Assembly: GCA_001899385.1 (NCBI GenBank)
Contig: MOYB01000004.1
Coordinates: 60,262-102,473 of the forward strand
Length of the DNA: 42,212 nucleotides
Direction: 5' to 3'
From: Candidatus Caenarcanum bioreactoricola
Lineage (GTDB): Bacteria > Cyanobacteriota > Vampirovibrionia > Caenarcaniphilales > Caenarcanaceae
Shown piece after piece: positions 1 to 42,212 of the stretch; the stretch's first letter is position 1, and each line of letters begins with the position of its first letter. Below the pieces are notes generated by a model. That model had not been told where the DNA came from. It worked only from the letters and a program-made list of their open reading frames with translations, and made no database searches. The position numbers were made by a program, and so were the translations under genes.

Positions 1-14
1 TAAAGAACGACGCG

Positions 15-56
15 TTTTAGCTCTCTCTCCTTTAGGAGAGGGCAGGGGGTGAGGCT
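15..56. repeat. Palindromic intergenic repeat, GC-rich
   Basis: A short GC-rich island lies in otherwise AT-rich DNA. It contains the hairpin CTCTCC (25-30), loop TTTA, GGAGAG (35-40), followed by a G-rich tail and 'gtgagg'. It resembles the REP-like palindromes scattered between genes in many bacterial genomes. It lies downstream of the LysM gene and could serve as a weak terminator, but no clean U-tract follows. Only one copy of this exact type is in the window. Confidence 0.5.
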
Positions 57-138
57 TTTCAAAAAGCTAGGGACTTGGGGCTCCTCCTCTTCAATGATTC
101 AGGCTGTTTTATTTATCAGTAGCAGGGATTTTTATTAT

Positions 139-1527
139 TTATCCAGTTCTTATCATACTTGTCTTTTTATTAATTTTAGGATTTAATTCATATAAAATGT
201 CTAAATCTATTTTATATTTTTTAGCAATTACACTTAATGACTCACCTTTTTTAACTGTATGATTTTGAGTTTTAGGAGTTAATGTTGATAATTCTTGAAA
301 ACTTTCAGGCAACTCGTCAACTTTTTGAGGCTCGACGGGGGAAGAAGGCTGCCCAGAAGATGTTCTTTCATCATCTATTGTAATACTAGCAGGAGGTGTT
401 TCTCCTAAGTCTCTTAATATTTGTGCTGCGGTTGCTTCTGGGATTATTGGTTTAAAATAATCCACTCCTTCTTCTATGGAGATATCAGGAGACATATTAG
501 CTAATATAGTAAAAAGTCCTTTTTTCTCTTCATAAAAAGCTTCTCCTTTTACATAAACTGGACCATTTTCATATGTAAACCTTTTTACCTCAGTAGCTAA
601 GGTTGTACCTATTTCTCTGAATTCGGCATCTATTTCTCTTGCCAATGGTCCTAGGGCAGATTCAAAAAGAGTATTAGTAGTATTATCAATAGGGGGAGGG
701 GCTGGTCTTTCTGATGGTGTCTTTCCATAATCAATTAATATCTGGTCTATTGTTTCTGGATCTATTGTTATTAAAGCAGTCTGTTTCTTTTCATTTTCTT
801 TGATTTCAATATCAGGATAAGCTCTTCTTAAACTTTCAAACCATGCATGTTCAGGGGAATTTAATTTAACTTTTTTTGAATAAGATTCTTGTGTTCTAGA
901 TTTTTCAGCTAAATCACCATATAAATCAATATGATGGTCGTTAAAGCTTTTAAATATATTTTTTAAAACGTGTACATCTTGAGGTTGTTCTTGTCTGTTT
1001 TCAAAAGCATCTACAAGATCAGGAGAAGGTCGCATATTTCCATATTCTTTTTCGATTTTTCTTAATGCAAATTTGTCCATTGAAACTTCATAATTACCAT
1101 CTTTTGATTGTTTAATTTCAAATCCATATTCTTTTTTAAGAGTTTTAGAATCAATAAATTTAAGATCAGAAATTATTTCTTCAGGTACACCACCTATTAT
1201 TATTTTATGAGCAGTACCTTTACGAAGCATAATAGAAAGTAGTCCTGCTAAGTTAAGTGTTTGAACATCACTTCCTTTATTAAATTCTTTAATGTTTTTT
1301 AAAATATCAAAGTTCTTATATTCAGGAAAACTTTTATATTTTGTTGCATAATCACTAGTTCTAACTTTATAGGAAAAATCAACTAACCATTGTAAAAATT
1401 TCTTTACGCCATCATCTTTTATATGTGCTCTTGTCTCATCTTCGTTTGTAATATGTCCTATACATTTAGCACCAGCGCAACTATCTGGTTTAACATTACC
1501 TAAACATACTTTGCCTTCAATACCCAT
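139..1527 (-). CDS. LysM-domain protein, prematurely stopped inside the LysM fold
   Basis: A 462-residue protein of unknown main function with a C-terminal LysM (peptidoglycan-binding) domain. The LysM starts at about residue 424 with 'HTVKKGESLSVIAKKYKI' and runs through 'DLDILYELNPKIN'. No signal peptide or membrane segment is seen. Three cysteines lie in the first 22 residues, and residues 270-420 are Pro/Glu/Ser-rich in part. The reading frame stops at TAA (139-141) directly after 'MIRTG'. LysM domains normally continue with Gln and a final strand of the type 'GQ-x-hydrophobic-x-IP'. Beyond the TAA the same frame reads I-I-K-I-P-A-T-D-K and then stops at 109-111, which is the expected end of a LysM. 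The stop therefore looks like CAA changed to TAA. The gene lies downstream of trpA on the same strand. Start ATG 1525-1527. Confidence 0.75.
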   Translation of the reverse strand: MGIEGKVCLGNVKPDSCAGAKCIGHITNEDETRAHIKDDGVKKFLQWLVDFSYKVRTSDYATKYKSFPEYKNFDILKNIKEFNKGSDVQTLNLAGLLSIMLRKGTAHKIIIGGVPEEIISDLKFIDSKTLKKEYGFEIKQSKDGNYEVSMDKFALRKIEKEYGNMRPSPDLVDAFENRQEQPQDVHVLKNIFKSFNDHHIDLYGDLAEKSRTQESYSKKVKLNSPEHAWFESLRRAYPDIEIKENEKKQTALITIDPETIDQILIDYGKTPSERPAPPPIDNTTNTLFESALGPLAREIDAEFREIGTTLATEVKRFTYENGPVYVKGEAFYEEKKGLFTILANMSPDISIEEGVDYFKPIIPEATAAQILRDLGETPPASITIDDERTSSGQPSSPVEPQKVDELPESFQELSTLTPKTQNHTVKKGESLSVIAKKYKIDLDILYELNPKINKKTSMIRTG

Positions 1528-1620
1528 GATCTTAAAAAAATTTAGTTTTTCTTAAGTAAATTATTATTTAAGAAGATTATGGTTTGGTTTTCCCTAAAAA
1601 AAATAGTTTAATTTATATTT

Positions 1621-2382
1621 TTAAAGCTCTTGAAATCCAGATAAAAAATTCAAAATTTTCTTTTCTTCTATTCCGTCTTCTAATAATTTTACAAAGGCAC
1701 TTCCTATTATAATTCCATCTACATTAAAACTTAAAGCTTTTTTAGCTCTTTCTGTGGTTCCTATTCCGAAACCTAACATTATTTTCATATTAGGATTCAA
1801 TGTTTTTATAAAATCAATAATTTCTTTTAGCTTAGAATCATAAGTTTCTTGTTTTTCTTTGTTCTTTAGTCCAGTAACCCCTAAAGTCGAAACAAGATAT
1901 ATAAATTCTGTGCTTAAAGAAACTATTTTTTCTATTCTTTTTGAATCACTTAAAGGTGTTATTAAGAAAATTAACTTTATATCTAATTCTTTGCAAATAT
2001 CAAGCACTTCATTACATTCTTCTACTGGTAAATCAGGTATTAAAATACAACTACCCCCTGCTTTTTTCCATTCTTTAAGACTTTTTTCAAGACCGTAGGC
2101 AATAAGAGGATTATAATATGTAAATAATATTAACTTGCTTGTTTTTGCTGAATAACTATTAATTTGTTCAAATAAAATTTTAATATTCATGCCATTTTGG
2201 ATAGCCTTTTCTGAAGAGTTTTGTATAGTCTCGCCGTCAGCAAGGGCGTCTGAATGTGGCAATCCTATTTCTATATAATCTATATTTTTTTGATTATCAA
2301 GAATTTCTAAGATTTTTTTTGTAGAACCTAATTCGGGGAAACCTGCAGTAAAAAAGGGTATTAAAGAATATTTTGAATTCAT
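1621..2382 (-). CDS. trpA: Tryptophan synthase alpha chain
   Basis: The TrpA subunit cleaves indole-3-glycerol phosphate to indole and glyceraldehyde 3-phosphate and passes indole to TrpB in the cytoplasm. The 253-residue TIM barrel is of ordinary length. The catalytic region reads 'YIEIGLPHSDALADG', with the conserved Glu (E in EIGLP) and Asp (SDALADG). The phosphate-binding end is 'LGFGIGTTERAKKAL' and 'GIIIGSAFVKLL'. Most homologues have 'PFSDP' where this one has 'PHSDA', a mild deviation. The gene stands alone, with no trpB beside it. Its first three codons and upstream region form repeat R1, copied about 1 kb away at 3371-3422. A TATAAT lies about 24 bases upstream of the start; no clear Shine-Dalgarno is visible. 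Confidence 0.95.
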   Translation of the reverse strand: MNSKYSLIPFFTAGFPELGSTKKILEILDNQKNIDYIEIGLPHSDALADGETIQNSSEKAIQNGMNIKILFEQINSYSAKTSKLILFTYYNPLIAYGLEKSLKEWKKAGGSCILIPDLPVEECNEVLDICKELDIKLIFLITPLSDSKRIEKIVSLSTEFIYLVSTLGVTGLKNKEKQETYDSKLKEIIDFIKTLNPNMKIMLGFGIGTTERAKKALSFNVDGIIIGSAFVKLLEDGIEEKKILNFLSGFQEL

Positions 2383-2423
2383 AAGAAAAAATTTTTATAT
2401 CAATTAATTATAATAGATTTTAT
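2372..2423. repeat. Direct repeat R1, copy 1 (trpA 5' end and upstream region)
   Basis: This 52-base segment covers the first codons of trpA, its start codon and its upstream region. It recurs at 3371-3422 with a single difference (C2380 versus T3379), which destroys the trpA start codon in the second copy. Similarity ends sharply on both sides. Confidence 0.95.
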
Positions 2424-2562
2424 CTTATTTGAAGATTCGGATTAACAAGCTTTAATATATATTCTTTATTTATTTAATTCATTTAAAATATAATGACTTA
2501 ATACTTTACAAATTAATTTTTCTTTGTTAATTTTAATATAATTAAAATATAAAATAATTATA

Positions 2563-2895
2563 ATGAGAATTTTAAAAGATAAGCCTAGATCAAAAAGAAT
2601 TTCTTTCTTTGCAGAGACTAGGTATACCGCTCAAGAACTAAGACAATTTCGGGAAATTTTTGGAAAAATTAAAGAAATTTCAGAAAAGACTTTTCACAAT
2701 AGTCGAATACAACTGCGTTATTCCAATGATATATACTTTAATCCTTCAACTGGAATAAATTTTCAGCTGGGTAGTATTGAAGAAGATGGTTCTTTGAAAT
2801 TAAATCCAAATGTAACAAAAGATTGGTTTCCAGTAGAATCTAGAAAAAGTGAAGAAGATTTTGGAAAATTTTGTAAAAAAATTGGACTTAATTAA
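2563..2895 (+). CDS. Orphan 110-residue protein
   Basis: A small basic protein that I do not recognise. The N-terminal half is rich in Lys/Arg and aromatic residues ('RISFFAETRYTAQELRQF'), followed by an amphipathic helix 'REIFGKIKEISEKTF'. The C-terminal half looks like short beta strands with Asn/Gly turns ('IYFNPSTGINFQLG'). No signal peptide, membrane segment or cysteine pair stands out; the one Cys is near the C-terminus. A TAAAAT box lies a few bases before the ATG and no Shine-Dalgarno is visible, so it may be leaderless. It sits between repeat R1 copy 1 and repeat R2 copy 1, in an apparent cassette region, and could be accessory. Confidence 0.6.
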   Translation: MRILKDKPRSKRISFFAETRYTAQELRQFREIFGKIKEISEKTFHNSRIQLRYSNDIYFNPSTGINFQLGSIEEDGSLKLNPNVTKDWFPVESRKSEEDFGKFCKKIGLN

Positions 2896-2919
2896 ATTTA
2901 GCAATTAAATAATAATTTT

Positions 2920-2969
2920 GTAAAGACGAGTTTGTTAATTATTTTAAGTTATAATTTATAAAATAAAAA
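2920..2969 (+). repeat. Direct repeat R2, copy 1 (promoter-type segment before the MNT gene)
   Basis: A 50-base segment beginning GTAAAGACGAG and ending just before the MNT start codon. It is identical to 3734-3783, which ends just before dnaE. It contains a possible -35 (TTGTTA, 2932-2937) and TATAAT/TATAAA-like boxes, so it probably serves as promoter for whichever gene follows. Confidence 0.95.
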
Positions 2970-2970
2970 A

Positions 2971-3279
2971 ATGATATTAAATTTAAAATTTTCTAAAGAA
3001 TATATTCTTCAAGAATTAAAACATTTTAAAGAAGAATTTAAGAAATTATATGGAGTAACTAAACTTGGGATTTTTGGTTCAGTAGCACGAAATGAAATGC
3101 ATAATGAAAGTGATATTGATATTGTAGTTGAAATGAAAGAAGCAAATTTGTTCTTTATGGTACATATAAAAGAAATTCTTGAAGAAAAATTTAAAATGTC
3201 TGTTGATATAATACGATATCGTGCTTCGATGAACAAATATTTGAAAGCTCGTATTGAAAGAGAGGCAATTTATGTTTGA
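2971..3279 (+). CDS. MNT-type nucleotidyltransferase (antitoxin of an MNT/HEPN pair)
   Basis: A minimal nucleotidyltransferase of 102 residues. The signature 'GIFGSVARNEMHNESDIDI' contains the GS-x(n)-D-x-D core of the polymerase-beta fold. In known MNT/HEPN modules (MntA/HepT type) this enzyme AMPylates and neutralises the HEPN RNase toxin. The overlapping downstream frame (3272-3406) begins like a HEPN toxin but is cut short, so this antitoxin appears to have lost its partner. Transcription probably starts in repeat R2 copy 1. The start ATG at 2971 has no Shine-Dalgarno. Confidence 0.88.
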   Translation: MILNLKFSKEYILQELKHFKEEFKKLYGVTKLGIFGSVARNEMHNESDIDIVVEMKEANLFFMVHIKEILEEKFKMSVDIIRYRASMNKYLKARIEREAIYV

Positions 3280-3406
3280 TAAAATTCTTTTAAAGGAAAA
3301 ATTAGAACAAATTTTAGAAGCTTTAAAAAGAATTAATAGAAGATTTCAAGGTATTTCTGAACCAGAAGACTTTGAATTTATAAGAAAAAATTTTTATATC
3401 AATTAA
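3272..3406 (+). pseudogene. Truncated HEPN toxin (N-terminal remnant)
   Basis: The ATG overlaps the end of the MNT gene (stop at 3277-3279), the usual arrangement for translationally coupled MNT/HEPN pairs. The first 33-34 residues ('MFDKILLKEKLEQILEALKR' and on to 'GISEPEDF') match the start expected of HEPN/HepT proteins. At 3371 the sequence switches into repeat R1, the copy of the trpA upstream region. The frame then reads ten foreign residues and stops after 44 in total. Full-length HepT proteins are about 110-140 residues and carry the RNase motif R-x4-6-H in the lost part, so this remnant should be inactive. Confidence 0.8.
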
Positions 3407-3422
3407 TTATAATAGATTTTAT
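3371..3422. repeat. Direct repeat R1, copy 2 (replaces the end of the HEPN gene)
   Basis: The second copy of the 52-base trpA upstream segment, 999 bases from the first. It begins exactly where the HEPN toxin homology ends and stops next to the stop codon of the 86-residue minus-strand gene. It marks a recombination junction. Confidence 0.95.
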
Positions 3423-3683
3423 TTAAATCCTTCTTAACATTTCCATTTTTTTGATTACTAATTCTTTTGTTATTCTTGAAATATTTTCCATTTCACCTAA
3501 TTTAACTGTACGCTTCCCACCTGTATATGGTAGAACAAGATAAATATCATTTTTGTCTTGTTCTGCATAAAATGGTTTTTCTAAAAATCCGTTAATAGAA
3601 GAAAAATGCTTTTCTTCTTTAAACCTGCGATACGTCTTTACGGGGGGGGTAAATCTAAAATTCTTTTTTAATGTTATTTTCAT
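3423..3683 (-). CDS. Orphan 86-residue basic protein
   Basis: A small, Lys/Arg-rich protein without a recognisable family. It reads as beta strands ('DIYLVLPYTGGKRTVKL') followed by a C-terminal helix ('ITKELVIKKMEMLRRI'). It has no cysteines, signal peptide or membrane segment. A run of eight G (3642-3649, C on the coding strand) encodes Thr-Pro-Pro near residue 13; such a G tract is unusual in this AT-rich DNA and is a possible mutation hot spot. The gene lies between R1 copy 2 and R2 copy 2, antisense to its neighbours. It could be cassette cargo. Confidence 0.5.
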   Translation of the reverse strand: MKITLKKNFRFTPPVKTYRRFKEEKHFSSINGFLEKPFYAEQDKNDIYLVLPYTGGKRTVKLGEMENISRITKELVIKKMEMLRRI

Positions 3684-3733
3684 AAAATATAATTTTTGAA
3701 ATTTTAATTATTTTAACAAAAAGTTCTTCTTTC

Positions 3734-3783
3734 GTAAAGACGAGTTTGTTAATTATTTTAAGTTATAATTTATAAAATAAAAA
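3734..3783 (+). repeat. Direct repeat R2, copy 2 (promoter-type segment before dnaE)
   Basis: Identical over 50 bases to 2920-2969. It ends two bases before the dnaE start codon and probably contains the dnaE promoter and its very short leader. Confidence 0.95.
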
Positions 3784-3785
3784 CA

Positions 3786-6700
3786 ATGCAACATATACCA
3801 CTCCATGTTCATACTGAATACTCTCTCCTAGATGGAGCAAGCAAAATTCCTGATCTTATTTCTCGTGCCAAAGAATTAAATATGTCAGGACTTGCTATTA
3901 CTGACCATGGAGTAATGTTTGGTTGCTATGAAATGCTTGTACAGTGCCGCAAAGCTGGTATAAAACCTATTCTTGGTTCTGAGATCTATGTCATGAATGG
4001 GGATCATAAAAATAAATCTGTGAAACTCCCTATTTATCATTTAGTGCTCCTTGCAAAAAATAATATAGGCTATAAAAATCTAGTTAAAATAGTTAGTGAA
4101 GCTAATATTCATGGTTTTTATTATAAACCTCGTGTTTCAAAGGAATTTTTAAAAGATTATAGTGAAGGACTTATTTGCCTTTCCGCTTGCCTTGCCGGTG
4201 AAATAGACACTCAGATTTTAAATAATGATATATTGGGTGCTGAAAAAACTGTTAAATTTTACAAAGAAATTTTTGGAGAAGATTTTTATCTTGAAATTCA
4301 AGATCATTGCTCGCAAGAAGACCAAATCGCCAATGCTAAAATAATTGAAATTGCAAAGAAATTTAACTGTAAAGTCGTTGCTACAAATGATAGTCATTAT
4401 ACTCTAAAAGAAGATGCCCGTGCTCATGATGCTCTTCTGTGTTTACAAACAAACAAATTAGTTTCTGAATTTCCCAGAATGCACTTTTCCGGAAATGAAT
4501 ATCTTAAGTCTGCTCAAGAAATGTTTGATTCTTTATATTATCTTGATCAAGAAGAAGTAAAACAAGCAATAGAAGATAACACTCTTGAAATTTTAAATAA
4601 AATAGAAGATTATGATATTTTACTGAACACTTATAATAGACTTCCTAAGATTCCAGTACCAGAGGGTGAAACAAATGAAAGTTATCTTATAAAACTTACA
4701 AAAGAGAAAATAAAGGAAAGATATATTGAAATCACTCCTGAAATTGAAAAAAGATTGAATTATGAATTAGAAATAATAGTTAATTCAGGCTTTTCAGGTT
4801 ATTTTTTAGTTGTTGCAGATTTTATTGATTTTGCGCGAAAAAATAAAATACCTGTAGGTCCAGGTCGTGGTTCTGCTGCTGGTTCTATTGTTGCTTATAT
4901 TCTAGGCATAACAAATATAGATCCTCTAAGATTTAATCTTTTGTTTGAACGATTCTTAAATCCTGAACGAAAGTCTATGCCTGATATAGATACAGATTTT
5001 TGTATTGAAAGAAGAGGCGAAATAATAGATTATGTAAGGAAACTTTATGGAGAAGAAAAAGTTGCTCAAATAGTTACTTTTAATAGGCTTACTTCTAAAG
5101 CGGTTATAAAAGATGTTGCACGAGTATTGAATTATCCTTATTCTAAAGCAGAGACTCTTGCGAAAAGCATTCCTGTGGAAAGAGGCAAACCCAAAAATCT
5201 TGATTGGATGGTTGAAAATCACCCTGAATTTAAAGAGATTTATGAAACAGATGAATTAGCTCATGAAGTAATTGATCTTGCGCGAAAAATAGAAAATACA
5301 AACAAAAGTTATGGAGTGCATGCCGCAGGAGTAATAATAAGCGACGAAAATTTAACAGAGATTGTGCCTTTAATTCGAGGGAAAGAAGGAGAAAGCACTG
5401 TAACTCAATATGCAATGAATGAATCTGCAGAATTGGGTTTATTAAAAATGGACTTTTTGGGTTTACGTAACCTAACAAATATTTATAAAGCACTTGATAT
5501 AATCAAAGATTCTACTGGTGATGAAATCAACATAGATGAAGTTTCTTTTGATGACCCGAAAGTTTATGAAATGCTTTCTAGAGGAGAATTAAGCGGTATC
5601 TTTCAACTTGAAACCTCTGGCGGGATGCGTCAAGTAGCTCGTGATATGAAGCCTAATTGTATAGAAGATATTTCAGCAATCATTGCATTGTACAGACCTG
5701 GTCCTCTAGATACAGGAATGATTGACGAGTTTATAGATAGAAAACAAGGACGTAAAAAAATAGAATATAAAACTCCTGAACTTGAATCTATATTAAAAGA
5801 TACTTATGGAACTATTGTTTATCAAGAGCAGATAATGCAAATTGCACAAAAACTTGCAGGTTTTACTTTAGGGCAAGCAGATTTATTGCGAAGAGCAATG
5901 GGTAAGAAAAAACCTGAAGAAATGATGAAATATAAGGAAATCTTCTTAAATGGTGCTGCAGAAAGAAACATCAAAGCAGAAGTTGCTCAAGAACTCTTTG
6001 AAATGATGGTAGCTTTTGCAGCTTATTGTTTTAATAAATCTCACTCTGCGGCGTATGCTCTTATAAGTTATCAAACTGCATGGCTAAAGGCAAATTACCC
6101 TGTTCAATATTTGACAGCGCTAATGTCTTCAGCAAGTAGTGATCAAGATAAAATCAAATTTTATATTAATGAAGCACAAAGATTAGGAATAGAAGTACAA
6201 GCACCAAATATAAATTTATCCGGAGCTGATTTTACTGCTGATTCTAAAAATAAAAAAATACTTTTTGGTTTAAATGCTGTTAAAAATCTAGGAGAAGCAG
6301 CAGTAAAAAATATAATAAAAGTAAGAAAAGAAGGAGAAGAATTTAAATCTATTATTGATTTTTGTCAAAGAGTTGACTTAAGAGTTGTAAATAAAAAAAG
6401 TTTAGAAAGTCTTATTTTATGTGGGGCAATGAATGATTTAACTAAAGGTACAAGAAAAGGACTTTTTGAATCAATTGATAGAGCCATTTCAGAGGCAAAC
6501 AAACTTTCTTTAGGACAAGGTAATTTATTTTCGCTTGTAGAATCCGGAGATTCTTTTGTTGAAAATTTAAATACAGAAGAATTTACTAAAACAGAGATGA
6601 ATAGATTTGAAAAAGAGTATTTAGGATTTTACGTTAGTGGTCATCCACTTATGAATTGTGGAGAAGAAATAAATTATTTTTCAAGTAAAAATTTATCTGA

Positions 6701-7211
6701 AATAGGAAATTTACCAGAAAATTCTCAAATTACAGTACCTATATTGCTTACTAAGTTAACAAAAAGAATGACAAAAACTAATAAACTTATGGCAGTTGGA
6801 GAAGGTGAAGATTTAACTTCAAAAATAGAGCTTGTATTTTTTGCAAAAGTGCTTGAAGAATATGGAGAGCTTCTACAAGAAGAAGCACTTTTGCTTATAA
6901 ATGGTAAAGTTCAAAGTCGTGGAGAAGGTAATTTTTCAATAGTTGTAAATTCAGTACAAGATTTAAAAGAATTAAATTACTTAGAAATAAATTTATTAAA
7001 GAAAAAAGAAATTGAGGATTTTGCAATACAAAACATCTTTATAAATTTAAGAGATCTTTTAAAAAAACATGAAGGAAGTTCACCAGTAATACTTTTTACA
7101 GGTAAATACAGGCTTCTTTTAAATAATACACTTTGGACAGACAATTCTAAAAATCTGCTTGAGAAGATTAATTCCAAGGATTTCTTTAAGGCAGAGATTA
7201 AATCTCTATAA
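3786..7211 (+). CDS. dnaE: DNA polymerase III alpha subunit
   Basis: The catalytic subunit of the replicative polymerase. At 1141 residues it has normal DnaE length. The N-terminal PHP domain (about residues 1-210) starts 'HIPLHVHTEYSLLDG' and contains 'ITDHG'. The polymerase core follows, with 'GPGRGSAAGS' near residue 357 and the catalytic aspartates in 'PDIDTDF' near residue 399. The helix-hairpin-helix and OB-fold regions follow in the last 350 residues ('EKEYLGFYVSGHPL' near 945). It lacks the PolC-type exonuclease insertion. No Shine-Dalgarno is seen; expression probably depends on repeat R2 immediately upstream. There is no partner gene in an operon with it. Confidence 0.97.
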   Translation: MQHIPLHVHTEYSLLDGASKIPDLISRAKELNMSGLAITDHGVMFGCYEMLVQCRKAGIKPILGSEIYVMNGDHKNKSVKLPIYHLVLLAKNNIGYKNLVKIVSEANIHGFYYKPRVSKEFLKDYSEGLICLSACLAGEIDTQILNNDILGAEKTVKFYKEIFGEDFYLEIQDHCSQEDQIANAKIIEIAKKFNCKVVATNDSHYTLKEDARAHDALLCLQTNKLVSEFPRMHFSGNEYLKSAQEMFDSLYYLDQEEVKQAIEDNTLEILNKIEDYDILLNTYNRLPKIPVPEGETNESYLIKLTKEKIKERYIEITPEIEKRLNYELEIIVNSGFSGYFLVVADFIDFARKNKIPVGPGRGSAAGSIVAYILGITNIDPLRFNLLFERFLNPERKSMPDIDTDFCIERRGEIIDYVRKLYGEEKVAQIVTFNRLTSKAVIKDVARVLNYPYSKAETLAKSIPVERGKPKNLDWMVENHPEFKEIYETDELAHEVIDLARKIENTNKSYGVHAAGVIISDENLTEIVPLIRGKEGESTVTQYAMNESAELGLLKMDFLGLRNLTNIYKALDIIKDSTGDEINIDEVSFDDPKVYEMLSRGELSGIFQLETSGGMRQVARDMKPNCIEDISAIIALYRPGPLDTGMIDEFIDRKQGRKKIEYKTPELESILKDTYGTIVYQEQIMQIAQKLAGFTLGQADLLRRAMGKKKPEEMMKYKEIFLNGAAERNIKAEVAQELFEMMVAFAAYCFNKSHSAAYALISYQTAWLKANYPVQYLTALMSSASSDQDKIKFYINEAQRLGIEVQAPNINLSGADFTADSKNKKILFGLNAVKNLGEAAVKNIIKVRKEGEEFKSIIDFCQRVDLRVVNKKSLESLILCGAMNDLTKGTRKGLFESIDRAISEANKLSLGQGNLFSLVESGDSFVENLNTEEFTKTEMNRFEKEYLGFYVSGHPLMNCGEEINYFSSKNLSEIGNLPENSQITVPILLTKLTKRMTKTNKLMAVGEGEDLTSKIELVFFAKVLEEYGELLQEEALLLINGKVQSRGEGNFSIVVNSVQDLKELNYLEINLLKKKEIEDFAIQNIFINLRDLLKKHEGSSPVILFTGKYRLLLNNTLWTDNSKNLLEKINSKDFFKAEIKSL

Positions 7212-7272
7212 AATTTTTTTAATTTAAGTAAAAATTTCTTTAGAAAACTAATGCAAGAATAAAAATTTTGGT

Positions 7273-7303
7273 TATAATAGGTAGAGAACTTTTATTTAAG
7301 GAG
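7273..7303 (+). promoter_or_regulatory. Promoter -10 and RBS of the secreted Cys-rich protein
   Basis: A TATAAT box (7273-7278) and a good Shine-Dalgarno AAGGAG (7298-7303) precede the ATG at 7318. The 14-base SD spacing is long. This is one of the few genes in the window with a clear Shine-Dalgarno and a leader. Confidence 0.55.
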
Positions 7304-7317
7304 TTTAAATTCGTAAA

Positions 7318-7599
7318 ATGAAAAAAGCCTTATTACTCTCTTTAGTATTGTTTGCAGTAGCTTCTACAGCAGCAAACGCTAAGTGGTGGAATAGAGAAGA
7401 TCCTTGTAATCCAACACCTAAGTGTGAACCAGAAGCACCAGAATGCTATGGTTGTGCTGTTAACAAGCCTGAAGTTTTAGTAAAGCTAACCCCTTGTGCA
7501 TACAAGGACAAGCCTTACAATTACTACACTTGGACAAAAACTGCAGAGAAAGAAGTAGCTTCCGGTAAATACGACTGGGCAGCTCAAATCGAAGAGTAA
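7318..7599 (+). CDS. Small secreted cysteine-rich protein
   Basis: A 93-residue exported protein of unknown function. A classical signal peptide (KK, then a Leu/Val/Ala-rich core) ends at 'STAANA', giving a likely signal peptidase I cut before 'KWWNRED'. The mature part of about 72 residues has five cysteines (in 'DPC', 'PKCE', 'PECYGC' and 'TPCAYKDK') and many Tyr/Trp/Pro. An odd cysteine number suggests metal or haem binding, or an intermolecular disulfide. Codon use is less AT-biased than in its neighbours, and a real Shine-Dalgarno and a strong terminator flank it. I infer high expression from these. Confidence 0.75.
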   Translation: MKKALLLSLVLFAVASTAANAKWWNREDPCNPTPKCEPEAPECYGCAVNKPEVLVKLTPCAYKDKPYNYYTWTKTAEKEVASGKYDWAAQIEE

Positions 7600-7632
7600 T
7601 TTATTAATTATTAATATTAATAATTCTTGCAA

Positions 7633-7664
7633 AGGTTGTTCTTGAGGTGAACAGCCTTTTTTTA
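7633..7664 (+). terminator. Rho-independent terminator after the Cys-rich protein
   Basis: A 9-bp stem AGGTTGTTC/GAACAGCCT (one G-U pair) with a 7-base loop is followed by seven T. Most of it lies inside repeat R3, so a weaker form of this terminator recurs at 8401. Confidence 0.85.
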
Positions 7665-7693
7665 TTTGTTTTTTATAAAAAAATTATGAGAAG
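7636..7693 (+). repeat. Direct repeat R3, copy 1
   Basis: A 58-base segment holding terminator sequence, a T/A-rich stretch and the start ATGAGAAG. It recurs at 8401-8458 with one mismatch. In this copy the ATG opens a reading frame that breaks after a few codons. Confidence 0.95.
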
Positions 7694-7979
7694 TTTAGCA
7701 ATTTCAGGAAATTACCCCCTCTGTAAAGATATATAGCTTTAAATCTAAAAGTACAGCTTACATAGATCATTTAATTAATGAAAAAAAAGATATTTACATG
7801 ATGGTTCTATAGACGTAAACATTGGTCATATGGCAGGATATCTTCAGTGGATTGAAGTACTTGCAGAAGGAATAATCAATACTGCTACTACATACTCACC
7901 AGATGAATTAAAAACTTTATTTAAAAAATTAGAAAACAAACAAAAACAAGTACTTAGAAGATTGAAAGAAAAAATCTAA
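7686..7979 (+). pseudogene. Frameshifted gene remnant
   Basis: The start ATG (7686) comes from repeat R3 and its frame stops after 16 codons. A second frame reads 'SFKSKSTAYIDHLINEKK' up to an A8 run at 7781-7788. A third frame continues 'HDGSIDVNIGHMAGYLQWIE' and ends with a basic helix 'KTLFKKLENKQKQVLRRLK' and TAA at 7977-7979. Adding one A to the A8 run joins the last two frames into about 90 plausible residues. I do not recognise the family. It fills most of the gap between the Cys-rich protein and the coiled-coil gene. Confidence 0.6.
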
Positions 7980-8082
7980 AAAAAGCTGTTGAAAAAATTT
8001 AATTAAAAATTGTCATATCTTAATTACTTTTTGGTATTAGCTAATAATTTGAAAAAATTTTAATAATAGGTATAATTAAAAT

Positions 8083-8400
8083 ATGGCATATATAATACCA
8101 AGAAGAACATTAAGATTATTAGAAGAGCTTTTTCAGGATAGACAAAAGGCTGATTTTTTTGTTGAAGATATAGAAAAGACATTTCAAGAAAATGAAGATA
8201 TTTTAAAAATAAAAATAGAAACTTCATTAAAAGAAGATATTCATGAATTAAAAAGTGAAATTAAAGAAGAAATTAATGGAATTAAAATTGAACTTGCTAA
8301 ACAAAAAAAAGATCAAAATTTAATTTTAATTTTAGTTATAATATTTGGACTTACATCAAATCCTCTTATTTCAAATCTTATTTTAAATTTTATTAAATAA
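8083..8400 (+). CDS. Coiled-coil protein with C-terminal membrane anchor (short paralogue)
   Basis: A 105-residue protein. Residues 1-55 ('[20 protein letters not shown]' and on) are almost identical to the minus-strand gene at 20575-21063. A charged coiled coil follows (about 35-80), ending in a hydrophobic segment of about 25 residues ('LILILVIIFGLTSNPLI'). The layout (conserved N-terminus, coiled coil of variable length, C-terminal anchor) resembles Borrelia Bdr or DUF1640-type proteins, but homology is unproven. TATAAT at 8071-8076 puts the predicted transcript start on the ATG itself, so the mRNA should be leaderless. The function is unknown. Confidence 0.75.
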   Translation: MAYIIPRRTLRLLEELFQDRQKADFFVEDIEKTFQENEDILKIKIETSLKEDIHELKSEIKEEINGIKIELAKQKKDQNLILILVIIFGLTSNPLISNLILNFIK

Positions 8401-8458
8401 TTGTTCTTAAGGTGAACAGCCTTTTTTTATTTGTTTTTTATAAAAAAATTATGAGAAG
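8401..8458 (+). repeat. Direct repeat R3, copy 2
   Basis: The second copy of the 58-base segment (one mismatch, A8409 versus G7644). It starts one base after the stop codon of the coiled-coil gene and ends inside the first codons of the 109-residue orphan gene. The hairpin is weaker here because the outer stem bases are not repeated. Confidence 0.95.
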
Positions 8459-8780
8459 CCTGATAGTTTTAGAAAAAAATAATATATATAAGCTAAAAGT
8501 TAATTGGAAACTTATAGAAGTTAAATTACCTACTAGAAATCCTTTTGTTAATCATTCTATCTTATTAAGCAAGCAAGATAAAATTTTTTTAGATAATGAA
8601 TTTATATATATTTTTACGACAATAAATCAAAAAAGAACTTTTTATAAATATTCAAGACGAAATAATTATTTAGCTACTGAGTATCGTCTTAATGAGATTT
8701 CTCTTAAATTAAGAGAGCTTAAAAATTCTGATGATTCCGAAGAATTAACTATAGAAGAATTACAAAGTTTATTAAAATAA
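8451..8780 (+). CDS. Orphan 109-residue protein
   Basis: An unrecognised small protein. I place the start at ATG 8451 ('MRSLIVLEKNNIYKLKV') rather than at the in-frame ATG 8412, which lies inside the repeated terminator segment. The body is Lys/Asn/Ile-rich with probable beta strands ('KIFLDNEFIYIFTTINQ') and an acidic C-terminal helix ending 'ELTIEELQSLLK'. The end resembles that of the next orphan ('LTIENLQETV'), and both read like small beta-sheet proteins with a helical tail. They may be diverged paralogues. No membrane segment is seen. Confidence 0.6.
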   Translation: MRSLIVLEKNNIYKLKVNWKLIEVKLPTRNPFVNHSILLSKQDKIFLDNEFIYIFTTINQKRTFYKYSRRNNYLATEYRLNEISLKLRELKNSDDSEELTIEELQSLLK

Positions 8781-8804
8781 GTCCTTTTTTTATTATAAAA
8801 ATCC

Positions 8805-8833
8805 TTGTAATATTTACAATAAGTATGTACAAT
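8805..8833 (+). promoter_or_regulatory. Sigma70-type promoter of the 117-residue orphan
   Basis: TTGTAA (8805-8810), a 17-base spacer and TACAAT (8828-8833) form a good housekeeping promoter, giving a leader of about 25 bases before the ATG at 8866. Confidence 0.55.
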
Positions 8834-8865
8834 TATAAATTAGCGAATCTAAAAAATAAAAATTC

Positions 8866-9219
8866 ATGAATACTCTTGTAGTTCTAAAAGCTACCTCGTC
8901 ATTTATAAAGCCTCGTCATTTAAGAGCTGAATTTTTAACTAGACAAGAAGTTCAAGGATTTTCTAAAAAAACTGAGATTTTTTATAATCCCACTAGAAAA
9001 AGATTATATGTTTATTTTCGAGGAGAGAGCCTTAAAATCAAGCCAGCTATTAAAGTCTATATAGAAAAACAAAAAGGTCGTCTCACTGTATTTTCTTTTT
9101 TAAGAGAACAGTTGCATGGTATAGAATCACAATTACAAAGATTAAAAACAAATTCTAATATAAGAACATTAACTATAGAAAATTTACAGGAAACAGTTGA
9201 TTTCAGATCTTTTTCTTGA
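8866..9219 (+). CDS. Orphan 117-residue basic protein
   Basis: An unrecognised small basic protein. The N-terminal half is strand-rich with Arg/Lys ('IFYNPTRKRLYVYFRGESLK'). A helix-rich C-terminal half follows ('LREQLHGIESQLQRLK'), ending in the motif 'LTIENLQETV', which is similar to the end of the preceding orphan. It has its own promoter at 8805-8833 and no clear Shine-Dalgarno. Together with the previous gene and the pseudogene it makes a patch of small unknown genes between dnaE and aroE. Confidence 0.6.
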   Translation: MNTLVVLKATSSFIKPRHLRAEFLTRQEVQGFSKKTEIFYNPTRKRLYVYFRGESLKIKPAIKVYIEKQKGRLTVFSFLREQLHGIESQLQRLKTNSNIRTLTIENLQETVDFRSFS

Positions 9220-9240
9220 AAAATCTGGGATAATTAAAAT

Positions 9241-10074
9241 ATGTATAATTTCGCTCTTATTGGAGATCCAGTTGAACATAGTCGTTCTCCTGAAATTCAT
9301 TTAGAATTTTTTAAAAAAAGTGAACTTAAAGGTGGATATATCTGTATACAAACACCCAAGCATAAAATTAAAGATTATATCTATGCTTTAAAAGATTTAA
9401 GCTTTAAAGGTGTAAACATAACAGTCCCTCATAAAGAAGCTGTTCTAGAGTTAGCAGATAAAAAAAGTAAAGAAGCTCAATTAATAGGAGCTGTAAATAC
9501 TTTAATTTTTAAAGAGGATTATATTGAAGCTGAAAATACTGATTATTTAGGCTTCTCTGATTCACTTGATTCCGAAGTAAAAAATAAAGCAAATAAAATT
9601 TTATTAATAGGTGCTGGTGGTTCAGCTAGAGCAGTTATGCTTGCTTTACTAAAGAATCCAGTTAGTCAAGAGATTTTTATATTAACACGTGATTTAGATT
9701 CTTCTTTTTTGCGTGCTTCTAAACTAATAAATGATTTAAAATCTTTTAATATAAATGTTGAAATAAAAGCTTTTAAACAATCAGAAATTGAAAATATAAA
9801 TTTTAAAGATTTAGATTTGGTTATAAATAGTAGCCCTTTAGGCATGTTAAATTGCCAAGAAAATAATAGTCCTTTATCTGAAATTGAAATTAATAAAATA
9901 AAAAATAAAAGTTGTCATTTCTATGATTTAATTTATAATCCAAGTGAGACTGCTTTTTTAAAACTAGCTAAAGAAAAAGGCTTTTCAATACAAAATGGAG
10001 AATTAATGCTTAGATTACAAGCTGCTCATTCCTTTTCGTTATGGACTGGAGTTTCTATTAATAATTTTCTATAA
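9241..10074 (+). CDS. aroE: Shikimate dehydrogenase
   Basis: This enzyme reduces 3-dehydroshikimate to shikimate with NADPH in aromatic amino acid synthesis. Its 277 residues fit the family. The substrate pocket reads 'GDPVEHSRSPEIH' near the start, the catalytic Lys is in 'NITVPHKEA' (about residues 59-67), and the NADP-binding loop is 'GAGGSARA' near residue 124. A second conserved motif is 'INSSPLGM'. GATAAT six bases before the ATG suggests a leaderless mRNA. The last 17 bases overlap the end of the convergent rubrerythrin gene. DAHP synthase, the first step of the same pathway, lies 700 bases away. Confidence 0.95.
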   Translation: MYNFALIGDPVEHSRSPEIHLEFFKKSELKGGYICIQTPKHKIKDYIYALKDLSFKGVNITVPHKEAVLELADKKSKEAQLIGAVNTLIFKEDYIEAENTDYLGFSDSLDSEVKNKANKILLIGAGGSARAVMLALLKNPVSQEIFILTRDLDSSFLRASKLINDLKSFNINVEIKAFKQSEIENINFKDLDLVINSSPLGMLNCQENNSPLSEIEINKIKNKSCHFYDLIYNPSETAFLKLAKEKGFSIQNGELMLRLQAAHSFSLWTGVSINNFL

Positions 10075-10633
10075 GAATCTCAAAATGTGCTTGAGGATGT
10101 GCACAAGCAGGACATGCTTTTAGAGCTTCTAATCCTTCATGTCTATAGCCACAATTTCTGCATTTCCAAACAATATTAGAATTTTTCTTAAATACTGTTC
10201 CATTTTTTATATTTTGAGCAAGAGCTTTAAAACGACTTTCATGATATTTTTCTGCAACTGAAATAAATTCAAAAACCTTGGCAATATTTTCAAAACCTTC
10301 TTCACTTGCTATTTTTGCGAATTCTGGATACATAGAACTATGTTCATAATGTTCCCCTTTTGCGGCTTCTTCTAAATTTTCAAAAGTATTTCCTATTACT
10401 CCTGCATGAAATGCTGCTGATATTTCAACTTCTCCCCCTTCTAAAAATTTAAAAAATCTTTTTGCATGTTCCTTTTCATGATTAGCAGTTTCTTCAAATA
10501 TTGCTGATATTTGTTCAAAGCCTTCTTTTTTAGCTTGTGAAGCAAAATAAGTATAACGATTTCTTGCTTGAGATTCACCAGCAAAAGCTGTTAAAAGATT
10601 TTTTTCAGTTTTTGTCCCTTTTAAACTTTTCAT
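10058..10633 (-). CDS. rbr: Rubrerythrin
   Basis: A non-haem diiron peroxidase that reduces hydrogen peroxide in anaerobes. The N-terminal ferritin-like four-helix bundle (about residues 1-145) has the ligand motifs 'ETANHEKEH' and 'AEKYHESRF'. The C-terminal rubredoxin-like domain carries two CxxC pairs, 'CRNCGY' and 'CPACAHP', for one Fe(Cys)4 site. At 191 residues it has the standard length. It is monocistronic and convergent with aroE, overlapping it by 17 bases. It fits an anaerobe that meets transient oxygen. Confidence 0.95.
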   Translation of the reverse strand: MKSLKGTKTEKNLLTAFAGESQARNRYTYFASQAKKEGFEQISAIFEETANHEKEHAKRFFKFLEGGEVEISAAFHAGVIGNTFENLEEAAKGEHYEHSSMYPEFAKIASEEGFENIAKVFEFISVAEKYHESRFKALAQNIKNGTVFKKNSNIVWKCRNCGYRHEGLEALKACPACAHPQAHFEILIENY

Positions 10634-10749
10634 TTTTATAATAATTTTTTGTAATTTATATGTTTAATAGTATCAAGAAATAGAAAAAGAAATATGCTTA
10701 AGCTATGCTATAATAAATGACCAAAATAATTAATTGGAAAATAATATAG

Positions 10750-11775
10750 ATGCTTATAATAATGGATCCAGAAGCTAATGTTGAAAATATAAATAAAGTT
10801 ATAAAAAAAGCTGAAGGTTATGAAATGAAAGTTATTGTTAATAAAGGCGAATTCCAAACTGTTTTAGCATTAATAGGAAATGAAAATAAAATTATTACTC
10901 CTGATATTTTTGCAAGTATGGATGGAGTTGCTGATGTTCAAAGAGTACAAGTTTCTTTTCCTTTAGTAAGCAGACAATTAAAAAAGCAAGATAGTATAAT
11001 TCAGATCTCTCCAGAAGTAAAAATAGGTGGAAAAAACGAACTTATAGTAATGTCTGGTCCTTGCTCTGTTGAAAGTGAAGATGGAATAATAGAAACAGCA
11101 AAAGCAGTTAAAAAAGCTGGCGCGAAAATTTTAAGAGGTGGTGCTTATAAACCTAGAACTGCACCAAGGACTTTTGAAGGTTTAGGAGAATTAGGTTTAA
11201 GATTCTTAGCTCAGGCAAAAAAAGAAACGGGATTACCTATTATAACTGAGCTTATGGATATAAGAGACATAGAAGTTGTATGTGAAATTGCTGATATAGT
11301 TCAAATAGGTGCTAGAAATATGCAAAATTTTAGTCTTTTAAATGAAGTCGGTAAAATTAAAAAACCTGTTTTATTAAAAAGAGGAATGTCTGCAACTATA
11401 GAAGAATGGCTTTTAGCAGGGGAAAGAATAATAAATAATGGAAATGAAAAATTAATATTTTGTGAAAGAGGAATTAGAAGTTTTGATTCAAAATATACAA
11501 GAAATGTTTTTGATTTATCTGCAATTCCACTTATTAAACAATTAAGTCATTTTCCAATAATAGCAGATCCTTCTCATGCAACAGGAAAGAAAAGCTTAGT
11601 TAAAAGTATGTCTTTTGCTAGTATTATGTCCGGAGCAGATGGATTAATGATTGAAACTCACCCAGATCCAGAAAATGCCCTTTCAGATGGACCTCAAAGC
11701 TTAAAATTCCATGAATTTGAAGAACTTATGAAAGATTTACAAAAAGTACATACTTTAGCAAATGAGCTCTATTAA
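10750..11775 (+). CDS. aroF: 3-deoxy-7-phosphoheptulonate (DAHP) synthase, type I-beta
   Basis: This enzyme condenses phosphoenolpyruvate and erythrose 4-phosphate, the entry step of the shikimate pathway. The 341 residues comprise an N-terminal ferredoxin-like regulatory domain (about 1-75) and a TIM-barrel catalytic domain with 'GPCSVES', 'LRGGAYKPRTAP' and 'DPSHATGK'. The N-terminal domain is that of Thermotoga/Cyanobacteria-type enzymes, in which it mediates feedback by aromatic amino acids. A TATAAT at about 10709-10714 gives a leader of about 35 bases without a clear Shine-Dalgarno. An upstream in-frame start was not seen. Confidence 0.95.
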   Translation: MLIIMDPEANVENINKVIKKAEGYEMKVIVNKGEFQTVLALIGNENKIITPDIFASMDGVADVQRVQVSFPLVSRQLKKQDSIIQISPEVKIGGKNELIVMSGPCSVESEDGIIETAKAVKKAGAKILRGGAYKPRTAPRTFEGLGELGLRFLAQAKKETGLPIITELMDIRDIEVVCEIADIVQIGARNMQNFSLLNEVGKIKKPVLLKRGMSATIEEWLLAGERIINNGNEKLIFCERGIRSFDSKYTRNVFDLSAIPLIKQLSHFPIIADPSHATGKKSLVKSMSFASIMSGADGLMIETHPDPENALSDGPQSLKFHEFEELMKDLQKVHTLANELY

Positions 11776-11792
11776 AATTATTTAAAATTGAT

Positions 11793-11798
11793 TATAAT
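11793..11798 (+). promoter_or_regulatory. TATAAT box giving a near-leaderless Rrf2-etfBA transcript
   Basis: TATAAT ends eight bases before the Rrf2 ATG (11807), so the predicted transcription start is within 2-3 bases of the start codon. No Shine-Dalgarno fits in that leader. Confidence 0.6.
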
Positions 11799-11806
11799 AG
11801 TTCTAA

Positions 11807-12235
11807 ATGAAAAGTATTTTAAAAATATCCGAAGCCGCCTCTTTAGCTTTGCATGCGATGGTAATTTTAGCTTCTAAAAAAGAACATAGCTTCTCTGTAA
11901 AAGAAATTGCGGAATTGCTAAAAGCCTCTGCGAATCATTTGTCTAAAGTTTTGCAAAGACTGTCTAAAGCAGAGCTAGTTGAATCTCTTAAGGGTTCAAA
12001 AGGCGGGTTTAAACTTAGTAAAAATCCGGAAGAAATTACTTTAATGGATATATATGAAGCAATTGAAGGGAAATTTAATGTAAGTTCTTGTCTCTTTGGC
12101 AAAGTAGATTGTGATTCAAAGTGTTGTGTAATGGGAGGACTTCTTTCTTCTATAAATCAACAAACAGATAAACATTTTAGAAAAACAAGACTTTCAGATT
12201 TTCTTGATTTAGAATTTATTTCAGAAAAATTATGA
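11807..12235 (+). CDS. Rrf2-family transcription regulator with Fe-S ligand cysteines
   Basis: A 142-residue Rrf2 regulator. Residues 1-60 form a winged helix ('EIAELLKASANHLSKVLQRL' is the recognition region), followed by the long dimer helix. A cysteine cluster 'SSCLFGKVDCDSKCCV' at about residues 91-107 is where IscR, NsrR and RsrR bind an iron-sulfur cluster. The regulator therefore probably senses redox, NO or Fe-S status. Its stop overlaps the etfB start (ATGA, 12232-12235), making it the first gene of an Rrf2-etfB-etfA operon. It probably regulates that operon, itself included. Confidence 0.88.
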   Translation: MKSILKISEAASLALHAMVILASKKEHSFSVKEIAELLKASANHLSKVLQRLSKAELVESLKGSKGGFKLSKNPEEITLMDIYEAIEGKFNVSSCLFGKVDCDSKCCVMGGLLSSINQQTDKHFRKTRLSDFLDLEFISEKL

Positions 12236-13038
12236 GTTTTTTAAAAAATATATTTGTATTAATAAAACAAGTACCAGATCAAGGCTCAAAAGCAGGAGTA
12301 AATCTTGATGGTACTATTGATAGAGCAAAAGCTCGTAGAATGTTAAATCCATTTGATCGTTATGCTTTACAAGCAGCATTAGATGCAAAGAAAAATTATG
12401 GCGGACAAATAACTGCTATAACAATGGGTCCTCCGCTTGCTATAGAAATTCTTTTCGAAGCTTTAGAACATGGGGTTGATAATACTATTTTATTATCTGA
12501 TAGAAGTTTAGCAGGTTCAGATACTTGGGCAACTTCATATGCACTTAAAAAAACAATTAATTATCTTGGTGAATTTGATTTAATATTTTGTGGGTTACAA
12601 ACTACTGATGGAGATACTGCTCAAGTTGGCTCACAAATAGCAGAAAGACTTAATATTCCTCAAATAACTTATTGTGAAGATTTTAAGATAGAAAATGAAA
12701 AAATAATTGCAAGAAGAGTTATTGAAGGTGGACATCAAACCCTGAAAGCACCTTTACCTTGTCTTATAACTGTTGCTAATTCTTATAAAGCTTTAAAATA
12801 TAAGACTATTCATGGTGCAAAATTAGTACAAGATATTATGAGAGAAGAAGAAAAGAAAAATAAATATATAAAAATCCTTAATATAAATGATATAAAGGCA
12901 AATCCTGATTTTCTTGGAATAAAAGGTTCTCCTACTATAGTCTCTAAGACAGAAAAGATAAGTGAAATATCTGGGAATTGCAAAATTTTAAAAGGTTCAA
13001 AAGAATTATCTTTAGAATTAAAGGAGATTTTAAAATGA
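12232..13038 (+). CDS. etfB: Electron transfer flavoprotein beta subunit
   Basis: The beta subunit of the ETF heterodimer, which carries electrons from flavin dehydrogenases. At 268 residues it is typical. Motifs include 'VLIKQVPDQ' at the N-terminus, the nucleotide-binding 'ALDAKKNYGGQITAITMGPP' region, and the ETF-beta signature 'VIEGGHQTLKAPLPCLIT' near residue 165. The ATG overlaps the Rrf2 stop and its end overlaps etfA, so the three genes are translationally coupled. No acyl-CoA dehydrogenase or ETF-quinone reductase is in the window, so the electron partner is unknown. Confidence 0.95.
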   Translation: MSFLKNIFVLIKQVPDQGSKAGVNLDGTIDRAKARRMLNPFDRYALQAALDAKKNYGGQITAITMGPPLAIEILFEALEHGVDNTILLSDRSLAGSDTWATSYALKKTINYLGEFDLIFCGLQTTDGDTAQVGSQIAERLNIPQITYCEDFKIENEKIIARRVIEGGHQTLKAPLPCLITVANSYKALKYKTIHGAKLVQDIMREEEKKNKYIKILNINDIKANPDFLGIKGSPTIVSKTEKISEISGNCKILKGSKELSLELKEILK

Positions 13039-14069
13039 AAGAGATTTTAGTATTAGCAGAACATGTAGATAATAAACTTTCTCCTATAACTTTTGAACTT
13101 TTGGGAGCAGCTCGTAGCCTCGCAGATAAATTACAAGCTAGAGTTGCTTGTTTTCTTCTTGGTTATAATATAAAAGATCAAATACAAGCTTTATTCTCAG
13201 CAGGTGCAGATCGTGTTTATATTGCAGAACATCCTGAATTAAAAGATTATAGAACTCTTCCATATAATAAAATTATAAGTGATTATATTTCTTCTTTAGA
13301 AATAAAACCCCATATTTTTTTAATTGGAGCAACAACTACAGGTCGAGATTTAGCGCCTAGACTCGCATGTAAATTTAATTCTGGTTTAACAGCAGATTGT
13401 ACTGAACTTGATATTGGTGAATTTGATTATAATTCAAAAACAGATATTAAAAGAAGTGGTTTATATAAAGATTGTTTATATGCTATAAGACCTAGTTTTG
13501 GAGAAAGTCTTAAAGCAAGAATTTTAGGTCCTTGGAATAATCCTCAAATGGCAACTATTAGACCAGGGATTATGCTTCCTATTAAGCCAATTGAAAACAA
13601 ACAAGGTGAAATAATTGAAGTTCCTATTAATTTAACTAAAAATGATTTAGAAATAGAAATAATTGAATCATTTAGAGAAATAAACAATGAAATAGACTTA
13701 AGTTCAGCAGAAATTATAATAGAAGGTGGCTATGGATTAGCAAATGCTCAAGGTTTTGATTTATTGCGAGAATTAGCTGGTTGTTTTAATAATGCATCTT
13801 TAGGAGCAACAAGAAAAGTAATTGATGAAGGTTGGATGCCTTATAAATATCAAATTGGACAAACAGGAAAAACAGTTAGGCCTAAATTACTTATTGCTTG
13901 TGGAGTTTCAGGGGCAATTCAACAAAGAATAGGAATACAAAATGCAGGATGTATAGTTGCTATTAATAAAGATGCTTGTGCTCCTATTTTTAGATTTGCA
14001 CATTATGGAATAATAGGAGATTTATATCATGTAATTCCTGAGTTGATTAAAGAATTAAAAGAATTTTGA
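13035..14069 (+). CDS. etfA: Electron transfer flavoprotein alpha subunit
   Basis: The FAD-binding partner of EtfB. I start it at ATG 13035 ('MKEILVLAEHVDNKLSP'), which overlaps the etfB stop as ATGA and has an AAGGAG at 13020-13025. The longer reading frame from 12978 starts inside etfB and lacks support. The protein has 344 residues, with an N-terminal ETF domain and a C-terminal FAD domain containing 'IGQTGKTVRPKLLIACGVSG' and 'IVAINKD'. No N-terminal ferredoxin domain is present. Bifurcating versus simple ETF cannot be decided from these motifs. Confidence 0.94.
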   Translation: MKEILVLAEHVDNKLSPITFELLGAARSLADKLQARVACFLLGYNIKDQIQALFSAGADRVYIAEHPELKDYRTLPYNKIISDYISSLEIKPHIFLIGATTTGRDLAPRLACKFNSGLTADCTELDIGEFDYNSKTDIKRSGLYKDCLYAIRPSFGESLKARILGPWNNPQMATIRPGIMLPIKPIENKQGEIIEVPINLTKNDLEIEIIESFREINNEIDLSSAEIIIEGGYGLANAQGFDLLRELAGCFNNASLGATRKVIDEGWMPYKYQIGQTGKTVRPKLLIACGVSGAIQQRIGIQNAGCIVAINKDACAPIFRFAHYGIIGDLYHVIPELIKELKEF

Positions 14070-14124
14070 TATAAAAAGCCTTAAATGTGGCTTAGTTTAT
14101 ATAAGATTAATTTAAATTAAAATT

Positions 14125-14832
14125 ATGGAATATAGCAATTTAATGAATGAATTGCAAAATAAAAGCGATAAATTTTTTGATGATTTAAAGCTTACAAGTA
14201 ATAATATAACAAACGCAAATACTCCAGGTTATAAAAGTGAAAGAAACACTGATTTTGAAAAAGTTATAAAAAATATGGAGAAAGGGCAGCTTGTTAATAC
14301 GAACGACCCAAAAGATATTTCTCTTGATGGTAATGGTTTCTTTGTTTTATTAAATACTGAAAATAAACCTCTTCTTGCTAGAAATATTAGACTTGAAGTA
14401 GATAAAGATCTTTATTTAAAATGTGGAGATAATTATATTTATCCTAAAACTAAAATTACAAAACTTTATCCAGAATATAAAGTTTCAGAAAATGGAGAAA
14501 TCTTTGGTATAGATTCAAAAGATGGAACAAAAGTTAAATTAACTGAATTAAAAATAGTTGATTTTCCTGCAACAGATAAGCTTGAATTTGACGGTAAATA
14601 TTATTACCATACAGCAGAAGCAGGTGAAATGAAAGAAATTAAAGCAGGTGAACTAATGGGAACACAAGTTTTCCAGAAAATGAATGAAACCTCAAATGTT
14701 AATTCACCACTTGAATTTATGAAATTCAGTACAACAAGTCGACAGCTTCGCATAATGGCACAAATGATGCAATTATTAAACACTTCAGAAAAAGATCAAA
14801 TTTCCAGCTTAACAACCCTTATCACAAGTTAA
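14125..14832 (+). CDS. Flagellar rod/hook-family protein (FlgF/FlgG-like)
   Basis: The 235-residue protein carries the N-terminal flagellar rod motif 'NNITNANTPGYKSER' at about residues 26-40, shared by FlgB, FlgC, FlgE, FlgF and FlgG. The central segment 'ISLDGNGFFVLL' matches the FlgF/FlgG/FlgE pattern. The C-terminus ('TSRQLRIMAQMMQLLNTSEK') matches the helical end that packs in the rod core. It is shorter than typical FlgG (about 260), so the exact rod position is uncertain. No other flagellar gene is in the window except possibly the next orphan, four bases downstream. Confidence 0.8.
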   Translation: MEYSNLMNELQNKSDKFFDDLKLTSNNITNANTPGYKSERNTDFEKVIKNMEKGQLVNTNDPKDISLDGNGFFVLLNTENKPLLARNIRLEVDKDLYLKCGDNYIYPKTKITKLYPEYKVSENGEIFGIDSKDGTKVKLTELKIVDFPATDKLEFDGKYYYHTAEAGEMKEIKAGELMGTQVFQKMNETSNVNSPLEFMKFSTTSRQLRIMAQMMQLLNTSEKDQISSLTTLITS

Positions 14833-14836
14833 AAAT

Positions 14837-15328
14837 ATGAGTAGTTTAACCAGTAGTTCAAGTTTATATAATAATGCAAATAGCTTTAATTCAAGTACAT
14901 TAAATAGCCTCACAAGTTCTCAGGATTTAGGAGGATTTGGTGCACAAACAACAGAGCTTATGTCCCAAGCGGCTAATTCTTTAACACAAAAAGTACTTAG
15001 TAAAGTTTCTCCTGTAGCAGATGATTATCCTGCAAATGCTATGTATAGTAGTTCATCTTTAACACCTTTTGTTTCAACTTTTGATGTTTTAACAAGTTTA
15101 GCAACAAATGTTATTCCCTTTTTGAATATTTCAGGCACAATAGGCAAATGTATAGGCGGTATTCCTAGCATTTTTCAAACACTTACTTCTATTGGGGCAT
15201 TATTTCAAGTTGCAAAAGAAATGAGAAACACTCCTCCTGCAAAAAATGAACTTTCTGCAAATTTAAAAGAAGATATGTTAAATGATTTGAATCAAAGTTA
15301 TGATGGGGATTTTTCAGAAATCGCTTAA
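14837..15328 (+). CDS. Ser/Thr/Asn-rich orphan, possibly flagellum-associated
   Basis: A 163-residue protein of unknown family. The N-terminal 30 residues are almost entirely Ser, Asn, Thr and Leu ('SSLTSSSSLYNNANSFNSS'), a disordered type seen in axial or exported flagellar proteins. A moderately hydrophobic middle (about 80-125, 'NVIPFLNISGTIGKCIGG') could be a membrane-interacting helix pair. The C-terminus is acidic. It starts four bases after the rod protein stops and is probably co-transcribed with it. A rod-linked or secreted role is inference. Confidence 0.6.
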   Translation: MSSLTSSSSLYNNANSFNSSTLNSLTSSQDLGGFGAQTTELMSQAANSLTQKVLSKVSPVADDYPANAMYSSSSLTPFVSTFDVLTSLATNVIPFLNISGTIGKCIGGIPSIFQTLTSIGALFQVAKEMRNTPPAKNELSANLKEDMLNDLNQSYDGDFSEIA

Positions 15329-15333
15329 TTTGT

Positions 15334-15339
15334 TATAAT
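15334..15339 (+). promoter_or_regulatory. TATAAT box of wecB (leaderless type)
   Basis: TATAAT lies seven bases before ATG 15347, which puts the predicted transcription start one base before the start codon. Confidence 0.6.
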
Positions 15340-15346
15340 AGCTTTA

Positions 15347-16435
15347 ATGAAAATACTTACAATAATCGGTACTAGACCAGAAGCTATAAAATTAGCACCT
15401 GTTGTTTTAGCTTCTAAAAATCTTAATATTGAAAATAAAATATTAGATAGCGGACAACATACAGATATACTTGATACTGCTTTATTAGACTTTGATTTAA
15501 AAGCTGATTATAAAATAAAACTTAATCGAAAATCATCTTCTTTAGCACATTTAACTTCTGCATTACTTGATGAAATGAATAATATAATTCTTCAAGATAA
15601 AGCTGATTTTATTTTTGTACAAGGAGATACTACTACTGCTTTTATAGGGGCATTAATTGGTTTTTATAATAAAATTCCTGTTGGGCATATAGAAGCAGGT
15701 TTACGCTCCGGTGATCTATTTCAGCCTTTCCCTGAAGAAGCAAATCGAAAATTTATTTCACAAATAGCGAATTTTCATTTTGCACCAACTCAAATATCTT
15801 TTGATAATCTAATAAAAGAAAATATTTCAAAAGATAAGATTTTTTTAACAGGAAACACTGTTATTGATGCACTTTATTTTATTAAAGAAAAAATTCAAAA
15901 AGATCAAGTTTTAAAAAATTCTTTAGAAGAAAAATTCAAATTTGATAATAAATCTTTAGTTTTATTAACTTGTCATAGACGAGAAAATCATGGTGAAAAT
16001 CTTGAAGAAATATGTTCTGCTGTATTAAGACTTGCAAAAGAAGATATTAATTTTATTTTTCCAGTACATCCAAATCCTATAGTAAAAGATTCAGTATATA
16101 AAATTCTAGGAAATACTAAGAATATAATGCTAACAGAGCCTTTAAATTATAAAGAAATGGTTTTTATTTTAGATAAATGTAATTTAGTATTAAGTGATTC
16201 AGGTGGATTACAAGAAGAAGCTCCTAGTTTAGGTAAAAGGGTTTTAGTTTTAAGAGAAACCTCAGAAAGACCTGAAGCAATTTTAGAAGGTTGTGCAGAA
16301 TTAATAGGTACTGATTCTGAAAATATTTATAAAAAAGTAAAATCCGCTTTAAAAGAAGAAAAACAAATAAAAACTAATATTTATGGTGATGGAAAAAGTG
16401 CAGAAAAAATATTACAAATAATTAAAAATAGCTAA
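15347..16435 (+). CDS. wecB: UDP-N-acetylglucosamine 2-epimerase (non-hydrolysing)
   Basis: Interconverts UDP-GlcNAc and UDP-ManNAc for envelope polysaccharide synthesis. The 362 residues show the GT-B fold motifs 'GTRPEAIKLAPV' at the N-terminus, 'VQGDTTTAF', 'GHIEAGLRSGD' and 'SDSGGLQEEAPSLGKRVLVL' near residue 280. Length and motifs fit the family well. The enzyme acts in the cytoplasm. No other nucleotide-sugar gene is adjacent. It follows the flagellar pair on the same strand but has its own TATAAT. Confidence 0.95.
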   Translation: MKILTIIGTRPEAIKLAPVVLASKNLNIENKILDSGQHTDILDTALLDFDLKADYKIKLNRKSSSLAHLTSALLDEMNNIILQDKADFIFVQGDTTTAFIGALIGFYNKIPVGHIEAGLRSGDLFQPFPEEANRKFISQIANFHFAPTQISFDNLIKENISKDKIFLTGNTVIDALYFIKEKIQKDQVLKNSLEEKFKFDNKSLVLLTCHRRENHGENLEEICSAVLRLAKEDINFIFPVHPNPIVKDSVYKILGNTKNIMLTEPLNYKEMVFILDKCNLVLSDSGGLQEEAPSLGKRVLVLRETSERPEAILEGCAELIGTDSENIYKKVKSALKEEKQIKTNIYGDGKSAEKILQIIKNS

Positions 16436-16478
16436 TAGCTGAAATTAAGATCTATAATTTTATAATTAAAATAATATT

Positions 16479-16483
16479 AGGAG
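16479..16483 (+). promoter_or_regulatory. Shine-Dalgarno AGGAG deciding the pgk start
   Basis: AGGAG lies eight bases before ATG 16492, an ideal spacing. The internal ATG at 16528, where conventional PGK proteins begin, has none. The Cys-rich N-terminal extension is therefore probably translated. Confidence 0.7.
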
Positions 16484-16491
16484 AATAAATA

Positions 16492-17733
16492 ATGCATAAT
16501 TGTGGAAGTTGTGGTAAATGTACCCAAATGAAAATTCTTGGATTGCAAGATTTAGGAAAAGAAGAACTTCAAAATAAAAAAGTCTTAGTTAGAGTAGACT
16601 TTAATGTGCCAATGGAAGGCGATAAAATAACTGATGATAATAGATTAAGAGCAAGTTTACCTAGTATAAAATATTTAATAGAACAAGGTGCTATTGTAAT
16701 TTTAATGAGCCATTTTGGAAGACCTAAAGGTGAAAAAAATCTTAAATATAGTCTTAAACCTGTAGCAGAATATCTTCCAAAACTTATAAATAAAACAGTA
16801 GTCTTTGTTGAAGATTGTATTGGAAATAATACAAAAACCATAATAAATAATTTAAAAGCAGGAGATGTCTGTTTATTAGAAAATCTTAGATTCTACAAAG
16901 AAGAAGAAGCTAATGATGACGAATTTGCACAACAATTATCAGAACTTGGTGATATATATATAAACGATGCTTTTGGGGCAGCACATAGAGCACATGCAAG
17001 TACTGCAGGGATTGCTGATTATATGGAAACTGTGGCAGCTGGTTTTCTTATGGAAAAAGAGATTCAAGAATTAGGTAGTCTTTTAAAGAATCCTGAACGC
17101 CCATTTTTAAGTATTATAGGTGGAAGTAAAGTTTCTAGCAAGCTTGATATATTATATTCTTTAATTGAAAAAAGCGATGTAGTGCTTGTAGGGGGTGGAA
17201 TGGCTTATACTTTTATTAAAGCACAAGGTGGAAGTATAGGAAATTCTCTTTGTGAAGAAGATAGACTTCAAGATGCACTTAAAATAATTGAAATTGCAAA
17301 ACAAAAAGGTACTGCTTTAATATTTCCAACAGATAACAAATGTGTTAAAAGTCTAGATGATAAAAATGAAAGTCCTGTTAACTATGACAGTGGAAGTATT
17401 CCAGAAGGATTTTGTGGAGCAGATATTGGTCCAAAGAGTATGGAAAACTTTAAACAACAAATATCTTTAGCAAAAACAATTCTTTGGAATGGTCCAGTAG
17501 GAATCTTTGAAGATTCTAGATTTGAAGAAGGTTCTAGAGTAATAGCGCAAACACTTGTTGAACTTCACAAAAAAGGTTGTAAAACAGTTATAGGGGGAGG
17601 AGATTCAGCGGCAGCAGTTTCAAAATTCGGTTATAACGAAAATGATTTTGGACATATAAGCACTGGAGGAGGAGCAAGTTTAGAATTTTTATCAGGACAA
17701 ATTTTACCAGGTGTAAAAGCTTTATTTAGATAA
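16492..17733 (+). CDS. pgk: Phosphoglycerate kinase with Cys-rich N-terminal extension
   Basis: The glycolytic enzyme that makes ATP from 1,3-bisphosphoglycerate. The core shows 'KKVLVRVDFNVP', 'SHFGRPKGEK', 'NDAFGAAHRAHAS', 'GGSKVSSKLD' and the nucleotide loop 'GGGDSAAAV'. At 413 residues it is about 15 longer than most bacterial enzymes because of the leader 'MHNCGSCGKCTQMK', with cysteines at positions 4, 7 and 10 (C-x2-C-x2-C). A well-spaced AGGAG before the first ATG supports the longer form. The extension could bind a metal or respond to redox, which is inference. pgk converges on prfB and shares a terminator with it. Confidence 0.96.
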   Translation: MHNCGSCGKCTQMKILGLQDLGKEELQNKKVLVRVDFNVPMEGDKITDDNRLRASLPSIKYLIEQGAIVILMSHFGRPKGEKNLKYSLKPVAEYLPKLINKTVVFVEDCIGNNTKTIINNLKAGDVCLLENLRFYKEEEANDDEFAQQLSELGDIYINDAFGAAHRAHASTAGIADYMETVAAGFLMEKEIQELGSLLKNPERPFLSIIGGSKVSSKLDILYSLIEKSDVVLVGGGMAYTFIKAQGGSIGNSLCEEDRLQDALKIIEIAKQKGTALIFPTDNKCVKSLDDKNESPVNYDSGSIPEGFCGADIGPKSMENFKQQISLAKTILWNGPVGIFEDSRFEEGSRVIAQTLVELHKKGCKTVIGGGDSAAAVSKFGYNENDFGHISTGGGASLEFLSGQILPGVKALFR

Positions 17734-17752
17734 AATTATTTCTTTTTTTGTT

Positions 17753-17802
17753 AATTTAGGCTAATTTTTTTAATTTTATTATTTGAAAGGTTAGCCTAAA
17801 TT
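17753..17802. terminator. Shared bidirectional terminator between pgk and prfB
   Basis: A perfect 12-base inverted repeat, AATTTAGGCTAA (17753-17764) and TTAGCCTAAATT (17791-17802), has T-runs after each arm in its own direction. The right arm contains the prfB stop codon. The 26-base loop is unusually large. Confidence 0.65.
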
Positions 17803-18889
17803 TTTTTCTTTTAATCTTGCTTCAATAAAATCATCAAATTCTCCATCTAAAACTCTTTGTGTATTTCTTGTTTCATGTTTTGTAAGAGGATCTTTAACTC
17901 TTCCTTCATCAAGAATATAAGATCTTACTATTGCTTCTGATCCAAATCCAGCTATAGCTCTTTTCCCTTTTATTTCTTCTATTTCACGATCTTTTTCTTC
18001 AAGCATTATTACTAAGAGTTTTGCTTTTAATGTATCTAAAGCTACTTGTTTGTTTTGATGTTGACTTCTTTGTTGATCTGAACGAATTACAATGCCTGTT
18101 GGTATATGTCTTATTCGAACTGCTGTTTCAACCTTGTTTACATTCTGTCCACCTGCTCCGCCAGATCGCATTGTTGAAACCTCAATCTCTTCTTCTTTTA
18201 TAACAATTTCATTTATTTCATCTTCTATTATTGGTGAAATCTCTAAGCCTGCAAAACTTGTCTGCCTACTATCATTACCTGATTTAAAAGGTGATTTTCT
18301 TACAAGTCTATGAGTACCTGCTTCTACACTTAAATAACCAAAAACAAAATCCCCTGAAATTTTAAAAGACACTGATTTTAAACCGGCTTCTTCACCTTCG
18401 GATTTTTCTATTATGTCAAATTTATAACTTTTTCTTTCTGCCCATCTTAAATACATACGAAAAAGCATTTCAGTCCAATCTTGAGCATCAGTTCCACCAG
18501 CACCAGCATTTATAGAAATAAGAGCAGAAGAATTATCATATTTTCCATTTAATAGCAATTCTATTTGAAAGCTCTTCATTTCATTTAAAGCCTGACTTAA
18601 AGCTTCCAAAGATTCTTTTATTAAATCTAAGTCATCTATAGTCTCTGCAATTTTTGCATCTTCAATAATAGCTTCCCATTTAGCAAGACAAGAAATTTTT
18701 TTCTTTAATATAGATAATTCTTTATTTAATGTATAAAAAGCTTTTTGATCTTTCCATATTTCTGTATTTGTACTTTGCTTTTCTAAATCTAAAAGTTTTT
18801 CTTTACTATTTTCTTTTTCAAAGACAGTCCCTTATAAACATAAAGGATTTTTCAGTTTCTGTAATTAATTTATTTAATTCTTCATGCAT
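17791..18889 (-). CDS. prfB: Peptide chain release factor 2, with programmed +1 frameshift
   Basis: RF2 releases peptides at UGA and UAA codons. The gene has two frames. Starting at ATG 18887-18889 it reads 23 codons to '...RDCL', ending CTT-TGA (18818-18823). Skipping one T at 18820 continues '[13 protein letters not shown]' in the +1 frame to the stop at 17791-17793. The joined product has 365 residues, the same as E. coli RF2. An SD-like AGGGAC sits three bases before CTT, as at the known autoregulatory site, where low RF2 promotes the shift. The codon-recognition 'SPF' is in 'RKSPFKSG' and the catalytic GGQ in '[12 protein letters not shown]'. The base after TGA is A rather than the usual C. 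A TTG at 18607-18609 would give only the truncated body. Confidence 0.95.
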
Positions 18890-18890
18890 A

Positions 18891-18920
18891 ATAAGCCCCC
18901 TAACCCCCTAAAGGGGGAAT
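18891..18920. repeat. C/G-rich palindromic repeat upstream of prfB
   Basis: CCCCCTAACCCCCTAAAGGGGG forms a hairpin between the flavoprotein gene and prfB. In prfB orientation its end supplies a GGGGG seven bases before the start codon, probably acting as the Shine-Dalgarno. It is of the same general class as the palindrome at 15-56 but has a different sequence. Confidence 0.6.
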
Positions 18921-18926
18921 TTTTGT

Positions 18927-19499
18927 TTATATTTTGTTTGCAAGCCAACTAAGATTTTCGCCTAAAACTTTCATTGTACCCAAGCCTTCTGTGTCAGACA
19001 AAACATCGCCTACACCTCTTCCCATAGCTAAGTTCCAATAATCACTACCTACAACAATCATTTGATTTGCAAGAAAGAAATGATTCATTGCATCAACAGT
19101 AGTTACACAACCAGCTCTTCTTCCACAACAAATAGCTACCCCTAATTTTCTTTTAAATAAAAAATCATTAGCTCTTCCGACAAGACCTGCTCTATCAATA
19201 ATTGCTTTCATTTCACTACTAACATTTGCAAAATAAACAGGAGAACCTAAAATTATTATATCTGCTTGACTCATTTTTTCTATACATTCATTTATAATAT
19301 CTTTGCTTATAATACATTTTTTATTTTTATTTTCTTTACATTTATAACAAGCAGTGCATCCTCTTATTTCATGTCCACCTAGTTCAATTAATTCAGTATT
19401 TATATTATTCTTTTCAAGCTCTTTAAAAATTTCTTTTATTAAAAATGAAGTATTACCACCTTTTCTAGGGCTTCCATTAATTGCAATTGCTTTTTTCAT
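18927..19499 (-). CDS. NAD(P)H-dependent FMN reductase-like flavoprotein (flavodoxin fold)
   Basis: A 190-residue flavodoxin-fold protein. The FMN phosphate loop is 'INGSPRKGGNTSFL' at residues 7-20. A cysteine cluster 'RGCTACYKCKENKNKKC' at about 46-62 resembles that of iron-sulfur flavoproteins, which bind a 4Fe-4S cluster through a compact Cys motif. 'ILGSPVYFANVSSEMKAIID' is the second family motif. It may act in electron transfer or oxygen/peroxide defence. Its ATG overlaps the asd stop (TAATG), so the two are translationally coupled in an asd-first operon. Confidence 0.88.
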   Translation of the reverse strand: MKKAIAINGSPRKGGNTSFLIKEIFKELEKNNINTELIELGGHEIRGCTACYKCKENKNKKCIISKDIINECIEKMSQADIIILGSPVYFANVSSEMKAIIDRAGLVGRANDFLFKRKLGVAICCGRRAGCVTTVDAMNHFFLANQMIVVGSDYWNLAMGRGVGDVLSDTEGLGTMKVLGENLSWLANKI

Positions 19500-20521
19500 T
19501 ATACTTTACCTCTTTCAATAGCTTTCTCTGCAATTCTCAAGGCGTTAAGTGCTGCGCCTATCCAGAGATTATCTGCAACTACCCACATATCAAGAGTGTT
19601 AGGTTGACTTTGATCTATACGAACCCTACCAACATGCACAGGTTCTGTATATGCTACATCTAAAGGCATTGGATATTTGCTCCAATCTTCCCAAAGCTGT
19701 ATATATTCTTGATTCTTTAAGACTTCGTTTACTTCATTCAAATTAAAAGATTTTTTTAATTCAATATTCACTGATTCTGAATGTCCAGTCATCACAGGTA
19801 CTCTAACAGCAGTACAAGTGAGTTGAAGATCTGGATAATTAAGCATTTTACGAGATTCTATACAAACTTTTCTTTCTTCTTTTGAATAACCATCTTCTAA
19901 TAGGCTACTAATCATTGGAATTACATTAAAAGCAACTTGAGTATCTCTTATTCTTTTTATATATTCAGGATTTTTAAGTACTTCTTGACAGTCTTGAATC
20001 ATTAAATCCATTGGACCTTTACCAGCACCACTTATTGCCTGATAAGTACTAACTACGACTCTTTTCAGTCCAAAAGCTTTGTTCAAAGCATGTAAAGGTA
20101 AAATAAGTTGAGCTGTAGTACAATTAGGACCAGCTATAATACCTTTATGCCAATCTATATCATGATCGTTTACACCTGCTGTAATAAGAGGTACACTTTC
20201 ATTCATTCTATAGAAACTGTCTGTATCTATTACAAGCTTAACACCTCTTTTTAATGCTTCAGGAACAAGTTTTTCGCTAACATCGCTTGTTGCAGTAGAC
20301 AATATAATATCAAGTCCCTCGAAATTTTCTGGAAGACTATCTTGAACAATAATTTCATGATTTTTAAAATCGATTTCTCTGCCAGCAGATTTTTTTGTAC
20401 CAAATAAGCGAGGAGGACCATCGAGATTTATTTTATTTTCATCCCAGCTTTCTAGAAGGTTTAAAAGTTGTGCACCTACATTACCTGTAGCACCTAATAT
20501 CCCAATTTTAAATTTTCTCAT
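19499..20521 (-). CDS. asd: Aspartate-semialdehyde dehydrogenase
   Basis: Reduces aspartyl phosphate to aspartate semialdehyde for lysine/diaminopimelate, threonine and methionine synthesis. The 340 residues begin with the NADP motif 'GILGATGNVGAQLL'. The catalytic Cys is in 'GPNCTTAQL' near residue 134, and the substrate-binding region follows ('GAGKGPMDLM', 'VPVMTGHSESVNIEL'). Length is typical. A TATAAT lies about 26 bases upstream of the start. It is followed directly by the flavoprotein gene. Confidence 0.95.
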   Translation of the reverse strand: MRKFKIGILGATGNVGAQLLNLLESWDENKINLDGPPRLFGTKKSAGREIDFKNHEIIVQDSLPENFEGLDIILSTATSDVSEKLVPEALKRGVKLVIDTDSFYRMNESVPLITAGVNDHDIDWHKGIIAGPNCTTAQLILPLHALNKAFGLKRVVVSTYQAISGAGKGPMDLMIQDCQEVLKNPEYIKRIRDTQVAFNVIPMISSLLEDGYSKEERKVCIESRKMLNYPDLQLTCTAVRVPVMTGHSESVNIELKKSFNLNEVNEVLKNQEYIQLWEDWSKYPMPLDVAYTEPVHVGRVRIDQSQPNTLDMWVVADNLWIGAALNALRIAEKAIERGKV

Positions 20522-20574
20522 AAATAATTTATATCAATAATTCAAATATTATACATAATAATTTTTAAAAGATT

Positions 20575-21063
20575 TTAAATTAATTTAACTAAAATAAACT
20601 TAATAAAACTTATAAATGTTGGATTTAAAGCAGTACCAAACAAAACAGCAAGACCAATAAGCCATAATAATAAAAATCTTAAATTATCAATTTTATTGTC
20701 TAAATTTTTCATTTCAGCTCTTAAACTATTATCTAAGTTTTTCATTTCGGCTCTTAAACTATTGTCTAAATTTTTCATTTCAGCTCTTAATTCATGATCT
20801 AATATTTTAAAATCAGCTTTTAAACTTACAAAATCATTTCTTAATTCTTGAATATCTTCTTTTAATGAAGCTTCTATTTGCTTCATTTCATTTCTTAATT
20901 CATGAATATCTTCTTTTAATGAAGTCTCTATTTTTGTTTTTAAAATATCTTCACTTTCTTGAAAACCTTTTTCTATATCCTCAACAAAAAAATCAGCTTT
21001 TTGTCTATCTTGAAAAAGCTCTTCTAATAATCTTAAACTTCTAGTAGGTAATTTATATGTCAT
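20575..21063 (-). CDS. Coiled-coil protein with hendecad repeats and C-terminal anchor (long paralogue)
   Basis: A 162-residue paralogue of the protein at 8083-8400. The first 55 residues are nearly the same ('[19 protein letters not shown]'). The coiled coil is longer and includes three near-identical 11-residue units ('[11 protein letters not shown]'), typical of a right-handed or hendecad coiled coil. It ends with a hydrophobic helix ('[17 protein letters not shown]') and a second weaker one. Its upstream region shares GGTATAATTAAAATAT with the paralogue, and the predicted transcript begins within two bases of the ATG. The resemblance to Bdr/DUF1640-type proteins is architectural only. The function is unknown. 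Confidence 0.75.
20700..20798 (-). repeat. Three 33-bp in-frame tandem repeats
   Basis: Units at 20700-20732, 20733-20765 and 20766-20798 differ at only a few bases. They encode the 11-residue [11 protein letters not shown] units. Such repeats expand and contract by slippage and set the coiled-coil length. The paralogue at 8083 has none. Confidence 0.9.
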
Positions 21064-21121
21064 ATATTTTAATTATACCTATAATTAATTTCTTTTCAAT
21101 AATTATTAATAGAAAATTCTA

Positions 21122-21127
21122 TATAAT
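21122..21127 (+). promoter_or_regulatory. TATAAT box of yidD (leaderless type)
   Basis: TATAAT ends seven bases before ATG 21135. It supports this ATG over the further upstream in-frame start at 21057, which would lie before the promoter. Confidence 0.6.
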
Positions 21128-21134
21128 AGTAAAT

Positions 21135-21356
21135 ATGAAAAAAATAATTAACTTCCCTTTTTTATTATTAATAATTATTTATCAAAAGGTTTTTTATTTT
21201 AAACCTAGGACTTGCCGTTTTTATCCTAGCTGTTCGGAATATGCTTTACAAGCTTTTCAAAAGTATGATTTATTAAAAGCTTTATTTTTAACAATAAAAA
21301 GATTATTATCTTGTCATCCTTTTAATAAAAATAATGGCTTTGATCCATTAACTTAA
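21135..21356 (+). CDS. yidD: Membrane protein insertion efficiency factor YidD
   Basis: A small membrane-associated helper of YidC-dependent protein insertion. I start it at ATG 21135 ('[20 protein letters not shown]'), giving 73 residues, the usual size. The family core is clear: '[19 protein letters not shown]', '[12 protein letters not shown]' and 'GFDPL'. The three conserved cysteines are present. The N-terminal hydrophobic helix fits membrane attachment. yidD often sits with rnpA, rpmH and yidC, but here it precedes an aminotransferase by five bases. Confidence 0.92.
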
Positions 21357-21361
21357 TTATT

Positions 21362-22633
21362 ATGAATATATCTAATATGCAATCATTAAAGCTTGCAAAA
21401 ATCCTTGCTAAAAGTGAATGTCCTTCCATTACTTATTTATCCGAAGAATTTCCTGTTTTTTGGAATTATGCAAAAGGTTGTTATGTCTGGGATGTTGATA
21501 ATAATCGCTTTTTAGATATGAATTCAAGTTTTGGGGTTTGTGGTTTAGGTCATTGCAATGAAAAAATTTCAGAAATCATCGCGGAACAATCTAAAAAACT
21601 TATACATGGAATGGGAGATGTACATCCACCTCAAATTAAAGCTGAACTTTGTGAACTTCTCTTATCAACACTTCCTAAAGATTTTGGACGAGTAATTCTG
21701 TCTTCTAATGGTTCTGATGCTTGCGAATCAGCTATTAAAACAATGCTTTTATATAATAAAGAAAAGCCAGAAATAATAGCATTTAAAGGTGCTTATCATG
21801 GGCTAGGATTAGGATCACTTAATTTAACACACAATGATTTTTTTAGGAAAGACTTTCAGACATGGCTACCAAAGTTAACACATTTTGTAGATTTTCCAGT
21901 AAAAGCAGAAGAAATACAAATTGTACTTACTGATATTAAAAATATAATTCAAAAATCACCTATAGGAGCAATAATAATAGAACCAATACAGGCTAGAGGG
22001 GGAGTTAAAATAGCTGCAAAGAATTTCTTAAAAGAATTAAGACTCTTATGTAATGAAAATAATATTTTATTGATATTTGATGAAATTTATACTGGTTTAT
22101 GTCGTACAGGAGATTTTTTTGCATTTGAATTTGAAGAAGTAATGCCTGATCTGTTATGCTTAGGCAAATTATTAGGTGGTGGATTGCCTTTATCTGCATG
22201 TATCGGCAAAACAGATGTTATGCTTAAAGCATGGAAAGCTTCTGCTGGCGAAGCAATTCATACAAGTACTTTTTTAGGGAATCCACTAATTTGTAAAGTT
22301 GCTTGTTTTATATTAAATGAATTAAAAGAAAAAAAATATAATCTTATAGTTAAAGAAAAAGGTAAATATTTAAAAAAAATCTTAGAAGAAAATTTTTCAG
22401 AAATAAAAGAAATAAAAGAAATAAGAGGTAGAGGACTTATGTTTGGAATTGAATTTCATGATAAATATAAGTATTTAGCAAAAGAATGTATGATTAAAGG
22501 TTTAGAAGAAGGACTTATTCTTCTGCCAGAAGGTCCAGAAGGAGAAGTACTTTCAATTTCACCACCATTTATAATAAATCATGAAGAATTAGATTTTGCA
22601 ATAAATAAAATAAAAAAGATTCTTACAAATTAA
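21362..22633 (+). CDS. Class III pyridoxal-phosphate aminotransferase
   Basis: A 423-residue fold-type I PLP enzyme. The substrate end reads 'YVWDVDNNRFLDMNSSFG', the PLP phosphate loop 'SNGSDACESAIK', the cofactor Asp 'IFDEIYTGLCRTG', and the Schiff-base Lys is in 'LCLGKLLGGGLPLSA' at about residue 267. The family includes 4-aminobutyrate, acetylornithine and glutamate-1-semialdehyde enzymes. The sequence alone does not fix the substrate. A GABA transaminase would make succinic semialdehyde, which could feed the 4-hydroxybutyrate dehydrogenase-like gene at 27393, but this link is speculative. It is probably co-transcribed with yidD. Confidence 0.88.
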   Translation: MNISNMQSLKLAKILAKSECPSITYLSEEFPVFWNYAKGCYVWDVDNNRFLDMNSSFGVCGLGHCNEKISEIIAEQSKKLIHGMGDVHPPQIKAELCELLLSTLPKDFGRVILSSNGSDACESAIKTMLLYNKEKPEIIAFKGAYHGLGLGSLNLTHNDFFRKDFQTWLPKLTHFVDFPVKAEEIQIVLTDIKNIIQKSPIGAIIIEPIQARGGVKIAAKNFLKELRLLCNENNILLIFDEIYTGLCRTGDFFAFEFEEVMPDLLCLGKLLGGGLPLSACIGKTDVMLKAWKASAGEAIHTSTFLGNPLICKVACFILNELKEKKYNLIVKEKGKYLKKILEENFSEIKEIKEIRGRGLMFGIEFHDKYKYLAKECMIKGLEEGLILLPEGPEGEVLSISPPFIINHEELDFAINKIKKILTN

Positions 22634-22709
22634 AATTTAAAAAATTGCCTTTTGTATTGTGAATTGCTATAACTATAAAATATAAAATATGTAAACTTTT
22701 ATTCTAAGC

Positions 22710-23507
22710 GTGAATAAAAATATTAATAAAATTTCAATTAAAGATCTCTATTGTTATTATAAGAGCTTTCTTGCTATAGAAAATGTAAATATAAATGTTC
22801 CAAAAAATAAAATAACAGCTTTTATTGGTCCATCTGGTTGTGGCAAATCTACTGTGCTTAGAAGCATAAACAGAATGAATGATCTTGTTTTAGGTAGTAA
22901 AATAAATGGTGAAATTTCAATAAATTTTAATAATGAAATATGCAATGTTTATGAATCTAAAGTAGATGTTACTCAACTTAGAAAAAGAGTTGGTATGGTT
23001 TTTCAAAAACCTAACCCTTTTAAAATGAGTATCTATGATAATGTTGCTTATGGTCCAAGGCTTTTTGGATTTAAAAGAAAACAAGAATTAAATGAAACAG
23101 TTGAAAAAAGTCTTAGAAATGCTGCTCTTTGGAATGAAGTAAAAGATAAATTACATAAATCTTCTGCTTTTGAATTGTCTGGTGGGCAACAACAAAGACT
23201 TTGTATTGCAAGAGCACTTGCCGTTAATCCTGAAATTCTTTTAATGGATGAACCTTGTTCTTCGCTTGATCCACTTGCTACTGTTAAAATAGAAGATTTA
23301 CTTATTCAACTAAAAGAAGAGCTTACTGTAGTTATAGTAACTCATAATATGCAACAAGCAAGTAGAATTTCAGATATGACCGCGGTATTTTGGGTTAAAG
23401 AAGAAAATAAAGCAGGGGAACTTATAGAATATAAATCAACAGTAGATATATTTAGTAGACCTCAAGATCCAAGAACAGAAGGTTATATTACTGGAAGGTT
23501 TGGATAA
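22710..23507 (+). CDS. pstB: Phosphate ABC transporter ATP-binding protein (PstB-like)
   Basis: An ABC ATPase of 265 residues. Walker A is 'GPSGCGKST' (about 38-46), followed by the PstB-typical '[10 protein letters not shown]'. The Q-loop region is '[21 protein letters not shown]', the signature is '[15 protein letters not shown]', and Walker B is '[13 protein letters not shown]'. These match PstB closely. The start is GTG at 22710 without a Shine-Dalgarno. No pstS, pstC or pstA is beside it, so it must work with a permease encoded elsewhere. The next gene begins six bases downstream. Confidence 0.92.
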
Positions 23508-23512
23508 TATTT

Positions 23513-23716
23513 ATGAAAAAAGAATATGATTTTATAAATGCAAAACAAGGTAAATTTTATATTACACCTGAAAATATGGAATTACCGATATATTTAGAAT
23601 CTGATATATTAAAATATTTAAAAGAAAAATTATTAAATCAAAAAAATAAATCAATACAAATTTTAGTTAATGAATTATTGAGAAAAGATATTGATATTAT
23701 AAATACTTTAAATTAA
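23513..23716 (+). CDS. Orphan antitoxin-like small protein
   Basis: A 67-residue protein with the pattern 'KKEYDFINAKQGKFY', then 'LPIYLESDILKYLKEKL' and a C-terminal helix 'IQILVNELLRKDIDII'. From memory this resembles a widespread family of short orphan antitoxin-like or ribbon-helix-helix proteins, in which a strand (LPIYL) and two helices form the DNA-binding dimer. No toxin lies beside it. It sits between pstB and dprA with six-base gaps, apparently co-transcribed. Confidence 0.65.
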   Translation: MKKEYDFINAKQGKFYITPENMELPIYLESDILKYLKEKLLNQKNKSIQILVNELLRKDIDIINTLN

Positions 23717-23722
23717 TAATCT

Positions 23723-24901
23723 ATGGAAATTACTCAAAAAGAACTTTCTTATTGGATTGCTTTTGATAGACTCAAAGGACTTGGTCTTGGTTCAAAAAGA
23801 ATATATGAACTTTATAATCATTTTAATTCTTTAGAAATAGCATGGCATGCAGACAAAACAGATCTCTTGAAAACAAGTTCAATACCTCAACAATCAATAG
23901 AAGATTTTTTAAAAATTCGTAATTCTATTAATACTGAAATTGAAATTGAAAGACTTGAAAAATATAATGCAAAAGCTTTTCCTAGAGGTTCAAAATATTA
24001 TCCTACAATATGTGAAGCTTTAAAAAATCCACCTTTACTTTTATATGTTCGTGGAAATTGGGATTTGTCTTGGTATGAAAAATCTATAGCTATAGTCGGA
24101 ACACGAGAAGCTACTAGTTATGCAATGGAAATGACTGCCAAAATAAGTAGAGAACTTGCTTCACAAGGTTTTACAATAATTACAGGTATCGCAAGAGGCA
24201 TAGATACTGCTGCACATAAAGGTGCATTTTTAGAAGACAAAAATAGATCCGTTGCAGTTATGGCAAGCGGTGTTGATGAAATAGTACCAAAATCAAATCA
24301 AAGTATATACGATTTATTAATTAAAAAAGGTTCTGTAATAAGTGAATATCCTATAGGTACAAAACCAGAAAAAGGTTATTTCCCTTTAAGAAATAGAATT
24401 ATAGCGGCTTTAAGTCAAGCGGTTTTAGTTTCTGAAGCAAAAGAAAAAAGTGGTGCCTTAATAACAGCTGAATATGCTTTAGGATTAAACAGAAGAGTTT
24501 TTTGTTTAGGTGGAAATGCTAATAATCCTCAAAATACAGGTTGCTATAAATGGATAAGAAAAGGCATGGCGACACTTATAACTTCTTCTGCTGATATTAT
24601 TGAAGAAATGGAAATGAAACAAGAAAGTAAAATTATAGTTGATAATAATCAATTGAAATTAAAGTTTGTAGAAAAACCTCAAACTTCAGCAAGTCCAATA
24701 GCTCCAACTTCTGTAAGTAATTTAAATGAAACAGAAAGAAAAATCTATGAAGAAATATTAGGAAGACAAAGTTTAAGAATAGATGATCTTATTGATATAA
24801 CAGGACTTCCAATTGCTAAAATAAATTCTGCAATAATGACTTTAAATCTTAAAAAGCTTGTAAAAAGAAATACTAAAGGAGAATTAATATTAAATAATTA
24901 G
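23723..24901 (+). CDS. dprA: DNA processing protein DprA
   Basis: Binds incoming single-stranded DNA and loads RecA during natural transformation. The 392 residues have three parts: an N-terminal helical domain (to about 85), the central Rossmann-like domain (about 110-300) with 'AIVGTREATSYAMEM', 'TGIARGIDTAAHKGA', 'ISEYPIGTKPEKGYFPLRNR' and 'SGALITAEYAL', and a C-terminal winged helix (about 335-390). With the prepilin-peptidase-like gene it hints at competence in this organism. Its end overlaps the convergent hydrolase by four bases. Confidence 0.96.
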   Translation: MEITQKELSYWIAFDRLKGLGLGSKRIYELYNHFNSLEIAWHADKTDLLKTSSIPQQSIEDFLKIRNSINTEIEIERLEKYNAKAFPRGSKYYPTICEALKNPPLLLYVRGNWDLSWYEKSIAIVGTREATSYAMEMTAKISRELASQGFTIITGIARGIDTAAHKGAFLEDKNRSVAVMASGVDEIVPKSNQSIYDLLIKKGSVISEYPIGTKPEKGYFPLRNRIIAALSQAVLVSEAKEKSGALITAEYALGLNRRVFCLGGNANNPQNTGCYKWIRKGMATLITSSADIIEEMEMKQESKIIVDNNQLKLKFVEKPQTSASPIAPTSVSNLNETERKIYEEILGRQSLRIDDLIDITGLPIAKINSAIMTLNLKKLVKRNTKGELILNN

Positions 24902-25674
24902 TCATAATATTCAGGTGCATATTTTATTTTTGCATCAGGATCATGTCCTGTGAAAATCTTTACTCCTTGATTTTTTAGGTTTTTTACTTTTTTAATAGAT
25001 TTAACTGTATCTGCTGGACTATAAACTAAACCTGGTAATAAATCTTTTTCCAATATTTCTTCAGTATAAACACTGTCTGCTGTTAAAAATACTTTTCCTG
25101 AATGTTCTAAATCTACCATTAAACACTGATGCCCTGGTGTATGTCCCGGTGTAAATATTATTTTTATTTTTCCATCTCCAAATAAATCAAAAGGATCTTC
25201 TTCATAACCATCTAACAAATACCATTTAAGATCAGGCTTATCAAAATCAGCTCTAATATAAGCTCCTTTTTGATAAAAATCATGTACATAAGCATGTTTA
25301 AGTTCTTCTTTTTGAACATAATAAGTAGCATTTGGGAAAGCACCACATGCTCCTGCGTGATCTAAATGTAAATGTGAAAATATAACATGTTTTATCTCCT
25401 CTGCTTTTATATTAAGTTTTGCTAGCTGGTTTACAACATATTCTTCTTCAGACATTATAGGATCATAGATAGATACAACTTTTTCTCCCCAATGTTTTAT
25501 TTTATCTTTTGCAACTTCAAGAGCATTTCCAGTATCAAATAAAACATAACCTTTTGGATGTGTTATTAAAAAAAACGGAACAGGTACTTCAAAAGCTTTT
25601 CCAATATCAATTCCTGCAGTAAAAAATTGTTTTTGACTTTTTAAAGTCCCACATTTAAAAACATATAATTTCAT
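24898..25674 (-). CDS. Metallo-beta-lactamase-fold hydrolase, N-acyl homoserine lactonase-like
   Basis: A 258-residue metallohydrolase. I start at ATG 25674 ('MKLYVFKCGTLK'); an in-frame TTG three codons upstream is less likely. The zinc motif 'SHLHLDHAGACG' (HxHxDH) is near residue 105, 'TPGHTPGHQCLMV' contains the next His ligand, 'LTADSVY' the bridging Asp and 'FTGHDPDAK' the last His. This order and the start 'KLYVFKCGTL' resemble AiiA-type lactonases that open acyl-homoserine-lactone signals. A lactonase on another ester or lactone is possible. Confidence 0.82.
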   Translation of the reverse strand: MKLYVFKCGTLKSQKQFFTAGIDIGKAFEVPVPFFLITHPKGYVLFDTGNALEVAKDKIKHWGEKVVSIYDPIMSEEEYVVNQLAKLNIKAEEIKHVIFSHLHLDHAGACGAFPNATYYVQKEELKHAYVHDFYQKGAYIRADFDKPDLKWYLLDGYEEDPFDLFGDGKIKIIFTPGHTPGHQCLMVDLEHSGKVFLTADSVYTEEILEKDLLPGLVYSPADTVKSIKKVKNLKNQGVKIFTGHDPDAKIKYAPEYYD

Positions 25675-25726
25675 AATTATCAAATTTTATCATTCAACAT
25701 AGAATTTTTTAATACAAATGATTTAT

Positions 25727-25732
25727 TATAAT
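25727..25732 (+). promoter_or_regulatory. TATAAT box of the three-gene cassette
   Basis: TATAAT overlaps an in-frame ATG at 25731, so that ATG cannot be on the transcript. The predicted transcript start is next to ATG 25740, which I take as the leaderless start. Confidence 0.6.
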
Positions 25733-25739
25733 GATTAAA

Positions 25740-26528
25740 ATGAATACAAATTATAATTCTCCAAATTTTTCAAATCCACCATTAGCTGAAGTTGCTTGTG
25801 GAGTAAGTTTTGATCCTTTATTAAATATAAAATCTACCGTATTTGGCTCATTTTGGAATATTATTAAAGAAGATTTTCCTGAAATTGAAGAACAAACTCC
25901 TATACCGATTCAATCACAATTTCCTAATTTTATAATATCTAATTTACCACAATTAAGAAGATTATGGTTTATTAATCAAGAATATAACAAATTAATACAA
26001 GTTCAACAAGATAGATTTTTATTTAACTGGAAGAAAAGTGATAATGAAAATGATACATATCCCAGATTTCATAAAATTTATTCTAAATTCGAAGATTATT
26101 TAAGAAAATATAAAGAACATTTAAAATCAACTTATGAAATTAAATTAGATTATCATTCTTTTAATTTAGCTTATATAAATAAAATTGATGTTAATGCAAA
26201 TGAAATAAATTCAGTTTTTAAAGAAGAAATACTTTTAAATCAAGAGATAAATTCTCTTACACAAATTTCCTCTCAAATTAGTAAAGAATTTTTTTCAAAA
26301 AAAGAAGGTATTGGAGATTTTAGAATTATTATTAATTTAAAAATTAACTTAACAAAAGAAAATGAAAATATGAGAACTATTAGGCTTGAAATTCTTGTTG
26401 ATAGCATAAAGAAAGAAGAAGATATATTACAAGAATGGTTTGATCAAGCACATATAGAAATTAATAATATATTTTTAGCAATTACTTCTGAAAAAATGCA
26501 AGAAAAATGGGGGTTGCAAAGAAAATGA
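25740..26528 (+). CDS. TIGR04255-like protein of unknown function (cassette gene 1)
   Basis: A 262-residue cytosolic protein. The N-terminal 'NPPLAEVACGVSFDPL' and the central 'LIQVQQDRFLFNWKKS' are the patterns I associate with the sporadically distributed TIGR04255 family, whose biochemical role is not known to me. The C-terminal half is mixed strand and helix ('DFRIIINLKINLTKEN', then an acidic helix). It has no signal peptide or membrane segment, and its cysteines are few. The stop overlaps the next start (ATGA, 26525-26528). Patchy distribution and cassette layout suggest a defence, toxin-antitoxin or other accessory role, which is inference. Confidence 0.75.
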   Translation: MNTNYNSPNFSNPPLAEVACGVSFDPLLNIKSTVFGSFWNIIKEDFPEIEEQTPIPIQSQFPNFIISNLPQLRRLWFINQEYNKLIQVQQDRFLFNWKKSDNENDTYPRFHKIYSKFEDYLRKYKEHLKSTYEIKLDYHSFNLAYINKIDVNANEINSVFKEEILLNQEINSLTQISSQISKEFFSKKEGIGDFRIIINLKINLTKENENMRTIRLEILVDSIKKEEDILQEWFDQAHIEINNIFLAITSEKMQEKWGLQRK

Positions 26529-26998
26529 CAGCTATAAAAGATTTTTATTCACATATAGTAGCACTTAAACCAAATGAATATCTTCTCGATTCTAAAAGAA
26601 GTGATAAAAAAAAGGAAGATTTAATAGATTTACTTTTAAAATTCAAAAAATATGGATTATCTATTAATCCTTATGAAGAAGAGATGAAAATTACAGAAAA
26701 AGTATTTATTTTAGCTAAATCTATTATAGAAAATTTCCCTGATAAATATTCTTTCCCTAAACTTATAACTGATGAAGAAAATTCTTTGTTAATGTCTTGG
26801 CGAGGGAAAAAAATAATATTAATAACAATTAATGACGGATACAGTTTAGATATAATAATTGATGCAAGATCAGAAAATCCTATTATATATGAAAATATTC
26901 AATGTTTTCCTTCACAAATCATTAATGATTATACTTATTGGCCTGAGGAATTAAAAGAAGCTCTTGAACATATTACTGATAATAATTATAAATGTTAA
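26525..26998 (+). CDS. Cassette gene 2, strand-rich protein of unknown function
   Basis: A 157-residue protein. I choose ATG 26525 because it forms an ATGA overlap with gene 1; the in-frame ATG at 26507 would add six residues inside gene 1. An N-terminal helical half (to about 85) ends in 'FPKLITDEENSLLMSWRGKK', followed by beta hairpins ('IILITINDGYSLDIIID'). The pattern of a helix bundle, then 'P-x-[IL]-x-x-[DE]-x-[DE]-x-x-x-L-x-x-W', recalls small proteins often placed beside TIGR04255 genes. That is recollection, not a search result. It is cytosolic, with no catalytic motif seen. Confidence 0.7.
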   Translation: MTAIKDFYSHIVALKPNEYLLDSKRSDKKKEDLIDLLLKFKKYGLSINPYEEEMKITEKVFILAKSIIENFPDKYSFPKLITDEENSLLMSWRGKKIILITINDGYSLDIIIDARSENPIIYENIQCFPSQIINDYTYWPEELKEALEHITDNNYKC

Positions 26999-27411
26999 AA
27001 GAAAATATTCCAAATGAAGGTATTGTTTGTAGAGTTTTAAAAAAACCTTCAATGTATAAAGATAATGAAAATATTGATTGGAAAAGCGTATTTATGTTTA
27101 ATAGGAATTGTGAGTCTGTAATTTGGACAAAATATGCAAAAACAGAAGAAGAAATTCATAAAATTGGATTTAGAATAACAGAAAATAAAATTTATAGTGG
27201 TTATTGTTCAGCTATAGTTCTATTAATTAGAGAAATAAATATTCAGAATTATAGTTTTAAAGTTGAACATGTACCAGAAGAAGGAATATATCATGCACAT
27301 ATTTGTTATTCAAAAGAAAGAAGAGAAATTAAAAAAGCAGTACGAAGTATTTTAAAAGAAAAATTAAGTGAAATATTTGAGAAGAATATATCTCAATACA
27401 ATCCTCTATAA
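26992..27411 (+). CDS. Cassette gene 3, protein of unknown function with HAH motif
   Basis: A 139-residue protein starting seven bases before the end of gene 2. The N-terminus 'IPNEGIVCRVL' is followed by 'SVFMFNRNCESVIWTKYAK'. The centre 'GYCSAIVLLIREI' is hydrophobic, and the C-terminal part carries 'HVPEEGIYHAHICYS', then a basic helix. The H-x(8)-HAH arrangement could bind a metal or be catalytic, but no known family is assigned. Its last 19 bases overlap the convergent dehydrogenase gene. All three cassette genes overlap, so their products are probably needed together. Confidence 0.7.
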   Translation: MLKENIPNEGIVCRVLKKPSMYKDNENIDWKSVFMFNRNCESVIWTKYAKTEEEIHKIGFRITENKIYSGYCSAIVLLIREINIQNYSFKVEHVPEEGIYHAHICYSKERREIKKAVRSILKEKLSEIFEKNISQYNPL

Positions 27412-28517
27412 ACCCCTTCTAACTCTTCTAAAGACAAAGAAATATAACTATTTCCTAAAAGTCTTTGTTGTTCTGTAATCACTGAGTTAGCAAAACTTTT
27501 AATTTCTGTCTCTTTCATTCCATAATCTTTTAAAGGTTTACGAGAAAGAATTTTATCTAAAAACTTTTCTAAATCATCATATATATTCTTTGAATTACTA
27601 TTAATAACCTCTACAATAATAGAATTAAGTGTTTTAATTTTCCCGTTAGGATTTTTTTCTTGATATAAATTAAATACACTAGTCAGAAATTGATAATTAG
27701 CTTCCCCATGAGGAACATGATAATTAGATCCTAAAGGGTAAGACAATGCATGTACTGCCCCTACCCCTGCATTTCCAAAAGCAATTCCAGCATAAGCACT
27801 TGCTAAAAGAAAATCTTCTATTAAAAGTTTTCTATATTCTTTATCTCTTTCTATGATTTGTTTAAAACCAGATAAAATCATGTTTATAGCTTTAATGCTA
27901 AATATTTCAGTTAAAGGCGTAGCTTTAGGAGAAAGGAAAGATTCCATTGCATGAACAAGAGCATCTATAGCACTTGCTGCAAAAAAAACAAAAGGTAATT
28001 CTTTTACTAATTCAGCTATAAGAACAGCATGATTCGCAAATAATTCATCATGAACTAAGCCCATTTTTGTAGACTTAGATTTAATTTCAGCTATTGAAAT
28101 ATTTGTAACTTCACTACCAGTACCACAAGTAGTCGGAATTAAAATTAATTCTTTTTCTTTTTTTATTTCTACTGATTTTTCAAAGAATTGAAGCGCGTTG
28201 CCTGTGTTTTTCAAGGTCAAAAGCTTTGCTATGTCAATGACTGAACCACCACCAATAGCAATGATTCTAGTAATTTTATTATTTTTATTTGAAATATCAA
28301 GAAGAATTTTATTTATAATTTCGTCTGAAGGTTCACTTGAGCCATAATCTTCAAAAAATAAATATTCTATCTCTGTTAAATTTAAAGGCTCAAGAAAAGT
28401 TTTATAAAGGAATTTAACAGTAAAGATACAATCCCCTTGAGAAATTTTAAATTCATCTATAAATTCTTTTATATTTTCAAATTTATGTAAAACAGGCTTT
28501 ATTTGTATTAATTTCAT
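27393..28517 (-). CDS. Iron-containing alcohol dehydrogenase, 4-hydroxybutyrate dehydrogenase-like
   Basis: A 374-residue type III alcohol dehydrogenase. The NAD(P) loop is 'IIAIGGGSVIDIAKLL', followed by 'PTTCGTGSEVTNISIAE'. Metal ligands fall in 'FAASAIDALVHAMESFL' (Asp, His) and in 'GAVHALSYPLG' and 'YHVPHGEANY' (His). Its N-terminus ('KLIQIKPVLHKFENIKEF') and C-terminus ('LLSRKPLKDYG' type, here 'ILSRKPLKDYGMKETEI') resemble, from memory, the Clostridium kluyveri 4-hydroxybutyrate dehydrogenase along its length. It would reduce succinic semialdehyde to 4-hydroxybutyrate. It lies 14 bases downstream of the TPP enzyme in one operon. Confidence 0.85.
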   Translation of the reverse strand: MKLIQIKPVLHKFENIKEFIDEFKISQGDCIFTVKFLYKTFLEPLNLTEIEYLFFEDYGSSEPSDEIINKILLDISNKNNKITRIIAIGGGSVIDIAKLLTLKNTGNALQFFEKSVEIKKEKELILIPTTCGTGSEVTNISIAEIKSKSTKMGLVHDELFANHAVLIAELVKELPFVFFAASAIDALVHAMESFLSPKATPLTEIFSIKAINMILSGFKQIIERDKEYRKLLIEDFLLASAYAGIAFGNAGVGAVHALSYPLGSNYHVPHGEANYQFLTSVFNLYQEKNPNGKIKTLNSIIVEVINSNSKNIYDDLEKFLDKILSRKPLKDYGMKETEIKSFANSVITEQQRLLGNSYISLSLEELEGVYRGLY

Positions 28518-28531
28518 AGATTTTAAGTGGG

Positions 28532-30175
28532 CTATACTTTTATATTCTTTTTAAGATTTTCTGCTAAGAATTTTACATTTTCACTGTAATCAACAGGAAG
28601 TTCTATTATATTAACCCCTTTTTCGTTAATGCATTTTTCAAGTAGTTTTGCATAATCTTCTGCTTTCTCTACTCTATAACCTTTTGCTCCATAACTTTCC
28701 GCATATTTTACAAAGTCTGGATTTCCGTAATCTAAACCGAAATCTTCAAATCCCATACCTGCTTGTTTCCATTTTATCATTCCATAAGCATTGTCTGTAA
28801 TAATTACTATTGTTAAATCAAGCTTAAGTCTTATTGCGGTTTCTAATTCTTGTGAATTCATCATAAATCCACCGTCCCCACAAATAGCAACTATTTTTTT
28901 GTCTGGATTAACAAGTTTTGCTGCTATTGCAGAAGGGAGTCCAGCACCCATTGTTGCTAATGCATTGTCTAATAAAATAGTATTATGTCCAAAACTTAAA
29001 TAATTTCTTGCAAACCAAATCTTGTACATACCATTATCTAAACAAAGAATACTATCTTCAGATAAAACTTTTCTTGTATCTGAAACTATTCTTTGAGGTA
29101 ATAATGGAAAAGAATTATCATTAATTTTTTCTGTTAAATCATTTTTTATAGCTTTTTGTATTTTATAATAAAAAGAAAAATCCCATGAATTCTGCTTTTC
29201 AACTAAGTCAGTCATTCTTTCTAATGCCCTTTCTATATCTCCAACAACTTCATGCTGTGGAAAATATACATTGTCTATTTCCGCAGGGAAAAAATTAACA
29301 TGGATTACTTCCTGTCCTTCATGCTTCATAAAGAAAGGTGGTTTTTCTATAATGTCATGTCCAATATTTATAATTAAATCAGCTTGATTTATTGCTAAAT
29401 GAACATAATCATTATCTGAAAGTGCTGCTGTACCTATAAAATAATCATGAGCACCTCTAGACATGCCTTTGCCCATTTGCGTATTAATAAAAGGTATTCC
29501 TGTCTTTTGAATAAATCCTATAAAAGCATTTTGAACTAATTTTCTGTTTGAACCTGCTCCAACTAAAATAAGAGGACGTTTCGCTTTTTCAATCATCTCT
29601 TTTGCAGTTTTGATTGCATTGTCCCCAGCAAGTGGTCTTCTAATATGTTTTACCGGAAACAAAAATGTTTCTTCTGCCGTTTCTCTAGCAATATCTTCTG
29701 GCAATTCTAAATGCACTGCACCAGGTCTTTCAGCAATAGCTTTTCTAAAAGCTTCTCTAATTCTTGAAGGAATACGATTAACATTAACTATTTGTTTTGA
29801 ATATTTTGTAAGAGGCATCATCATTTCAATAGCATCTATAACTTGAAAATTCCCTTGTTTACTTTTCTTTATAGGCTTTTGACCTGTTATCATAAGCATA
29901 GGCATCCCACCTAAAGTTGCATAAGCTGCTGCCGTAACAAGATTTGTTGCGCCCGGTCCAAGAGTTGACATACAAACTCCAACTTTACCTGTTAATCTTC
30001 CATATACAGCTGCCATAAATCCTGCGGCTTGTTCTTGCCTACAAAGAATTAATTTTATTTGTTTTGAATTCCTTATAGATTCTAATAAGTCTAGATTTTC
30101 TTCTCCAGGTATCCCAAATATATATTCAACACCTTCATTTTCTAAGGCTTTAATGAAAAGATCAGAAGCTTTCAT
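28532..30175 (-). CDS. TPP-dependent decarboxylase, acetolactate synthase / 2-oxoglutarate decarboxylase-like
   Basis: A 547-residue thiamine-diphosphate enzyme with the three-domain ALS/POX layout. The N-terminal domain has 'FGIPGEENLDLLESI' and 'RQEQAAGFMAAVYGRLTGK', with the catalytic Glu in RQEQ. The C-terminal TPP/Mg domain has 'GDGGFMMNSQELETA' and ends 'ELPVDYSENV'. Automatic annotation would call it acetolactate synthase (AlsS/IlvB-like). The length and the 'PGEENL' start also fit the cyanobacterial 2-oxoglutarate decarboxylase group. No ilvN-type regulatory subunit or alsD is adjacent. The 4-hydroxybutyrate dehydrogenase-like partner favours the decarboxylase reading, giving succinic semialdehyde and CO2. 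Confidence 0.8.
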   Translation of the reverse strand: MKASDLFIKALENEGVEYIFGIPGEENLDLLESIRNSKQIKLILCRQEQAAGFMAAVYGRLTGKVGVCMSTLGPGATNLVTAAAYATLGGMPMLMITGQKPIKKSKQGNFQVIDAIEMMMPLTKYSKQIVNVNRIPSRIREAFRKAIAERPGAVHLELPEDIARETAEETFLFPVKHIRRPLAGDNAIKTAKEMIEKAKRPLILVGAGSNRKLVQNAFIGFIQKTGIPFINTQMGKGMSRGAHDYFIGTAALSDNDYVHLAINQADLIINIGHDIIEKPPFFMKHEGQEVIHVNFFPAEIDNVYFPQHEVVGDIERALERMTDLVEKQNSWDFSFYYKIQKAIKNDLTEKINDNSFPLLPQRIVSDTRKVLSEDSILCLDNGMYKIWFARNYLSFGHNTILLDNALATMGAGLPSAIAAKLVNPDKKIVAICGDGGFMMNSQELETAIRLKLDLTIVIITDNAYGMIKWKQAGMGFEDFGLDYGNPDFVKYAESYGAKGYRVEKAEDYAKLLEKCINEKGVNIIELPVDYSENVKFLAENLKKNIKV

Positions 30176-30538
30176 AAATTTAAAATAAGTTTATTTTAGT
30201 AGAGATAATTAAAGCAGATTTGTTGTATTTAATAAAAGTTAAATATAATTATAACTATAATAAATCCTTATAATTATTGTTCCTTAAATATTTTTTATTT
30301 AGCTTGCTCTTCTAAACTCACTCAAAAAAATATTAATATAGAATCTCTTCTTCTATAGGCTCAGAAACTGAAAATAAAAAAATTTATTTATTTTGATCTT
30401 AGCCTTATTTTTGTTATATAATAATCTAATTTGTTAAATTCAAAAATAAATTTTGTATTACTTAATTTTTAAATAAAGATCGCGTATTAATATATACTTA
30501 GAAAAAATGAAAATGGCAAGTTTAATTAAGGAGAAGCT
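30176..30538 (+). promoter_or_regulatory. AT-rich intergenic region before rpoD, with promoter
   Basis: These 363 bases hold no gene I can support. A sigma70-type promoter is visible at TTGATC (30393-30398), an 18-base spacer and TATAAT (30417-30422), giving a leader of about 110 bases before rpoD. The rest is low-complexity A/T sequence, probably including the promoter of the divergent TPP-enzyme operon. AAGGAG at 30528-30533 is the rpoD Shine-Dalgarno. Confidence 0.5.
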
Positions 30539-31513
30539 ATGACACAACTAATAAATGATCCACTTTTGATAGATGATCAATTAGATTCTTTATTTTTTGA
30601 AGAAGAATTAAAAGGTATTGATGAAGAAGCAGTAGATGAAGATTCAGTAAATGTTGAATTAAATGATTTAGAAGATTCTCCTTTAACCGAGGATTCTGTA
30701 AAACTTTATCTTAAAGAAATAGGTAGAGTGGGGCTCCTTGATGCACAACAAGAAATTGAACTTGCCAGAAAAATAAAAGAAGGTGATGAAATTTCAAAAA
30801 GATTATTAGTTCGTCACAACTTAAGACTTGTAGTAAGTATTGCTAAAAAATATATAAATAGAGGTTTACCATTTCTAGATTTAATTCAAGAAGGAAACTT
30901 AGGACTTATAAGAGCAGCTGAAAAATTTGATCATACAAGAGGTTTTAAATTTTCAACATATGCAACATGGTGGATTCGTCAAGGTATAACACGTGCACTT
31001 TCAGATAAATCAAGGACAGTTCGTATACCTGTACATATGGTTGAAACAATACAAAGAGTTAAAAACGTTGCAAGACAAGCTGCAATGGAATTAGGTAGAC
31101 GACCAACAATACAGGAATTATCTGCTATTTTAGATATTAGCACTGAGAAGCTCGGGGAAGTAATGTCTGCAATGAGAACTCCTATTTCTTTGCATTCACC
31201 AATAGGAAATGAAGATGAAGGTACTTTAGAAGAGTTTATTTCAGATACAACAAATGCTAGTCCGGATCAAGATGCAACAGGAAGACTTTTAAAGAAAGAT
31301 ATTTTGAAATTCTTAGATAAAAATCTTACTTATAAAGAAAAAGCAGTTATTGTTCTGCGTTATGGCTTAGATGAAACAGGAGAACCTAGAACACTTGAAG
31401 AAGTAGGGGAAATCCTTGATATAACAAGAGAAAGAGTAAGACAATTAGAAGCAAGGGGATTAAAGAAGCTTAGAGAAGCAAAACATAATGAAATGTATGA
31501 TTATTTGAAATAA
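30539..31513 (+). CDS. rpoD: Primary sigma factor (RpoD/SigA)
   Basis: The 324-residue vegetative sigma factor directs RNA polymerase to -35/-10 promoters. An acidic N-terminal leader (about 1-55) is followed by region 1.2 ('[16 protein letters not shown]'). Region 2 contains the -10-melting helix '[20 protein letters not shown]'. Region 3 ('[18 protein letters not shown]') and region 4 ('[20 protein letters not shown]', the -35 helix-turn-helix) follow. It lacks the long region 1.1 insert of E. coli, as in Cyanobacteria and Firmicutes. A proper AAGGAG and a long leader suggest regulated translation unlike that of many neighbours. Confidence 0.95.
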
Positions 31514-31547
31514 AAATTCCTTAAATTTATTTTGGAGAAAAACTATC

Positions 31548-32218
31548 ATGGGTAATCCATTTAAGAAAGCATTTAATTTTGTTACAAATAATGATGGTAT
31601 AGTAGACGATATTTATAGAGTCTTAAAAAAAGAAGAAGGAAAACATATTCACTTACCTTCTCAAATAATAGAAAAAAATATCAAGGTGATATTAGTACTA
31701 TAAATGCTTGTTCAAGTTTAATTAGATGTAAAAAAGAAGATAGTTTTGAAATTACAAATGAACTTACAAATGAAGAAAATGCTTTTATCACATTAGAAAA
31801 GTATTTTGTAAGTTTAATGGAATATTTAAGTTCTTCTGATATAAATTTTGATAATAAAGATTTATCAGCTGAAGATAAAGAAAAATTAAAAGCAGAATTA
31901 AAAAAGTTTATATTAGAGACTGATTTTATATCGAAAATGCAAAACTTATTTGACTCTTATAATTTAAAAGATGCTGATTTTGTTAGAATTTTTCTTACAA
32001 TGGGGCAAGATAGAAAAATAACATTTGAAAATACTAGCAATATTCTAGAATATGAAAAAGAAAAAAGAATTTATCAAGCAATAAGAGGCGTGGCTGAAAC
32101 TTTGTTAGAAGAGCTTGAGAAAGATGGTCAAAAAAGCGCTCATTATATTTTATCAAAAATGGCTGCTGCAATCTTAGATTTTGAAAGAGATAAAAGTATT
32201 TTAGAAATAAAAGATTAA
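31548..32218 (+). pseudogene. Orphan gene interrupted by a frameshift at an A7 run
   Basis: An ATG at 31548 with a GGAG about 11 bases upstream begins 'MGNPFKKAFNFVTNNDG', reads 51 codons and stops at 31701-31703. From the A7 tract at 31672-31678 the -1 frame stays open as 'KYQGDISTINACSSLIRCKK' and on to TAA at 32216-32218. One extra A, or a -1 slip on the A run, gives a single protein of about 223 residues. The C-terminal part is helical and acidic, with no known domain. Strong continuity across the junction suggests recent mutation, sequencing error or real recoding. An internal ATG at 31817 would give only the last 133 residues. It follows rpoD on the same strand. Confidence 0.7.
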
Positions 32219-32234
32219 TAATTTAAAATCTTAA

Positions 32235-33569
32235 TTATTCCTCTTCAACTCTTACTATTTCTGCTCCTAATATTTTTAATTTTTCAACAAGATTATAATA
32301 ACCTCTATCTAAATGACTTAAACCATAAACTTCAGTCATGCCTTTAGCCATTAACCCTGCAATAATAAGCGCTGCTGTTGCTCTTAAATCTTTACCTCTA
32401 ACAATACTCCCAGAAAGTTCTTCTACTCCTTCTATAATAGCCATGTTTCCAACAACTCTTATATTTGCTCCCATTCGATTTAAATCTTCTGCTTGAGAAA
32501 ATCTATCTTCATAAATTGTTTCTTTAATAACACTATTTCCTTTTGCAATTGTAAGTAATGTCATCATTAAAGGTTGTAAATCTGTAGGAAAACCTGGATG
32601 CCATAAAGTACTTATTTCAATAGATTTAATTTCAGTAGATGCTTTTATTTCGATTTTATTTTTCTTTATATCAATTTCAGCTCCAGCTTCTTTGAGTTTA
32701 CTTAATAAAGGAGTTAAATGATCTGAATTAACTTTATCTACAATTACATGCCCTTTAGTTGCAAAGCCTGCTATTAAAAATGTCCCTGCTTCTATACGGT
32801 CTGGCATACAGCTATATTCACAACCATGAAGTTCTTCAAGATTTACACCTTCTATTTCTATATGTTGTGTACCTGCCCCTGTAATCTTTGCTCCACATTC
32901 ATTAAGGAAATTTGCAAGATCTTCTATTTCAGGATCTTTAGCTGCATTTTCAATTATTGTTTTGCCTTTTGCAAGAACTGCTGCCATCATTAAATTTTCA
33001 GTTGCACCATTTGAAGGAATATCTAAATGTATTTCTGCACCTTTTAATTTACCTTCTTTTGCAGATGCTTCTATATATCCATGTGAAAATTCAAGTTCTG
33101 CTCCTAATTTTTTTAAACCTATTTCATGAAGATTTAAACGTCTACTTCCTATTTGACAACCACCCGGTAAAGAAACCCTAGCACTGCCTTGTCTACTAAG
33201 GATAGGTCCTAAAATAACAAAAGATGCTCTTAATTTATTTACTAACTCAAAAGGAGCATAACAAGAGTTTATTTCAGAAAAATCAATTTTAAGAGTTTCA
33301 CTAACTATATTATATTTGCATTTTCCACCTAAAAATTTTAAGATTTCAAGCATTTGTTGAACATCTTTTAATGCAGCTACATTTTTTAATATAACTTCCC
33401 CCGGAATTAAAATACAAGCTGCCATTAGCTTTAATACAGAGTTTTTAGCACCAGAAATTTTTACTTTACCATTTAAGGGTTTACCTCCCCTTATTAAAAT
33501 CCTTGATTCTGTTTCAGTGTTTTCTTTGATTCTGAGCGAATTTTCATCAAGATTTTGTTTTTGTTTCAT
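32235..33569 (-). CDS. murA: UDP-N-acetylglucosamine 1-carboxyvinyltransferase
   Basis: The first committed step of peptidoglycan synthesis, adding enolpyruvate to UDP-GlcNAc. I start at ATG 33569 (a GTG one codon upstream is possible), giving 444 residues. 'GGKPLNGKVKISGAKNSVL' is the N-terminal family motif. The active-site Cys is in 'LPGGCQIGSRRLNLH', so the fosfomycin target residue is present. 'HPGFPTDLQP' and 'EDRFSQAEDLNRMGA' are further conserved. The first 25 residues are a short charged extension before the core. It is convergent with the frameshifted gene, 16 bases away. Confidence 0.96.
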   Translation of the reverse strand: MKQKQNLDENSLRIKENTETESRILIRGGKPLNGKVKISGAKNSVLKLMAACILIPGEVILKNVAALKDVQQMLEILKFLGGKCKYNIVSETLKIDFSEINSCYAPFELVNKLRASFVILGPILSRQGSARVSLPGGCQIGSRRLNLHEIGLKKLGAELEFSHGYIEASAKEGKLKGAEIHLDIPSNGATENLMMAAVLAKGKTIIENAAKDPEIEDLANFLNECGAKITGAGTQHIEIEGVNLEELHGCEYSCMPDRIEAGTFLIAGFATKGHVIVDKVNSDHLTPLLSKLKEAGAEIDIKKNKIEIKASTEIKSIEISTLWHPGFPTDLQPLMMTLLTIAKGNSVIKETIYEDRFSQAEDLNRMGANIRVVGNMAIIEGVEELSGSIVRGKDLRATAALIIAGLMAKGMTEVYGLSHLDRGYYNLVEKLKILGAEIVRVEEE

Positions 33570-33633
33570 CACTAAAAAAATAAATTCTAATATCTTTTAA
33601 TAATAGCAAAACTAAATTAATAAGAGAAATTTG

Positions 33634-33639
33634 TATAAT
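33634..33639 (+). promoter_or_regulatory. TATAAT box of pdxA (near-leaderless type)
   Basis: TATAAT ends eight bases before ATG 33648, which leaves room for a leader of about two bases. Confidence 0.6.
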
Positions 33640-33647
33640 TAAATAAT

Positions 33648-34604
33648 ATGAAATCAATAGCATTAACCTATGGAGATCCTAACGGAATCGGCTTAGAAAT
33701 TCTTAATAAGCTTATTATTGAAAAATATTTTTTAAAATTTAAAGAAGATGTTTTATTTAAAATTTATGGTGATGCTGATCTTATAACTTCTGAAGCTTCT
33801 AAATATAATATAAAAATAATTGATTGTAAAAAATATATAAAAAAAGAACACAGCTTTGATTGTTTAAATATCGCAACACAAGCTTGTATTGAAAAAGAAT
33901 GTAGCGCTTTAATAACAGGTCCTATTTGTAAAGAAAAATGGTTTTTAGCTGATTATAAATATTCAGGACAAACAGAATTTCTATCAGAAAAAACTCAAAA
34001 ACAAGCTGAAATGGTCTTTATGACAAATACTGAATTTCATGAAAAATCTAAAGCATTAAGAATATTATTATTAACAAGGCATATTCCTTTAAATAAGGTC
34101 TCAGAAAATTTAACAGAAGCTCGCTTTAAAGAAGCAATAGAAATTTTAAAAAACACATTTGGACAAGATATAAACATAGGCTTAGCGGGATTAAATCCTC
34201 ATGCTGGAGAAGAAGGGCAAATAGGCACAGAAGAAATTTCTTGGAAAAGCTTTTTAACAGATTTAAATATTAAAGGACCCTTTTCTCCTGATCAAATTTG
34301 GTTTAATATGGCAAGAAATTATCTTGAAAATAAAGATCAAGATTTTTTTGTTTATTTAGCACCATATCACGATCAAGTTTTAGCGCTTATAAAAGCAATT
34401 ACTTCTTTAAAAGCAGTAAATGTATCTTTAGGGTTGCCTTTTTTAAGAACTTCCCCTGATCATGGAACAGCTTTTAATTTAGTAGGAAAAAATAAAGCTA
34501 ATATAATACCTTTTTGGGAAGCAATTAAACTCTGTATAGAATGGTACGAGGGAGACTCGAACTCCCGACCTGAGGGTTATGAATCCTCCGCTCTAGCCAG
34601 CTGA
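33648..34604 (+). CDS. pdxA: 4-hydroxythreonine-4-phosphate dehydrogenase
   Basis: An enzyme of the DXP-dependent pyridoxine 5'-phosphate route. The 318 residues contain 'TYGDPNGIGLEI' at the start, 'ALITGPICKEKW', 'GHTEFL'-type sequence here as 'SGQTEFLSEKT', 'LNPHAGEEGQIG', 'APYHDQVLA' and 'LPFLRTSPDHGTAFNLVG'. The metal-binding histidines are in the last three motifs; the usual first His is replaced by Gln in 'SGQTE', which deserves a check. The reading frame has no stop before it enters the antisense strand of the tRNA gene, and the TGA lies inside the tRNA. The last 21 residues are therefore tRNA-derived ('SNSRPEGYESSALAS'). Confidence 0.9.
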   Translation: MKSIALTYGDPNGIGLEILNKLIIEKYFLKFKEDVLFKIYGDADLITSEASKYNIKIIDCKKYIKKEHSFDCLNIATQACIEKECSALITGPICKEKWFLADYKYSGQTEFLSEKTQKQAEMVFMTNTEFHEKSKALRILLLTRHIPLNKVSENLTEARFKEAIEILKNTFGQDINIGLAGLNPHAGEEGQIGTEEISWKSFLTDLNIKGPFSPDQIWFNMARNYLENKDQDFFVYLAPYHDQVLALIKAITSLKAVNVSLGLPFLRTSPDHGTAFNLVGKNKANIIPFWEAIKLCIEWYEGDSNSRPEGYESSALAS

Positions 34605-34615
34605 GCTATCGTACC
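34542..34615 (-). tRNA. tRNA-Met (CAT anticodon)
   Basis: A 74-nt cloverleaf on the minus strand: 7-bp acceptor GGTACGA/TCGTACC, D stem GCTC/GAGC, anticodon loop TTCATAA, variable AGGTC, T stem GGGAG/CTCCC with TTCGAGT, discriminator A. CCA is not encoded. G1-C72 pairing excludes initiator tRNA. Elongator Met is most likely; a lysidine-modified tRNA-Ile2 also has a CAT anticodon and is the alternative. The last pair of the anticodon stem (A31-C39) is a mismatch. It overlaps the 3' end of pdxA on the other strand by 63 bases. Confidence 0.93.
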
Positions 34616-34625
34616 AGAAGATTTA

Positions 34626-34654
34626 AATATAGCAGATTTTCTTTACTTTCTCAA
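34626..34654 (-). promoter_or_regulatory. Promoter of the tRNA-Met gene
   Basis: On the minus strand TTGAGA (34654-34649), a 17-base spacer and TATATT (34631-34626) predict transcription from about 34619, four bases before the tRNA. Confidence 0.65.
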
Positions 34655-34716
34655 ATATTTTTTAATTAATTTTTTAAAAGTTTAGGAGCTAAGAACTTCT
34701 TAACCCCTAAAGAAGT

Positions 34717-35433
34717 CTATAATACACAACCTGCTTTAATAGCACTTTCTTGTACGCTTAAACCAGGTGGAATTTCGGTTCCATTTGGTAATAAAATAGT
34801 AGGATAACCAGTGATTTTAGCTTTTCTACAAGTTTTTTTATCGAAATCACAGTTTACAAAATTAATATAGGAAAAATATTCTCCAAAAATTTCTTTTTGA
34901 TGCTTACAATGAGGACACCATTCAGTACCATACATTGTTATGTTTTTCTCTTTAAGACATTCAGCAGCAAGAAGATCTTTTGATTTTTCTACAACATCAG
35001 TATTAATTAAGATTTCATTTTCGGGATTTGTTTGAACATCTTGAATATCTTGAGTTGTTTGATTTTCAACTTGAGCATAATTTTCTGTACAACCAGCACC
35101 TCTAGCAACTTCCCCTATAGTACCAGGCTCTACTTCTTGTCCATTAGGTAATAACCAAGTAGGATAACCTTGTAAATTTTTACTTTCACAAATTTCAGGA
35201 TTTTCTTCACAATCAACATAATTAATATAAGAGAAATATTCTCCAAATAATTGTTTTTGTTTTTGGCAATTAGGGCACCATTCAGCACCATACATTGTAA
35301 TGCCTTTATCTTTAAGACATTTAACATCGTCTAATTCACTTGAAAAACCTTTATTTGAAAAAATTAAAAAAGTGAAAACTATAGAACAAAGATAAAATAA
35401 ATTCTTATTCATTGAATTAATAATTAGTTTCAT
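34717..35433 (-). CDS. Exported protein with two tandem thioredoxin-like domains
   Basis: A 238-residue protein with an N-terminal signal peptide or anchor ('LFYLCSIVFTFLIFSNKGFS') and two similar domains. Domain 1 (about 36-115) reads 'ITMYGAEWCPNCQKQKQLFG'; domain 2 (about 158-238) reads 'ITMYGTEWCPHCKHQKEIFG'. Both have CPxC active sites, a second Cys pair around 'YVDCEENPEIC' and 'FVNCDFDKKTC', and a cis-Pro ('GYPTWLLPNG', 'GYPTILLPNG'). A disordered Gln/Asn/Thr linker joins them. The type matches the thioredoxin domain fused to cyanobacterial VKOR, so it probably makes or isomerises disulfides outside the membrane. It is divergent from the prepilin-peptidase-like gene, with only 26 bases between starts. 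Confidence 0.85.
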   Translation of the reverse strand: MKLIINSMNKNLFYLCSIVFTFLIFSNKGFSSELDDVKCLKDKGITMYGAEWCPNCQKQKQLFGEYFSYINYVDCEENPEICESKNLQGYPTWLLPNGQEVEPGTIGEVARGAGCTENYAQVENQTTQDIQDVQTNPENEILINTDVVEKSKDLLAAECLKEKNITMYGTEWCPHCKHQKEIFGEYFSYINFVNCDFDKKTCRKAKITGYPTILLPNGTEIPPGLSVQESAIKAGCVL

Positions 35434-35442
35434 TTTTCATTT

Positions 35443-35448
35443 TATAAT
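35443..35448 (+). promoter_or_regulatory. TATAAT box in the 26-base divergent intergenic region
   Basis: TATAAT lies 11 bases before ATG 35460. The same 26 bases also hold a TATAAA-like box for the divergent thioredoxin gene, so the two promoters must overlap and may compete. Confidence 0.45.
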
Positions 35449-35459
35449 AAAATAATTAT

Positions 35460-36380
35460 ATGTTCAAATATAAATTCAATTTCTCTAATATATCTTTTTA
35501 TTTAAGCTTTTATTTTTTATATATTTTTCAGATATTTTGTTTATATAAGCATGATTTTAGTTTTAAGGAATTTATTTTTATTTTTATTTTTAATTTATTT
35601 CTTTTGTTAAATAGTTTTTTTGATTTAAAAGATAAAAACATTCCTTTATGGACTTTGATTTTTGGTATAATTTCCGCTATTTTATGGCATTTTTTCTCTT
35701 TAGAATTACCTTTTAAACTTTTTTTTAATACAAATCATTCAATAACAGAATCAATACTTGGTTTAATTATAGGTTTTATAATTTTTGATATTTTATCTAA
35801 TATAACTAATAAGAAAAACAAAACTGGATTAATTCAAATAACAATAGCTTCTTTTATATTATTATTTATGAGTCTTTTAACTTATTTAAAAGATTACAAA
35901 TTTATATTTTTATATTTAACAATTATTCTTTATTTAATTATACGAAAGGCTTTTATTTTAATATATGAACGTTTAAATGCTTTTTTGATTTATCCTTGTT
36001 TTTTTCTGATTTTTATTTTTAGTTGTTTTAAATTAGGAGTATATGCAATCTACATTACAGGAATATGTTTTTTAATAGAAGAAACTATTTTTCCTATAAT
36101 TTACAAGATTTTTCCTAATAAAAATAAATTTACAGAAGAAATAAAAGAAGAAAACAAAGATTTTATAGGAGGTGCTGATTCAATGTTTTTAGCAGGCATA
36201 GGGAGTTTTCTAGGAGCAACAGCAATTACTAATACTTTGTTTTTTTCTGCTTTGATTTTATTTATTTATTTTATTTTTAATAGAATTTTCAGAAAAAATC
36301 TTCCTAAAGAAGCAATAGCTTTAATACCTTTTTTATCTTTAGGTGCGCAATTAACAGCTATTTTTATGTTTTTTAATTAA
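35460..36380 (+). CDS. Polytopic membrane protein, prepilin-peptidase (A24)-like
   Basis: A 306-residue, very hydrophobic protein with about eight membrane helices. Two aspartate motifs fit the aspartyl prepilin peptidase: 'NSFFDLKDKNIPLWT' near residues 53-67 (usual D-x5-IP-N-x-L-T) and 'IGGADSMFLAGIGSFLG' near 237-253 (usual G-x-GD-x-K-L-x-x-x-x-G-x-x-x-G). The N-terminal zinc/methylase domain with CxxC pairs is absent, and the second motif has GGAD in place of GxGD. It may process type IV pilin or Tad pre-pilins for competence, but activity is not certain. Confidence 0.65.
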   Translation: MFKYKFNFSNISFYLSFYFLYIFQIFCLYKHDFSFKEFIFIFIFNLFLLLNSFFDLKDKNIPLWTLIFGIISAILWHFFSLELPFKLFFNTNHSITESILGLIIGFIIFDILSNITNKKNKTGLIQITIASFILLFMSLLTYLKDYKFIFLYLTIILYLIIRKAFILIYERLNAFLIYPCFFLIFIFSCFKLGVYAIYITGICFLIEETIFPIIYKIFPNKNKFTEEIKEENKDFIGGADSMFLAGIGSFLGATAITNTLFFSALILFIYFIFNRIFRKNLPKEAIALIPFLSLGAQLTAIFMFFN

Positions 36381-36419
36381 TTTACATGCTAAAATAAAAT
36401 AACTTTAATAAACTTTATA

Positions 36420-37505
36420 ATGCCTCCAATTCAACCTTCAAATATAGAAATTAATAATGAGGTAAATCAACAACCCTTTAAAAAAGAAGTAAAAGATAAA
36501 AAAGAAAAGCCTAATATACTTTTAAAAGAAAAAGAAATTAAAGTTGAAGAATCTTTTAGACCTCAAAATCTTGATGATTATATAGGACAAGAAAAATTAA
36601 AAAAAATTATAAATATAAGAATTTCTGCGGCTATTAAAAGAGGAGATCCTGCAAGTTTTGGGCATTGTCTTTTGTATGGTCCTCCTGGTCTTGGAAAAAC
36701 AAGTTGTGCTTTTCTTATTGGACAATTATTATCTGCAAAAGTACATATATTATCTGCTCCAGCTCTTGAAAAACCTAAAGATATTATAGGAATTTTATTA
36801 TCTGTATCAAAAGGAGATGTAGTTTTTATAGATGAAATCCATAGATTAAATAAAATTAGTGAAGAGCTTTTATATCCAGTATTAGAAGATTTTTGTTTAG
36901 ATTTTTCAACAGGCAAAGGCAATACTGCAAAAATAAATAGAATAGCTTTACCTAAATTTATTATGATAGGTGCTACAACAAAGCTAGGAAGTCTTTCTGC
37001 GCCTCTTAGGGATCGGTTCACACATATTCATCATTTAGAATATTATTCTGAAGAAGAAATTGCTCAGATTATATCTAGGACTTCTAAGATTTTAAATTAC
37101 AATTTAACTCATGAAGGAGCATTAATTATTGCTCAAAGATCTAGAAAGACTCCAAGAATAGCAAATAGAATTTGTAGATTAGTTAGAGACTACTTATCAC
37201 ACAAAGAATGTTCTATCGCTAATGTAGATATTGTAGAAGAAGCATTAAATTTATATGAAATAGACAAATTTGGATTAGATTCAATAGACAGAAAAATATT
37301 AAAAGCAATAAATGAAAATTATGCAGGGGGACCAGTTGGCTTAGAAACTCTTAGTGCAAGCATTGCTGAAGATCCAAAAACTTTAGAAGATTTTTATGAA
37401 CCATTTTTATTACAAGAAGGTTTATTAGAAAGAACTTCTAAAGGGCGCAAAATAAGTCAAAAAGCATTAGATTTAATAGAAAAAAATATTATAAAATTAA
37501 CTTAA
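36420..37505 (+). CDS. ruvB: Holliday junction branch-migration ATPase RuvB
   Basis: The motor of the RuvAB complex. The protein has 361 residues. An unusual Lys/Glu-rich leader of about 45 residues precedes the core, which starts 'FRPQNLDDYIGQEKLKK'. Walker A is 'LLYGPPGLGKTSCAF', Walker B 'DVVFIDEIHRL', sensor 1 'IGATTKLGSLSAPLRDRF' with the Arg finger, and the C-terminal winged helix ends 'RTSKGRKISQKA'. The first ATG (36420) lacks a Shine-Dalgarno. Its last 17 bases overlap the convergent dgkA. Confidence 0.95.
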   Translation: MPPIQPSNIEINNEVNQQPFKKEVKDKKEKPNILLKEKEIKVEESFRPQNLDDYIGQEKLKKIINIRISAAIKRGDPASFGHCLLYGPPGLGKTSCAFLIGQLLSAKVHILSAPALEKPKDIIGILLSVSKGDVVFIDEIHRLNKISEELLYPVLEDFCLDFSTGKGNTAKINRIALPKFIMIGATTKLGSLSAPLRDRFTHIHHLEYYSEEEIAQIISRTSKILNYNLTHEGALIIAQRSRKTPRIANRICRLVRDYLSHKECSIANVDIVEEALNLYEIDKFGLDSIDRKILKAINENYAGGPVGLETLSASIAEDPKTLEDFYEPFLLQEGLLERTSKGRKISQKALDLIEKNIIKLT

Positions 37506-37857
37506 GTTTAGGAAGAAAAATCATAATTGCTATAAATAAAGAATAAATTGCTGAAATTAAAACTGCAGCAGCACCTACATCTTTAGCTTGTTTTGCAAAT
37601 CCAAGTTTTCTTTTATCTGTTATAAGATCTGTAATTCGTTCAATACAAGTATTAATCATTTCTGCAAAGACTACAAAAAAACAGGCATTGATAACTGCTA
37701 TCCATTCAGCTTTTGATAATTTAAAGAAAAATCCTACTATTACTACAAATAAAAAAACTATTAATTCTATTCTTAAATTTTGTTCTCTATAGAAACTATC
37801 TCTTAAGCCATGCCACGCCCATTTGAAACTTTTAAATAATCTTTCTATTTTTATCAT
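37489..37857 (-). CDS. dgkA: Diacylglycerol/undecaprenol kinase (DgkA family)
   Basis: A 122-residue integral membrane kinase with three helices. Family motifs are 'FKWAWHGLRDSFYREQNLRI' and 'VFAEMINTCIERITDLI', with the catalytic Glu/Asn, followed by 'AKQAKDVGAAAVLISA'. It recycles diacylglycerol or phosphorylates undecaprenol for envelope synthesis; the substrate is not decided by sequence. Its end overlaps ruvB by 17 bases. It begins two bases after the stop of the secreted protein gene, so the two form an operon. Confidence 0.93.
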   Translation of the reverse strand: MIKIERLFKSFKWAWHGLRDSFYREQNLRIELIVFLFVVIVGFFFKLSKAEWIAVINACFFVVFAEMINTCIERITDLITDKRKLGFAKQAKDVGAAAVLISAIYSLFIAIMIFLPKLKLIL

Positions 37858-37859
37858 AA

Positions 37860-38402
37860 TTAAAACACCGCAGCACTTATTGTAAATGTCCCTGTATATG
37901 TCCCTGTTTCAGAATCAGAATTAATTGAAGTTTCTTTTAAATCTCCTACTATTTGAATATCTGCCCTGTAAGGCAATGTCCCTGTATTTGAATTTATAAA
38001 ATCTATATTAAAATAACTATCTGATAAATTCTGTGATCCTATTTGCCCTCTTAAATCTACAATTATCTGACTAGTTGCATTATTAAGAGTTATACTTAAA
38101 GGTTGAACCCTTGCTTGTATTACGTATAACCCGTCAGAACAACTTCCATTTTCGCAATTTGTATAAATACCACCATTAATTAAATAATTATTACTTGCTA
38201 CATCAGCTGAGCCTATAAGAGAAGAACCTAAAATTGATTCAGAAAAATCACTTACCCCTAAAGAGTCATTATAAAAAGTATGTGAGAAAGGAGTTTCGCC
38301 ATTTATTGCAAGCACATAAGTAACAGGCACTATAATACCGCTATAAGCTTTAAAACAACTTAAAATAAAAATAATTCCTAATTTTAAAAATAATTTTTTC
38401 AT
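37860..38402 (-). CDS. Secreted DUF4402 / spore-coat-U-like protein
   Basis: A 180-residue exported protein. The signal peptide '[20 protein letters not shown]' is followed by a strand-rich mature part. The C-terminal pattern '[17 protein letters not shown]' matches the final strands of DUF4402 and coat-protein-U-type domains, some of which form pilus-like or surface adhesin subunits. Two cysteines ('NCENGSC') could form a disulfide, possibly aided by the exported tandem thioredoxin encoded nearby. The identification rests on overall pattern and is tentative. It is the first gene of an operon with dgkA. Confidence 0.6.
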
Positions 38403-38445
38403 AAAATCTTATAATTATTTAAAATATTCCCTTTTTATTAATTCT

Positions 38446-39561
38446 ATGAAAATTCCTTATTTTTTGCTTGGTCCACTCGCCCAACTTATTGAAGGTGAAC
38501 TCACTGGCGATCCTAGTATTGAACTTAAAGGTTTTAATCCAAGTCCAGAAAAGGCAAATTCAAATGAAATATGTTTTGTTTTTTCAAAAAAGTATATTGA
38601 ATTATTAAATACAGGGGAATTAAAAGCAGGAGCATATATTGTGCCTCTTGATGCCAAAATAACTGTAAATGTAGCTAGAATAGCAGTTAAAAATCCTAAA
38701 CTTGTAATAAAAAAACTCCTTGAGCTTTTTGCACCTAAACGTTATAGCCCAGAAGGTATACATCCAAGTGCAGTTATAGATCCAAGTGCTAAATTAGGCG
38801 AAGATGTAAAAATAGGAGCAAATGTTTTTATTGGACCAGAAAGTGAAATAGGGGACAATACACAAATTCAAGCAAATGTAAGTATAGGAGCTAAAGTTAA
38901 AATAGGGAAAAATTGCATTTTAAAATATAATTGTGTAATAGAAGATGAATGCATAATAGGCAATAAAGTAATAATACATCCCGGTACAGTAATTGGATCT
39001 GATGGATTTAGTTATGTAACCGAAGAAGAAACAATAATTGATAAACTTAAAAAATCACCAACATCAGTATTTAATGCAGAAGAACTTTCTAAAGATATAA
39101 ATACAAAACCTAATCCCTATTTAAAAGTAATTTCTGCAGGAAATGTAGTTATAGAAGATAATGTAGAAATAGGTGCAAATACTTGTATTGATCGGGGAAC
39201 ATTAGGAGCTACTTTTATAGGGGAAAATACAAAAATAGATAATTTAGTTCAAATAGCACATAATTGTCAAATAGGAAAAGATTGTTTATTAATTGGGCAA
39301 TGTGGAATAGCAGGAAGTGTAAAAATAGGCAACAGAACAGTAATAGCAGGGCAGGCAGGATGTCGAGATAATATAACAATAGGCAGCGATTGTTTATTAA
39401 TGGCAGCAAGTCATGTACATAAAGACATAGCAGCATTTAGTATATTAGGGGGAACGCCTGCTGTTTCACCAAAAGAATATCTAGAAAAAGAAAAAGCTCC
39501 TAAAAAAGCTTTGCGAGAAATAAACAAATTAAAAAAAGCAATAGAGGAGCTTAAATCATGA
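38446..39561 (+). CDS. lpxD: UDP-3-O-acylglucosamine N-acyltransferase
   Basis: The third step of lipid A synthesis. The 371 residues have an N-terminal UDP-binding domain (about 1-105, '[17 protein letters not shown]'). A long left-handed beta helix of hexapeptides follows ('[14 protein letters not shown]' and on). The catalytic His is in '[14 protein letters not shown]' near residue 269. The C-terminal helix '[15 protein letters not shown]' completes it. An extra loop with Lys/Asp around residues 196-225 is larger than in E. coli LpxD. It proves an outer membrane lineage. It overlaps rodA by four bases. Confidence 0.95.
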
Positions 39562-40886
39562 TAAAAATTCTTAGAAATATAAAAAAATTCTTTATAACAC
39601 TTAGAAATAAACATCGTTTTGATTCTTATATAATCTGGTCTATGTTGATTCTTATTCTTATAGGAATTATTACACAGTCAACTACTGCAGACCAAGATAC
39701 TTTTCAAAAACATTTGTTATATTTATTTTTAGGAATACCTGTTTTTTATTTGGGATATAAATTTCCATTACCTTTATTAAAAAATTTTTCTTGGCTTATT
39801 TATCTTTTATCAATAGGATTTTTATTGTGGGTAAACATTTATGGAAGTGAGGCTTTAGGCGCACAAAGATGGATTAGAATAGGAGGCTTTAGTATGCAAC
39901 CTTCAGAAATCGCCAAAATAGCTTCTATAATCATGCTTTCAACATGGTTTTCTGCAAGACCTATAAAGAAATTTACAGATATGATCATTGGTGGTTTATT
40001 AATTTCCTTTATCCCTTTTGTTTTAATCTTTATTCAACCTGATTTAGGTACATCATTAGTATTAATTGCTATTTTTGCAGTTATTTCTTTTTGGTCAGGA
40101 GCAACTTCTTTTCAATTATTTTTATTATTTAGTCCTCTTCTTATAATGCTTTTATCAGTTATTGGACATGAAAATCTTAATTTAGGAAGTTTTTCTGTTT
40201 TAAACAAAGAAATAAAAATGACTTGTTCTTATCTAGGATTATTTTCAATAGCAATAATAAGTGCTTTTGTTTTTTATAAACTTAATTTAAATAAGAAAAA
40301 ATATGGAATATTATTTTTAATTTTATTTACTAGTTTTTCTTTGTTTTTAGCTTTTTTAGCAAGACCTTTAGCTTGGAATATACTTAAAGATTACCAACAA
40401 ACTCGTTTAATTATTTTCTTAAATCCAGAACAAGATTCCCAAGGTGCTGGTTATAATATAATTCAAAGTTTATTAGCAGTAGGAAGTGGTCGTTTATTAG
40501 GACAAGGATATAAACACGGACCTTTAACTCAAGGAGACTTTGTACCTGAACAACATACGGATTTCGCATTTTCTTCAATAGGAGAAGAGTGGGGTTTAAT
40601 TGGTTGTACTATAGTTTTAATTTGTTTTATGATAATTTGTATAAGACTTTTAAGTTTAACAGCAAGATCTAATGATAGTTTTGAAAGGCTTCTTTTGTCT
40701 GGAATTTTTGCTTTAATTTTCTTTCACTTTTCAGTTAATATATCTATGAATATAGGACTTTTACCTGTTATAGGAGTACCTTTGCCATTTATAAGTTATG
40801 GTGGTACTGCTATTTGGATATGTCTATTTTTAATGGGTATAAGTCAAAATATATTTTCAAAGAATCGTGTTCAAGCATATTATTAA
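39558..40886 (+). CDS. rodA: Rod shape-determining peptidoglycan polymerase RodA
   Basis: A SEDS-family glycosyltransferase that polymerises lipid II for side-wall growth with a partner PBP2. The 442-residue polytopic protein shows '[18 protein letters not shown]', '[14 protein letters not shown]' with the SEDS Asp region, '[17 protein letters not shown]', '[19 protein letters not shown]' and '[13 protein letters not shown]'. About ten membrane helices are expected. The middle hydrophilic loop is slightly long. Its start overlaps the lpxD stop (ATGA), a rare pairing of lipid A and wall genes. No mreBCD or pbp2 is adjacent. Confidence 0.94.
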
Positions 40887-40896
40887 TTTTATTTTT

Positions 40897-41646
40897 CTAT
40901 CCTCCAATTTGTTTTATTGTTGTAGCAACTTTATTGATATCTGTCCCAAATTCTTTTGAAAAACAACTATTTGTTGCTCTCCAATATTGTTCTCCTATAT
41001 CTGAACCAAACCAACCTTCTTCAACTTTTTTTCTTATATAATCACCAACAGTTTCATTTCTATCTCTTTCAGGAATATTCTTATTTAAATCTAAACCCAT
41101 TTCTGCATATTTATTTTGAATTGCTTCAGTAGTTGTTAAACCGTGCATACAACCAGCAACTCTTATAAAATGCCTAATAGATTCTTGCACATAAGATAAA
41201 TTTGCAGGAGATTTGAATTTTGTTTCTGGGGTTGGATCTTCTGATGACCAACCGTCAGAAGATGAAGAACTACTTTCTTTTCTTTCTTTAACTTTTATAC
41301 CAGAGCTTCCTACCTTAGAAGACGAAGAATAAGAATCTCTAGTAGAAGAAAAACCTTCTAATCCCATTGCTCTCATGAAATCACCTTTTTTATCCCAAAT
41401 CCATTTAACCGCTGTAGGATCAGGATTTGTTCCGTATTTTTCTTTATAAGCAGCTAAAAGTTGAGCAATACATTTTGAAAAACAATGTTCTTTGCCTTCT
41501 TCGCCTTGTGTTTTAAGATATTCAACAGTTTTTTTCAATTCTTCTCTTAAAAACTTTTTCTTTTCTTCATCAGTATAAACCTTATTGGTAGCAGGCGGTC
41601 CCGACAAATTTTGATTTGATGATTTAGCTTTTGCAATTATAGACAT
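40897..41646 (-). CDS. Orphan Ser-rich two-part protein
   Basis: A 249-residue cytosolic protein of unknown family. The N-terminal part (about 25-95) is helical and charged, with 'EHCFSKCIAQLLAAYKEKYG'. A disordered middle (about 100-145) is Ser-rich ('SSSSSSDGWSSEDPTPE'). The C-terminal part (about 150-249) is helical, with 'HFIRVAGCMHGLTTTEAIQ' and 'GWFGSDIGEQYWRATNSCF'. The two ends share a Cys plus long-helix style, but repetition is not clear. It has no signal peptide. An effector-like or adapter protein is possible, but nothing decides. It converges on rodA with a 10-base gap. Confidence 0.65.
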   Translation of the reverse strand: MSIIAKAKSSNQNLSGPPATNKVYTDEEKKKFLREELKKTVEYLKTQGEEGKEHCFSKCIAQLLAAYKEKYGTNPDPTAVKWIWDKKGDFMRAMGLEGFSSTRDSYSSSSKVGSSGIKVKERKESSSSSSDGWSSEDPTPETKFKSPANLSYVQESIRHFIRVAGCMHGLTTTEAIQNKYAEMGLDLNKNIPERDRNETVGDYIRKKVEEGWFGSDIGEQYWRATNSCFSKEFGTDINKVATTIKQIGG

Positions 41647-41754
41647 ATATTTCTTAAGTTTGATTATATTTATAATATTTAACTTAAAAATTAAGAGATA
41701 ATATGCTTGATCATAGGGTTTCCCTTAATTTTAAAACCATTAAATTTTTTAAAC

Positions 41755-41783
41755 TTGACATGTCCGTATATGCATATTACAAT
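41755..41783 (+). promoter_or_regulatory. Near-consensus sigma70 promoter
   Basis: TTGACA (41755-41760), exactly 17 bases, then TACAAT (41778-41783) is the best promoter in the window. It shows that the downstream gene starts at ATG 41811 and not at the in-frame ATG 41703. Confidence 0.75.
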
Positions 41784-41810
41784 TTAATAATATTTATTAA
41801 TAATAATTTT

Positions 41811-42041
41811 ATGAATTCTTTAAAATTAAAGGCATTTAGATTTAATCCAATTAAACAAATAACTCTTTGGTATAGAAAAAGAGAAGCTTTAAAAAGATAT
41901 GAATTTTTAAGAACTCATCAAAGAGAATTATTAAGAGAATTAAAGGTTTATAATAAATATTTAGAACAAGAAGAAGGAGAATTTCCTGTAAATCAAGAAG
42001 AATATCTTAAAATAATAGATCCAAATAATATAAAATGGTAG
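41811..42041 (+). CDS. Orphan 76-residue basic protein
   Basis: A small basic helical protein ('LWYRKREALKRYEFLRTHQR', then 'ELLRELKVYNKYLEQEEG'). I start it at ATG 41811 because a near-perfect promoter lies just upstream, inside the longer open frame from 41703. It has no signal peptide, cysteine pair or known motif. The Arg/Lys/Tyr-rich helices could bind nucleic acid, which is inference. The strong promoter suggests real expression. The stretch 41647-41754 holds no other supported gene. Confidence 0.6.
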   Translation: MNSLKLKAFRFNPIKQITLWYRKREALKRYEFLRTHQRELLRELKVYNKYLEQEEGEFPVNQEEYLKIIDPNNIKW

Positions 42042-42046
42042 AAGTA

Positions 42047-42188
42047 GTCTGAACCACTGATTACACTGATTTTTATGATTAACTATGATTAAAAAATAAA
42101 AAAAACATAAAACTATATCATATATTTTTAAATGAATTTTTTAATTAATTATTAAAACAAAATCAATGTAATTAATGATTGGAACAGT
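42047..42188. repeat. Intergenic inverted repeat, 'CCACTGATTACACTGATTTT' type
   Basis: The left arm (42047-42090) carries a tandem of 'TGATTA'-like units (CTGATTACACTGATTTTTATGATTA in two phases). The right arm (42159-42188, AAAATCAATGTAATTAATG) is its imperfect reverse complement, with mismatches that would be G-U pairs in RNA. It matches a class of dispersed repeats seen between genes in several unrelated phyla. The window ends about 24 bases later with no further gene. Confidence 0.6.
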
Positions 42189-42212
42189 AAAAAAGACTAA
42201 AATCTTATATTA

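Follow-up and report, generated by a model that had tools for sequence, protein, structure and literature searches.

In TAC modules such as HigBA-SecB(TA) of M. tuberculosis, a SecB-like chaperone keeps active an antitoxin that carries an added dependence region (PMC5105189), and in CmdTAC a phage capsid protein can pull the chaperone away and thereby free an ADP-ribosyltransferase toxin (PMC11618068). The three genes described here, found in a window of 42,212 nucleotides (the whole stretch of DNA that was analysed) from Candidatus Caenarcanum bioreactoricola, probably form a divergent three-component toxin-antitoxin module in which gene 3 acts as toxin and gene 2 as antitoxin, and gene 1, a protein of the TIGR04255 family, is a shared third component. 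Like TAC (PMC5105189, PMC11618068), the module and its relatives have three tightly packed genes, a shared third protein beside unrelated toxin-antitoxin pairs, and an antitoxin with an added region that appears to be tied to the third protein, namely the ChAD in TAC and, in the present module, the N-terminal part of gene 2. The differences are that the third protein has about 260 aa, belongs to TIGR04255 and is without detectable SecB similarity, and that the added region lies at the N-terminal end of gene 2, the ChAD being C-terminal. Also the gene of the third component comes first in the operon, whereas the order in TAC is toxin-antitoxin-chaperone. The module is not filed as TAC, since no SecB-like component, by which TAC is defined, was found.

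With the classical type II systems (VapBC-type PIN, HEPN, GNAT, Panacea), some TIGR04255 loci have the toxins and an antitoxin tail in common, but the classical systems have two genes, no TIGR04255 protein, and an antitoxin with its own N-terminal domain. A further relative is PDC-M32, a PADLOC candidate that has been called hypothetical (PMC12429752) and for which no test was found in the literature searched. It has the same succession of a gene-2-type domain and a gene-3-type protein, but in place of TIGR04255 it has another front domain, which is fused to the gene-2 domain. The module is real and recurrent and of a kind that is already known, and what is new are its third component and its effector family.

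An operon headed by a TIGR04255 protein

The three genes lie on the plus strand and have 262, 157 and 139 codons: gene 1 at 25740..26528 (ATG 25740, TGA 26528), gene 2 at 26525..26998 (ATG 26525) and gene 3 at 26992..27411 (ATG 26992). The coordinates and the overlaps of 4 bases (ATGA) and 7 bases agree with the initial annotation; in-frame alternative starts on the same strand, ATG 25731 for gene 1 and ATG 26507 for gene 2, would give 265 and 163 codons. The TATAAT at 25727..25732 (plus strand), which had been read as the promoter box of the operon, is probably there by chance: it overlaps the upstream ATG (25731), and promoter-like sites are as frequent in the region as in shuffles (32 found versus 26.2 +/- 5.4 expected), so that this box is no evidence of a promoter.

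The surroundings are ordinary chromosomal genes, named by eye, with dprA upstream and, on the downstream side, genes for a TPP enzyme and for an iron-dependent dehydrogenase, and no defence island was found among the genes neighbouring the trio. The trio has a G+C content of 0.228 versus 0.280 for the window, and the adjoining gene at 24898-25683, which is lactonase/beta-lactamase-fold-like, is without a relative at E<=1e-20 when the 19 nearest genomes are searched. For want of this neighbour, an empty-site comparison of the locus gave nothing; the low G+C and the lactonase without counterpart are weakly compatible with an acquired stretch. Elsewhere in the window, two similar low-GC ORFs (8083-8400 and 20575-21063) have a coiled-coil-like stretch in common, and a small MNT-type nucleotidyltransferase-like ORF (2971-3279; GIFGSVARNE...SDIDIVVEM) has no evident HEPN partner adjoining it. 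A release-factor-2-like ORF with a TTG start (17791-18609), the N-terminal part of which is absent from this frame, possibly reflects the usual programmed frameshift of prfB.

The assignment of gene 1 to TIGR04255, originally made from a sequence pattern, is confirmed by the NCBIfam profile (sporadTIGR04255), which matches over its full length (E=1.3e-28; 100.5 bits at a curated cut-off of 30 bits; residues 13-261 on model positions 2-252). The family has no described function, it is mentioned nowhere in the literature searched, and gene 1 is its sole copy in this genome. The AF2 model of gene 1 (pLDDT 87.8, pTM 0.87) is predicted as an alpha+beta protein of two successive sheet-and-long-helix parts, and an internal sequence repeat was looked for and is not detectable. 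A fold search in the PDB gave no match at E<=0.001, with SecB absent from the first 50 fold matches, and PDB sequence searches with the window proteins gave nothing useful. A relation to SecB was also tried by hhalign against E. coli SecB and rejected, the probability being 0.75% and like that of the controls, in what is a weak test with a single SecB sequence.

Recurrence across genomes and exchange of gene 3

TIGR04255 is present in 12 of 97 near genomes, in 33 of 386 genomes of the phylum and in 33 of 382 of the class (samples that overlap one another), and a scan with the gene-1 alignment turned up 36 named loci, which come from Planctomycetota, Acidobacteriota, several proteobacterial groups, SAR324, Nitrospira and cyanobacteria. 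The module thus recurs across phyla, and the recurrent small partners next to TIGR04255 genes that the initial annotation mentions are confirmed, as the trio is found as neighbours in many genomes. Of 88 homologous loci, 87 have a gene-2 start no more than 30 nt from the gene-1 stop, and in 42 the overlap is exactly 4 bases; since these loci were picked for having a candidate gene 2, the figure describes coupling and not frequency. Such a tight coupling of gene 1 and gene 2 is a trait of the family.

What does not hold is that the trio is constant, because gene 3 has been swapped repeatedly, and the element that stays the same across the loci is the succession of gene 1 and gene 2. Among 116 gene-1 hits (tallied after removal of four duplicate loci, and including a few fragments or overlapping fetches), the gene-3 slot is occupied by the family of the window, hereafter type A, in 30 loci plus the window itself, by A-like proteins (judged by eye) in 7, by a type B in 38, by a type C in 8, by PIN and HEPN proteins in 4 each, and by a GNAT and a Panacea protein in one each. 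In the other 22 no effector was recognised, some of them being at contig ends, and one locus (L049/L126) has no same-strand partner for gene 1. Pfam identifies PIN in four loci (E=6.8e-11, 6e-7 and 4.5e-6, plus a sub-cut-off match at 0.0043), HEPN in one at 4.7e-8 and in another below the cut-off at 0.0048 (the other two HEPN labels were given by likeness), SocA_Panacea in one locus at 3.4e-16, and GNAT weakly, below the cut-off. PIN, HEPN, GNAT and Panacea-linked proteins are well-known components of toxin-antitoxin systems. The proposed classification of the trio as an accessory operon of toxin-antitoxin or defence type, headed by TIGR04255, is supported. On the gene-1 tree, which is a quick tree with SH-aLRT as its only support measure, there are at least 17 changes of effector type, and even if only strongly supported branches are counted, 6 changes for type A, 8 for type B and 3 for PIN are required. 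TIGR04255, which NCBI lists only as 'sporadic', thereby gains a testable role as the element that three-gene modules with six or more kinds of effector have in common.

Type B, which accompanies TIGR04255 more often than any other type in this set, is another candidate effector family; the representatives that were searched against Pfam gave no match. Its gene 3 reads 'QGD...CPV...TQ(A/S)CDL...LLPPYREHLSQ(A/S)FARFFMRVGLP' (L065:6370-6984, L074:2650-3219, L047:2510-3049 and about 35 other loci). The type-C loci (L040, L041, L046, L052, L054, L057, L115 and L119) have a gene 2 that resembles helical repeats, and their gene 3, 165-180 aa long, contains 'SLW...H' motifs; the one locus tested has no Pfam assignment.

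A BLAST search for gene 3 in plasmids found none, and searches for relatives of the trio in phages and viral contigs found none either; three gene-3 relatives adjoining gene-2 or gene-1 matches were found on plasmids. On a Mycobacterium paragordonae plasmid (L129:3992-5731), TIGR04255, gene 2 and gene 3 are flanked by a MobF relaxase gene on one side and by a gene for type IV secretion coupling on the other.

The R-S-P-H family and the modular gene 2

All homologues found with a profile built from 12 type-A relatives stand at the gene-3 position. Window gene 3 matches the type-A profile, from which the window sequence was left out in every round, over residues 4-122 (hmmsearch E=5.8e-5 among 6042 reading frames). 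It is a member of the family by this match, by its third position in the operon and by the presence of all four signature residues, R, S, P and H. Their codons on the plus strand are those of Arg14 (27031..27033; R in 39 of 42 homologues), Ser42 (27115..27117; S in 40 of 42), Pro95 (27274..27276; P in 33 of 38) and the invariant His101 (27292..27294; 41 of 41), which is the first H of 'HAH'. The motif given before as H-x(8)-HAH has in fact the spacing H93-x7-H101-A-H103, and the idea that the histidines of gene 3 as a group form the active site is not supported: gene 3 is likely the active component, but H101 is the only conserved one, H93 and H103 being variable. Searches with window genes 2 and 3 in Pfam, NCBIfam, PADLOC and PHROGs gave nothing convincing, and among these collections there is no match to a housekeeping family, in line with the initial annotation. 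The R-S-P-H family and the 'QGD...CDL' family of type B, both without Pfam or NCBIfam match, are nominated as toxins.

In the relatives, the N-terminal part of gene 2 travels with gene 1 and its C-terminal part with the toxin. The clearest case is a Nostoc locus with a PIN toxin (L066), where residues 129-174 of gene 2, 46 in number, match the tail of an antitoxin-like protein of 96 aa from a Planktothrix plasmid with 59% identity (E=2e-14). The gene of this plasmid protein is overlapped by 4 bases by a gene whose product is 63% identical to the L066 PIN toxin, and the same pair occurs on a second plasmid (L174). The N-terminal half of both plasmid antitoxin-like proteins differs from L066 gene 2, which is an ordinary plasmid antitoxin tail with a new N-terminal region grafted onto it. 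Similarly, the last 38 residues of gene 2 in another locus (L055) are 71% identical to a 99-aa Nostoc plasmid protein, whereas a type-A and a type-B locus (L030 and L038) have the N-terminal approximately 125 aa of gene 2 in common (E=1.7e-6), despite their different gene 3s. These shared tails and the shared N-terminus indicate that gene 2 is modular. One type-B gene 2 has an Xre-like antitoxin HTH just below the cut-off. A resemblance of gene 2 in the GNAT-linked locus (L111) to a DUF1778 tail is not claimed, as a search in plasmids gave no match.

Window gene 2, the proposed antitoxin or adaptor, is assigned to the family by its position, size and overlaps only. Against the gene-2 family profile it stays at background level by hhalign (P=0.013) and gives E=1.1 by hmmsearch, and its stretch PKLITDEENSLLMSW aligns with the family motif PxVxPxxxGGiqlEW. 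In the same genome there is a short gene-2-like paralogue (L024, G000:C66:38062-38289) with 42% identity over 73 aa to window gene 2, which lies near a radical SAM gene and without TIGR04255.

Rival readings and a possible mechanism

The repeated exchange of gene 3 together with the antitoxin-tail graft is the reason why the trio is read as a three-component toxin-antitoxin module. Against this reading speak the missing significant match of window gene 2 to the gene-2 family, the 22 of 116 gene-1 hits without recognised effector, with L049/L126 lacking a same-strand partner, and the lack of SecB similarity in gene 1. A reading in terms of phage defence proper, with TIGR04255 as an infection sensor and gene 2-gene 3 as an abortive-infection effector related to PDC-M32, is quite conceivable, if somewhat short of an even chance. 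The window genes have no match to the PDC-M32A/B models, but in relatives gene 2 does match PDC-M32A, though in its C-terminal domain only (E down to 1e-11), and a Rhodococcus plasmid pair is at once PDC-M32A (E=1.7e-168) plus PDC-M32B (2.1e-41) and a match to the independent gene-2 (2e-17) and gene-3 (3.7e-9) profiles. The window trio and PDC-M32 are thus joined via one antitoxin-toxin pair, and the plasmid loci and the PDC-M32 pair connect the module with mobile DNA as well as with a candidate for defence. In this Rhodococcus pair the front is the PDC-M32A N-terminal domain fused to the gene-2 domain; other fronts of the gene 2-gene 3 pair are a DUF4209 protein (Hymenobacter plasmid) and an unknown 235-aa protein (L131), and in four loci (L132, L133, L136 and L137) the pair has no front gene. 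The PDC-M32A model gave one partial match in 194 genomes of the phylum. Defence is favoured also by type I R-M, PbeA and SoFic genes among the PADLOC matches in the neighbourhoods of named homologues (112 examined, without background control), and CmdTAC is a precedent for a tripartite toxin-antitoxin system as phage sensor (PMC11618068). Yet PDC-M32 is itself only a candidate, the neighbourhood in the window is not a defence island, and no related gene was found in the phages and viral contigs searched.

That gene 3 is a toxin of ADP-ribosyltransferase type with an R-S-H signature, like CmdT in CmdTAC, is doubtful, and the fold evidence is a lead only. For the confident model of one relative (L063; pLDDT 95.3), the best Foldseek match is KptA tRNA 2'-phosphotransferase (prob 0.72, TM 0.45, E=0.24), and other KptA chains and AvrPphF ORF2 are among the first 50, from which gene 3 may have an ADP-ribosyltransferase-like fold, as KptA and AvrPphF ORF2 both belong to that superfamily. 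However, all these matches have E>=0.24 and TM below 0.5, and hhalign of gene 3 against KptA and RES profiles gave probabilities under 1%; a fold search in viral proteins returned nothing informative. It is rather unlikely that TIGR04255 is an autoregulatory or oligomerisation partner that replaces a DNA-binding domain lost from the antitoxin. Such a replacement would fit the L066 graft, which misses exactly the N-terminal domain of the stand-alone antitoxin, but gene 1 is modelled as an alpha+beta sheet protein with no obvious HTH or RHH, and some type-B gene 2s retain an Xre-like HTH. Least of all is it to be expected that the copy in the window has lost its function and is decaying or persists as a neutral remnant: it is very divergent, occurs in none of the 4 sampled genomes of its own family and has the low G+C given above, but all three frames are open, both overlaps are intact and the four signature residues of gene 3 are kept.

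If the three-component toxin-antitoxin reading is right, TIGR04255 would, by analogy with TAC, bind the N-terminal part of gene 2 and keep the antitoxin active against gene 3. Upon loss or titration of gene 1, by stress or by a phage protein, gene 2 would be degraded, and gene 3, no longer held back, would then arrest the cell. That gene 3 is toxic, that window gene 2 binds and silences it, and that gene 2 depends on gene 1 we infer, the last by analogy with TAC, whereas the trigger and a role in defence are guesses. As gene 1 has no similarity to SecB, its role as a chaperone-like holder of the antitoxin would be one assigned by analogy. On this reading TIGR04255 would be what unites a class of growth-arrest or anti-phage switches that is open to testing. 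Should the third component indeed control the stability of the antitoxin, the TAC principle would have been invented twice, independently. More tentatively, TIGR04255 could be a widespread, SecB-unrelated hub that controls many toxin-antitoxin pairs via the antitoxin N-terminal region, possibly with infection sensing, and gene 3 a new toxin family that possibly uses NAD. On an Acetobacter persici plasmid (L128:4031-5336), a protein with two gene-2-type domains overlaps an SspB-like gene (Pfam SspB, E=2.5e-11). SspB is an adaptor for ClpXP, and this overlap is suggestive of antitoxin degradation.
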